A DNA stretch of 64,000 bases from Bryum argenteum. Lineage: Eukaryota > Streptophyta > Bryopsida > Bryales > Bryaceae. Each line of letters opens with the position of its first letter. The first letter of the stretch is position 1. Where the stretch lies: the NCBI GenBank assembly GCA_037043015.1, contig CM073326.1, positions 4,561,845-4,625,844 on the forward strand, in the 5' to 3' direction. The position numbers were made by a program, and so were the translations under genes. Shown here piece after piece: positions 1 to 64,000 of the stretch. The notes beneath the pieces were generated by a model that saw nothing but the letters and a program-made list of their open reading frames with translations, made no database searches and was not told where the DNA came from.

Positions 1-2844
1 GATTATAGGGCCTTTTGATGAAGACGGTGAGATTTCGTCCCATGATTTATAAGATATACACTCATGGCCTATGGTTGCTCAGTAGTGAACCTGCAAACGA
101 ATGTTATAATACCCTTTTATAAAGAGTAAAGGGATTCCAACGGTCAATACCCATTTTGAGGAATGATCCAATAGAGACCATGTTTGAGACCATTGATGTA
201 TATTTTATTAATCTAAATATATAAATTCGATATGTATTTTTTAATATTTTCTGTATAAACTTATTTGAAGTTTATGAATGTTTTATAGCTTTAGGCAATC
301 CAAGTTGAACGTGCTCAACGGCACGGGTCCCACTAGTACTTAGCAAAATAAAATGCAAAGAGGTTTCTGAAATTTTTATTATTACTTTAATCATTTTACA
401 AGTTATACAACTTTAATTTATATATACCTCCAACATTCAATGACCTCTACTCAAAGTATAAATCCATTTTAAGAGAGAGGGAGACACAAATTTTTTATCA
501 TGTTCCTCAAATCAATGTATAAATTCACTAGGAGGAGATTTTGGAATCTAAAATTGTTGTTCGGTATCTTAGGAAACTTAGATGAAGGGTCAAATTTTAA
601 TATTTTGAGCTATAATTTGGTATGGGAGCGGCACACATACAAGAATTTCATGGTAAGTTTTGCAAAGCCAAGTTACAATTTCTGAATCATGTGGGCAAAT
701 CTTAGTTTTCTATGTAAAAGAGGAGAAAATTAAGCTCTTTGACTTTATTTCTTTTCTAAAAAACTATGCTATTATCCTAACCAAATTGCTAGTCTTTTTT
801 TCTTTTCCTTTTTCTTTTTTTTTTTCTTTTTTTTTTTTCCTCTCAAAATTCACGACTGCATAGAGACACCTAGTAACCGTCCAATCGTTTCTAAAACGAG
901 ATATATCTAATGTGATACATGTTTTTTGTATGTTGTTTTTTTATGACCTTCTTTTTAGATAATAATTTGCATGAAGGTCAACGTGAAATGAGTATCCAAA
1001 TGTTTGCATGAGTGTACCCAACTTGATTACCTACATGAAAATAAATATGGGAAAATGTTTGAAATAAAAATCTCAAGTCAAGTTTCCCTTTGCATCACGG
1101 AGACGATGTTTCGCAAACAATGCCCAAAAAACTTTCGCACTGACTTTCAATGTTATGATCTCACATATGGTGCAAATCTAACGGTTGATAATTTTCATGG
1201 TAGTACTGATAGTAGGTAGGTTTGGAAGTGCAAAAGTAGGAACTTTGACCATAGTAGAAAATTATAGTTTTTTGGTTACGAAAGTCCAAAAAACGATTAG
1301 ATTTTTATAGTAACATCATGCACCTCTTACTTACATTTGGAGCAAGAATTTTCATTCATTCACATCAAAATTGAGAAAAATAACTTTTAGATGAAAAATC
1401 CTTTATTTGCCCATACTCAATTGTCAACTTCCAATTCTTTTGCCGAAATAGCCTCCTTGGAAGGGACTCCTAAGCAGCAGTAAGAAAAAAAAAAAAAAAA
1501 GAGAAGGCGGTTAGAAAAGAGAAAGGTTGTGGCCCACGTGGCCCGGCCTTTACGAGGTGTCCCATGTCCATGATTCACCTAGGATGAAAAAGTGAAGACT
1601 CATACATTTATTCATACATTTATTTTTGAAAAGTTTTTAGATGTCAAGCAAAATATTGCTTTCTCACTTTCTCATGTGAGAATCTTGAGTTCTATTCTAA
1701 TTTTGATCATTACGAACTTTAGGAATTTGAATTTAGAACTAAATGCTCATGTACCCAAGTTTGCCCAAATAGCCTCGTCTAAAGTAGGGAGTGCTCTAAA
1801 ACGGAGGAGTACCAATAATGGAACTCTTGGTTTCTTCACACATGAGTGCCAAACATTATAGGGTGTCAAATTAGGGCACCACCTATGAGGTCCCCTTTTA
1901 AAAATTATAGCAAATTATAGAAGAATCCAAATATAATAGTTCCACTTGCTCTTTCCTTTTCACTTACTTTTCCCCATTGCACAAAAAAAAATCATATCAC
2001 TACATTTTAGGAAAAATAAATAAATTAATGGGTCTTCAATTTTGAAACAATTTCAAATTTCATGCAAAAATTTATTTATTCTCTTTCTTGTGGGAAGATT
2101 TTTTTAAATCCTAAATTGGGGGGGGGGGAGGTGAGGGATTTGAATATAGAATTAAGTGGCATGTTCAAGTTTGTTGCCCAAATAGCCCTCATGTAGCTCG
2201 GTTAAACATGGTACCCAACATATAATAGCATTGGAAAGGGGGAAAATGAAAAGCGGTCAGAAAAAAGAGAGAAGGTTCTTGGGGGGGGGGCGGGGCTCAT
2301 GGGGCCGCCCTTTCCGAGGCAACCCCAGTGGCATCCACGTGCGGCAAGCAGTGGGCATTCAAACCCCAGCCAATCATGAATCGAGTCAGTATAAATTCCT
2401 CGTCGCCCCTTTTGGAGGGCGGACGGTCAGTCGGACCGGAAACTACGGGCACATTTCCATGTGAGATCCGTCCCCCTATTTATTTACAGCCCTGCCCGGT
2501 GCTCTACTAGGCCGGGCTGGAAGCTCGTAGGCACCCTCGAAACCCCACCCTGGGCTGGAAGGCAGGCAGGGGAGAGAAAAAGGCCGCTCAACAATCGCAC
2601 TTTCTGACAAGCTGGTTATAGTAGAAATTATTTTTCTGCCAATATTGTCAGTCTTCCATTGGTTGATGGGGACGCTAAAATGTGAGTGAAGGCACGGGAT
2701 AAGTTTTGAATTATGGTGTGCTAAAATTTAAGAGGCTTCAACCCTCTTGGGTCGGTTATAGGGATAGTGCGTGGGTTGGGGTTGCTCAAACTCCAAATAA
2801 GGCTCCATTCTATGGAGGCTAGACATGCTCTTACACATTAGAAT
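1..2844. other. Gene-free AT-rich region with degenerate repeats
   Basis: I see no supportable gene here; open frames are short and lack domains. Three diverged related segments, each with a variant of 'TTGCCCAAATAGCC', lie near 1395-1570, 1735-1870 and 2140-2340. Two of them continue into a purine-rich stretch and a GC-rich 'GGCCCGGCC / GGGCCGCCC' block, which suggests an old dispersed element. Homopolymer runs include T-rich 797-840, A-rich 1484-1501 and G runs at 2119-2128 and 2281-2290. Confidence 0.6.
960..1260. repeat. Relic of the ~1-kb TTAA element family
   Basis: The stretch from 'GTTTGCATGAGTGTACCCAA' through 'TTATGATCTCACATATGG' is recognisably the internal segment found at about 20820-21010 and 42910-43090, inside elements with intact TTAA ends. 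I find no clear termini here, so it is a degraded or truncated copy. Confidence 0.5.
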
Positions 2845-3239
2845 CCCTTGAAAAATCATGGGCCACTATCAAGGAAAGATTACGAAGGGGGCAGACCCGT
2901 CTTGTAAAATTGAGAGGGTCTTCAAAAAACAGGCAATTTCCATGCAAACTAGCCGGTAATTAGTTTTACAAAAGAAGCCCATAAGATTTCGAGAGCTTGC
3001 CAAGTGGAGGTGGCAAAGCCCTTGAAATAAAAATAGAACCCGTACTATCTTACAACTTTGAATGCTTTGTCCTATGGTCTGTGCCTTTTTGAGGATGGGT
3101 GAATAGTGCTTCCTCAAAGAGAGGACCACTCACTATTCCCTCAAAAGGAGGACTGAAAAGTTGGATTTTAAGGGAAGCCATGTGAGTGGCTCTTCATAAT
3201 CAAATCTTCCCTTCGTAGTGGCCCATGATTTTTCAAGGG
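2845..3239. mobile_element. MITE-like element with 24-bp perfect terminal inverted repeats
   Basis: The first 24 bases (beginning CCCTTGAAAAATCATGGG) are exactly the reverse complement of the last 24 (3216-3239). The 395-bp body has no convincing coding capacity. A clear target-site duplication is not visible next to the repeats, so the superfamily cannot be assigned. The perfect ends point to a fairly recent non-autonomous DNA transposon. Confidence 0.7.
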
Positions 3240-3746
3240 CTTTTACAATAAAAAGTCTAACATGGGAATCAACCCTAAATGCAATCTAGATACTCCCCCT
3301 AGAATTTCTAAATATGGAGGGGAAGTAATTTAAAAAAGGATGTCCGGCAATGTTTGCCCTTTAAATTGTCCCTGTAGGATAAAATGGGGGCGTAGACCCC
3401 AAATTTCAGAAAACAAAAAATTCCAAAAAAATGACCTTAAAGGGGGTTAAAAAAAATTCAAAAAACTGAAAAATTGGAGCCCCACCCGAGGAGAACCCCG
3501 ATTGAATGTAGTGAGGGGGGCGTCAGACGGTGGGCTGCCTGCATGCCAGCTCACCCTCCCCCAGCCAGCGTGGCCCACCCCCTCATAAATAACTATTATT
3601 ATTGATCCATTTTAATTTGAAAATAAAATAAACTAAAAATGTTGAAGATCAAGCATCTGAGCTTTTTAGTTACTGTTGGGATGGGAATATAATTATATAC
3701 ACTTTTGGGGGTGTTTCATGTTTCTCTACTTCTTTCATGCCATTTT

Positions 3747-3827
3747 TTAAACCCTTAAATGCCCAGCTTCTCTGAAAATACACAAAAAAACATGCCCGAG
3801 GGGCATGCTTGGGTGTTTAAGGGTTAA
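3747..3827. mobile_element. Very short TTAA-flanked inverted-repeat element
   Basis: About 80 bp bounded by TTAA. The left end reads 'AACCCTTAAATGCCCAG' and the right end 'CTTGGGTGTTTAAGGGTT', an imperfect inverted repeat of the CCCTTAAA type seen in the longer elements at 25195 and 40146. A palindromic 'CATGCCC...GGGCATG' is inside. It is probably an internally deleted derivative of that family. Confidence 0.5.
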
Positions 3828-4030
3828 GGATTGTAACCATAATAGCATCCCTTTGTCCATCGACATCAAATGGTCCACTTTGGCTAGCGAGAGGGTTTTG
3901 GCGAGCCTCCATGTTCTACCCTGCAAACGACCAAAGAGTGTTTGTTTTGCTCCTTGGATCGTTGTTCTTTTTCGCAACATTATGGCCTTTGATGATATGC
4001 TTCGTCGAGGAATTCATGGAAAATGTATTT

Positions 4031-4263
4031 TGTTCGCCTAGACTATGATTTGTTTGCTTAGACCAGGATTTGTTTGCTTAGACTAGGATTTGTTTGCCTA
4101 GACTAGGATTTGTTTGCCTAGACTAGGATTTGTTTGCCTAGACTAGGATTTGTTTGCCTAGACTAGGATTTGTTTGCCTAGACTAGGATTTGTTTGCCTA
4201 GACTAGGATTTGTTTGCCTAGACTAGGATTTGTTTGCCTAGACTAGGATTTGTTTGACTAGAC
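4031..4263. repeat. 20-bp tandem repeat, about 11 units
   Basis: The 20-bp unit 'GACTAGGATTTGTTTGCCTA' is repeated head to tail. The central units are identical and the edge units carry single changes. No spacer lies between units, so this is a minisatellite. No gene is associated with it. Confidence 0.9.
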
Positions 4264-4832
4264 GTGGTACGATAGAGTCCAGCATGTCAATGAGGAGTGG
4301 CACAAGGGATGCTCTAATTTCGTATGTTTGTGTATGTGTATCTGTTAGATCATGATGTTCAAAAACAAAAGGTGGGGAGAATTTAGAGATTCCGCATTCA
4401 ATAAGAGGGAATGACTATGGTGTGGGCGGCTGGTAAGATCATATTTACAAGTAATATTGACTTGATGCTTTTCAAATTCTCATTTTTTTGTTAGGCGAGG
4501 TAGGAATATATGTTTATGATTGGATGGACATATGAAATCCTTGAATAAATCTCAATTTTTCGCTTTGGAGTATACTAAATGAAAAATATTACTTTTTGAC
4601 TATGAAAGAAGATGTGTGAAATATAGATGTTTTGAAAATTTGAAAGATGGGATAATGACTTAGTGACCCTTTTAGATGTGTAAAAATATGACATGAAAAA
4701 GTAAAAAATGAAAAACATTGTTTCAAGTAGATTTTTGAAGTTTTTGTAAGCTAATTACTGTTGCTCACATTTTTTGAACACAAGGGGACTGTAGTTTTGG
4801 GAGCACTTCTAAACTTTGAGAGTAAATATTTC

Positions 4833-5789
4833 TTAAGCCTTTCATGACCACTCCTGTTTTGGAAGTCGAGGTTTTTTTGAGGTGTCTGGATGTATTTTGG
4901 AATGCATCGAACAAATGAAGGGTCAGAATTAAGATCCGACCTTATAAATGTGTAGTGAACTTCATATACATGCTAGTGGCCAAACATGGGTCAGATCTAC
5001 CGTATGGACTAGAGTATTATGATGTTCTGAGTCAAGTGTAGTACATAGCGTATATATGACCTCGAAGCTTTTTACTAGAATTAGAGACCAAAATATCCAG
5101 ATTTGGGCAATACACATGTGGTCAATATTGTAGAGAGTTTGAAGATCTATCCAACAACACCATGAGCGTTGCATTTCGAGCATTTATGAAACTTAAATTG
5201 TGAAAAGAGACCAAAAACTCAGTTCCTTGTATACGGTAGCGTACGAGAAATACATGGAATATCGTAGCAAATATGGTCAGATTGAAAAATCAGACATGGT
5301 CACATTCATCAGACGCGGAGCCTTGACGTAGAATCAGTGTGCAAACAACATGTGGTTGATTCTTTTTGGGGAGGATTTCAGGTTGTACAAACGTATACGC
5401 TTTGATAGACGGTGTTGGGTTACCAAAAGAAATCAACTCTTCTTTTGTCGATGGAGCCAATTGAGTAGTACCCCCATGTTCCCATGTTCCCATGTTCCTA
5501 GGGGACCCTTAGAATTGGTGTCATGTGTCCTCGACAACCGTATTTCCTGAATCTTTCTCACTTCTTTCCAGACCAGCTACCGTATCGCATACTCATCACC
5601 ATGTATAAACAACTCTACCGGGCGGAGTACAAGTCCAAATGCATCGTTGTTTTGTGTAGTAGATCCAGTACACACTCCTCTTCCGGCGTTGTTCTCTAAT
5701 ATTTTGCTCTTTCTACACAAATTCTACTCAATCATAGAATAACCACACTTTAGCGACCATATTTGGTTGATTGGTCATGAAAGGGTTAA
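4833..5789. mobile_element. 957-bp element with TTAA ends and CCTTTCATGACCA inverted repeats
   Basis: The left end is TTAA-G-CCTTTCATGACCA (4833-4849). The right end is TGGTCATGAAAGG-G-TTAA. TTAA is therefore duplicated on both sides and the inverted repeat is about 13-14 bp. The interior contains short palindromic motifs but no recognisable transposase. It shares the TTAA target with the other family in this window but has different ends. Confidence 0.65.
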
Positions 5790-7180
5790 GGTATGAGGAA
5801 TTTTGATGATTTGTTTTTTAGATAATAGTATACATACAATTTATTTTATTTTTATCCTTATGAAGTTCCTTTAGATTCCAAAGGTTGATTCAAAATTTGT
5901 GTAAGTCTATTTTTTTACAAATGGATGTTCACTTAGTTGATTTTCAACCACAGACTTATGAATAATTGAGTGCATAGTATTGTATCCATGTGGATTCATA
6001 ACTGAGGATATCTATAATTGCTAACTTGCCAACTATTGATGTTTCAACCTTGCATTAGAAGTAACAACGAGTTGTTGAAATGTCTATTCTACGAGACTAG
6101 TTCAAAAGGAAGAAGTTCAAATGCAATTATCCTACTCTTCCACCAAAAAGATCAAGGTGACATGTCCCTTATAGTGCATGGCACATGAAAAGGTATATTC
6201 ATACATGTGTAATCATTATCACAAGTTGAACAATCAAAGGAAACCAACAACATCGACTGATGTTTTTGTTTTTTGCCGAAAGTAACAACAACAATTGTTG
6301 AAGGGTCTCATTTTGTATCAATCCATGTAAAAATGATGCAAGTTGAGTTGCGATTCATTGACTTATCCGTCATAAAGATGCACAGTTATACAAGGTGACC
6401 AGTTAGTAAAAATACCAAACGCATACCCAGTCATATATCTATATTCACAATAAAAGATGGTGATTCACGACCAAGTTACAACAATAAAGTAAAAATAAAT
6501 GAATACTTCCATCATCTAATGTTGCAATTTCAAGCCAACTCATTTTATGCAACGCAATGTTTGAAAACATCCAAAAATGAAAACTTTATTTACAAAAATC
6601 TATTCCAAGCAGTTATCATCACAAATCTTACCTACATTCACAATCAAAAGCACCTATAAGAAACTACCAAATTCGTCTCATCCTTTTCTCTACTAAAATC
6701 ACCCCAATAAAGTTCGAAGCAACATCTGCAACATAAAGACTATTACATACATTCTTGTTTGCCAAACATTACCAAAACACTTTTTTTAAGAAAAAAAAAA
6801 AAAAAACAAACTCCAATTATAACTTAAAATCAAAAATAACATAATTTTGAAAAATTAGACAAGGGCAGCCACTTCGAGAACATAAAATAAACATATTTCC
6901 CCAACAATACAAGATCTTTTCATAAAGTTGAAAGATGTCCCACTTGGAGGCATGGTGGCAGATCCGTACTGTGCAATGGATTAAAAGGGGGCCCCCATCA
7001 TTTCCTACCCTTAAAAATCTAAAGGGCGCATGATGTCACTCTCTTTCAAAATACTATTAAACTAGAAAAATACTATTAATTTAGAATAAAAGGGAATATA
7101 AATTAATATTTGACCCACAAATTAAAAAAATAAAAAGAGTCAATCCTAGTCAGAAAATAATTAAAGATATACCCACCAGA
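5790..7180. other. Intergenic, nothing recognisable
   Basis: AT-rich sequence without a supportable reading frame, RNA gene or repeat structure beyond short A runs (for example 6786-6806). Confidence 0.6.
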
Positions 7181-9042
7181 ACCCACCAAATGGGCTGACT
7201 GTACAACAGTACCGCAACTTGCTCCGTTTCCACTGACCCCTGCACGATCACCGCCCTACTTGCCCCCACTGATACCAGGGTCGAGAACCAGGTGTTACCC
7301 GGTGTGAGAACCTCTCATACCCGGGTTGATTTAGGGTTTCGCGGAATCTCCTTCTCCGCACAATTATCATCGTCGTCTTCGAGTCTGCTTGTCTTTCGTT
7401 GACAGTTTTTTGCTTTTCTCCCGAATTTGTTAGTCACAAGAGTACTGTGGAGTTAGTTGGTGACGTCAACGACGGCGCTCTGTTTTTTGGACGAGAGAAT
7501 CTCGTGAACGTCAGAGTTTTTTCGAAGAATCTCTTGCGAGTGAATTCAACGACGGGAGTGAGTTGGCTGACGAATTTTTTTCCTAGTTGCCAGGTGCGGT
7601 TTGCGAGGCGGAAAAGCAGAAATTTGCCGTGTTTGTAGAGTGCGATGAGTTTGTTAAGCTGCGATTATGTGGTCGAAATTTCTTTGCAATATGACATAGA
7701 ACGGTGTTAGAGGAGATGGTTTGTTTGAGAGGCAAGGACGAGTGTCAGGCTTTTGACTTAATGTCGGTTAGTGTATTGAGAAACTAGAGTTCGGTAGCTT
7801 TGTAAGAATGAATTCCGTTGTGAAAAGATGGAGAATGGTGTTAATCCACTAGGCTCGCGGATTGTGTAGTTTCGAGGTACGATTTGCGAGGAGCAACAAA
7901 AAAAATTCGATGTGTTACGGAATTTTTTTGTCGTGAATTTGAGAGTTTGCTTGAGATGTGGAATGAGCGGTGGTAAGCCGAGCGTTTTCAGGGGTTGATG
8001 TTTTAGCTAGGCGAGGACGAGTGTTAGGACCGACGGTTTTTGATGTTTTGACTAAATGTCGGTTAGTGTACTGAGAAATGGCTTTTTAGGATTAAAGGAT
8101 GATCTTGATTTCGGAAGGAGGAGGTGAATGGTGTAAAATTTTCGCTAAGTTTTGTAGTTTTGGTTTAAGCAGTGTTACTTCGTGAGTAGTTAGTGTTCAG
8201 AAATGACACGTCGAGAAGATCTCGGATTTGGTATAGCTCGATCGTGGCTGCGTGATTCTGATAATTGAATGGAAGCTAGGAAAATACCCGGTTTCAGTCG
8301 TCTGTTAGGAAGGACAGCTCCCTGGTTGGCACATAGTGTTAAGAGGTGTAGGTATTATTCATAAATTTTTAATTTGGATGAATGTGGACAAATGTCTCTT
8401 TCAAGTTGTCTCTCAGTGTAAGCGATCTATTATATAATTCTGTGTTACATGGTTTAAAGTGACGGAAAGAGCATACATTACCTTGAAGTTTTCTAGTTCA
8501 GCCTTGGCGCCTAGTCTGACGAGGAGAGTTTCATGGTTGCAGAGCAAAGCTTTAAATACCTCATCGAAGACATATGCAGGTCAAGATTCGATATTGTCAT
8601 CGATCAGACATTGAAGAGATGAAAGTCTAAGTCTTGAAGGAGGTTAAAAATCTGATGGTGGAAGAATGTACTAGCTGGTTGTCAGCGTGCTGCGTTATCT
8701 CTTCTCGTTTTTTGGGTGATCGCGTTCGGCTTATTGAGAATGTTCTGGAGCTTGGCTTTTTCAAAAGGAAAGAAGAGTGGGGTTTCATACCACTGGATGG
8801 ATTGGGGAGGAGCTGTGGTGCAGTGATAATTGTGTTCGAGAGGTGGAGGGCTGTAAGGTATGGTTCTAAAATTGCTGACATGATCCAGTCTTGGTACATG
8901 GTGTTTCAAGTGTTTAGATACGTATTATCTGAAATTATAGAAACTTTGAAGAAGCTGCTATTGTATCAACTGTGAACTGATAGCCTTTGCACCTTATGCT
9001 TTCTACAGGTATCAGAAGTGTGAATAGAGTGAGTAATCAGCC
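7181..9042 (+). promoter_or_regulatory. Probable promoter and long leader of the SMXL-like gene
   Basis: Composition changes sharply at about 7180 from AT-rich DNA to GC-richer sequence with a plant-like leader feel ('TTTAGGGTTTCGCGGAATC' near 7330). It runs without a convincing coding frame up to the ATG at 9043. A 'TTTCTACAG' at about 9001-9009 looks like a splice acceptor, so at least one leader intron is likely. The open frames here use non-ATG starts or are unconserved-looking, so I treat the stretch as 5' UTR, leader intron and promoter. The transcription start is not determined. Confidence 0.45.
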
Positions 9043-12000
9043 ATGCGCTCTGGGGTAGCTGCAGTGCAGAACACTTTGACTCCACCTGCGCAAAATGTGT
9101 TGCGCCTCGCCATTCACAATGCGCAACAACGAGGGCATACGCATGTGCAACCTTTGCATGTGGCGTTGGCGTTGCTGTCTCAAGGAGGTCCTTTACTACG
9201 GCGAGCATGTGCCGACATACACACCCAGGCCGCGCATGGGTTGCAACAATGTCATGCCCTGGATTTATGTTTCAACGTTGCACTCGATCGGCTACCGCAG
9301 TCCTCCTCTTCTTCCAACGCGCATCCTATATCTTTGTCGAATGCGTTGGTTGCTGCTTTGAAGCGTGCCCAAGCCCATCAAAAACGAGGATGTCCCGAGC
9401 AACAACAACCTCCTTTTGTGGCGGTGAAGGTGGAAATAGAACAGCTTATCATCTCCATATTGGAGGACCCGAGTGTGAGTCGGGTCATGAAGGAAGCGGG
9501 ATTCGTGAGTCAGGATGTTAAAACCAACCTTGAGAATGCAATAAGCTTGTCAAGCTCGCTGCAACAGAGCAGAGACAACCATCACAGTCCAAGGTCGCTT
9601 CCTGCAGGTAAATTGCCTATTTCACATTCTGAAACATATTACACTTCAAATTTCTGTTTTACTCACTCTGAAGTTCTCCAAGGTTGAGTCAAGGTTCATG
9701 AATTCTTTCACCGTTTATGAGTGAACGATTTGCAATGAGTGAACCATTTGAGACCACCTCTTGCAGATCTGGAGCCTCCTCTTGCTGGTTGCGTGGGGGT
9801 AAGACCGTCAATGCTTCCATCACCATGGAGTGTGCGAGCCAGTACCGAAGATTCGAAGGTGCTTTGCTGCCGTGAGTGTATGTCACAGTTGAATGCAGAG
9901 TGTGATCAACTTCGTGCACAAGAAGGTGCTCAAGTCGAAGCCGTCGGTTCTCCATTACCTTCGTGGCTTCAGAAGGAGAAGGACAAATCCGAGCAGGTAA
10001 CATATTCTTGTAAATTACTGCGGCTTTTCTTACTGTTAAATCAATCACAAGCTGATGTGTTCATTTTTTGGTGGTGCATGTCGGATGATCATCAATTAAT
10101 GTAATGTATCTGTGTCCAGGAAAAGTGCCAGTCGTTGGCACGAAAAGTTCAAGAAATACAACAAAGATGGCAAGTTTTCTGTAGAACTTCACACTCAACT
10201 AGAGACATGGCACATGGGTTGCTGCCTCTTCACAATAGAAGGGAAAGCAACATATCCACCAACACGGAGGCTTTTGGTAATAATCCTTCCACTATTATGA
10301 TCTGTTGCTCTCCTTGGAGTCCTCCCTCAATGGTATGCATCAGTATTGTTGTGTAGCTCCTTTCAGTATATTTTGTGGCATGTTTGCCGCTTGGAATTTT
10401 TTCTAAAATCTGCTGCATTCTTATGTTCAGGATTCATGGGAGCGAAGTCGACTTCTCCGCTAAGTCCAGCAATGAATCGTCCACACTGGACATGCTCCTT
10501 GCCAACAATCCCATTAACTGCCATCTCTGAAGGTTTTAGAGCTGTCTACAGCGACGCCATTGGCAGCAAACCGCAAGGGTTGGAGAACATGGCCAGCTTA
10601 ATGTCAGAGGACTCGAGCAAGAGGATTGATGCTTCGCAGTTGGGATTGTCGAAACCTCTAGAGCAAGGCCGTCCACAGCCAAGTCCAAGCCCCTTCGCAA
10701 GACTACATGGCAATGTGTCGAAGTCTCCGTCAAGCGGCTGCCCACTTCAAAGCAGTCCTTTCTCGAGCCCAAGCCCGTTATCAAATAGTCCTCTCTCGAG
10801 CCCAAGCCCGTTATCAAGACTACATGGCAGCGGGCCCAATTCTCCGACAAGTGCCTGCCCTCTCCAAAGTAGTCCTCTCTCGAGCCCAAGCCCGTTATCA
10901 AGACTACATGGCAGCGGGCCCAAGTCTCCGACAAGTGGCTGCCCACTCCAAAGTAGTCCTCTTTCGAGCCCGAGCCCCTTATTAAGATTACATGGCAACG
11001 AGCCTAAGCCTCCGACAAGTGGCTGCCCTCTTCAGAGCAGTCCTCTTTCGAACCCACTTTCTGCAATGAAGACCTCGAAGCCCCTTATGAACCCGTCTCC
11101 TCTAATGGCGAAGTCACCGTCTCCTCTAATGGCGAAGTCACCGTCTCCTTTAATGGCGAAGTCACCGTCTCCTCTAATGGCGAAGTCGCCGTCGCCTCTG
11201 ATGGCGAAATCGCCGTCTCCTCTGATGGCAAAGTCGCCTTCTCCTCTGATGGCAAAGTCGCCGTCTCCTCTGATGGCGAAATCGCCTCTTGCCCAATTGC
11301 AACATCCTTCCAAAGGCATGAGCCCGTTATCTGAGCCATCCTTGAAGAAGGACAATAAGCCTCTTGCTTTGTTTGATCAAAAAGCTGCGGAGAGGCTGAA
11401 ACATGTATTCAGGGGAGTGTTGGACAGGGTCTCATGGCAGAGCAATGCGGTTTCCGAAATCACAACTGCTCTAGTGAACACCCAATCTGGAATGAGCAAA
11501 TCTCAGGGGGTACTGGCCGCAAGGGCAGATACATGGCTACTTCTCTTGGGACCAGATCAAGTAGGAAAGCGCCTCATAGCCGAAGCACTCGCTGATTTGA
11601 TAGGCAAGGGAAAGAAGCCCGTTTGTTTCGGATTAATCCAAGACGGGACCTTCTCAAGATGGGGTCGAAAAGATGAGCAAAAACTACCGAGAGGCCCGTC
11701 CACATTGGATTCTCTCGCTGAAACTTTCCGAGCAAATCCTTTCGCTGTTTTGTTGCTCGAGGACATCGACCAAGCTGACACCGTCCTTCGGACAAAGTTA
11801 GCAAATGCCATGGAGACTGGGAAGTTCATGGATTCCAGTGCTCGCCAAGTGAACATGGGGAACGCCATCATTCTTATGACTTCAAAACTAGGAACGCAGG
11901 ATACCAAAGACAGTCCATTTCAAGAGGAGAAAGTATCTTCCTTGCCCGGTGCACGAATGAAGCTAACCCTCGACCTCCCAGAGAACAAAGAAGTCATCCT

Positions 12001-12598
12001 TCGAGGCGATCACAACGTAACCGTCGTGAAAGATACAACATCGGATGCAGAAGCACTCGATAGAAGCACTGTAAATTTCATGTCTCCTTTGAAAAGGAAA
12101 CCAGCCGGAGAGTTACTAATGCAAGAGAAGCGCCCGAAGCTTGCAGTCTCCTTGGACTTGAACCTCTCAGCGAAGGAGAACGAAGAGAGTGGCTGCAGCA
12201 GCCAGGAATCCAAAGCATCCGAATCAGATCCAGTGCTGACAGCCGCGAAACAGGTTCTATCTTCCCGTTTCCTCAATTTAGTAGACAGTGTTGTGGTGTT
12301 CGAGCCTTTCAACATGATGGAGCTGGCAAACTGGATACTACTCCAGTTGTCAAATGCATGCTCAGGCCTCAATGTCGAGGTCGACTTCCAGCTCTTGGAA
12401 CACATGATTAGCGCTTTATGGCAAACCCCGGGTGGTAGGCTAGCATTTGAAACCTGGATCCAGAAGAACCTCAAGTCAAAGTTAAATGCATTCGCGAATG
12501 ATGTAGTAGGAGATAGAGTTCTACGCTTTGTTTACCAAGACACTTTCTCTAGTTCGCCTTCCGAGCTTCCTCTTCAAATTGAACTGGGCAACAGATGA
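9043..12598 (+). CDS. SMXL/D53-type Clp-ATPase-like transcriptional repressor
   Basis: Four coding exons: 9043-9607, 9767-9996, 10120-10276 and 10431-12598, GT-AG introns, 1039 residues, usual for SMAX1-LIKE proteins. The family acts in the nucleus as repressors degraded after karrikin or strigolactone perception through KAI2/D14 and the F-box protein MAX2. Residues 1-170 form the double Clp-N domain, starting MRSGVAAVQ like SMXL N termini. A Cys pair sits at 223 and 226, followed by LPSWLQ. The degenerate P-loop is GPDQVGKR at 691-698 and the Walker-B-like LLLEDID surrounds E761-D762. The EAR motif LDLNL is at 892-896, a docking site for TOPLESS co-repressors. The position of the family degron RGKT reads RGPS (738-741). 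Residues ~400-604 are Pro/Ser-rich tandem repeats. The start is the first ATG of the Clp-N frame. The subclade is unresolved. Confidence 0.9.
10680..11065 (+). repeat. 84-bp coding tandem repeats in the SMXL-like gene
   Basis: About four imperfect copies of a 28-residue unit containing [20 protein letters not shown] lie in exon 4, all in frame. Differences between copies are mostly single substitutions, plus one extra [11 protein letters not shown] insertion. The segment lies between the N-terminal part and the ATPase-like part, where SMXL proteins are normally poorly conserved. Confidence 0.85.
11096..11287 (+). repeat. 24-bp coding minisatellite (SPLMAKSP x8)
   Basis: Eight consecutive 24-bp units encode the octapeptide SPLMAKSP with mainly third-position differences between units. 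It directly follows the 84-bp repeats and is in frame. It adds a repetitive Ser-Pro/Lys-rich linker of 64 residues before the ATPase-like domain. Confidence 0.9.
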
Positions 12599-13823
12599 AG
12601 AAGCTCATTTTCATTATTTAGTTAGCTGCAATTAAATCATCAATCATAAGTGTATAGTGGCAACCCACCCAGTTGGGTCGAAAGGTGACCTCCTGGGAAT
12701 GTACCATATTTCGAGGCATTTTTTTAATGGTTTTTTCAAGAGTGGTTTTGAAAGCACCTTTCTTTGTAGACAGGTTCCACGTGTGATGATTGTCCTTCTG
12801 GCCTTTTAGAGTCATCATGATGCTGAGATATCTGCCCTGTAAGACCTTTTCGTGGAAGTACAGAAGCGAGGAAAAAATTGTTTGATAATTGTACTGTACT
12901 TGGACGAGGTTAGCTCCACACGTGTGATTCTCCATGTTGTGTTCATAAGGTGGAACATTCAAATCTTTTTTGCGATTCTTTCTTTCTTGGAATGTTGAGT
13001 GCATCTAAGGAGGCTTATCCTGTGTACGACATTTGAAATACTAAAAGCTTAGGAGGTTGAGATTGTAGAGTACGGATGGCTCAAGTGTTGAAGAGAGGTT
13101 GGTCGGAGTTTCAAAAAGATGGTCCTCTGGTGTAAGGTAGACCATGCTAAATCCGTGCATTTAAGGACTACACTACAATTGGAAAGTTAGAATATGTGGA
13201 TCAATATTTTTCAATTATGAATATGAAAAAGTGAATATTTTGTGATATTATTTAAGCACTTATACAAATAAATTAAAAATTTAGAAGTGACGTATACCGC
13301 ATTACCTAAAACCGTTCACATGCTCCATGTGCAGATGAGGTACATTCTTCTACATGAAATCTAGAAAGTAGGCAAGAATCAAGAGTGGGTGGTTTAAGGA
13401 GATGCACGGATTTAGCATTGTCTACCTTAGTACCCATTGTTGTAGAGTTGTTCTTGGACGATTAGGGATGGAGCTTGGATAGAGCTTGAATGGACTTATT
13501 GGAAAGGTATGGGGACACTCTATGTTCTGCAAAAGATTTGGACCTCACAAATGTCAATCTTCTCAGCTTGACAAAAGTCAAGATAACCACAATATTACTC
13601 CGTGCAGCTTTAGAGGTTCAAAGTTCATTCTGTAGACTATCTTGCAGATATGACAATACTAATTTTTGTTGTTTTTGACAAAGGTTGTACTCTTCATACA
13701 AATTGCACAAACATTCAGTGAGACAGAGAAGGACTAAGAAACAACCGGTCTTGGAGGTAAGATTTATCTCCCTTTGGCTGTAAATGATGTCCTGAATGTA
13801 ATGTCACGACTTATGTCGGTAAG
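12599..13823 (+). other. 3' flank of the SMXL-like gene, then intergenic
   Basis: After the TGA the sequence is probably 3' UTR for some hundreds of bases; no unambiguous polyadenylation site can be fixed. From about 13050 onwards I see nothing recognisable. Confidence 0.4.
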
Positions 13824-14363
13824 TTAATTCCTAAATTCCCTTGAAGTCCAAAATGGGTTTTTGCAATTTTCGGGCAACCTAGATGACTAGGTTAATAGTA
13901 ATATTTTTTACTAAATGTTTTATTAAGCACTTCTTATACTCCAAAGTGTATGTGGTAAAATTTGCAAAGTCAAGCTCCAATTTCGAGTCTTCTTGGACAA
14001 TACTTGGGTTGTGGGCCAAAATGGGGCACCTCAAAAAAGTACTCTTATTTTCTTTAATTTTTTTTAAAAAAAAAAATTTTATTACTAAATTACTAATCAG
14101 ATTCTAAAGTGATTCAAGTCAAAAATATACTCCAATTTGACAAGGGCAACCTCCAAAAAAATTTAGAACAATATTCACAATGCCCAAAATAATCTAGGAG
14201 ACAAACTTTGAATGTGAATAGCCTTAGTACAAGATCTTAGGGTGGGAGGTTTAAAATAAGGAGAAGAAAATTTGATTTCACACCCCGGAAATACGTAGAC
14301 TAGAAATCCGCACTTTTGATATTTCAAGCTCCCAAAAAAACACCAAGGAGATTCAAGGGTTAA
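13824..14363. mobile_element. Degenerate TTAA-bounded element
   Basis: Starts TTAATTCCTAAATTCCC and ends ...GATTCAAGGGTTAA, an imperfect inverted repeat with TTAA at both edges. Internal phrases ('GTGTATGTGGTAAAATTTGCA', cut here to 20: TGTATGTGGTAAAATTTGCA) recur at about 20350 and 60005. It is a decayed relative of the ~1-kb TTAA elements. Confidence 0.45.
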
Positions 14364-14557
14364 TGCATGTTATATATACATATATTATAAGAGAATAAAA
14401 TGTGTAAGAAGCTTTCAATCATGTTGTGAGTAGAGAACATGTGTACAAAGTTTGAAGGTGTGGTCAACAAAGTTACAATTTGAATGGATAGTGACGGACC
14501 CCACACTCGAGTGAATATGGAATTACAACATTCATTATTTTCCCATGCGGTTTCAGT

Positions 14558-14708
14558 CATGGTTGTGTTATCAGACACAGTTCTTATTCATTTGTCAAAC
14601 ACAATTTAGATAATATGTACATCCATGACGTTTTCAATGTATCAAATGTACACATCTCATCTAAATTGTGTTTGACAAATGAATAAGAATTTTGTCTGAT
14701 AAGACAAC
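14558..14708. repeat. Long hairpin with 31-bp perfect stem
   Basis: Bases 14581-14611 are the exact reverse complement of 14659-14689, with a 47-base loop. The arms extend outward imperfectly to about 14558 and 14708 ('TTATCAGACACAG' pairing with 'TTGTCTGATAA'), giving a stem near 50 bp. It may be a foldback mobile element or the source of a hairpin RNA; no protein is encoded. Confidence 0.75.
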
Positions 14709-15636
14709 ACTGGTTTGAGTTTGTAGTGCAACATCCTCACGTAGTGAAATAATTTCCTTGCTGAGTCCACACATTCATGAAGCCACAAAATAGTCATCTC
14801 TCACTATAATCCAATGTGGATGCGCAAAGTACCATTCAAACAAGTTAGCTTCACACTTGATATTAGAAATCGATTTGAACATATTATTGTTAGTCTTTAT
14901 ACCATCACCTCTAAAACTCATGTACCTTTGATAAGCCGGTCACACTTACAATCTTGACAAGAGATAGTCAATGTATGGAGGATATAGTTTGTTGGAAGAG
15001 GTTTTTGAAATTATGGTTTTCATGATGTCTGTTTTATGTCACATAGGTGGCTATGTCATTTTATCATCCATGAAAAAGAACATCACCATTGTTTTCTTTC
15101 ACTTAGTGTAAACACCCACCTGGTAAAGAGTTGCATTTTCGACCAATCACGATTAAGAAATGTCTTTATTTCTTTTTCTTTTTTGCATGACTCGTAGACT
15201 TCTTCACTGTAGTGTAGATCGACCCTTAGTTCCCTAAGATTTGCAATTATTGCACACAGATAAACAAAACAATGACGTTGTTCCTGATATGTTTTTTTAG
15301 TTTTTGGTGTCCTATCAAAAAGCATGGCTATGTTGAAAGTTGCATACAAGATTGAAATAAAGAAGTTGGATGTGTCTCTAATCCTAGAGGATTTGTGGAC
15401 TTAGTTCTCATAAATAGTTAAAATTAATCGGAATGTTCTAAAGAAATATCAATGCTTAAATGTACATACCTATGAACTATCACTGGATCTCATAAGCCGA
15501 TGTTAAGATAAATTAATGGTCAATCTTGTATATGAGTTTGTGTTCACGTTGAAGTTATTTTGTAGCATAAAAGAGTATAAACTGCGTATTTGCTTCGAAA
15601 GTGATTAATTTGTTTTCCTGAATATGAGCGTTAAAT

Positions 15637-15755
15637 TTTGAAGTTAGGATATTTCATCATGAGATAGAAACTGCATTTTGAAGTTAGGATATTTCATCAT
15701 GAGATAGAAACTGCATTTTGAAGTTAGGATATTTCATCATGAGATAGAAACTGCA
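15637..15755. repeat. 40-bp tandem repeat, 3 copies
   Basis: Three head-to-tail copies of a 40-bp unit beginning 'AAGTTAGGATATTTCATCAT'. The copies are identical until the last few bases of the third, so the duplication is young. Confidence 0.9.
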
Positions 15756-18519
15756 CTTATTTGTATTTATGATTAAAAGTCATCATATATAATATTTGTT
15801 GAAAATAAGTTGTATATTATAAGTTAATATTTTTTGTTGAAAAGGTTAAAGCATTAAAGGTACATGTATTTGCAATTGATTACTTATTCGTTGAGTAGGT
15901 AGAAGTTGGAGGTGACCGATCAACTAAAGGTCATAAAATATGTGTAGTCATCAGTAAAGGTTGAAGCCGAAAGTTAACTGACAACAATCGACCTTTTATT
16001 TCTACCTCAAAATAGAACTAACCTTTCAAAGGTCTCTTCCTATGTGACTCAAGGTATCAAAAAGTCGACTTATAGGCCAAATGCACATGCGGTTATTTTA
16101 TCCACTTGTCAACAAGATTGAATGTGTATATATACAATATTCAGAGTTTTTAGTGTTTTTCTATTTTTTCTTGCATTTTTTTCTCCCAAAATTCAAGATC
16201 TTGGATAATTTTCAAAGTTTTTTTTTTGGCCTAAATATCATAAACTCATAGAGGTACTTAAATCCTAAAGTGATTTGACTCATTGGTATAGAAAAGACAA
16301 CATTCTCAAAAGAAAGTGTCATAAGTGGAAGCAAAGGCATCCAAATCTCAAGAGTACAATCTTGTAGTAGACATATTGCACATCATGTGGGTCAACTTTT
16401 GAGTCATGCGGCCTCATAGATTGCAAGATCATAACATATTTAGTCCTCAAAAAAGATCACAAAATCTCAACATTTTTACTTTGAAGTAAAATTGCTACCA
16501 ATGGACTTATTGCAATGAAAAACCACCAACTACAAAGATGTTTACCTTCATCTAAATGACACCCTTGAACAAAAGAAACCCATGAGATGAACTTCTTTGC
16601 ACAAATAATGGCCTTGCGATGATGAAAATTGCTAAAACTTTTACATAGGAAAAACAATTCAAAACTCAACCCTTTGCACTCAAATCTCCCCCTTATCTTT
16701 GGTTCAACTTTGTTTTTATCAAGATTTCTACTACATGGACTAGGATCAATTAACAATCCCAAATAACAAAGTCAAAATCCAACATTGGATGAAGGAGATA
16801 TAGCTCCTCAAATATCATCCATTTATTCACTTCTTTCATTTAGAAACATCACGGCAAATCCAATACCGAAGTCATCCAGATGAAAAATCTTCCCACACGA
16901 AAGTTGTTACCATTCATCTTAAGATCAGGATTCTATATAAAAATAGAAAAAAATTCTTTGATTTCCCATGATTGCCTTCTAATTGTAAAACATGCCCCAT
17001 GTTTGAAAACTCAATAACAAGAGCTGCCTAAAATGCATGCCACTTATTCATACTTCATTACATGGGTTTAAAATTTTTACCACACAAACTAGACTACATT
17101 TTTGACCTGACCCAAGTGCTTTCATCCAAAACAGACTTTAGATGAAGAAGTTATGGCTCTTCAAAGTTGATGCAGTCATCCAAAATGTCGTTTTTTGACA
17201 TTTGGCCCGGTTAAGGATTAACAACCACTTGTTGTATGACCATATCAATAAGATATAACAATATAAAATAAAATAAAATAATAATAATTGATTGTAGTCC
17301 TTGAGATGTCCAACTTATCCAAACTTAATTATTATTCATGCCTTTGACTTAAGCTATGGACAACCTTAAGAGCTCTTTAAATCATCTCTATTAATATATG
17401 CACAACCTTGTGAGTCCTATTTCAAACTTTGCCCTACTTACAATGATTGATATTATCCAGATTTTCTAAAGAGGTTCACCAAAAGATTAAATTTTTTGAT
17501 ATAATTTACAAGTTAATGCAAAAAAAATTAAAAAATCACTTGAAGATCTCCAAACACATACAAACTAGAGTTTTGCTTTCACTAAAAGGTATTACTAATT
17601 TTAATTATGGCATTAATTGAATGAAATACCATGTTATGTGACCACATCCCAAATCTCAACAAAATATAAGTTTCTATATCAATTACAAGAAACTTTTGGT
17701 ATATAAGCTAATTTAAAGTAGGCATATCCAACACCGATCATTGACTAAATACCACTCAAATGTGCATTCAACATAACAATTTTGGAACATACAACAATAA
17801 ATACATCTTAGAACATGTAGAATGAGAATTGTCGTCTAGACAATCAATCAAGAGTAAGATTTTTGCTTTTATTTTCAAATTGGAACAAACCTAAACGTAG
17901 GTTTCAAGTGGAATTCACATATGCGTTTGGAGGTGCACCTACAATGCTTCATTCTAAATTTCATAATTGTTTCAAGATAAGCCCAAAAACATATGATTCC
18001 AAAAAGTCCAATCTCCCACAATCTTTGCATAATTTCCAAATAATTTCCTCAACCACTTAAAAGACAATGAGCATACTACTATAAAATTTGAGCATGTTAT
18101 CTTAGTAGGCCCAAAAAGTGAAGAACATCAATTTCTTGTTATAATTGGCATATAGAAAATGTCCAAGAATATATATAGAAAAGCATAGCCTACCCTTGAA
18201 AATATGCGACCAAAGATGACACCAATGGAGTAGTTAGAGCATGGCCCCCTTACACTCGAAACACAACTATTGCATGTTTGCCTCCAAGAAAGAAGGGCCA
18301 CCCTTCCAAGCACAAACCGCTATTCACCTTCAAGGCAAGCTCAAAATGCACTACGTGCATGCCTACTCTCTTGGCGTGCACAGAAACCTCTCCACAACCT
18401 TGTTAGGAAGTTGTTTTCAGCGTTCCGACGGAAGTTGTAGCCGGAATCAAGCAGCTAGGAATAGATGGGGTGGGGAAAGATGGAGGACTCATGCATTGCG
18501 AGTATGGGTGGGGTTGTAA
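15756..18519. other. Intergenic, nothing recognisable
   Basis: AT-rich sequence with many stops in every frame. I found no gene, RNA gene or clear element; the frame at 16457-16762 (minus) has no recognisable features. Confidence 0.55.
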
Positions 18520-19087
18520 GGGCCGCTTCACACTATGGCCGTCCAAGTTCAGAGGCCGTGAGATTGAGAGTCCAAACTTTGTTGAGAGTTCAAAGAAATC
18601 TACTGAAAATAGCCAATAAAATATTGTAATTGAGGCCTTCGGTCGGGCATAGTGTGAAGCCTCCAAAGGCCAAGCCCAAAGTCAAAAGCTTTGGCCATGA
18701 ACTCCCAATGGCCTCTCAACTTGGACGGCCGTAGTGTGAAGCCTCCAAAGGCCAAGCCCAAAGTCCAAACCCATATCACTTTATTCCTTGTCCAAGGCAT
18801 CTTTTGATCTAACGGCCAAGACCTTGTCAGTTTTTGAATTTTTTATGAATAAAATGTGACGGCCTCTCGACCATAGTTTGGGTCTTGCAAAATGCAAGAC
18901 CCAAACAAATGCCGAGAGGCCGTCACCTTGGTCAAAAAGAGTTGCCACATAGGCCATTCGGAGAGCGACGGCCTGTGGACTTTGGCTTTTAGTGTGAAGG
19001 CTCGAGAGGCCGAAACTATGGTTCCTTGCAATTTCATTGGTTAAAATCGACTGCCTCTCAACCTTCGGCCATAGTGTGAAGCGGCCC
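18520..19087. mobile_element. Tourist/Harbinger-like MITE with TAA target duplication
   Basis: The left end GGGCCGCTTCACACTATGG is matched by CCATAGTGTGAAGCGGCCC at the right end, and TAA flanks both sides. A 3-bp TAA duplication and GGG ends fit the PIF/Harbinger superfamily. The interior contains further direct and inverted copies of 'GTGTGAAGCCTCCAAAGGCC' (near 18652 and 18736), so the element has internal subrepeats. There is no coding capacity. Confidence 0.75.
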
Positions 19088-19702
19088 TAAGAATATTCAA
19101 GGTTCCCAATTCTAGCGTAAAAAAGCACATAAGCGACTGTTTTCATTGCAAGGGTAGCCATGCTCTTAGTATACTTACTTTTTATCAAACACTTTGACTT
19201 CCGCTATAGACAACCAACTTGGTTCCAAGTCTTACCTAGCCCCTAGTACCCACTTGGCATTATGATTCACTATTGTCGTGCCCAACAAAGAGAATCACAC
19301 TTATGATTTCCCAAGACAAAAAAAAAAAAAAAAAAAAAAAAAAGCCTCCCAATTTGTGGGGGGCCTAGCTACCCCCACATAACTTTTTTAGCTTCCATTG
19401 AAAGGCAACAAATATTATTAATATTTTTTTTGTTTTGGGGGACATTTGGATGGCAGGCATGCCACGATGTAAACGTTTTATTACCCCTAGGAACCCCCTT
19501 TCCAATGCAAAGGTGAAAAACAATATTATTAAAATGCCCATTCAGAATAATTATGTCTGCATTGGCACACTTTTATGCTTCCTCAAACTTGGCACCATGA
19601 TTTTCAGGCACCGTTATGGATTCTTTTATTATTCATGTTTGGCTGCCCAAATGTTTATTTTTTTTACTTGGGCAGTTTGAACGACAGAATGAGCCTGAGG
19701 GT

Positions 19703-19918
19703 AAGGGCATAATATGGGTACCCCTCCGAAATAGTGTGATTTTTTGGAAACTACTTTTTTCGATATTAAAAGTATTGAAAATTTATTCTAACTGGATGGT
19801 ATTATAGGTGACATGGCTACAGTTGTATACATGGGGTTAAAAAAGGAATTTCTAGCACATATATATAATGAATTACACATAATGAGACGCCTCTCAGTGG
19901 TGCCCATATCATGCCCTT
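19703..19918. mobile_element. MITE, GGGCATGATATGGGTACC family, copy A
   Basis: About 216 bp with terminal inverted repeats (left AAGGGCATAATATGGGTACC; right GGTGCCCATATCATGCCCTT). The interior matches copies at 22992 and 30405 but in the opposite orientation. No coding capacity. Confidence 0.75.
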
Positions 19919-20106
19919 GCCTTATATTAAAAATACTTTTGTGTAACCAGGCCTTTCTCTATATAATTTGAGAAGGGTATATTATGGCATGTCATTGTTG
20001 GCATCACTTGATCATTAATTGTTGAGAAGTCGAGGTGGAAGAGCAAGCAAGCTACTAACAATCTCATATCTTTTCATGTAGTTTGGATCATTTGCATATA
20101 AAGTAG

Positions 20107-20220
20107 TTGAAACTTGTCTCAAGTAGAAGGTGTAAAGATTTTTTTTATTTTTTATTTTTTTATTTTTTTATTTTTTTATTTTTTTATTTTATTTTATTTT
20201 ATTTTATTTTATTTTTTTCA
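20107..20220. repeat. T-rich (ATTTTTTT)n simple repeat
   Basis: Low-complexity run of short T tracts separated by single A residues. It is not coding. Confidence 0.9.
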
Positions 20221-20238
20221 TTGATTCTCTTTAGTTTA

Positions 20239-21170
20239 TTAACCCCTAAAAATCCAGGAAAACCGATTCGGTTTTCTGAGATTTCGGGCAGCTCATTTTA
20301 AGCATTTAAATTGATATTTTTGCCTAAGATTTTTATTGGGTGCTCCCCATACAGTAATGTGTATGTGGTAAAATTTTCAAAGTCAAATTTTAATTTTATA
20401 ACCTTCACCTAGAAATTTTAGGTTTCAAGTCCTAAACGGGCAGTTTAATTTTTTTTTTAATTTTTTTTTTTTTAGAAATATGTTCATTACCAAATTACTA
20501 TTCAAATTCCAAAGTATCTGAAGTCAAAAAGTTTACCAATTTTACAGGGGCAACCTCCAAAACTTTCAAAAACAATCTTCACAATTTCTAGTAATTTTAC
20601 AATTTTTTCTTTCAAAAATTGCCAAAATTCGAGATTTTGGATTTTTTCCAAGATTTTTTTTTTTCAAAATTCACATTATCATAAATGCACCTTCTCACCG
20701 TCGAGATTTTTCTCAAACTAAATATATCATACGTGGTGCTTGTTTTACTATATGGTTGTTTTTAGACCTTCTTTCATAAATTATTTTACGTTAAGGTCAA
20801 AAAGTGGAATTGGTCTCTAAAATTTTGCATGAGCATACCCAACTTGATTACCTACATGAAAAAAAATGAGGGAAAAATATTTGGAATAAAAATCATCAAG
20901 TTGCCCTTGGCACCATTTAGACAATGCCTCTCACGCATCGGCAAAAAAAAGTGTTGGTCAAACTTTGATTGTTACGATCTCACAAATGACAAACATCCAA
21001 CGGTTGAAATTTTGACCAGTCCTTTGTATACAAGTTAGGTACAAGATCTTATGGTTCAAAGTCTAAAACCGGAAAAAAAAGTTTCTCCATTTCCCCATTT
21101 CCCAACGAAGGTGAAAAATGGCAGTTTTTGGTTCTGGAGGTCGAGGAAACCCCTGATTTTTAGGGGTTAA
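20239..21170. mobile_element. 932-bp TTAA element with CCCCTAAAAATC inverted ends
   Basis: Bounded by TTAA on both sides. The left end is TTAACCCCTAAAAATCCAGG and the right end CCTGATTTTTAGGGGTTAA. A subterminal palindrome AACCGATTCGGTT sits just inside the left end. The interior resembles the 42069-43256 element and several relics (960, 13824, 44700, 59900). No transposase frame is visible, so it is non-autonomous. Confidence 0.75.
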
Positions 21171-21629
21171 TTAGTTGCTGATTGACCTCGATGTTTAGAT
21201 GCCTCACTTTAGTGTTTGGTGATTTTTTATCTAGTTTGTGTATGATTAGTGACCATTTGTGATCAATGATTTGATCTTCGTAATACCCTCTACCTTGAAA
21301 TTGTTCACTGTGGGGTTGTACCATTCTTTTTGCAACAGAATGTATCTTTAATTTGTGCTCCTGAAAATAATAAAGAAATAAATTAAAAATGTTAAGATAT
21401 ACCTCAAAAATCTTCTACTAGATTGTAAGGTTTTCATTGTGCACGATCTTTGACCCAAAGTCAAGTAACTTAATGGCCATAGCCACTAAATTAATGCTCA
21501 TTGTAGTAAAGAAAAATAATCAAGATCTATAACCAGCTAAAGTAAAAGTAAACTTGATCTTGTATTAAACTTTAATTTTATTATTATCACATCTAAATTT
21601 AAGATACAATCTTATTTTGAACTCTTATA

Positions 21630-21648
21630 TATATATATATATATATAC
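21630..21648. repeat. (TA)n microsatellite
   Basis: About nine TA dinucleotides, some 160 bp upstream of the small reading frame at 21806. It could serve as a TATA-like element but is not diagnostic. Confidence 0.8.
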
Positions 21649-21805
21649 TTTTTATTTAACTATGTATACCATCTTTTATATTGGAATCACTTATATCTAC
21701 ATGATGAATACAACTTAATATATATTTCTTTTTCTCTACAAAATTTTACATTCTTTATTATTTATTATCATCTTAGACTTTCTTTCTTATTTTCTATTCA
21801 ATATC

Positions 21806-22201
21806 ATGGATTCTTCTTCTAGCTCCGATGCAAGATATGATGAAGAAAGCGTCGGCTCATCGGAGACACCCAATGCAGCCCACATTGATTCATTTGAGGT
21901 AGGAGAAGAGAGCATAAATTTAATACGAACTGAAAGTGTTCTATCAGCTTCGAGCACTATTCATCCTTTCAACGAAAGAAAAGAGAAAGTCGACTCATCA
22001 TCAATTACACCAAAAAGAAGAACTTCAAGTCAAAACTCCCCCCCTTCAAACGAAAGACATGAGAGTGAGATCAATTGTAATAACGATGACGTAGAATTGT
22101 TGATGAACAACACAACTCATGCACCAAGGACAACACCTCCAAGATGGTTTTGTGGTTTTTTTTCAATGCTCATTGAGTTCTTCACATCATTATGCCAATA
22201 A
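21806..22201 (+). CDS. Hypothetical acidic Ser-rich protein, 131 aa
   Basis: I do not recognise this. An ATG after a pyrimidine-rich leader opens a 131-codon frame, long for such AT-rich DNA, and AATAAA overlaps the region right after the TAA (22198-22206). The product starts MDSSSSSDARYDEESVGSSE. It is rich in Ser, Glu, Asp and Asn through residue ~105 and ends in a hydrophobic aromatic tail (RWFCGFFSMLIEFFTSLCQ) that could be a C-terminal membrane anchor. No domain is evident. It may be a real single-exon gene, an exon of a larger one, or a remnant of a mobile element. Confidence 0.35.
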   Translation: MDSSSSSDARYDEESVGSSETPNAAHIDSFEVGEESINLIRTESVLSASSTIHPFNERKEKVDSSSITPKRRTSSQNSPPSNERHESEINCNNDDVELLMNNTTHAPRTTPPRWFCGFFSMLIEFFTSLCQ

Positions 22202-22991
22202 TAAAACTTATAGATAAACCGTCAATTTTTGATAGATGAAATTCACAAACTAAAACCAAGTCTAGATGTAGTTGTTCTGAAGAATGACAAAAGCTCAAAC
22301 TTTATTATCAGTTACACTCTATATTTATATATTTTTGTTCCAAGAGGCATTTATCAAACACTTTTCTCACCAATTAATTCTATTCAATTCAACACTTCTA
22401 AATCATAAATATATGTTCCATAATTTTATCGTTGTAGAAAATCGTGTTTTCCTTTCATACAAGATGCAATATTCTACAAGACATTTGGATTGGTGAGAGA
22501 GATTGCTTTCACCTTGGGAAGGAGGTTGCTTGCAATTTCAATTTTCAAATTTTTATATTCCGTAACACCATTCCCAAGGTGGAAAACATGGCATGGAATC
22601 CAATAACAAAACTACACGAAGTCCCCAAGTACAAGGTCGAACTTGAGGTGGGGACAACTCACTTGGTAATTTGATTCCCTTGGTCTCTCAAAACTGGGCT
22701 CAATTTCAGGATGGCCACTAACCTTCCTCCTTTTTGTCTACCAAATTTTAGCTCACTAGAGCCCTTTTCAAACATGGGCACTTTTCTAATTTTTTTTTTT
22801 TTTTTTTTAATTTTTTTTTTTTTTTTATTTTTTTTTTTTGTTTTTGTTATGTTCCCTTATTTACATCACTTGACTCTTCTGAGCTCCTAAGGGTATTTGG
22901 CAATAGTATAGCCCTACCCTTGTATCAAGACGTTAGCTTTGTGGGTTGTTCAAAAACTATACGGAATGTTTTAATTTGGATTCTATAGGGC
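22202..22991. other. Intergenic, poly-T tract
   Basis: No supportable gene. A long T-rich low-complexity tract occupies about 22790-22840. Confidence 0.55.
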
Positions 22992-23209
22992 AAGGGCATG
23001 ATATGGGTACCACTAAGATGCATCTCATTATGTGTTACCTATGTGGAATTCATTATATATGTGCCATAAATTCCTTTCTTAGCAACTATAGCCATGTCAC
23101 CTATTATACCCTCTGGTTAGAACAATTTTTCAGTATTGTTTTTTTTTTATCAAAAAATTAGTTTTAAAAAATCACATTATTTTTTGAGGGGGTACCCATA
23201 TCATGCCCT
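22992..23209. mobile_element. MITE, GGGCATGATATGGGTACC family, copy B
   Basis: About 218 bp with terminal inverted repeats AGGGCATGATATGGGTACC and GGTACCCATATCATGCCCT. The body matches the copy in the kinase intron at 30405 closely, including 'GTCACCTATTATACCCTCTG' versus the nearly identical sequence there. Non-coding. Confidence 0.8.
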
Positions 23210-25194
23210 ATAGTAATATGTTTTAAAATTAAACAATGCTCACATCATTTATTTATTTATTTTTATTAACAAAAGAAACCCTAAGCCAAAACCCAATAGC
23301 TTGTATGTTCCAATGATGAGGTGGGTAATGAACATTTTGTCCAAAAATAAGCTTTGAGATATCCATGTAGCATGTAAGAATAGTTCTATACAAGTGCCCT
23401 AATAGATTCAAGATATCTTTGCACAATCGTGATACTTTCTTTTGGTTTTCGTGTAGACAAGTGTGAGTACGGATCATTGTACATGAGTTGATGGGGTCCA
23501 ATCATTACAAGAAAACCCTATATCCATGCTACAACAAAAAATAAATTTTAATCCTCACAAAGCTATTAAGACCGTACACCAACATTGTTTTTAGATGCAC
23601 ATGGAGCATGACATAAGGCACACTTTTCACAACAAGTTGACCGCCCAAAATAGTCAAATAATATGTCAAATAGTCCAAAGTGATTATAGATGAAGGTACA
23701 AACCTTAGCTAGAACCTAATAGTGTTTTAGCTGATCGTACATACACCAACATTGTCATTGGCACAATGCTTTGTTTTTTTTTTCCCCTTTTTTTCATGCA
23801 CAAAGGACACACTTTTCACAAGTTGACCGCCCAAATAGTAAAAAGAAAACATGTACCAACTCCAAGTGTTTATAGGTACCTAGACGAGGGTACACAAAAC
23901 CTAATAAAGTAAAATAAAATAGAAGAGTCAATAGAATGGTCATAATGGGGGGGATAGTATATACCATGAGGACATTCTAGTACTTGACTCATTGGCCATT
24001 TACTATTTCCACTCTTTTGGAGAAAAATTGGGTTTTCTTGGTTCTCATCATTTGCATGTTTGAAAGGGAATGATTCCTTTAGCATATCTTCCTAGTGAGA
24101 TTATTTGGGAAATTGTCTTGTTTGTTTTATATGCAATTTTGCAACTTGGGGACCACCGCTTTTATTACTGTACATGTACATGACTGCCCATATTGAAAAA
24201 TAAGGGTGAAAGTATACTATTGTTTGATTTATTTAGGATTTTTAACTTTTATATGGTTCTTGGCAATTTGTTTGTTTTTTTACCCTAGAATTTTAATTTT
24301 TAAAATATGGGTTCAATGAAAAAGAGTTTCTATGGATTTGGAGCTTTATTTTCGTCGATTACAACTTGTTTTGTCTTCTACTTGACATACATATCAATAT
24401 TTCTATATGTGGTTGTTTCAACAAATCGCTAACAACAAAACAACTTAGACTACAAGATAATGTATGAATCGACATCAAAAATTGCTAGATTTGGATTTGA
24501 AAGTACGATAAGTATGCACTTTGGAACAAGAAATAGTCTACAAAGTGATATAAAGTGCACACTCATTTTATTTTATTTTTATTTTTTCTATTGTTGTACA
24601 AGGAGCGCAAGGCTTACGACACTTTTTGCATGAGGTGGTGAGATGCTCAAGTAGCATCAACTATTTACAGCAAGTGATTGCGAGGCTAACTCGACCAGGG
24701 GGGCTTTTATGCCACTCTCTTATGCTAATGGTGACGTGTAACATTTAGTGTCACGGTACGCAATTAACATTCTTAACAACTCATGTGTAGTTTTTGGTAT
24801 GAACCAAATAATGTACATCAAAAACCATTGAAATGGTTTTGAAATACCAAAGAGAGAGTGGTCTATAAATTAGAATTCTTCCCAAGTTCACTCGAAGAAG
24901 TAAAGGCTTCAAAGACTACCAATGGGTCTAAAATTATGGTGATTACATTCTTGCAATTTGAGTGTTTTTATAAAATGCCACAAAATCTCCCAAAATGTTG
25001 TGTGCATGTGAATGCATTTGTGACAAGTGTCAATCGTCCAAATTATTGGATAGAATGTACTTTGATGCAATGAAATTTACTTTCAGTTAAAAATGAAATA
25101 AAATAGAATGTTATAAGTCCCTTCAGAAGCTAACTCCCTCTGCCTCTTTGAAAAACATCAAGATTTGGTTTCGACACTCGTCTCACATTTGATA
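23210..25194. other. Intergenic, nothing recognisable
   Basis: AT-rich sequence. A phrase around 'CACACTTTTCACAACAAGTTGACCGCCCAAA' (read in two pieces, near 23618-23650 and 23808-23835) recurs, suggesting an old duplication. No gene is supported. Confidence 0.5.
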
Positions 25195-25563
25195 TTAACC
25201 CTTAAACGTCAGGCTATACGGTTTTGGGCAGCCTAGAATTGGATCACAACATCTTTTGGACTTGGGCATTTTGAATAGTGCACTTTTTGAACTTGGGCAT
25301 CATGAATGATCCAATCAATGATGAGCTTGCAACCTCCTACAAGGTTATGTACAAATTAACTTACCTACCACAATCCTTTTGAAGCACAAAATCACTCATA
25401 CAAATTGTGATTTGAATTCTAAAATTGCACTTTTTAAATGCATCACAAGAAGGTGACCTGTTTGACATCAAAATATAAGTGAAAAGTTGAGTACATTGAG
25501 AGCTACAGAGGAGATTCTGTTGGGATATGACCCCTCAGGTCACCTTCGGCATTTAAGGGTTAA
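25195..25563. mobile_element. 369-bp TTAA element with CCCTTAAA ends
   Basis: The left end is TTAACCCTTAAACGTCAGG and the right end CGGCATTTAAGGGTTAA, with TTAA on both sides. The interior ('TTGGATCACAACATCTTTTG', 'GAGAGCTACAGAG') is shared with the elements at 40146-40742 (same orientation) and 40965-41599 (opposite orientation). Non-autonomous. Confidence 0.8.
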
Positions 25564-27147
25564 TGAACAAGTTCTAATGATATCTTAAAACCACTCCCTA
25601 AAAACCTCACAACAGAAAATTCAATCATTTTTAGTGTTTTCTTAGACAGAGGAGTATTCTTCATTGGGAGCTTGAGGGATGAAAAAATAGAGGATTTTCA
25701 TGTCCTTATAATGATCACCTAGAATATCCAACCTAGCATATTCTAAAACACACATGAGGCAAACTCAATACACTAAATAGGTAGATTAGTGTTAGATACA
25801 CTAATTTATATAAACATGTTATAAGTTTTTACAGTTGGTCAATATATTTACCCTCTACATCCGTCAAGATGTGGATCCTTCGAGAGTATTGGAGTCAATA
25901 CTCTTGGTAAATTTTCTATTGGTAAAGTAAAAAGTTATAGCATTTTCAAATCTTATAAAAATCTAACACTAATCTACCTATTCAATGTAGTCCTGATTAC
26001 CTAGTAAAGGACACAAACATGGCAAGGTCTGCTTTTTTTTTTACCAGAGTGACTATAGTACGAATTTACCCTAATCCACAAGAATCCATGAGAGCGACAC
26101 GAAGCGACGAAAGGCAAAAACTCGGATGGGATTCCGTGCGACAGAAAAACACCACGGACGACAAGAAAACATCGTCTCGTCGCCGATTCTTCGCGTACGG
26201 CGACGACACGTCCACGCACCTTCGTCCTTCGTCGCGCCGATCCGTCGCGTCCAACGACGGAACCTTCTTCCGTCGTTCTCGCAGAGTCGCATTCCCGGTC
26301 TTTGGGGGTACTGTACCGAACAGTCTTCCACCAGTTCACTTCTACAAAAGCCGCGCACTTTCTCTCTCCGAAATCGCACTTTGTTACCTTTTCTGCCATC
26401 ACTACTCAGTTACAATCATACTAGGCATGCTTCATGTGTCAATTCTTCGTACACATTTGAGAAAAACCTTGTGGAAATCGTGCAAGAGCTCCGAGGACGA
26501 CGACTGAAAACCTTTCTGGACACACGATTATTACCACGGTTGGGTGAGCCGTAGAGTAGTAGTTACTGTTGCTCGAGCGTGAGGCGAGGAGCTGGCGAGA
26601 TTCCTGCCACGGTTGGCTATTAACAGCCCCACCTGATCGATCGGAGTATCGACGACCCACAATCAAAAAGGGCTCCTTCGCTCTTGGAGCTTGCAGTTTT
26701 CATTTTTTTCTTCCTGTCTGTCGGCAATTCGAATTTCCTTTCGTCGCTTAGTTGTCAGGTGTTCTGGTCCTCTCGGTTGAGTGTTCTGGTCCGTGGTTGT
26801 TGCTGCTGCTCAGAACGACTTTCCGACATTTCGTGCAGGTTGATAGATAGATAGGTAACAGTGGTTGGGTGGGGGCACTTTCTGATCCGTGGGTGGCACT
26901 TTCTGAACCTGCTAGCTTCTGTGAATCGATTACTGAGGGTTTGATTCATTAGGACGAAACGTACTACCAGATTGGTTTTTTTTTTTTTTTTTTCCCTGAA
27001 TGCTTCCATCGACAACAATCATGCGGCCGTGCTGTGGACCTCGATGTGAGGATGTGACGAAGGCCAGTATCTCGCCGCAAGAATGCGACTTCCGTCACGT
27101 CTTGGTGGAGCGGCTGGAGTGATTTAGTGCGCTCGATCTATCCATCT
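25564..27147. other. Intergenic; GC-richer CGA/TCG-rich block at 26060-26530
   Basis: About 26060-26530 is markedly richer in CpG than its surroundings and is open on both strands for 130-160 codons. The translations are Arg/Ser-rich without recognisable domains, so base composition explains the openness. It may be an unrecognised first exon or a distal leader of the kinase gene. The rest up to the TATA box at 27151 shows nothing definite apart from a T run near 26977. Confidence 0.4.
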
Positions 27148-27150
27148 ATC

Positions 27151-27157
27151 TATATAT
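27151..27157 (+). promoter_or_regulatory. TATA box of the GRIK-like gene
   Basis: TATATAT within 'CTATCTATATATGGC', about 110 bp upstream of the ATG at 27265. This predicts a start of transcription near 27185 and an 80-nt leader. Confidence 0.5.
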
Positions 27158-27264
27158 GGCAACAGTAGCTGCTCGTCACCTCAAGAGAGCGATCAAACGC
27201 GGGGAAGAGGAAGAGACACAGCGCTGGTAAACACTAGTAACATACGTACATACATCGAGCAATC

Positions 27265-31876
<4,612 letters not shown>

Positions 31877-33229
31877 GTTCTTACAACCTATAATTGTTAC
31901 GAAACACCTCATAGCGCAAGACATCCATGTGACATAGTCTGTAGAACTACCTCCAACATACTCTTTGTTCACAATCCTTTTTTGAGGATACCCTTTACTT
32001 TATTGTAGATATTTCATAAATATGTCATTTGAATGATAGTGATAGTTATAAGTCTAGAGCTAATTTGTTGATAGTAGTGACTCATTTACTTGTAACTATA
32101 TATGTTGATTTAATAGTGATTCATAGGAATAGGTGGTAACTTGCTATAAGCGCTCATTTTGTGCTCATCAACTTCTTCTTGTATGTTTTTGACAAATCTC
32201 GAGGACTCATAGTTTCAATAGATAAAATAGAGCATCTGATAGAATGATGACTATGCTTGACATGTTTTTAATAGAATGATGACTATGCTCGACATGTTTT
32301 TAATAGAATGATGACTATGCTCGACATGTTTTTGATAGAATGATGACTATGCTCGTCATGTTTTTCGTGCACGATTACATCCTAGAATTGTACCATTGTA
32401 TTTATTTGGCTATGAGAATCGAATTTTGGGCTTTTGAGTTGTTCTAACTACCCAAATTTTTTTTAACATGTGCCATATTTAAGGGAATTGATAGATAGTA
32501 TACAGGTGCTTGGATGATGAACTTCCATAATGTAGATACTTATCATACCCATCTCGTTTCTAAACTAAACATGCTAACAATACAAAAAGGAGGAAAAAAA
32601 AAAGGGTCCCAAAATGTTTGGCAATCAATTTTAAACCCATATCTTTAGGTGTTGAAGTCAATCACTAAGGTTGAGTGTCCTAAAAGCACCATTCTTAAGA
32701 GATCTGACCTATTTTTAGCACTAGTAAATTCAAAATAAAATTATGACCACATTCCAAATAGGTTTTCAAGAGGATTGCAAACATTTGCAACATTAAACTC
32801 GCATTTGTGAATTTGATACAAAATTCCAAAGTGCTAAGTAAGATTTGACCCAATTGCGTTATATACAAATGAAGTACATCTGTATTTCCACAATCTACAA
32901 ATGAGGTACAACGCGCATTTGGGTTCCCTGGAGCTTTTAGGTAGTTCAACCGTACTGCACATTTTCAACAGTACAGGAGCCATCGAGTAAATAAATTCAA
33001 AGAATGTCTTCCTATTTGACATCAACTTTCAGCTTCCAGGATAAGGCCTAGGGACACTGGAACAAAAACACCAAAAGTCAAACATATAATGAAAAAAAGG
33101 CCCACAAGTCAAAAATATAATAAATAAAAGCCCCATTAGTCACACATATAATGAATAAAATCTAAACGCCATAAACTAAGACAGACCAGACCAAATACTA
33201 GGGTAGAGTAAACCCAATTTACACGATGG
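31877..33229. other. 3' flank of the kinase gene and intergenic
   Basis: No further gene is supported up to the tandem array. A 32-bp tandem repeat lies at 32239-32365 and is listed separately. Confidence 0.55.
32239..32365. repeat. 32-bp tandem repeat, 4 copies
   Basis: Unit 'ATAGAATGATGACTATGCTC' plus 'GACATGTTTTTA', four near-identical head-to-tail copies about 360 bp downstream of the kinase stop codon. Confidence 0.9.
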
Positions 33230-33752
33230 TGCACACATTGAATTCCTACGTGATTGCGCGGAGAGCCCATGGGCCTCGGTAGGAGGTTGGTTCACCACCA
33301 CGCTCCACCACTAGGGCGAGGGCGTGAGCGTGGAGTTCAATCTTAGAGGCACATCGATCGGCCGAGGAACCCGCCGCAAGCGGCGTGTTCCCAAGTGTTC
33401 TCTTGCTTATTATTGTTCAAATCCTAATCAATCATCAACCATGCCTTCGCATTGCCAAAGTACAAAAGGTCTCAAGGTGTGCCTACAAATACTCCACATT
33501 CGTGTCTATTGAGTGATTTCAAACACCAACCAACTCGACTCTTCCCATCAACTCATCGGATGCATGCAAAGAAGAACACAACGAGAACCATCGTGCAATA
33601 CGGAGACAAATGTGTTATATCAAAAAGTCGCATTTTATTCTTATAATGATTGTTGCGTGGAGGGAATCGATTCTTCCTCCAAAACATGCCATGAGCTTTG
33701 TGTGATACATGATTCTATACGCGTGCTAGTTCACACCGCCCGGACGCTATCT

Positions 33753-33899
33753 CTATTGCATTGCGGATATGATGTTGTTGTACACCTCGTACATGTATAC
33801 GCCTATCGCAATCAACGAGAGCATGGAAATGCCAAACACCACGAGGTTCTTCACGCCATCGTGGTTGTTCTTCATTGCAACCCGGCGACTCGTCGCCAT
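33753..33899 (-). CDS. Tandem mini-gene copy 1: 48-aa single-pass membrane protein (intact)
   Basis: I do not recognise the product. On the minus strand an ATG in good plant context (CCACTCCATGGCG) opens 48 codons ending in TAG. The protein starts MATSRRVAMKNNHDGVKNL, has a hydrophobic segment at about residues 20-39 (VVFGISMLSLIAIGVYMY) and ends YEVYNNIISAMQ. The short basic N terminus followed by one membrane span resembles small organelle-membrane subunits in shape only. A TATATAA lies at 34106-34112 and an AATAAA at 33634-33639, so the unit has the parts of a complete small gene. The frame is identical in copies 5 and 6. Confidence 0.55.
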   Translation of the reverse strand: MATSRRVAMKNNHDGVKNLVVFGISMLSLIAIGVYMYEVYNNIISAMQ

Positions 33900-34750
33900 G
33901 GAGTGGTTGCCTTTTAGCTCTCTCCCTTCTCTCCGCAAGCGGCCTTCACGCAACTTCCAAAATCGCCACTACGGCCAACCCTCGTCTCAATCCGGATGCC
34001 TCCTCGACCAAGAAGATGAAGGCGGGAGAGCTCTCGAAATTGCAATGCGCAAATAAAAGCTTGAGGATGGCAAGAGAAGTGATTCTTGGCATGGGCACAA
34101 CACGCTTATATAGGATATGCCCACCCCCAAGGCAATGGTTCGCCCTCGAGGCGATGGCGGGAGGGATGTTGTTGGACTCGGGCTCGGGTTGTTGCACACA
34201 TTGGAATCCTACGTGGTTGCGCGGAGAGCCCATGGGCCTCGGTAGGAGGTTGGTTCACCACCACGCTCCACCACTAGGGCGCGGCGTGAGCGTGGAGTTC
34301 AATCTTAGAGGCACATCGATCGGCCGAGGAACCCGCCGCAAGCGGCGTGTTCCCAAGTGTTCTCTTGCTTATTATTGTTCAAATCCTAATCAATCATCAA
34401 CCATGCCTTCGCATTGCCAAAGTACAAAAGGTCTCAAGGTGTGCCTACAAATACTCCACATTCGTGTCTATTGAGTGATTTCAAACACCAACCAACTCGA
34501 CTCTTCCCATCAACTCATCGGATGCATGCAAAGAAGAACACAACGAGAACCATCGTGCAATACGGAGACAAATGTGTTATATCAAAAAGTCGCATTTTAT
34601 TCTTATAATGATTGTTGCGTGGAGGGAATCGATTCTTCCTCCAAAACATGCCATGAGCTTTGTGTGATACATGATTCTATACGCGTGCTAGTTCACACCG
34701 CCCGGACGCTATCTCTATTGCATTGCGGATATGATGTTGTTGTACACCTC

Positions 34751-34861
34751 TTACATGTATACGCCTATCGCAATCAACGAGAGCATGGAAATGCCAAACA
34801 CCACGAGGTTCTTCACGCCATCGTGGTTGTTCTTCATTGCAACCCGGCGACTCGTCGCCAT
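34751..34861 (-). pseudogene. Tandem mini-gene copy 2: premature stop
   Basis: Same start and first 36 codons as copy 1, then GAG-to-TAA type change (TACGAG read as TAAGAG) gives a stop at 34751-34753. The 36-residue product keeps most of the membrane segment but loses the 12-residue C-terminal tail. The same mutation occurs in copy 4. Promoter-side motifs and the polyadenylation signal are preserved, so it may still be transcribed. Confidence 0.5.
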
Positions 34862-35641
34862 GGAGTGGTTGCCTTTTAGCTCTCTCCTTCTGCTGCAAGC
34901 GGCCTTCACGCAACTTCCAAAAATCGCTTCACTACGGCCAACCCTCGTCTCAATCCGGATGCCTCCCTCGACCAAGAAGATGAAGGCGGGAGAGCTCTCT
35001 GAAATTGCAATGCGCAAATAAAAGCTTGAGGATGGCAAGAGAAGTGATTCTTGGCATGGGCACAACACGCTTATATAGGATATGCCCACCCCCAAGGCAA
35101 TGGTTCGCCCTCGAGGCGATGGCGGGAGGGATGTTGTTGGACTCGGGCTCGGGTTGTTGCACACATTGGAATCCCTACGTGGTTGCGCGGAGAGCCCATG
35201 GGCCTCGGTAGGAGGTTGGTTCACCACCACGCTCCACCACTAGGGCGGGCGTGAGCGTGGAGTTCAATCTTAGAGGCACATCGATCGGCCGAGGAACCCG
35301 CCGCAAGCGGCGTGTTCCCAAGTGTTCTCTTGCTTATTATTGTTCAAATCCTAATCAATCATCAACCATGCCTTCGCATTGCCAAAGTACAAAAGGTCTC
35401 AAGGTGTGCCTACAAATACTCCACATTCGTGTCTATTGAGTGATTTCAAACACCAACCAACTCGACTCTTCCCATCAACTCATCGGATGCATGCAAAGAA
35501 GAACACAACGAGAACCATCGTGCAATACGGAGACAAATGTGTTATATCAAAAAGTCGCATTTTATTCTTATAATGATTGTTGCGTGGAGGGAATCGATTC
35601 TTCCTCCAAAACATGCCATGAGCTTTGTGTGATACATGATT

Positions 35642-35824
35642 CTATACGCGTGCTAGTTCACACCGCCCGGACGCTATCTCTATTGCATTGCGGATATGAT
35701 GTTGTTGTACACCTCGTACATGTATACGCCTATCGCAATCAACGAGCATGGAAATGCCAAACACCACGAGGTTCTTCACGCCATCGTGGTTGTTCTTCAT
35801 TGCAACCCGGCGACTCGCCGCCAT
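35642..35824 (-). pseudogene. Tandem mini-gene copy 3: 2-bp deletion, shifted frame
   Basis: The frame opens with MAASRR (Thr3 to Ala) and matches the intact copies up to ...VVFGISML. There a 2-bp loss (CGAGAGCATGG to CGAGCATGG on the plus strand, near 35744) shifts the frame. The shifted product would be 60 residues with a broken membrane segment and a charged tail. It is most likely non-functional. Confidence 0.55.
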
Positions 35825-36683
35825 GGAGTGGTTGCCTTTTTTAGCTCTCTCCCTTCTCTGCCGCAAGCGGCCTTCACGCAACTTCCAAAATCGCCGCACT
35901 ACGCCAACGCTCGTCTCAATCCGGATGCCTCCTCGACCAAGAAGATGAAGGCGGGAGAGCTCTCGAAATTGCAATGCGCAAATAAAAGCTTGAGGATGGC
36001 AAGAGAAGTGATTCTTGGCATGGGCACAACACGCTTATATAGGATATGCCCACCCCCAAGGCAATGGTTCGCCCTCGAGGCGATGGCGGGAGGGATGTTG
36101 TTGGACTCGGGCTCGGGTTGTTGCACACATTGGAATCCTACGTGGTTGCGCGGAGAGCCCATGGGCCTCGGTAGGAGGTTGGTTCACCACCACGCTCCAC
36201 CACTAGGGCGAGGAGGGCGTGAGCGTGGAGTTCAATCTTAGAGGCACATCGATCGGCCGAGGAACCCGCCGCAAGCGGCGTGTTCCCAAGTGTTCTCTTG
36301 CTTATTATTGTTCAAATCCTAATCAATCATCAACCATGCCTTCGCATTGCCAAAGTACAAAAGGTCTCAAGGTGTGCCTACAAATACTCCACATTCGTGT
36401 CTATTGAGTGATTTCAAACACCAACCAACTCGACTCTTCCCATCAACTCATCGGATGCATGCAAAGAAGAACACAACGAGAACCATCGTGCAATACGGAG
36501 ACAAATGTGTTATATCAAAAAGTCGCATTTTATTCTTATAATGATTGTTGCGTGGAGGGAATCGATTCTTCCTCCAAAACATGCCATGAGCTTTGTGTGA
36601 TACATGATTCTATACGCGTGCTAGTTCACACCGCCCGGACGCTATCTCTATTGCATTGCGGATATGATGTTGTTGTACACCTC

Positions 36684-36794
36684 TTACATGTATACGCCTA
36701 TCGCAATCAACGAGAGCATGGAAATGCCAAACACCACGAGGTTCTTCACGCCATCGTGGTTGTTCTTCATTGCAACCCGGCGACTCGTCGCCAT
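36684..36794 (-). pseudogene. Tandem mini-gene copy 4: premature stop shared with copy 2
   Basis: Identical in coding sequence to copy 2, including the TAA after residue 36. Its leader also resembles copy 2 ('CGCTTCACTACGGCC' on the plus strand), so copies 2 and 4 probably share a duplication or conversion history. Confidence 0.5.
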
Positions 36795-37612
36795 GGAGTG
36801 GTTGCCTTTTAGCTCTCTCCCTTCTCTGCTGCAAGCGGCCTTCACGCAACTTCCAAAAATCGCTTCACTACGGCCAACGCTCGTCTCAATCCGGATGCCT
36901 CCCTCGACCAAGAAGATGAAGGCGGGAGAGCTCTCTGAAATTGCAATGCGCAAATAAAAGCTTGAGGATGGCAAGAGAAGTGATTCTTGGCATGGGCACA
37001 ACACGCTTATATAGGATATGCCCACCCCCAAGGCAATGGTTCGCCCTCGAGGCGATGGCGGGAGGGATGTTGTTGGACTCGGGCTCGGGTTGTTGCACAC
37101 ATTGGAATCCTACGTGGTTGCGCGGAGAGCCCATGGGCCTCGGTAGGAGGTTGGTTCACCACCACGCTCCACCAGGGCGCGGCGTGAGCGTGGAGTTCAA
37201 TCTTAGAGGCACATCGATCGGCCGAGGAACCCGCCGCAAGCGGCGTGTTCCCAAGTGTTCTCTTGCTTATTATTGTTCAAATCCTAATCAATCATCAACC
37301 ATGCCTTCGCATTGCCAAAGTACAAAAGGTCTCAAGGTGTGCCTACAAATACTCCACATTCGTGTCTATTGAGTGATTTCAAACACCAACCAACTCGACT
37401 CTTCCCATCAACTCATCGGATGCATGCAAAGAAGAACACAACAAGAACCATCGTGCAATACGGAGACAAATGTGTTATATCAAAAAGTCGCATTTTATTC
37501 TTATAATGATTGTTGCGTGGAGGGAATCGATTCTTCCTCCAAAACATGCCATGAGCTTTGTGTGATACATGATTCTATACGCGTGCTAGTTCACACCGCC
37601 CGGACGCTATCT

Positions 37613-37759
37613 CTATTGCATTGCGGATATGATGTTGTTGTACACCTCGTACATGTATACGCCTATCGCAATCAACGAGAGCATGGAAATGCCAAACACC
37701 ACGAGGTTCTTCACGCCATCGTGGTTGTTCTTCATTGCAACCCGGCGACTCGTCGCCAT
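37613..37759 (-). CDS. Tandem mini-gene copy 5: 48-aa single-pass membrane protein (intact)
   Basis: Complete 48-codon frame, identical in protein sequence to copies 1 and 6. TATATAA lies at 37970-37976, about 210 nt upstream of the ATG. The unit shares a G-to-A difference with copy 6 in the region past the polyadenylation signal (near 37443 and 38408), marking these two as close relatives. Confidence 0.55.
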   Translation of the reverse strand: MATSRRVAMKNNHDGVKNLVVFGISMLSLIAIGVYMYEVYNNIISAMQ

Positions 37760-38458
37760 GGAGTGGTTGCCTTTTAGCTCTCTCCCTTCTCTGCTGCAAG
37801 CGGCCTTCACGCAACTTCCAAAATCGCTTCACTACGGCCAACCTCGTCTCAATCCGGATGCCTCCCTCGACCAAGAAGATGAAGGCGGGAGAGCTCTCTG
37901 AAATTGCAATGCGCAAATAAAAGCTTGAGGATGGCAAGAGAAGTGATTCTTGGCATGGGCACAACACGCTTATATAGGATATGCCCACCCCCAAGGCAAT
38001 GGTTCGCCCTCGAGGCGATGGCGGGAGGGATGTTGTTGGACTCGGGCTCGGGTTGTTGCACACATTGGAATCCTACGTGGTTGCGCGGAGAGCCCATGGG
38101 CCTCGGTAGGAGGTTGGTTCACCACCACGCTCCACCACTAGGCGGCGTGGCGTGGTGGAGTTCAATCTTAGAGGCACATCGATCGGCCGAGGAACCCGCC
38201 GCAAGCGGCGTGTTCCCAAGTGTTCTCTTGCTTATTATTGTTCAAATCCTAATCAATCATCAACCATGCCTTCGCATTGCCAAAGTACAAAAGGTCTCAA
38301 GGTGTGCCTACAAATACTCCACATTCGTGTCTATTGAGTGATTTCAAACACCAACCAACTCGACTCTTCCCATCAACTCATCGGATGCATGCAAAGAAGA
38401 ACACAACAAGAACCATCGTGCAATACGGAGACAAATGTGTTATATCAAAAAGTCGCAT

Positions 38459-38464
38459 TTTATT
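38459..38464 (-). terminator. AATAAA polyadenylation signal of mini-gene copy 6 (same in every unit)
   Basis: AATAAA on the minus strand about 115 nt after the stop codon. Equivalent signals occur in each unit, for example 33634-33639 in copy 1. Confidence 0.5.
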
Positions 38465-38577
38465 CTTATAATGATTGTTGCGTGGAGGGAATCGATTCTT
38501 CCTCCAAAACATGCCATGAGCTTTGTGTGATACATGATTCTATACGCGTGCTAGTTCACACCGCCCGGACGCTATCT

Positions 38578-38724
38578 CTATTGCATTGCGGATATGATGT
38601 TGTTGTACACCTCGTACATGTATACGCCTATCGCAATCAACGAGAGCATGGAAATGCCAAACACCACGAGGTTCTTCACGCCATCGTGGTTGTTCTTCAT
38701 TGCAACCCGGCGACTCGTCGCCAT
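38578..38724 (-). CDS. Tandem mini-gene copy 6: 48-aa single-pass membrane protein (intact)
   Basis: Complete 48-codon frame with the same protein as copies 1 and 5. It is the first gene of the array in the direction of transcription. TATATAA at 38937-38943 is 213 nt upstream of the ATG and AATAAA at 38459-38464 is about 115 nt downstream of the stop. Its promoter abuts the partial seventh unit. Confidence 0.55.
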   Translation of the reverse strand: MATSRRVAMKNNHDGVKNLVVFGISMLSLIAIGVYMYEVYNNIISAMQ

Positions 38725-38936
38725 GGAGTGGTTGCCTTTTAGCTCTCTCCCTTCTCTGCTGCAAGCGGCCTTCACGCAACTTCCAAAAATCGCTTCACTA
38801 CGGCCAACCCTCGTCTCAATCCGGATGCCTCCCTCGACCAAGAAGATGAAGGCGGGAGAGCTCTCTGAAATTGCAATGCGCAAATAAAAGCTTGAGGATG
38901 GCAAGAGAAGTGATTCTTGGCATGGGCACAACACGC

Positions 38937-38943
38937 TTATATA
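38937..38943 (-). promoter_or_regulatory. TATA box of mini-gene copy 6 (same in every unit)
   Basis: TATATAAG on the minus strand (within CCTATATAAGCG), present in all six full units at the same spacing from the ATG (about 205-215 nt). It implies a leader of roughly 180 nt. Confidence 0.6.
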
Positions 38944-39058
38944 GGATATGCCCACCCCCAAGGCAATGGTTCGCCCTCGAGGCGATGGCGGGAGGGATGT
39001 TGTTGGACTCGGGCTCGGGTTGTTGCACACATTGGAATCCTACGTGGTTGCGCGGAGA

Positions 39059-39070
39059 GCCCATGGGCCT
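39059..39070 (-). promoter_or_regulatory. Paired site II (TGGGCY) motif upstream of mini-gene copy 6
   Basis: GCCCATGGGCCT holds TGGGCC on one strand and TGGGCT on the other, about 115 bp upstream of the TATA box. It is repeated in every unit (for example 34226-34238). Site II elements are known from plant promoters of ribosomal and mitochondrial respiratory-chain genes and bind TCP factors. A CCAAT also lies nearby on the minus strand. Confidence 0.45.
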
Positions 39071-39446
39071 CGGTAGGAGGTTGGTTCACCACCACGCTCC
39101 ACCACTAGGGCGAGGGCGTGAGCGTGGAGTTCAATCTTAGAGGCACATCGATCGGCCGAGGAACCCGCCGCAAGCGGCGTGTTCCCAAGTGTTCTCTTGC
39201 TTATTATTGTTCAAATCCTAATCAATCATCAACCATGCCTTCGCATTGCCAAAGTACAAAAGGTCTCAAGGTGTGCCTACAAATACTCCACATTCGTGTC
39301 TATTGAGTGATTTCAAACACCAACCAACTCGACTCTTCCCATCAACTCATCGGATGCATGCAAAGAAGAACACAACGAGAACCATCGTGCAATACGGAGA
39401 CAAATGTGTTATATCAAAAAGTCGCATTTTATTCTTACAATGATTG

Positions 39447-40145
39447 GGATGGATTATAGGCTCAATATGGAGATATGTGTTTCTAATGAATGTTGTGTTT
39501 TATTCCTAAATTATGCGTTGGTGGATGTTGATTCTCTCTCTTTATTATGCTTGAGCTTTGTTTGACGATGTGGTGCATTTGAGTCATTCATTACTTTTTC
39601 TGTTAGTTTTCACTAGGTGTGATCCGATTTTTATGACTAAATAGGATCGAATGTAACAAAGTTTCTTAGATTGGTGTCAAAAGATTAGTTTTTGAATGAT
39701 ATGTAGAGAATTGTTGAAGAACACCTCGATCGACTCAACGCATGCCATCTCAGCCGGAATGGCTTCGTATAAAGTTGTTGAGGTTCTAAAATCGAGCTCT
39801 TGAAGAGCGTTGACGAGGTTCGGTTATGTGATCTTGGTCCTTAAGAGCATGTCCACCGTGTGCGGTAGGTCTCTTAGGTTGCGTCTAATCCTTCCAGACG
39901 CGGGTTAGCTGGTCATTGAGAATGCCACCCTGAGGCCTAAAGACAAGCCATCTGGGGGTTATTAGCCAGTCACATTTCTGCCACTGTCCAATCTCATTTC
40001 TTCCAAGTGGGTATCACTTTGAACCATTTGCGACTAATGAAATTTCTTGTCACATGACACTTCCACATTGGTTGAAGGGATTGCTAAAATAAGAGTAAAT
40101 GCACATGATAACTTGAAATTATGGGGTGCTAGAATGAAGAGGACT
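39447..40145. other. Intergenic, nothing recognisable
   Basis: Unique-looking sequence between the tandem array and the first TTAA element. No gene is supported. Confidence 0.55.
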
Positions 40146-40742
40146 TTAACCCTTAAATGCCCATGGGGTCTAAAACGGGCAGCCCAAAATTGGATCACAA
40201 CATCTTTTGGACTTTGGCATCAAGAGTAGTGCACTTTTTGAACTTGTTCACTACGAATGAACCAATCAATGATGAGCTTGCAACCTCCTACAAGGTTATG
40301 TATAACCCCAACCTACCTACCACAATTCTTTCAAAGCACAAATCACTTATACAAATTGTGATTTGAATTGTAAAATTCCACTATATGAATGCATCATAAG
40401 ACGGTGACTAGTTTGACATCAAAATATAAGTGAAAAGTTGATTACAGTGAGAGCTACAGAGAAGATTATGTTGGAATCAAGCCCCTCGGGCTTGCTTGGG
40501 CGTTTAACCCTTAAAAGTCCCTTGGGGATAGTATGTACGTTGTCGTATAATTAGGATTTGCTACCAACAAGAAACTCTAAACTGGAATTGTAATAGCTCA
40601 CTAGAACTGCATGGATTCAAATGTGAACTTCTTTTTTGAACTCAAACCCATTAAAGGTGTGCATTCACTCCAAATACAACCAAATACACCGTATTCTACT
40701 GGTCGCCACGGCACGCTCAGACCTTTAGGGGTTAAGGGTTAA
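40146..40742. mobile_element. TTAA element (outer) split by a nested TTAA element
   Basis: The left end TTAACCCTTAAATGCCC starts at 40146. The body matches the element at 25195. Its right terminus would read GGGCGTTTAAGGGTTAA, but the internal TTAA of that terminus is split. A second element occupies 40504-40735 and the remaining GGGTTAA follows at 40736-40742. Confidence 0.75.
40504..40735. mobile_element. 232-bp TTAA element nested in the previous one
   Basis: Left TTAACCCTTAAAAGTCCC, right GACCTTTAGGGGTTAA. It sits exactly in the TTAA of the host element's end, with TTAA on both sides. No coding capacity. Confidence 0.75.
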
Positions 40743-40964
40743 CCCTCTCGACTGGGTTACATGGATATTGTCCGGATTTAAGGGTTACACTCCATAATTC
40801 AAATCTACATGACACCATCATGACCTCAGGTGCTTAAACAATCTTTTGACCTCGAAAGACATGTGTTGGCTAGAAAGTTGTTGTTGATGCATGCACCACA
40901 TCAACCATTCAAAGGATCAAAGTGTGTCAACTAAGACCAGAACCATACAAATTATTTCATTTTT

Positions 40965-41599
40965 TTAACCCTTAAAAGGCGCCTGTCAGCCCCTCGGGCT
41001 GTTTTCCAACAGAATCTTCCCTGTAGCTCATTTGATTCTCAATTTTTCACTTATTTTTTTATATCATTCTGGTCACCTTTTTGTGATGCATCTACAATGT
41101 GAAATCCTACAATTCAAATCACAATTTGTATGTATGATTTTATGGTTTGAAAGGATTGTGGTAGGTAGGTTGGGATTGCACAAAACCTTGTAGGAGGTTG
41201 CAAACTCATCATTGATTGGTTCATTCATGGTGCCCAAGTTCAAAAAGTGCACTATTCATGTTGCCCAAGTCCAAAAGATGCTGAGATCCAATTTCGGGCT
41301 GCCCATTGAGGAGTGGAAGGACCTTTAACCCCTAAATTTCCTTGTTGCAAAACGGTGTAAGTCACAAAATTTGACCTTCCTTTAGATTAAGCTCAAAAAA
41401 TCTCAATCTAAGCAATATTCAAAAAATTCAACCGTAAGATCTCAAAGTTCACTTGACATTCTTCTCACATACCAAATTTGAACCGTTCATTCTTCCTCAT
41501 TTGTGAGATTATAATGATCAAAGTTGGCTGATTTTTCCTCCTGCGGGAACCTCCAAAACCCGTTTCGGGTTTTAAGGAAAGTTAGGGGTTAAGGGTTAA
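40965..41599. mobile_element. TTAA element (outer), inverted relative of 40146, with nested insertion
   Basis: The left end TTAACCCTTAAAAGG is at 40965. The body is the reverse complement of the 25195/40146 type ('CTGTAGCTCATTTGATTCTC', 'GGTTGCAAACTCATCATTG'). The right end ACCTTTAAGGGTTAA is interrupted at its TTAA by the element at 41325-41592. Confidence 0.75.
41325..41592. mobile_element. 268-bp TTAA element nested in the previous one
   Basis: Left TTAACCCCTAAATTTCC, right GGAAAGTTAGGGGTTAA. The interior is homologous to the 268-bp element at 50401-50668 ('CAAATTTGAACCGTT', 'GAGATTATAATG', 'CAAAGTTGGCTGA'). Confidence 0.8.
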
Positions 41600-41689
41600 A
41601 CAATGTTGGGTGTTTTGGCAAATCAAGCTGATGTCATGCTCCCAACAACAAGAACTGTACAGTACCCTCCAACTTATTTTGCCACCCAG

Positions 41690-41960
41690 GCGCCCGGAAA
41701 CTAGTTTTATCAGCATTTATTGGAGCCCCATCAACCAATGAGATTTTTTCTTCAGAATCCTTGGAATTCTCGATTTGGACCTCCCGACCTCCCGACGACT
41801 GTCTTTGATAAATTTGAATTCAAGAATAAAGCCTGTGGTTCAAAATTACTTCGAGAACCCACTCCTTGGCATTTTAAGCCTATACATCAGAAAATTAGGG
41901 GGCTCTTTTTCCCCTCCCCCTCCCTCGCCCCCGAAAAACGCTCGTATTACTAATTTACAT
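41690..41960. repeat. Fragment homologous to the interior of the 45462 MITE
   Basis: 'TTGGAGCCCCATCAACCAATG' (first 20 bases compared), 'GATAAATTTGAATTCAA' and the C-rich 'TCCCCTCCCCCTCCCTCGCC' match the 45970-46200 segment with divergence. No terminal repeats are visible here, so it is a truncated copy. Confidence 0.5.
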
Positions 41961-42068
41961 TGATCGCTTGCAATCCCTCCCCATTCTCCAGCATTGTCCG
42001 CTTTCAAATTGAAATCTTGGCAAGATGCTCAAGTTATTTTGATCAATTTTTGTGGTTTTGAGAAGTGA

Positions 42069-43256
42069 TTAACCCCTAAAAATCCAGGAAAGCCGAAACG
42101 GCATTTTGCTATTTTGGGCAGCCTTGTTTAGTGAGTAAAAAGTGAAATTTGGGGCCGGGTTTTTTTGTGAAGGTGGGTAATTGTATGAAGTAGGTGTGGT
42201 AAAAATTACAAAGTTAGAGTCGCATTTTTCTTTTTTTTAGAGCATATTTTTGAATTCGAGCCCAAGTGGGGCAGTGCGGGCTACCTTCTAATCCAATGAG
42301 AGACGGGGACATGCAGTGGGCAGTGGGAGAGGTTAGCAAAGGAAATAAGCTTTGGGCAGAGGGTTTAGGAGGGGATTGTGGACTAACCCATGATTCTTCA
42401 AAAGGGAGTGGCAGGTCATCAAGGTCATAGCGTGCGCATATACTAGTTCAAGAAAAGAAAAAAAAACAAGGTCATAGCCTGCCTAGAGACATGTCACCCT
42501 CCCCATAACTCACTTCATAGTGCCATAAAGACTGACCGGCCATACATGGCAAGTGTGTCAGCACCATGAATGTCATTTTTGGTCCGTAATACCTTTTGCA
42601 TGATGGGTCAGAGGGGCATGCGAGGGGACCCAGTATTTGGCCTTTGCCCGACTCATTTTATAAGGCATTTTTTCAGTTTTATCCATGGTAATTGATAAGT
42701 TTTTGAGATTTCATTATTTTTGAAAAAAACTTTTGACCCTAAATCACATTTGAGTGAAATCATTTCTTCACCGTTGGGATTCTCAAAATTGCAAAAATTC
42801 TGGGTGCTATTCACCAATTCATGAAACGGGAGAGTTTACTAGCTTTTAGACCTTCACTGCCTAAAGAATTTAGATGAAGGTCATAAAAGCACGGGGTGTA
42901 AAAAAAATTTTGCATGGAGGTGCCCAACTTAGTTTCCTACATGGAAAAAAATATGACCAAAAAGTTTGGGGTAACAAACATCAAGTCCCCCTTTGCACCA
43001 TTTAGGCTATGTGATTCGGGCAATGCCCTAAAAAACTTTTGCTGCAACTTTGAACGTTATAATCTCACAAATGAAAAACATCCAACGGATGAAAATTCTA
43101 AGAGTTCTTCTACAGAGGGTAAAGTTCAAGATCCTACGGTTGGATGTCAAAAAAAGAAAAAAAAAATTGGTCGGACCCGCCATTCCCACAAAGTGGTCAA
43201 AAATGGCAATTTCTGCATTTGGACCTTCCAAAAACGGCTGGATTTTTAGGGGTTAA
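42069..43256. mobile_element. 1188-bp TTAA element with CCCCTAAAAATCCAG inverted ends
   Basis: Left TTAACCCCTAAAAATCCAGG, right GGCTGGATTTTTAGGGGTTAA (19 of these paired), TTAA on both sides. A subterminal GCCGAAACGGC palindrome parallels that of the 20239 element, and the interiors are related ('CACCATTTAG', 'GCATGGAGGTGCCCAACTT'). No transposase frame. Confidence 0.75.
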
Positions 43257-45461
43257 AAAGTGATGTTCTTCTGACTCGATACATTTATTTAGGAATATTC
43301 TTCCATTGATATGTGGCTTACTTAATAACCATCAAACTTGCTTTTGATGCCAACAGACCACCGCTAAGTAGGAGAGTTCATCTGGTCTAGAGTATGAGAT
43401 TTGGAAGAAGTTTGAAGTTGAGAGTATACACAAACAAACGCGAGTACTTGCTTGGAGAATATGTTATTTGTAGATATGTCCTAGAAAATTTGTGAGGAAG
43501 AAATTGTCGGAGATATTGTACATGTATTTTTCTTAAAATTTCTTCTGTGAGACTGTAAATATTGTGGACGTTGGAACTTATGTTTAGAATGGTGTACAAA
43601 TCATTATACAATGACCACTGACTTCACTTAACTCTCGATTCTATAGAGAACGTGTAAAAGCAAATTAATACAATGAAAACAAATTGTGGACATTTAGTTA
43701 GCCAATTTGGCATAGAAGGTTAAACCTCGAGAAAGTATTAGGAAGTCGATTCCTACAATGCAATCCAAATGGAAGCTAAATAGTAACTCAAGGTGGTAGA
43801 ACTTGGTGGTTGTAGGTGTTTTACTTTATTTTTCAATAGTTGCTGATGAGGATTGAAGAGGAATCGTAAATTCCATATTATATTGGGCTCTATATTGATA
43901 TAGCTTTATATCGATACCTTATTTTACCATATTTGATGAGATTTTGATCTTGTAAATGAGTATGATACCCTTAAGCTTAAATTGAAACAATGAAAATTGT
44001 GAACATACATTATAGCCACATAGGGGAGAAATTTACCTACATAGTGTGCATCTTTGTAATACCAAGGATATGAACTATGATACTTCCATTCTATTGGTTC
44101 AATTAGTTTTTGAAAAATCATAATGTATATTTCTCAATTGAATTTTTGTGAAAGTAAGATATCAACAAAATAACTCTCTAAGTGAAGGGTCTGTAATGCA
44201 AAAGATTCAATAAGATAGATTAGATAAAATCCTCTTAGAAGGGAAAACGAATCAAAGAATTTTAAGGGTTCATAAAATTGTTACAAAACATGTTGGAGGG
44301 TCGTGTACTCTATTAATGAGCCGTTTTCATGCCATGTTTCCAATAAACTGTAAGGAGTTTTCTGTCTAGGGCAATCACCTGCAACGAGGGCAATGCGCCA
44401 AATAATCCCCTCACAAGGAAGGCAGAGCAGGACGAGGAGAGGGATTAATTGGCGCATTGTCGGAGGAAGGTTGCGGATAAACATGTACTGGAATCATTCA
44501 TAATAGCGATGAAACTCAAAATTGGAGGAAGGCCATGGATAATATTCCCCTAATCCCCTACTACGAAGGAAAACCTAGATAACATGGGATTATGCCTCAC
44601 AACTTGTCTGTGATAAGAAAATAAAACAAACTTTCCACTTCAAAGTTTATTTTTTATTTTTTTATGCAATAGGTTTTTGAATAGCATATCATCTCAAAGT
44701 GAAAATAACGAATTTCATAATATTTTAAGAGTACTTATACATTCGATATTTTTGTCTAAGATTTTTACTTGATGTGTCCTATACAATAAAGTGTTTGTGG
44801 GAAAAACTGCAAAATCAAACTCTATCTATAAAGTCTTTGAACGCAAGTTTTGGTTTTGGGATGGGTAGAAAAAACTATTTATTTTAAACTCTTGTTCGCG
44901 TTTTTTTTTAAAAAAAAATCCGGACTGATTTTGTACTTAGGTTTCCAAGTGAGCAAAGTCAAACCTTTTTACAAATTCTACAAGGACAAGTTTCAAAAAT
45001 TGCAAGAGCTAGATTCAAATTTTTATGTTATAATATAATTTTTTTCTTTCAAAAGTTGCTAAAAATTAAGATTTAGGAATTTTTACAATTCAAAATTTCC
45101 CAAAATTCTTAAATCCATGAAGGTACCTACTCACCGTACATTTTTACCCTGAACCAAATACAATAAATGTGGTGCATGTTCTACCAAATCATTGATTTCT
45201 ACCTACTTCTAGTAGTTCAGTTGCATGAAGGTCTAAAAAGCCAAATGAGTGTCTAAAATTTTGCATGGACATGCTCAACTAATTTATCTATATGGAAAAA
45301 CTACGAACAAGATGTTTGAGGTAATACGCATCATGATTTCCTTTGCCCAAAGTAGACTAGGTTTGGAGAAACAAAGTTTGCATGAACATTGATTGTTATG
45401 ATCCAACGGTTGAAATTTTGGAAAATCCAACCCTAGAATCTTGTTTATAACTATCTCAATA
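43257..45461. other. Intergenic; relic of the ~1-kb TTAA family at about 44700-45440
   Basis: No gene is supported. From about 44740 to 45430 the text follows the internal order of the 20239 and 42069 elements ('GTGTTTGTGGGAAAAACTGC', 'TTTTGCATGGACATGCTCAA', 'ATTGTTATGATCCAACGGTT') but has lost clear ends. Confidence 0.5.
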
Positions 45462-46251
45462 GGGTCTCTTTACACTATGGACCAAGAGCTAGACCAAGAA
45501 AATTAAAATCATTTTCATGGCCAAGAGCCATCACTGTGATGAACCAATTGTGGAATTTTGAGTGACTTGGTCACTCTTTGTAGTGTAAAGTGAAGTTCGA
45601 ACAGGGACAAGTCTAAGCTCAATTTTCTAATATAAATCCTCATTATTCTCTCTCATACTCTCCCATTTTCCCTCCTTTCTATTTAAATAAATCAACTCTA
45701 GCCGATCAATGGTTTTTAAGTCCCATGGTTTCCTTGATCGTAGTTGAGTCGAGCATCTGTTTGCTTCCACTCAACTATAATCAAGTAGAACATGAAAACA
45801 TTATCCACTATGCAGAATTTAGCATACTTTGGGGACCTCAAAGTTAGTGGTCATTTTCCTACTTGCAAGGTAGTGTGAAGCCAAATGGGATCAAGAGCGC
45901 TTTACTCTCCAATCACGAATTTTAAAAGACCATGGTCAATCTTCATGGGCGTCTGTAAAAGAGTCAGCCTACCACCATTTCTTGGAGCCCCCATGAGCCA
46001 ATGGGATTTTTTGTCAAAATCCCTAGAATTTTTGGTTTGGATCCCCCCCCTTATCGTTTTTGATAATTTTGAATTCAAAAAAGGGGCCTACGCCCCGAAT
46101 TGCCTTTGCAGGTGTACTCTTTGACATTTCAAGCCTACACATTAAATATTTAGGGGGCTCTTTACTCCTCCTCCTCCCTTGCCCTCCAGAAACGCTCGTA
46201 GCACCGGTTTATAGTGATCCAACCTTCATGGTCCATAGTATAAAGTGACCC
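45462..46251. mobile_element. 790-bp MITE-like element with GGGTCNCTTTACACTATGGACCA ends
   Basis: The left end GGGTCTCTTTACACTATGGA pairs with TCCATAGTATAAAGTGACCC at the right end with two mismatches. The flanks are ATA and TTA, an imperfect 3-bp duplication. The ends resemble those of the 18520 element, so the same PIF/Harbinger-like group is likely. No coding capacity. Confidence 0.6.
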
Positions 46252-47967
46252 TTAGTCTACCCACCAATCTTTATCAAATTTCACCATAAAGATATATCGA
46301 GTCAAAGTTTCTGTCTTTGCAACAACATATTTTTTTAAGCAAATCGACCACATATACGAGATTTCTTTTAAAACCACCAAAAATAGACATTTTATCTCTA
46401 TCTCAATAGTGTACAAAATTTTCTGAATCACGGTAATGTCAATAATAGGAAGTATCAGGAGAATTTTGTAAATTTAAACTTCTGGGTCTCATGATTTTCT
46501 CCTATAATGATGGGATGCCAAGACACTGGCGAGCTAAATTAAAACAAAAGTCCCAATAATTAATTTCAAATTCCTCAATTATACTGTACCGGTGAAGTTC
46601 CAGAAGACTTGGCCCTTTTAATCATATTCAGTGTGCTTATTTTCTGGTTGAAGGTTCAGAATGATGCACATGTTTGGCGTGCTATTTACCACGAGAGTCA
46701 CTCAATTGTTGTTGCTCACATGGGCTTACAATTTGGATTGCATCATTATTATTATTATTATTATTAAAAAATATGTTTCTAGATGTTTTTATACAACAAT
46801 TAATTGAGAAATATGGAATGCATGTTTCACAATCAAGTTCCTTGTGTAAACTACCGCCTTCTCTTCATGAAAATGATGTGAAACACAACCCCATCCAAGC
46901 ATATGTTTCTCATCCATCCATCCTCTGCCCTAAATTACCCAAGATGAAAAGTAAGACAAAGCCCCAACCAATCATTTATATTATATGCTCCACAGCCATA
47001 GTCCATCCACTTATGGTGGAGGGTTCTTGGACCTCGTTGTATGGGTACCTTGTCGGGTACTTCGAAGGCACTACAATAGTGGTTAGGTAAAAAATACCAC
47101 ACTGTTCACCCCGAGAGAGGTTAGTAGTCCCGACATTGGTGCGATGACCTCCGGGCATCGGTCGAACAAACACTCTATTCACGCTTACCTCCAAATAGGT
47201 TGGAGTTTCTCTTCTTCTTCTTTTCCCATATGCTGCTGCCCTAAGAGAATCAAACTCTCATTCTATGAAAAGGCCCCAAATTATCCAAAAGTAAAAAGAT
47301 AATAACAAGTTACACACACTCTCTTTTTGCTTAGAACTCATGGTAAGACTACACATAAGAAAGAACATATTAGATGCTACTCTATCTAAACAAGACTAGA
47401 GGTTCATCTCCTAGATCTGCACAGAAAGAACACCGGTAGGTAGGTAGCTGTTGGAAACACCCAGCCGCACTCCACACTCCACCGTGGGAGTCGGAGTCAG
47501 ACTATTCCGGTAGGTAGCAAGGAAGGAGCCTGGGCTGGGCATTCAAAGAACGTACAGGCAACCAGGTGCAGCACCACTTTGTCCCCGGCCACTTTTTGAC
47601 AACACGCACAAATCACGACTCAAAACCCAAAAGCCTGTCACAACCTGGACAATTGTCCACAAGCATTCAAGGGAACAGAAAACCACTGCAGGCGCGCGGA
47701 CGCGCACGGCCGACGACGGAACCAGGCTCTCGAAAAAACGCGCAGGCCCAATAATTTTCCCCTTTGGCAGGCAATGCCGGCTTATGACTGTCAGGTAGCT
47801 ACTGATACTAGTTTCCACCCCCACGAGTTGTAGCCTTCGTCGTAGCTTCGGCACCCGCGGTGTGACCCAGTCGCCGCCGCGGTGACGCAAACTCCACACA
47901 GATCCGCAAACCTTTAGTTCTGAGGATGGCCTCTAGTTCTCGAGTTCAGAGGTTGTGATCGATCACC
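46252..47967. other. Intergenic and promoter of the five-pass membrane protein gene
   Basis: An (ATT)n microsatellite lies at about 46745-46766. GC content rises from about 47460, which probably marks promoter and leader of the gene at 47968; no clear TATA box is seen. The frame on the minus strand at 47543-47899 has no recognisable domain. Confidence 0.45.
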
Positions 47968-50900
47968 ATGGGGGTTCTTTCGGCGAGGATGGGGATTCTT
48001 TTGGTGTTGGCTCTGCTCGGATTCGCGTCGCAGGTGCAGGGTAGCTATGGCGGAAGATTCATCGACTTGCCTTCAAGCTCAGAAGAACTTGAGTTCCACG
48101 GTACGAAGCGAGATTCTTGAACAAGTTTTCGATGGGATTGAAGCAAGATTCTTCTGGTTGTGAATAATTTTGTTTGATCAGGTTCGCTCTGACGGTAGGA
48201 AAATGCTGCAATTGCACGCCAACAGGAAAAGAGTGTATCTAGTTTTTGTCGATCAGGTCGATTCGCTTAATTTAGAACGTCGGTGGTGATTTGGAATGTG
48301 AGTGCTTGGATGTTGCAGTTCACGGGAGAGCGTTGCTTCAAGTTAGTACGACGAACTCCACGTTCAATTACAGGCCATTAGCGGCCCGGAACGACAGGTT
48401 GGACCCGCTCAACAACTTCAACCATTACCGCAACGGCTACGACATCAAGAGCGCGCATTACTGGGCGGTGAGGCTCACATCCCGAGTCTAGATTGTGGGT
48501 GCTGACGATCGATCGATTACTACTGACTGACGGGCAGGTTTGGTTTGGTTTTGTTTCGGTGCCAGTCTGTGGTGTTCACAGGAATCTCCGGGTACGCCAT
48601 AGCAGCGGCGTGGTTAGCGCTTGGGTTACTGCTACTCTTGTTCGCGTGCTGCAATTGTTTGTGTGGCTCGAGGGACCATTCCAAGCGGCCGCGATCGCGC
48701 GCCTTCTTCTGGACTCCGCGACTGATTGTTTTCTTGCTCTCCGCCGTCGCCGTGTAAGCTCCCAACCCTAAATTCTCTCATCCTTGCAATTCTCGCACCC
48801 GTGCAACTCTCTCATCCTTGCAACCAAGCAGTCCAGAAGTAACACATCTAGCCTCTCCCCAAGGATCTCCTGAATGCACACATACTCAAAATCCTCTCAC
48901 ATTAATCTTCATTAGCATAGGAAGCATCTCACACACACAGAACTAAGACATCCAAGATCTGTTCCATTCCAGATTTTGTGAATGAGTCCACATGTTGAAT
49001 ATTATGACATAAAGCTGTGATGCAAGAGTGATTGATTGATGGCTATTGATATAATTGTTGTTGGGGCTTGCAGTGGCAGTAGCGTGATATTGCTGATCGC
49101 AGCTCGCCGGTTAACATCCCAAGTGAACAACGTGGAGCATGTGCTTCTGGAAGCGGCACAAAATGCGACCGACACCATTCAGAATGTTTCGAGCACGTTG
49201 GGCAATGTGAAAGGGGTTGTTCTTCCCTACAATCAGCAGCTGTACACAAGCCTTGATTCCACCCAGACCAAGCTCGACAGCCTCGCTGTGGTCGTCAACG
49301 AGAAGGCGTTTGTCAAGTACCGGAAGACTTATCACATGGTCTTCAACATCGTGTAAGTACTTCCCGGGGGTCTTCATTCTCTTGCTCTTGGTGGGGGGTC
49401 TTCATTCTCTTGCTCTTGGTGGGGGGTCTTCATTCTCTTGCTCCTGGTGGGGGGTCTTCATTCTCTTGCTCCTGTATGATTGTTGTAGTACTTATGAATG
49501 TGTTGTATGTGGCTCGTGGTCGTAGTGTACAAAATTAGGAATAATGCGACCCTAGGTTAAGTATGTGTAGTGTAATGCTTGCCCATGAGGGCCTTTTATC
49601 ACTAGTAGAAAAGTGTCCTTAATACACTACGCACCGAGTACACCCCATATGGTGTTTTACACCCACCTAAGTTGTCACTCTGGGATGTAAGTCGCTACTC
49701 TCGGGTGTACTCGTGTGGTCTTCATTCTCTGCTCCTATGATTGTTGTACTTACGAATGTGTTGTCTGCCGTTGGTGGTCATAGTGCATAAAATGCAGGAA
49801 CAATGTGACCCTTTGTGTGTTTACAGATAAGTATGTTTAGGGTATTAAGGCTTGCCCATGAGGGCCTCTTGTCACTAGTAGAAAAGTGTCCTGAATACAC
49901 TAGGCACCATATGGTGTTTTACACCCACCTTGGGTGTAAGTCGCTACCTTAGGGTGTACTCTTGTGGTGTACTCATGATGCTTTTCTATTGGTTGAGGGT
50001 CAAGATTCTAAGTGTTCAATTTCATTCACATCACGTACAATACATGATTAAGATCTAAATAGCTTACCTTCAAGTACACATACAAGTCATCGAATGAAAC
50101 ATCTTCTATAGACTAAATAGACTTTGGGACCTCCAACACATTAAATATAAATTCGGTTAATTTTTTCTTTATTTTATTTTATTAGGTTATCATTCTTTAA
50201 TGGAGTTGTGGGATGTTTTGTTTTTGGCAGAGAATATGTGTTAATTGCGGTGACGTCATTCAATTTGTTACTCATCACTCTTGGATTTGGTAAAGTGCCC
50301 ACAAACATTACCACTGTATTCTCAAAACTATATTGAATCGTGTTAACATTAATTTGGAGGGAATTGGAATGTAGATTGAAGGTAAATTATTTCTTTCTTT
50401 TTAACCCCTAAAGGTCCTTGATACAAAATTGTTTGAATTATCAAAAAGAACCTTCTTTTACTTCAGGTGCAAAGAAACTCAATCTAAGCATTGATTAGAA
50501 GATCCAACCGTAGGATCTTGAAATTAACTTGACCCTTTTCTCGAATGTCAAATTTGAACCGTTAATCTTTCTCCAATTTTGAGATTATAATGGTCAAAGT
50601 TGGCTGAATTTTCTCCCTACAGAAATTCCAAAAAGCGATTTCCGCTTTCTTGGACCTTTAGGGGTTAAGGTTATTAATTTGTTTTGATGGATTTGGGTTG
50701 GGGTGTTGTGCAGCATCAACATTTTTAAAACTGAGGCACTTCTTCTATTTGTAAGTGAAATTAATTCATGCTTGTGGGCGATTATATTTAATTATTGTTA
50801 GTTTGTTTTCAGGAGAGGGACAGATTGATTCATTTTCCAATCAAAATGGTTATTTTTAATTTTTAATTTTTAAAAATTCCTTATAAAAGTTGCATTTTTG

Positions 50901-52667
50901 AATGTTATGGTTTAGAGATTTGAATCTAACCTCAAGTTTTTATTATGTTGTACAGTATAATTTTCGTGACGTGGATATTCATCACCGTGACGTGGATCAT
51001 GTTTGGGTTCTTCTATTCAGTTCACTAGTAAGTTACTCAATACCCTAAATAGTAGTCTTTCAAAGAACCATAATGTTTTAAAAACTTAAAAGTTTGTTGA
51101 TTGTTATCTTTTTGGAGACAAAACTCGAATGGAAATGATTCTATTAAAAAGAACTGCTTAGCAAATCTTCAAAGTAATACTTGTTATTTATGTTCATATG
51201 GTGTTATTTTGGTCTTTGTGTTGATAAATTTTGGAGACTGATAATTTTGACTAAAGTGAGAATATGGTTGGATATCTGGTGGTAGTGTGGCGGAAGATAG
51301 TTGCTTAGCATTCAGGCAATATCTTCAAGACCCTCAAAATACAACTATAGATGACCTCATTCCATGTGCGGACTTGGCTACTTCTTCTAGTCAATACTTG
51401 CAAGTGCGGCAAGCGATGAAAAGTGTCATTACTTCGGTATATAAATCCTCCACCATGAATCAACATGTTATGTATCCCTTTCATTTTTGAGATTATAGTA
51501 AGATGTTTAAACCCTATCAGTTGTGTTATGGTAATTGTACTATCTAGCTGGTTAGTCATGCTTCACATTTTAAACAAGATAGATGTAATCGATATGGAGG
51601 TGTGTTTAGAAATAAAGTAGAGTTTCAAACATGATTTTGTTTCTATATCAATTTTTGATTCAAATGCACCTCTTTTAGTGTTTTGGTTAGTGAAGAGGGT
51701 TCAATTCTCATAGCTTACTTATACTACTAATATAAATACAATGAGGTGAATTCTATTAGGTTTGGATAAATGTGGATATCCATGTAATGCAGGCTACCGA
51801 TCAATTGTTGTACTATACCAATGGATCTACTTCATTGGTAGGGGTTTGTGACCCAATTGGTTCACCTCCTGACTACAAATACACTGGCATCTGTGCAAAT
51901 GATACACTACCTATTGGAGAACTTTCGAATGTAAGTGACTGAGATTTAGCAATTTACTTTTATGAGATTATGAGAGGTTTGTTTAAATGATTAGCCCATT
52001 TTATACCTCATACTATTTAGTGTTACTCTTGAATCATTGTGAAAATATACATTAGTATGTACAAAGTTGTTTTTATTTTGTTATGATTCAATGTATTTAC
52101 TCATCTCAAGCTGCTTGCAGCTTTTGGAGCCGTTTGTGTGCAATGGCACTCGCGATGCTTGCATGCAAAACAACGGCGGTTTTTATGTCAACCAATCCAC
52201 TTACGATCAAGTTGCTGCAATTGCCAATGGTGAGCACTTTTATTATTGTTCTTTCATGTGCTAATTCTTCAAATTAGACTTCTCAAATTGTTAAGAATTA
52301 CTTCATACTCTTGGTAGTAATTTGTTTGTGATAATTTGTAATAAATACGTTTGTAATTTATTTGTTGCTTGCAGCTTCTCAAAGCACGTTGACCGCATTC
52401 CCACTGATGGAGGAGTTGACGAATTGTTCCCTTATATTGAATCCAATTCAAACCATGGTGGACGAGCGGTGTGGCCCGGCCAAGGTCGCTATCAATCGCA
52501 TTTGGATTTGTATCGCAGTCATGTCTTCAATCATGGTTGTCCTTATGATTTTTTGGGTTTTGGCTAATCGACGCAACACACAACAACGTTACAATACAAC
52601 CATCACACCACAAGATCAATCGTTCACGAGTACAAGGCCACCTCCATACGATGTTATGCCAAAGTGA
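47968..52667 (+). CDS. Plant five-pass transmembrane protein (PTHR31414-type)
   Basis: Eleven coding exons: 47968-48100, 48319-48467, 48566-48753, 49074-49352, 50231-50289, 50714-50750, 50956-51027, 51286-51436, 51793-51930, 52121-52229, 52375-52667. Junction phases agree throughout and the product is 535 residues. Residues 1-26 are a signal peptide. The hallmark RLDPLNNFNHY and HYWASVVFTG lead into TM1 (~97-122). TM2 is ~145-168, TM3 ~250-272, TM4 ~283-305 and TM5 ~481-503. The long loop 310-480 has paired Cys (DSC, IPC, VCD, GIC, FVCNG, DAC, NCS, ERC). The family is conserved in land plants, often named 'transmembrane protein' or 'plasma membrane fusion protein'; its biochemical role is not established. 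It is comparable to At2g25270/At2g12400 proteins. Introns contain a minisatellite, CACTA-like repeats and a TTAA element. Confidence 0.88.
49370..49475. repeat. 29-bp minisatellite in intron 4 of the membrane protein gene
   Basis: Four copies of 'TCTTCATTCTCTTGCTC' plus 'TTGGTGGGGGG', starting about 18 bases after the 5' splice site of exon 4. A frame runs through it but it is intronic. Confidence 0.85.
49490..49996. repeat. Two diverged ~270-bp direct repeats with CACTA-like starts
   Basis: 'CACTAGTAGAAAAGTGTCC' occurs at 49600 and 49873, each followed by a similar 'ATGGTGTTTTACACCCACC' block. The preceding 'CTTGCCCATGAGGGCC' is also duplicated. CACTA...GAAAA is typical of CACTA transposon ends; the far end has only a weak counterpart ('TTTTCTATTGGTTG' at about 49982). 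Probably a decayed non-autonomous CACTA element. Confidence 0.5.
50401..50668. mobile_element. 268-bp TTAA element in intron 5 of the membrane protein gene
   Basis: Left TTAACCCCTAAAGGTCC, right GGACCTTTAGGGGTTAA: a perfect 17-bp inverted repeat including the TTAA. The interior matches the element at 41325-41592, and both are 268 bp. The flanking splice sites are unaffected. Confidence 0.85.
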
Positions 52668-52695
52668 TCAAACAATGTCATTCATATACCGCAAG

Positions 52696-52908
52696 GTATG
52701 TGCCCCTATCCAAATACTTTTAGACTTATTTGCTACACCTAAGTGCTTCAAAAAATCCAATTTATATAATGCTATCTAAAATTACAAAATTAATGTTAAA
52801 AATGAGAATGAATCCATGTATGTCCATAATTCATCTAAATATTCTTTCTTTTATGCCAAATTTTGTTGTATGAGGTTAATTTTTTTGTTTAAATGGTTTA
52901 AATTGCAG
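52696..52908 (+). other. Probable intron in the 3' UTR of the membrane protein gene
   Basis: A good donor (GCAAG|GTATGT) stands 28 nt after the stop codon and a good acceptor (AAATTGCAG|GTTAATGG) at 52908. The intervening 213 bp are AT-rich like the gene's other introns. The short distance from the stop would not be expected to trigger nonsense-mediated decay. Confidence 0.5.
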
Positions 52909-55574
52909 GTTAATGGAATTTTAAGGGTGACTACTTTGGAAGGTGGCACCCAACTTACATACAAAGGACCAAGTGCTTCCGACAAGTTCTGAGAAGCTAC
53001 TTGGAACATTACACTTTTTCTTTTTCTTTTTCTTTCTTTCTTTCATTTGTTTATGTATTTTGATTTAAAGGTCTCTAGCAATGACCTTTACCATATTGTA
53101 CAAAGTACCTTAAAATTTTGGGCAGGCGAAAGATTTATTATTTTAAGTTTTAGTATCCGAGTTCACCAATGGACATTGTTGATCTTTAGTGATGGCCAGT
53201 TTTGAACTTAACCCCTACGAGCCCAATCAATCATATTATGGTCGATCCTGAATTTTGAGGAGCTGTACTCAAATAAAAAAAAGTTGTTATCTGGAAATTT
53301 CTTGATTGGAATCATAGGTTGTTCACAATAAGCCTTCAAATACAAACATGGTAAATTTACAGCAAGTAACCTACAAATATAAATCAATATAAAGTAACCT
53401 ATGAGGAACCTTATTAGTTTCCCAATACTGTTGATTTATGTTGTATTAAAGATGTTTCTTGTAACACTACTTATATTGGAAATGTACCTTGGAACACTAT
53501 TTGTTCCACTTTGTCATTAGTGTGCTACAACCTTCACTAGAGTCCTTGCATTTGTTGTGACCTTAACCCCAAAAGTTGATTAAGAACAAAATTTGTCTGC
53601 TTTGGTTAGCCTCTGGCTTTCGTATGAAGTTGAGACCTTTTGCATGTTGTATAGTTTTTCCATAGCTTTCCAAGCAGCCCTTTTGTGCCTCAAAATTCCT
53701 CATACTATAGGAGATGTTCATGGTCAAACCTTGAAAACACTATTTGGGAACTGCCCAAATTGCGATATATGCTCATATATTATAAAAAATTGCCCAAAAT
53801 CAAATAAATGGCAAATATTTCAAAGATTCACCAAAATTTGGGATTCTACTATTCTTCAAATTTTGCTTTCTGTACATATAAATAAGGTTTCAAGGCATGA
53901 ACTCATTGTTCGGATTTTCAATCTAAATAATGCCATTATTCTGGTCAAAGACTGGCCTTTGTAGTTGAATTTTGACATGCCTCCATGTGAATTATCAAGC
54001 ATTTCTTTGGGTTAAATAGGTGGCATGAGGGTAAAATTGGATAGGAATGTTCCTAACTCACCTAGGAACAAGAACGTAAAGAGCCTCATACCAGGTTTTT
54101 TACCAAAAATGGTTTTTCTAGCCCTTAAAAAACTAGTTACCCTTTGTGCAACAAGGGGAAAAAACTCTTTCTTCAACTTTGAACATTATGATCTCGCAAT
54201 TGGTAAGGAATTTGAATGTGAGCTTTGATACACACATAGACATACAAGTTGAGTACTAGATTCTGCAGTTACCTACCTAAAATACGTCAAAATTAGAAAA
54301 CCTTCAACTTACCTCAAAAGTTGGTAGTTTTCGGCAATTTTGAGGCAATTTGACTTTAGGGATTAAGCATCGTAGTATCGGCTCTAATGTTGCCTTGAAA
54401 AGGAATTGCTATGCCACAACGAGGAGATGCAAGAACATGATGTTGTAGGAGCAGGTAGTTTGTCATGTGGTAGGTGAGTTGTCAATATGCAATAATGTAC
54501 CAACATTGAAATTAAAAGTGGACGATTTAGAGATGCCAAATGATCATAAGGAAGCTTGCTTAAACTTATTTTGAGGTTGTTTGTTATCCAAATTTCACTT
54601 CTCCATATAAAATCCACATGAATTGCAAGTCTTAGGTGAGAGAATCATACAAGCGAATTTAATAGCATTCAATATTTACAAGCAGTTTTGTTTTGAGCAC
54701 AAAATGTCAGTTATATTCACAAGTGTGCACACAAATCTCTATTCCATCATAAGATGAACACCATGCATCTTGGTAATTGTAATCTTAGTGATTTTAAACT
54801 ATGCTTTACAGCTCTATTGCACTGGCATATGGGCCCTCTAATTCCACAACAAGGGTGTTCCTTCTTCAATTCGTCTCTACTTTTCAAAGCTCTACGACTA
54901 TGTCAATTGATTCTACAACAAGGGTGTTGCTTCTTCAATTTGTCTCTACTTTCCAAAGCTCTATAACTATGTCAATTCAGGTGTCATACAATGAGCAACT
55001 ACCATGCTATCTCCATATTGCTCATAGTATGTTGTAACTCTAAGCACCTAACCGACTGAGTTAAGCACCTAACCGACTATAAGTTACATAACCAACTGGA
55101 AGCCAAGTTACTTAACCAACTCCTAGTTACGGAACCAAATAGTGTGACTTAATACAACTCTCTTGGAAGGAACTTGTAAGCAGCAAGCAATCCTTGCTCA
55201 TAGATACAATATCATCAGATTCACAAATGGAACTTTCCACAATTTACTACGCATGACACATGTGATTAATGTACCCCATAATTATCAACACTATTTTAGT
55301 GATTGATGTATATCACTACTACAGCTAATTAGGGTATCTCTGAACACACTACTATTGACTCAGAAAGTATACTTGACTAATGAAACTAAGACTTGAAGCC
55401 AAAGAAGTGATTTATCTATCCCATGCAACGTTCAGTAAATGCCAAACCCCTTCAAATCAACCAAAACACCCACATGCTCTGAACCAGCTCTCGAAACCAG
55501 GGTGGTCAAAAAAGACATGGCAAGCCCGAAAAGAAAGAATGTGGGTGGAATTAGAAAAAAATAAAGGCTAAGGG
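52909..55574. other. 3' UTR remainder, then intergenic
   Basis: Probable 3' UTR continues to about 53160. Beyond it I see a degenerate relative of the TTAA family between about 53208 (TTAACCCCTACGAGCCC) and 54366 (TTTAGGGATTAAG), with internal similarity at 54025-54215. A 72-bp tandem duplication lies near 54845-54985 ('ACAACAAGGGTGTT' twice). No gene is supported. Confidence 0.45.
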
Positions 55575-57416
55575 CTAAGTATACAAAGAATGCTCTAACA
55601 AGGGTTGCAAAGTGCTCTGCGAGAATTTCCTAGCAACTAAGAAGCAAACATGGCCAGGCTGGCCATTATACTCACACCCACGATCATTGCGCAAGCGATC
55701 GAGGAACTCATCAGTGATATCCTTGTGCACAAACGTAGCAGGGTGGGAGCCGCCTCTCGACCAGTCGGTATAAGTCAATCCCCTTCCAGCCAGCTTCTCC
55801 CCATTCGTAATACTCAACATGGTTTGAATGTAGTGCTCGTCGATATAACAATGCGGCCTGCAAAAGTCTCTGAATTTGGGGTAGTATTTCACATCTGATA
55901 CCACCTCAACTGCGAGGTCCCGTTGAATCTCGAACCATTGCCCTCCTTTTCGAAACTGCTGAATGGTAATCTCTGGTAACATGCCTGGATTGTACCTCCC
56001 TCGCCCGTATGGTGACGGATCATCGAATGCTGAAATAAAGCTCTTGTTTGAGTTGACTATGTAGTCGTAGAAGAAGGTGAAGTTGAAGAGGGGGATACAG
56101 CTCTCGGACAGGAGGATGAACCTCTCGTTGGCGAAGTCGAGTAGTGCGTTTGCTAGGAGACGACGCTCTGCGTCCACAATTGATACCTCGCCCCACACCA
56201 CTGGCTGCAACATAAATCGTATCAGTATGATGTGAATCCGAACTTGAGTTAGATCCTTTATAACAAGGTGAGATTGGTGCAAATTTCACATGTATCGTAT
56301 CGGGGTTATATGAATCTACACTTGAGCTGAATAGATCATAAGAAGGTATGAAAGGTGCAATACTCCGCTGGCTGCAATGCGAATCGTATCAGTTTTATAT
56401 GAATCTACACTTGAGCTGAAACTTTAATAAGAAGGTGAGAATGGTGCAGAATCCTACAGGAATCATCCATGAGAAGGTGAGAATGGTGCAGAGTTCTCAC
56501 TGGCTGCTACACGAATAAAATCAGTATTATGTGAACCTACACTTGAGCTAATCGTTCGTAAGAATGTGAGAATGATGCAGACTTCTCCTGGCTGCACCAC
56601 GAGTCGTATCAGTATCATATGAATCTACATCGAGCTAAATCCTTCGCAAGAAAGTGAGTATGCTGCAGATTTCTACATGAACCGTACCAGTATTAATATT
56701 TAGACTCGGGGCTAGATCCGTAATAAGGTGGGGAATGGTGCCGATTTCTACATGAATCTACACTCGGGCTATATCCTTAATAAGAAGGTGAGAATGGTGC
56801 AGCATTGCAAATCTTAATCGGTCGATTTCTGGTTGTTAGCATATTCAGTGATAAACCTTCGGAATTGCAAACCCTAACGAGGCTTAAGCATGATAGGGAT
56901 GAGCACCTGGCTGGGGACGTGACGGCCGTAGAAGACAGAGCCGGGGTAAAACTCCGGCCGGTGATTCGGGTGCGAGTGCACATAAACAGAGTAAAGCCCT
57001 TCGTTGCCTTGAAAGAAAGCTTCCCAGACAGAAGCAAGAGGCAAGGGACCAGCAGCGAGAAACATAAACGCGATCTTCTTTTTGCCCTCGAACGGCTTAA
57101 CTGACCTCTGCGGCACCATGGAAGATCGCCACAGAAGCTCCTCGTCTTGCATCCCATGCTGCACGGGGAACATGGACTCGTACACAACGGACGGAACGGG
57201 CGCGTAGCTGCTGAAGTAGCTGGCCATGTCAGCGCCTGCAGGAAAAAGCGACGATCCGACCAAGCCTATCACCACGCCCGCGCCTAAACAGATAAAGAAG
57301 ACGAAGAAGTTCCGCAGCTTCGACGGCCATTGCTTCGATTTTGACGACCGAGGTTGCGATTCTCCTCCCTCCTCTATGTCCCGGATCAGCGGCCGTTTGT
57401 TGCTCTCCCCTTGCAT
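55575..57416 (-). CDS. BC10-type GT14 family glycosyltransferase (DUF266/Branch)
   Basis: Two coding exons on the minus strand: 57416-56907 and 56204-55575, joined in phase 0 after residue 170 (PSQ|PVVWGE); 379 residues, usual for the short BC10-like group. These Golgi type II membrane proteins are related to Core-2/I-branching beta-1,6-N-acetylglucosaminyltransferases; rice BRITTLE CULM10 affects cell-wall and arabinogalactan composition. The cytosolic N terminus is followed by a membrane anchor at about 37-58. Then come KKIAFMFLAAGPLPLASVWE, YVHSHP, DAERRLLANALLDFANERF, LLSESCIPLFNF, GRGRYN, WFEIQRDLAVEVV, YIDEHYIQTM and DWSRGGSHPATF, all family blocks in order. The start is the first ATG of the frame (CAGGATGCAAGG). 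The acceptor substrate cannot be inferred. The 702-bp intron consists of degenerate tandem repeats. Confidence 0.93.
56208..56812. repeat. Degenerate 75-90-bp tandem repeats filling the GT14 intron
   Basis: About seven or eight diverged units, each containing variants of 'ATCGTATCAGTATGATGTGA', 'CTACACTTGAGCT' and 'AAGAAGGTGAGAATGGTGCA'. Several units also contain 'CTGGCTGCA' (near 56369, 56501, 56589), which equals the plus-strand form of the real 3' splice site at 56201-56208. The repeats therefore carry extra copies of an acceptor-like motif. Confidence 0.8.
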
Positions 57417-58000
57417 CCTGGCACATCCCTAGGGCTCCAGGCCCTCAAACTCATGGATCGATCTTCCGGCAATCATCCGATCTAAATTTCGGGTGTCTCC
57501 AGGGTTAGGTGTCGCTAAAGTCCGACTTGACTGGATCTGATGAGACGAAAATGTAAAAGAAACGATGGAAATCTCTCTCAAGCTTGAGCGAGCTCCGGAA
57601 TGGAAGCGATACAGCTCTGTTCGGGAAATGCTGCGCGTGATCTTTTGGGTCTAAGAGCAATGTAGCCAGCATAGTGGCTTTTTACCGATTTTTGGATCGA
57701 ATTCAGCCATTCCTGCATCGATTTGAGTGCGGAAAACAGCAAATGGAAGGTGCGTAGGTGATCTCATGGCTCTGCAGGTCAAATGCGGGTGGACTATGCG
57801 CGCGCTGCTCGTCACTCACCCGCGTCCTGGTCGCTTTGGTCGATATTGCGATGCGAGCATTGAGCTCAGTGCATCTTAGCCGTTCGTTAATCTGGAGCAC
57901 GAGAGTCGTCGGATCTGCCTGACCCACGCTCTATATCTTTATTAGTTCGAATACCGTACCACCGTAGCAGGTTCGGTCATAAATCTACCTCTACAATAAA
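57417..58000 (-). promoter_or_regulatory. Leader and promoter region of the GT14 gene
   Basis: GC-richer sequence directly upstream of the ATG at 57416, changing to AT-rich DNA at about 57950. No coding frame is convincing. It probably contains the 5' UTR and proximal promoter; individual elements cannot be fixed. Confidence 0.4.
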
Positions 58001-61000
58001 ATACTGTTTGGCAATCCTTCCTACCCACCAATGTACCAATCTACCAACCTACGAACTTACTAACCTACCTACCTTCTTTTATGTATTAAAAAAATATGAA
58101 TAAAGAGAGAGAAAAAGGGAGGAAAAAAACCATTTGAGGAAATAGTAGACACGGGATACTTTTTTTAAAGTACCATGTAAAGACCTATCCCGTCGGGACA
58201 ACGGGAGTCATACTAGTAAAAACAAAAAATATTAGAAATTACAAGCCAAGAGGAACGAAAAGTTGGGAAATTATTTTATTTCCAAAAACCACTTTATTGT
58301 AACAAAAGGGTATCCAAATGTTAGAAATTATATCCAAAAAAACAAAAGGACGAATTCCAAAAAAATCTATTTGTGGCAGACGAACCTTATTTTCTCAAAA
58401 AAAGAAAAAAAAATTCGTTCGTTGAAGACCGAACCTGCTATGGTGGTACAGTAGATAAGATTGAGAGGTAATTCTTACTAGCAAGTTCTACTTTGAACAC
58501 TTTACTAGCATGTTGCCACACTCAAATAAATACTTGGAAATTCAGTAGATGAGGAGATTGAAAAGGCTCCCAAACCTACATTTGTGTTTTTAATATCCTC
58601 AACCGCCAGACGACTTCCTCTTATTTTTTCACTCCAATCAAAATTAGGTTGTTTTTGTAATTTTTACAATTTTTGGGACTATAAATATCTTGAAATTCAA
58701 TATATAGTAAGCCGCGGATGGAACTGCCATCCAATTGTTGATAAATTCCCATAAAAATTCTTGCTCTTAATGATGCCTTTCGCACCACAATTTAGTGTTC
58801 CTCCAAATCTAGTTGCTAAAACAAAACAAATATCTACTCCAATCCTAAAGGTGAGTGAAGCTCAAAAGGGTACTCTTGGTGGGTCTCTATGTTACTAACT
58901 TAGAATTGCATGAAATAGAACCCCAATTTCGTTAAAATGGCACTATGCCATGTGCCATTTTGTCACACTAGATCTTACATTTGTGCTCATATAAAATGGT
59001 ATATTCTGTAATATCACTTCTTTATATACATTGTCACTCATTTTCCCTAATATCATCTTAAAATTCTGTTATATCACATGGTTTTTGAACTACAATTCAG
59101 AAAGATGAGGTGTGCCAATTTACCGGGATAATGCCATTTTAACGGAATTGGGGTTATAGGTACTTTTTGTTAATTGTAGAGGTTTTGCATGTCCTTCCAA
59201 AGACGCCATTTGTGCTTCAAAATTCCACGTTTGTTATGAGATTTTTCTTTCAGAGCTTGAAAATACTACTATGAGTAATGAAATTTCCCTGAATTTTTGT
59301 ATATGCTCATTTATTCTCAAAGTTTGCCAAGAAATAATTAAAATTTTCTAACTTCAATAACCCACTAGAAATTGAGATTTTATTAATTTTTATTTTATTT
59401 CTTGTACATGTAAAAACGGTACTAATGGATAATTTCATTGATTGGTTTCTCAACCCATTTCTATTTTCCATGCCTTCTTCAATTCTTTAAAGTGGCCTTT
59501 GTACTTAACTTCCATCATATATCTACGAGAAAAAATGAGAATTTCTTTATGTTTTACAAGTCTTGTCTAGATCAAAATGACACAGGCATATTCCTTACTC
59601 ACTTGAAAATAAGAATTTGAAGAGCCGCATGTCAAATTCAATTTCAAATAAGGTTTTTTGGGTCGGAGGACACTAATTTCTAATTTTAGTGCATGAAAAT
59701 AACAATTTATCCAACTCTAAACGTTATGATCTTAGAAATCGTGAGGAATCCAAATCTAAGATGTACATGTGTAAGCTAGGTACAAAATCTTTCAATAACA
59801 TACTTCAAAATCCGTCAAAAACTAGAAAACTTGCACTTCGCATTCAGAGGGCAGTAGTGAGGGTTTTTGCAATCATAAGGCCGCTTACGATTACCCCTGA
59901 CCATCCCTAGAGCCCAAAATGGGTTTTTGCAATCTCAAGCAACCTAGATGAAGGGGTTTACGGTAATATTTTTGCTTAACACATTTACACGGTGCTCCTT
60001 ATAGTGCAAAGTGTTTGTGGTAAAATTTGCAAAGTAAAATTGCAAATTTTGAGTCTTCTAGGACAATCCTTGGATTGTGAGCCGAGATGGGGCAATTTAC
60101 GATAGTAGTCTTTTTCAATTTTTATTTCTGAGATATTTTCATTGCTAAATCATTGCTCAAAAGTCAAAGTAACCTAAGTCAAAAAGTTAACCAATTTTCA
60201 AACGGCAGCCTCTCAAAACTTCAAAGAAATCATCACAATGTCCAAAAATACTTGGGAGACAAACTTTGGATCTTATGATCTTGCACATGGTAAACATCCA
60301 ACAATCAGATTTTGAAACAATACCTAAAAATAGTCCTAGGTATATGATCTTACCATTAGAAGTTTTTAAAAAGTAAGAAAATTCGATTCACACCATTGGG
60401 AGTGCACTGAAGTAGCAAATCTCAGTTTTTAGGTTTCAAGCTCCCAAAAAACACCATAGAGATTTAAGGTTTAGTATATAAACTCTTAAAAATCCTAAAG
60501 TGATTTAAGCTTAAAGGTATTTTTAAGTATCATAATTGTGAATATGGGTAGGTTATTAAGAGATCAATCAACCAATTTTTTAACACAATTAATGTTGGTC
60601 ATGTGCATCAAAGTTGATGTTACGAGGCCTTATAAAGTGCAAAATCATATTGAACAAAGTTTTTGCAATTTTATTATTCTCAATTTGAAGTAGAAATGCT
60701 CTTGGAATACATATTATGATAAGAAACTTTTCAATTTAGAAACCATCGTCAAACTTTCAATGACTTCTTTTTAAAGTGAATATTATATTACACTAGTATA
60801 TACTCGTGTCTTCAGAATATGCAAAAAATAATATTTATTTTATTAATTTGTGAGTAAGGTCCTCCTCGTCCTAATGAGTGAGCTCTCTATAGGTAATCTT
60901 CAAAAACTAGCCCCTATCTCCGCTCCCTCGTTGATGTCCCCTTGCATTTTAAAATTTGTAGCATGTCCTCCGTTGCCTCGTTCCTAGTTTCTAGTCCTCT

Positions 61001-62000
61001 ATTCAGATTCCCCATTCTCCATTTTTTTGTTGCTCGTTTCTTATCTCCAAACTCCTACATTTTATGGGTTGCACGCCAAAATGGGGCAGTTTAAATTTAA
61101 ATTTCATTGAAAACTTTTTATAAGAAAAAATATACACATGTGTCCAGAGTTGAAAATTTTACCAATGACAGTAGGACAACCTCTAAAAATTTCAAAAACA
61201 ATCTTCATAATGCCAAAAAAGAAAAAAAAAAAGAAAAAAAGAAGAAGAAAAAAAAAGAAAAAAAAAGAAGAAAAAAAAAAGAAAAAAAAAAAGAAGACGT
61301 TATGATATCTCAAATTGTAAATATCCAACGGTCAGTATTTTCTCAATAGTGAATAAAATAGTCCTAGGTACAAGATCTTACGGTTGGAATCAAAAAATGC
61401 GCTCCAATTTTTGGAATTTGGCTTAGGAATTTTTACTACGCAAAACTTACATGTATTGGTACACTTACACCAAATTTTAGCTCAAAATTCCAAAGATAAA
61501 ATTATGTATTTATAGAGCTTTAGGGATTGAAGATTAGGGTAAAAGCCCTAAAACAATGTGCTCTTGTAGGAATAAGTCTACAAGTCTCAATGGTAAGACC
61601 AATATAGCAAGCCTTAATAGAAGGTTCATTCTTGCAAGTCCCGATAGGCGTATATATTGGAACTATAAATTTAAGATAGGAGAACTTTAGTAGCAAAAAT
61701 CTTTTTGTGATCTATCTCATTTCCAAGCTTTTGGGTTTTGTTTGTTTCCAAGCTTTTGAGATTTGTATTTGGTGAGTAAGCTTTTTGTTTCATTTTATAT
61801 TTTTGAAGTTACATCGGTTTATGAGGTAAGATAGAAACCTTAGTAGATTTGAAATATAATTAAAAGTCTTGGTGCTTGGTGTTTCTCACCATCTATAATG
61901 TCTTTTTGTACCATGTGCCTTGTTTGATGAACTTCTGAGCAACAGAACTTCTGCAACATCAACAAAGGTTCTATAAGATTCGGCATCAACCAAATCAGAA
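58001..62000. other. Gene-free AT-rich region with TTAA-family relics
   Basis: No gene is supported. About 59900-60475 follows the order of the 13824-14363 element ('CCCAAAATGGGTTTTTGCAA', 'CAAGCAACCTAGATGA', 'GTTTGTGGTAAAATTTGCAA') without intact ends; a shorter related piece lies at 61075-61520. A long A-rich/GA low-complexity tract is at 61216-61297; frames across it on either strand are compositional. Confidence 0.5.
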
Positions 62001-62004
62001 ACTA

Positions 62005-62211
62005 CTTCACTTCAGGTACAAATTTTAAAATCACATATTGACCCAAATATCTTCTAATTACAATATAGATTTCTATCTCTTTCAAAGACACCAAGGGTGG
62101 TTGCCACAGAAAGTACTTTCACTTTAGGTACAAATTTAAAAATCATATATTGACCCAAATATCTTCTAATTACAATATAGGTTCTCTTTCTTTCAAGGAC
62201 ACCAAGGGTGC
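62005..62211. repeat. 112-bp tandem duplication
   Basis: 'TATTGACCCAAATATCTTCT' and flanking sequence occur at 62036 and 62148, so the period is about 112 bp. Both copies end with 'GACACCAAGGGTG'. The second copy abuts the MITE at 62206. Confidence 0.75.
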
Positions 62212-62483
62212 GTTTAGCAACTACCTGAATAACATGATATTTCACCCACAATCAAGATATTCGCAAATTCACAATAGTTATTGTTGACCACCCGTTTGGC
62301 AACCCATTATTATCATGATCTTCTCAAAGTCATGATATTACATCTTTTATTATATCACTCTTATCTTATATCAAATTATAATAAATGATGATAAAGATTT
62401 GAACCTCAATATCCTAATATCACAATAACAAGTGAAAACAACGACCATCTAATTATTTAATTATCCGGGTTGCTAAACGACCC
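62206..62483. mobile_element. 278-bp MITE with GGGTGCGTTTAGCAAC ends
   Basis: The left end GGGTGCGTTTAGCAAC pairs with GTTGCTAAACGACCC at the right end (one base shorter), with AA before and TT after. The body is AT-rich and carries 'ATCATGATATT'-like internal palindromes. The superfamily is not certain; GGGTGCGTTTRGCAAC-like ends are common among plant MITEs. Confidence 0.65.
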
Positions 62484-62899
62484 TTCATATAGTTATCATG
62501 ACCATATGAACCTCTTGACTCGACCTGTATTCCCACAAGGATATTCCTTGGTAAATTCCATCTCTTCATCATCACACTTTGAAGGATTCAGGAAAAAATT
62601 GCTTCTAGAATCTCCTCTTTACGATGCATGCTAAAACATAGCTTTTTTTTTTCTCATAGGGTATACAAAGAGGTACAACATTATTTTGAAATTGCTCTTG
62701 GAAATCTTTAGGACTTGCCATTTTATTATCAGATTGCCAAAGGCAACTCAAAAGTTCCATTACTAATTTTTGTTCAGAAAACTAATTAGTTTCAAAATTA
62801 AACATAAAAATTAGAGTTTTAGATACCCACCGTCAACTCATGTCAACCTCGAGTTGGCACACTCGAGCAATCTACATCGTGCGAACATGTTAGCCCACA

Positions 62900-64000
62900 A
62901 TGATTATGAGCATCGGCATATTCGCCTCTCTCGGTGCCCGCCACTTCAGTGAACCCGCCCTGAAATCTTCGTTTCTCGATGAAAAATCCAGGAATTTCGT
63001 GGATTTCAGAGCAGGCTCTGTGGAATACGTGGGAGCTAGGGTTTGGAAACCCTAAAATGTCATTTTTATTACATTTAATATGGGAAATCGTGTTGTTGCT
63101 TTCCTTCGAGCAACCATCGGTGAGTCGTATTGTTTGTTTTTCATCCTCCGCACAAGATACGGTGATCTAGCTCGTCTTTTATGTTTCATCAATTGACACA
63201 TGTAGGCTTAGCTTTCCGCGGACTTTGCCGGAGTCCGACCGATATAGGTGCGTGTTTCGATTGCGTATTTTCAGTGAAGAAAATTCCTGCAATTTTTCAT
63301 CACGTGTAGCTCTACATCATCCTTGCCGCTGTGTTTTCGGTGTGCCGCAATCCATATCGCAATTTTTTTTCGGATCGCGCTTAGTTTAGTTACTACAATT
63401 GAAGGAATTGTGCGGAAAATGCGTAGGTTGATGCATTAGTTAGGGTTTTGAATCTCTGTCTATGATCCTGAAAGCGCGATGGATTGGTCTCGAAGAAATT
63501 TTTTCACGTATGTGTAAGCAGACTATTTGATAGTAAGCTTAATATACTAGTAACTTAGCGATCATCAGAAATTTGGCACTCCCCTTGCGTTTCACTATCT
63601 GCTTTTATTGAATAGTGAGTGTCTTCTTGATCATAAATTGGAGCTCTGTAACTTCATCTGTAATTGCTTGACAATATACCCACCTTTTGTGTGACTGTGG
63701 ATGTGCAGGTATACAATTTACAAGCGTTTTTGGATCGTAGCTGCTTGAGAGAGATAGACAGACAGAGAGGGAGAGGAAGAGTGTTCTCAATGCAAAGATG
63801 AAGGATTGAAGTGGTGAGAATAGGTGGACTTCAGCAGAGATTGTTAATTTCAGTAGGCTCGGGTTGTGAGCGGAAGAGCGGCTGCCGTGAAGTAGTGGTC
63901 GCTTTTAATAAATTTTCTGACGTTCGTTCATCCGGTATTCAATGATCAAGAGGTGACGGGAAGGAGAAAGGAATGCAACCGCATGCGGGTGAAGCTCAAT
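62900..64000 (+). promoter_or_regulatory. Probable promoter and 5' leader of a gene beyond the window
   Basis: From about 62920 the sequence becomes GC-richer and contains 'GCTAGGGTTTGGAAACCC' and later 'GTTAGGGTTTTGAATC', plus possible splice motifs ('ATGTGCAG|GTATAC' at about 63708). No domain-bearing frame occurs before the end. It resembles the leader in front of the SMXL-like gene at 7181-9042. The gene itself would lie downstream on the plus strand. Confidence 0.35.

Follow-up and report, generated by a model that had tools for sequence, protein, structure and literature searches.

Characterised single-pass membrane microproteins are mostly animal regulators, and genes this small are often missed by annotation. 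Satellite DNA occurs in long arrays, mostly at numerous sites, and has no conserved coding function. Plant genes that are arrayed in tandem and evolve by birth-and-death consist of direct repeats of a gene unit, with homogenised copies and broken ones among them, and the locus described here, found in a window of 64,000 nucleotides (the whole stretch of DNA analysed), is built likewise. It also shares with single-pass membrane microproteins (reviewed in PMC10199267) a product of fewer than 100 residues, one hydrophobic helix, and a single small frame. The most likely explanation is that the locus is an orphan gene of one exon encoding a membrane microprotein of 48 residues with a single helix, and that this gene belongs to a family, has been amplified in tandem, and is in birth-and-death; we assign this reading a probability of about 0.7.

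Organization of the tandem array

The earlier note had described six direct tandem repeats of about 965 bp each at 33230-39446, and these were confirmed, together with a partial seventh unit, so that the array comprises 6.4 units arranged head-to-tail.

33230..39446, minus strand: tandem array, six full units of about 965 bp and one partial unit of 423 bp, with genes read on the minus strand
39024..39446, minus strand: partial seventh unit, 423 bp, containing spacer and the gene 3' end, without the coding frame

On the plus strand, the units start at 33230, 34193, 35158, 36122, 37094, 38057, and 39024, with spacings of 963-972 bp. The six full units in the row are about 98-99% identical, with 3-17 substitutions per 957-967 aligned bases and 4-14 gap columns between pairs. 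The array is absent from the TRF list because the longest period in that run was 500, shorter than the unit of about 965 bp.

A 48-codon frame on the minus strand had been reported as intact in copies 1, 5, and 6, and both the coordinates and the alignment bear this out; the three copies encode an identical protein.

33753..33899, minus strand: copy 1, all 48 codons and the stop preserved
34751..34861, minus strand: copy 2, 36 codons followed by a TAC-to-TAA stop at codon 37
35680..35824, minus strand: copy 3, frame-homologous stretch with ATG at 35824, broken by a 2-bp deletion
36684..36794, minus strand: copy 4, 36 codons, with TAA at codon 37 as in copy 2
37613..37759, minus strand: copy 5, all 48 codons and the stop preserved
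38578..38724, minus strand: copy 6, all 48 codons and the stop preserved

The claim that a complete small gene was amplified therefore stands for three of the six copies (1, 5, and 6) and fails for the three with broken frames. Each unit also contains an antisense open stretch of 134 codons, and other frames are open in places. The antisense stretch was set aside: in copy 1 it has only one Met, at residue 18, and pN/pS favours the sense frame.

The TATA box and the AATAAA motif attributed to each unit were present in every full unit.

34106..34112, minus strand: TATA box (TATATAA) of copy 1, with the same motif in all six units
33634..33639, minus strand: AATAAA of copy 1, with the motif in all six units

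The distance from TATATAA to the downstream ATG is 213-219 bases across the six copies, and AATAAA lies at +260 from the A of the ATG in five of six and at +258 in copy 3. The start context, which had been called good, is only fair in all six copies, with T at -3 and G at +4.

Features of the 48-residue protein

The single hydrophobic span noted earlier was recovered, with a maximum 19-residue Kyte-Doolittle mean of 2.15 starting at residue 19. From the single sequence, AlphaFold predicted one helix spanning residues 2-47 (pLDDT 93.6, pTM 0.55). With 48 residues and one hydrophobic helix, the latter being a prediction, the protein has the properties of a single-pass membrane microprotein (<100 residues, one hydrophobic helix). 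Judging from the charge distribution, the positively charged N-terminal 18 residues would be cytosolic, and the helix, towards the C-terminus, would be the anchor in a secretory-system membrane. There the protein might assist or regulate a larger membrane protein as its small partner. A specific packing partner is without support here because conservation on one helical face was not significant (p 0.12). Relative to the dispersed relatives, the residues specific to the array are A2, T3, D14, L27, and E38.

Dispersed relatives and selection on the coding stretch

The array frame has relatives on other contigs of the same genome, with amino-acid identities of 90% (C11), 81% (C4), 57% (C5), and 47% (C8), as well as fragments. 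These four full or near-full relatives indicate a family.

C11:1644395-1644538: C11 relative
C4:23757977-23758123: C4 relative
C5:881694-881819: C5 relative
C8:8094552-8094692: C8 relative

The position of the start codon is common to the array, C11, C4, and C8b, and that of the stop to the array, C11, C4, and C5; the C4 frame has an in-frame 3-bp insertion, and the C5 relative is without the first ATG. TATATAA also occurs in C4, C11 (at -474), and C8a, with TATACAA in C5 and no aligned counterpart in C8b. AATAAA was found in C11 (+262) and C4 (+258), and AATGAA in C5 and C8b. Position -3 is G in C11 and C4 and A in C8b. C8a (C8:11.507-11.509 Mb) is a relic of the same tandem layout: a gene remnant stands between two spacers, the second of which is followed by another 3' stretch, and the long pieces show approximately 67-77% identity. 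Light-harvesting-like genes, possibly ELIPs, also form large clusters in the same genome. The genome is moss-like, and a bryophyte source is plausible: among the best 60 of 231 matches, one of its LHCII proteins had its top scores with the Physcomitrium chains 7xqp and 8htu, leaving aside the multi-domain chain 9vfj_2.

Codon models on these paralogues of the same genome gave omega below 1 (0.29-0.49, p 0.003-0.014 against dN/dS = 1), in keeping with the gene that the earlier note had proposed. Omega was 0.29 for the array, C11, and C4 (p 0.014), 0.35 with C5 added (p 0.003), and 0.49 with C5 and C8b added (p 0.012), in three data sets that overlap, with kappa in the omega = 1 model taken from a grid and not optimised. 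These tests omit the inserted codon of C4, the segments absent from C5 and C8b, and the fragments C8:11508049, C11:5431172, and C11:5432644. Of all six frames, the sense frame had the lowest pN/pS, 0.29, although that of one antisense frame was nearly as low (0.33).

Coding identity exceeded that of the flanks in four of seven comparisons: array-C11 (135/144 vs 173/239, p 1e-7), array-C4 (130/144 vs 461/579, p 0.0025), C4-C11 (132/144 vs 174/225, p 3e-4), and array-C8b (101/141 vs 124/237, p 2e-4). In the three comparisons involving C5, coding was not better conserved than the flanks (p 0.13, 0.66, and 0.90), and C5 is a weak member in the coding-family test. Coding and flank changes on the C4 branch did not differ significantly (p 0.085), the codon-position skew of the 17 variable sites was not significant (p 0.11), and in a simple substitution simulation two of ten pairs fell below 0.05 (C11-C4, 0.0006; C11-C5, 0.024). 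Taken together, the relatives retain the frame at an omega below 1, and selection appears to maintain the protein sequence at the dispersed loci. The gene in the unit is probably real, because the genome searches returned this one array, relatives are dispersed, four of the seven comparisons show coding to be more conserved than flanks, and omega is below 1.

Searches for known families and other identities

No convincing relative of the array protein or its family was found in Pfam, NCBIfam, or PDB. The array protein itself matched no Pfam family, and the five members together matched two weak ones, neither being RAMP4: PF10724 (E 0.055, two of five members) and PF09813 (E 2.2, one of five). 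These were judged to be chance matches, as were NF006897 (E 0.023) and NF050019 (E 0.06) in NCBIfam, each with one of five members, and four PDB rows (E 1.2-3.9). This absence of a convincing match is consistent with the undescribed family that had been suggested, the plants searched being the genome itself, and a literature search covering titles and abstract openings returned no description of this protein or array. An RNA gene was rejected (no Rfam match at gathering score in 32000-40500), and no tRNA was found in the whole window. A prokaryotic or viral origin was likewise rejected: pattern scans gave 19 matches on viral contigs and 367 on prokaryote contigs, none of which was confirmed as a relative.

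Evolution of the array and alternative explanations

In the most likely explanation, unequal crossing-over between out-of-register copies would have multiplied the gene-plus-spacer unit and would also have kept the array copies alike, while mutation would break copies, giving birth-and-death. The extra copies may raise the dose, or they may be neutral passengers. It is doubtful that a moss-lineage microprotein family, selected at its dispersed genes, was freshly amplified as a complete sub-kilobase unit for dose; if so, stress tolerance would be a conceivable setting, given the light-harvesting-like clusters. An only slightly less than even chance belongs to the explanation in which C11 and C4 are the working genes and the array, amplified recently and neutrally from one copy, is now losing function; this explanation shares the gene family with the preferred one and differs on the present role of the array. 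Three of six frames are broken, two by a common stop, and the array branch carries five amino-acid changes and no silent ones, compared with a combined four and seven for the branches of C11 and C4 (counts that omit one site where all three sequences differ). Neutral change would also give the pattern on the array branch, and selection may be relaxed at the array because of this pattern and the broken frames. Outside the two variable blocks, 4 of 147 columns vary in the frame (a stop, a 2-base deletion, and one amino-acid change) and 5 of 674 elsewhere, so that the frame is unprotected within the array. Even so, the array branch has proportionally fewer coding changes (5/147) than flank changes (23/205, p 0.009), and three copies retain an identical intact protein.

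The remaining alternatives concern the nature of the unit or of the assembly. Near-identical direct repeats, half of them with broken frames, and other open frames, including the antisense stretch, would suit non-coding satellite DNA with a chance frame, which is nevertheless highly unlikely: genome searches, whose counts are lower bounds, returned one array of this unit, with 6.4 units, and the relatives conserve start, stop, and amino acids, with coding evolving more slowly than flanks in the four comparisons above and omega below 1. As the relatives also have TATA and poly(A) motifs, a small gene is the better reading, as the earlier note had held. If a small non-autonomous mobile element carried the gene or included it, this would account for short dispersed copies with their own promoter and 3' end; the homology detected between dispersed copies extends only from about -600 to +300 relative to the ATG, and GATGG flanks the array on both sides. 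We consider this quite improbable, as relatives occupy at least about eight places in the 259 Mb genome, compared with tens of scored places matched by the dispersed elements adjoining the array. It is also improbable that errors of assembly, either collapse or false indels where the sequence is GC-rich, partly account for the copy number and the broken state. Such errors could be suspected because 37 of the 46 variable columns cluster in two short blocks (at columns 83-104 and at 687-818), often as small indels, but variants are common to several copies (the stop in 2 and 4, three columns in 1 and 3, one in 5 and 6, and one in 3 and 4), as a real history of duplication or conversion gives.

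Comparison with known systems

A faint resemblance to RAMP4/SERP1, which we take as a lead only, lies in the short length, TSRR near the N-terminus, and a C-terminal helix. The two are alike in size class and in the C-terminal membrane helix, and the Pfam and PDB searches, with E values of up to 10, did not list RAMP4/SERP1. Compared with characterised membrane microproteins, the array protein is without a convincing sequence relative in the three databases searched. The coding evidence was obtained without RNA data, from paralogues internal to the genome, and the array would represent a complete sub-kilobase gene caught multiplying and decaying. If transcribed, it would add an orphan membrane protein family to a plant lineage and provide a natural copy-number system for study. 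In contrast to tandem plant genes under birth-and-death, the unit of the array is shorter than 1 kb, and its product has just 48 residues.

Organization of the array

The array is a tandem amplification that has half decayed, not a set of six working genes. The window corresponds to bases 4561845-4625844 of contig C6 (assembly of 258.8 Mb, 25 contigs), and the array comprises six full units of 963-972 bases each and a partial seventh.

Array units (window positions; genes on the minus strand)
33230, start of unit 1
34193, start of unit 2
35158, start of unit 3
36122, start of unit 4
37094, start of unit 5
38057, start of unit 6
39024-39446, partial seventh unit, 423 bases

These unit starts and the six full units confirm the repeat claimed in the earlier note. 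The full units differed pairwise by 3-17 substitutions over 957-967 aligned bases, and 46 of 975 columns in the six-unit alignment were variable; two blocks held 37 of these (17 in columns 83-104 and 20 in columns 687-818, the latter directly upstream of the frame). The 48-codon frame was unbroken in copies 1, 5, and 6, as had been proposed, and broken in copies 2 and 4 by a common nonsense change and in copy 3 by a 2-base deletion. The TATA box and poly(A) signal noted there were recovered as TATATAA (213-219 bases upstream of the start) and AATAAA in all six units; the ATG context, described as good, was merely fair, and the description was otherwise accurate. Additionally, a 134-codon open stretch lies antisense to the frame (33513-33917, plus strand, and correspondingly in units 2-6), with a single Met at residue 18 in copy 1.

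Dispersed relatives

Searching the complete genome with the array protein (E <= 10) gave 14 rows, half from the array (copy 3 split in two) and half from elsewhere.

Relatives outside the array (contig:position, protein match)
C11:1644395, 90%, relative C11
C4:23757977, 81%, relative C4
C5:881691, 56%, relative C5
C8:8094561, 49%, relative C8b
C11:5431172, 45%
C8:11508049, 37%, relative C8a, decayed into a T-rich run
C11:5432644, 56% across 25 residues

Queries with the C5, C8b, and C4 proteins hit places already listed here and added a single weak row (C6:3469613, E 0.19). The ATG was retained in C11, C4, and C8b, and the last residue and TAG in C11, C4, and C5, with the C8b stop one codon earlier; C4 had one additional in-frame codon, and C5 lacked the first ATG, leaving an internal Met as its sole possible start. 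TATATAA was found at -180 in C4, at -218 in the degraded C8a, and at -474 in C11, upstream of a ~260-base (TCT)n insertion (~5150-5410 of L064, the surroundings of this closest relative; C11:1.6447-1.6449 Mb). The C5 counterpart was TATACAA at -199, and C8b had no aligned counterpart. In the array, C11, and C4, AATAAA occurred at +258 to +262; C5 and C8b carried AATGAA.

Selection on the frame

Four of seven comparisons (array-C4, array-C11, C4-C11, and array-C8b) showed higher identity in the coding stretch than in the flanks; none of the three with C5 did. In a three-way alignment of the array, C11, and C4 (147 coding and 205 flank columns), coding versus flank changes numbered 5 versus 23 for the array (p 0.009), 3 versus 19 for C11 (p 0.006), and 8 versus 22 for C4 (p 0.085). 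The dN/dS check, run on the own-genome relatives, gave omega below 1: codon models on three overlapping sequence sets yielded 0.29, 0.35, and 0.49, rejecting omega = 1 (p 0.014, 0.003, and 0.012). A simpler and weaker pairwise simulation fell below 0.05 in 2 of 10 pairs, C11-C4 (0.0006) and C11-C5 (0.024). The sense frame had the lowest pN/pS of the six frames (0.29); one antisense frame reached 0.33, which we read as a shadow of the sense frame.

The array branch carried five amino-acid and no silent changes, and the C11 and C4 branches together four and seven (binomial p 0.003); since C8b has the C11/C4 residue at all five array-changed places, these changes are assigned to the array's side. 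Constraint at the protein level thus has good support for C11 and C4. For the array, the one argument for possible constraint is its low overall rate of change. Within it, the frame varied in 4 of 147 columns and the remaining sequence, with the two variable blocks set aside, in 5 of 674, so that selection looks relaxed there.

Origin of the array and neighboring repeats

Genome searches found the array layout again at a single place, C8:11.507-11.509 Mb, and there as a relic ordered as spacer, gene remnant, spacer, and another 3' stretch, its long pieces at ~67-77% identity. This fits a tandem duplication predating today's near-identical copies, with later homogenization. The stop common to copies 2 and 4 and columns 712, 783, and 818 common to copies 1 and 3 suggest that unit pairs may have been duplicated or converted together; with column 761 common to copies 3 and 4 and column 358 to copies 5 and 6, exchange would have been mixed.

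The array has high-copy dispersed repeats to either side, and genome searches with the flanks gave no second copy of the unique part.

Features flanking the array (window positions)
32664-32954, ~290-bp high-copy dispersed repeat beside the array
33225-33229 and 39448-39452, GATGG immediately outside each array end
40141-40793, where another dispersed repeat begins

For the first repeat, 39 of 40 listed matches (40 of 467 first-look candidates were scored) lay elsewhere at 90-95% identity, and no long terminal inverted repeats were found. The second has inverted arms carrying AACCCTTAAA at 40141-40158 and 40776-40793, and ~40146-40200 was matched by 25 of 49 rows at 84-100%. The GATGG pair is possibly a target duplication and possibly chance.

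Other genes in the window and genome

A 765-codon open frame (10301-12598, plus strand) matched Pfam AAA_2 (E 2.4e-10) and contained internal tandem repeats of 24, 33, 84, and 117 bases. Two open stretches matching Core-2/I-Branching (PF02485; 55575-57428, minus strand) are probably exons of a single glycosyltransferase gene. Elsewhere in this genome (G000), partial PF00504 matches clustered at C5:8.16-8.41 Mb, C5:14.73-14.76 Mb, and C2:25.06-25.09 Mb (profile ~31-161, open frames mostly ~220-290 codons); by analogy, these look like the amplified ELIP-type genes known in desiccation-tolerant plants. An LHCII encoded in this genome (L073) scored highest against PDB chains 7xqp and 8htu, presumably from Physcomitrium patens, multi-domain chain 9vfj_2 aside. 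The searches pointed to about eleven large contigs, a number that would fit the chromosome set of a moss.

Possible role and significance

The microprotein had no convincing match among curated families or solved structures. A structure model from single-sequence input, a weak statement, gave a single helix (residues 2-47). Because R5, R6, K10, and K17 are N-terminal and the tail is short, the N-terminus is likely cytosolic with a C-terminal membrane anchor under the positive-inside rule. Such small proteins commonly act as partners of larger membrane proteins, and the microprotein may do likewise.

The observation is sound, and the small gene family is probably real; we infer that it is undescribed and lineage-restricted. 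Plants commonly have orphan small genes, as they do tandem arrays, and the interest is therefore moderate. Less common is an array whose unit is a complete 48-codon gene with paralogues that support coding.
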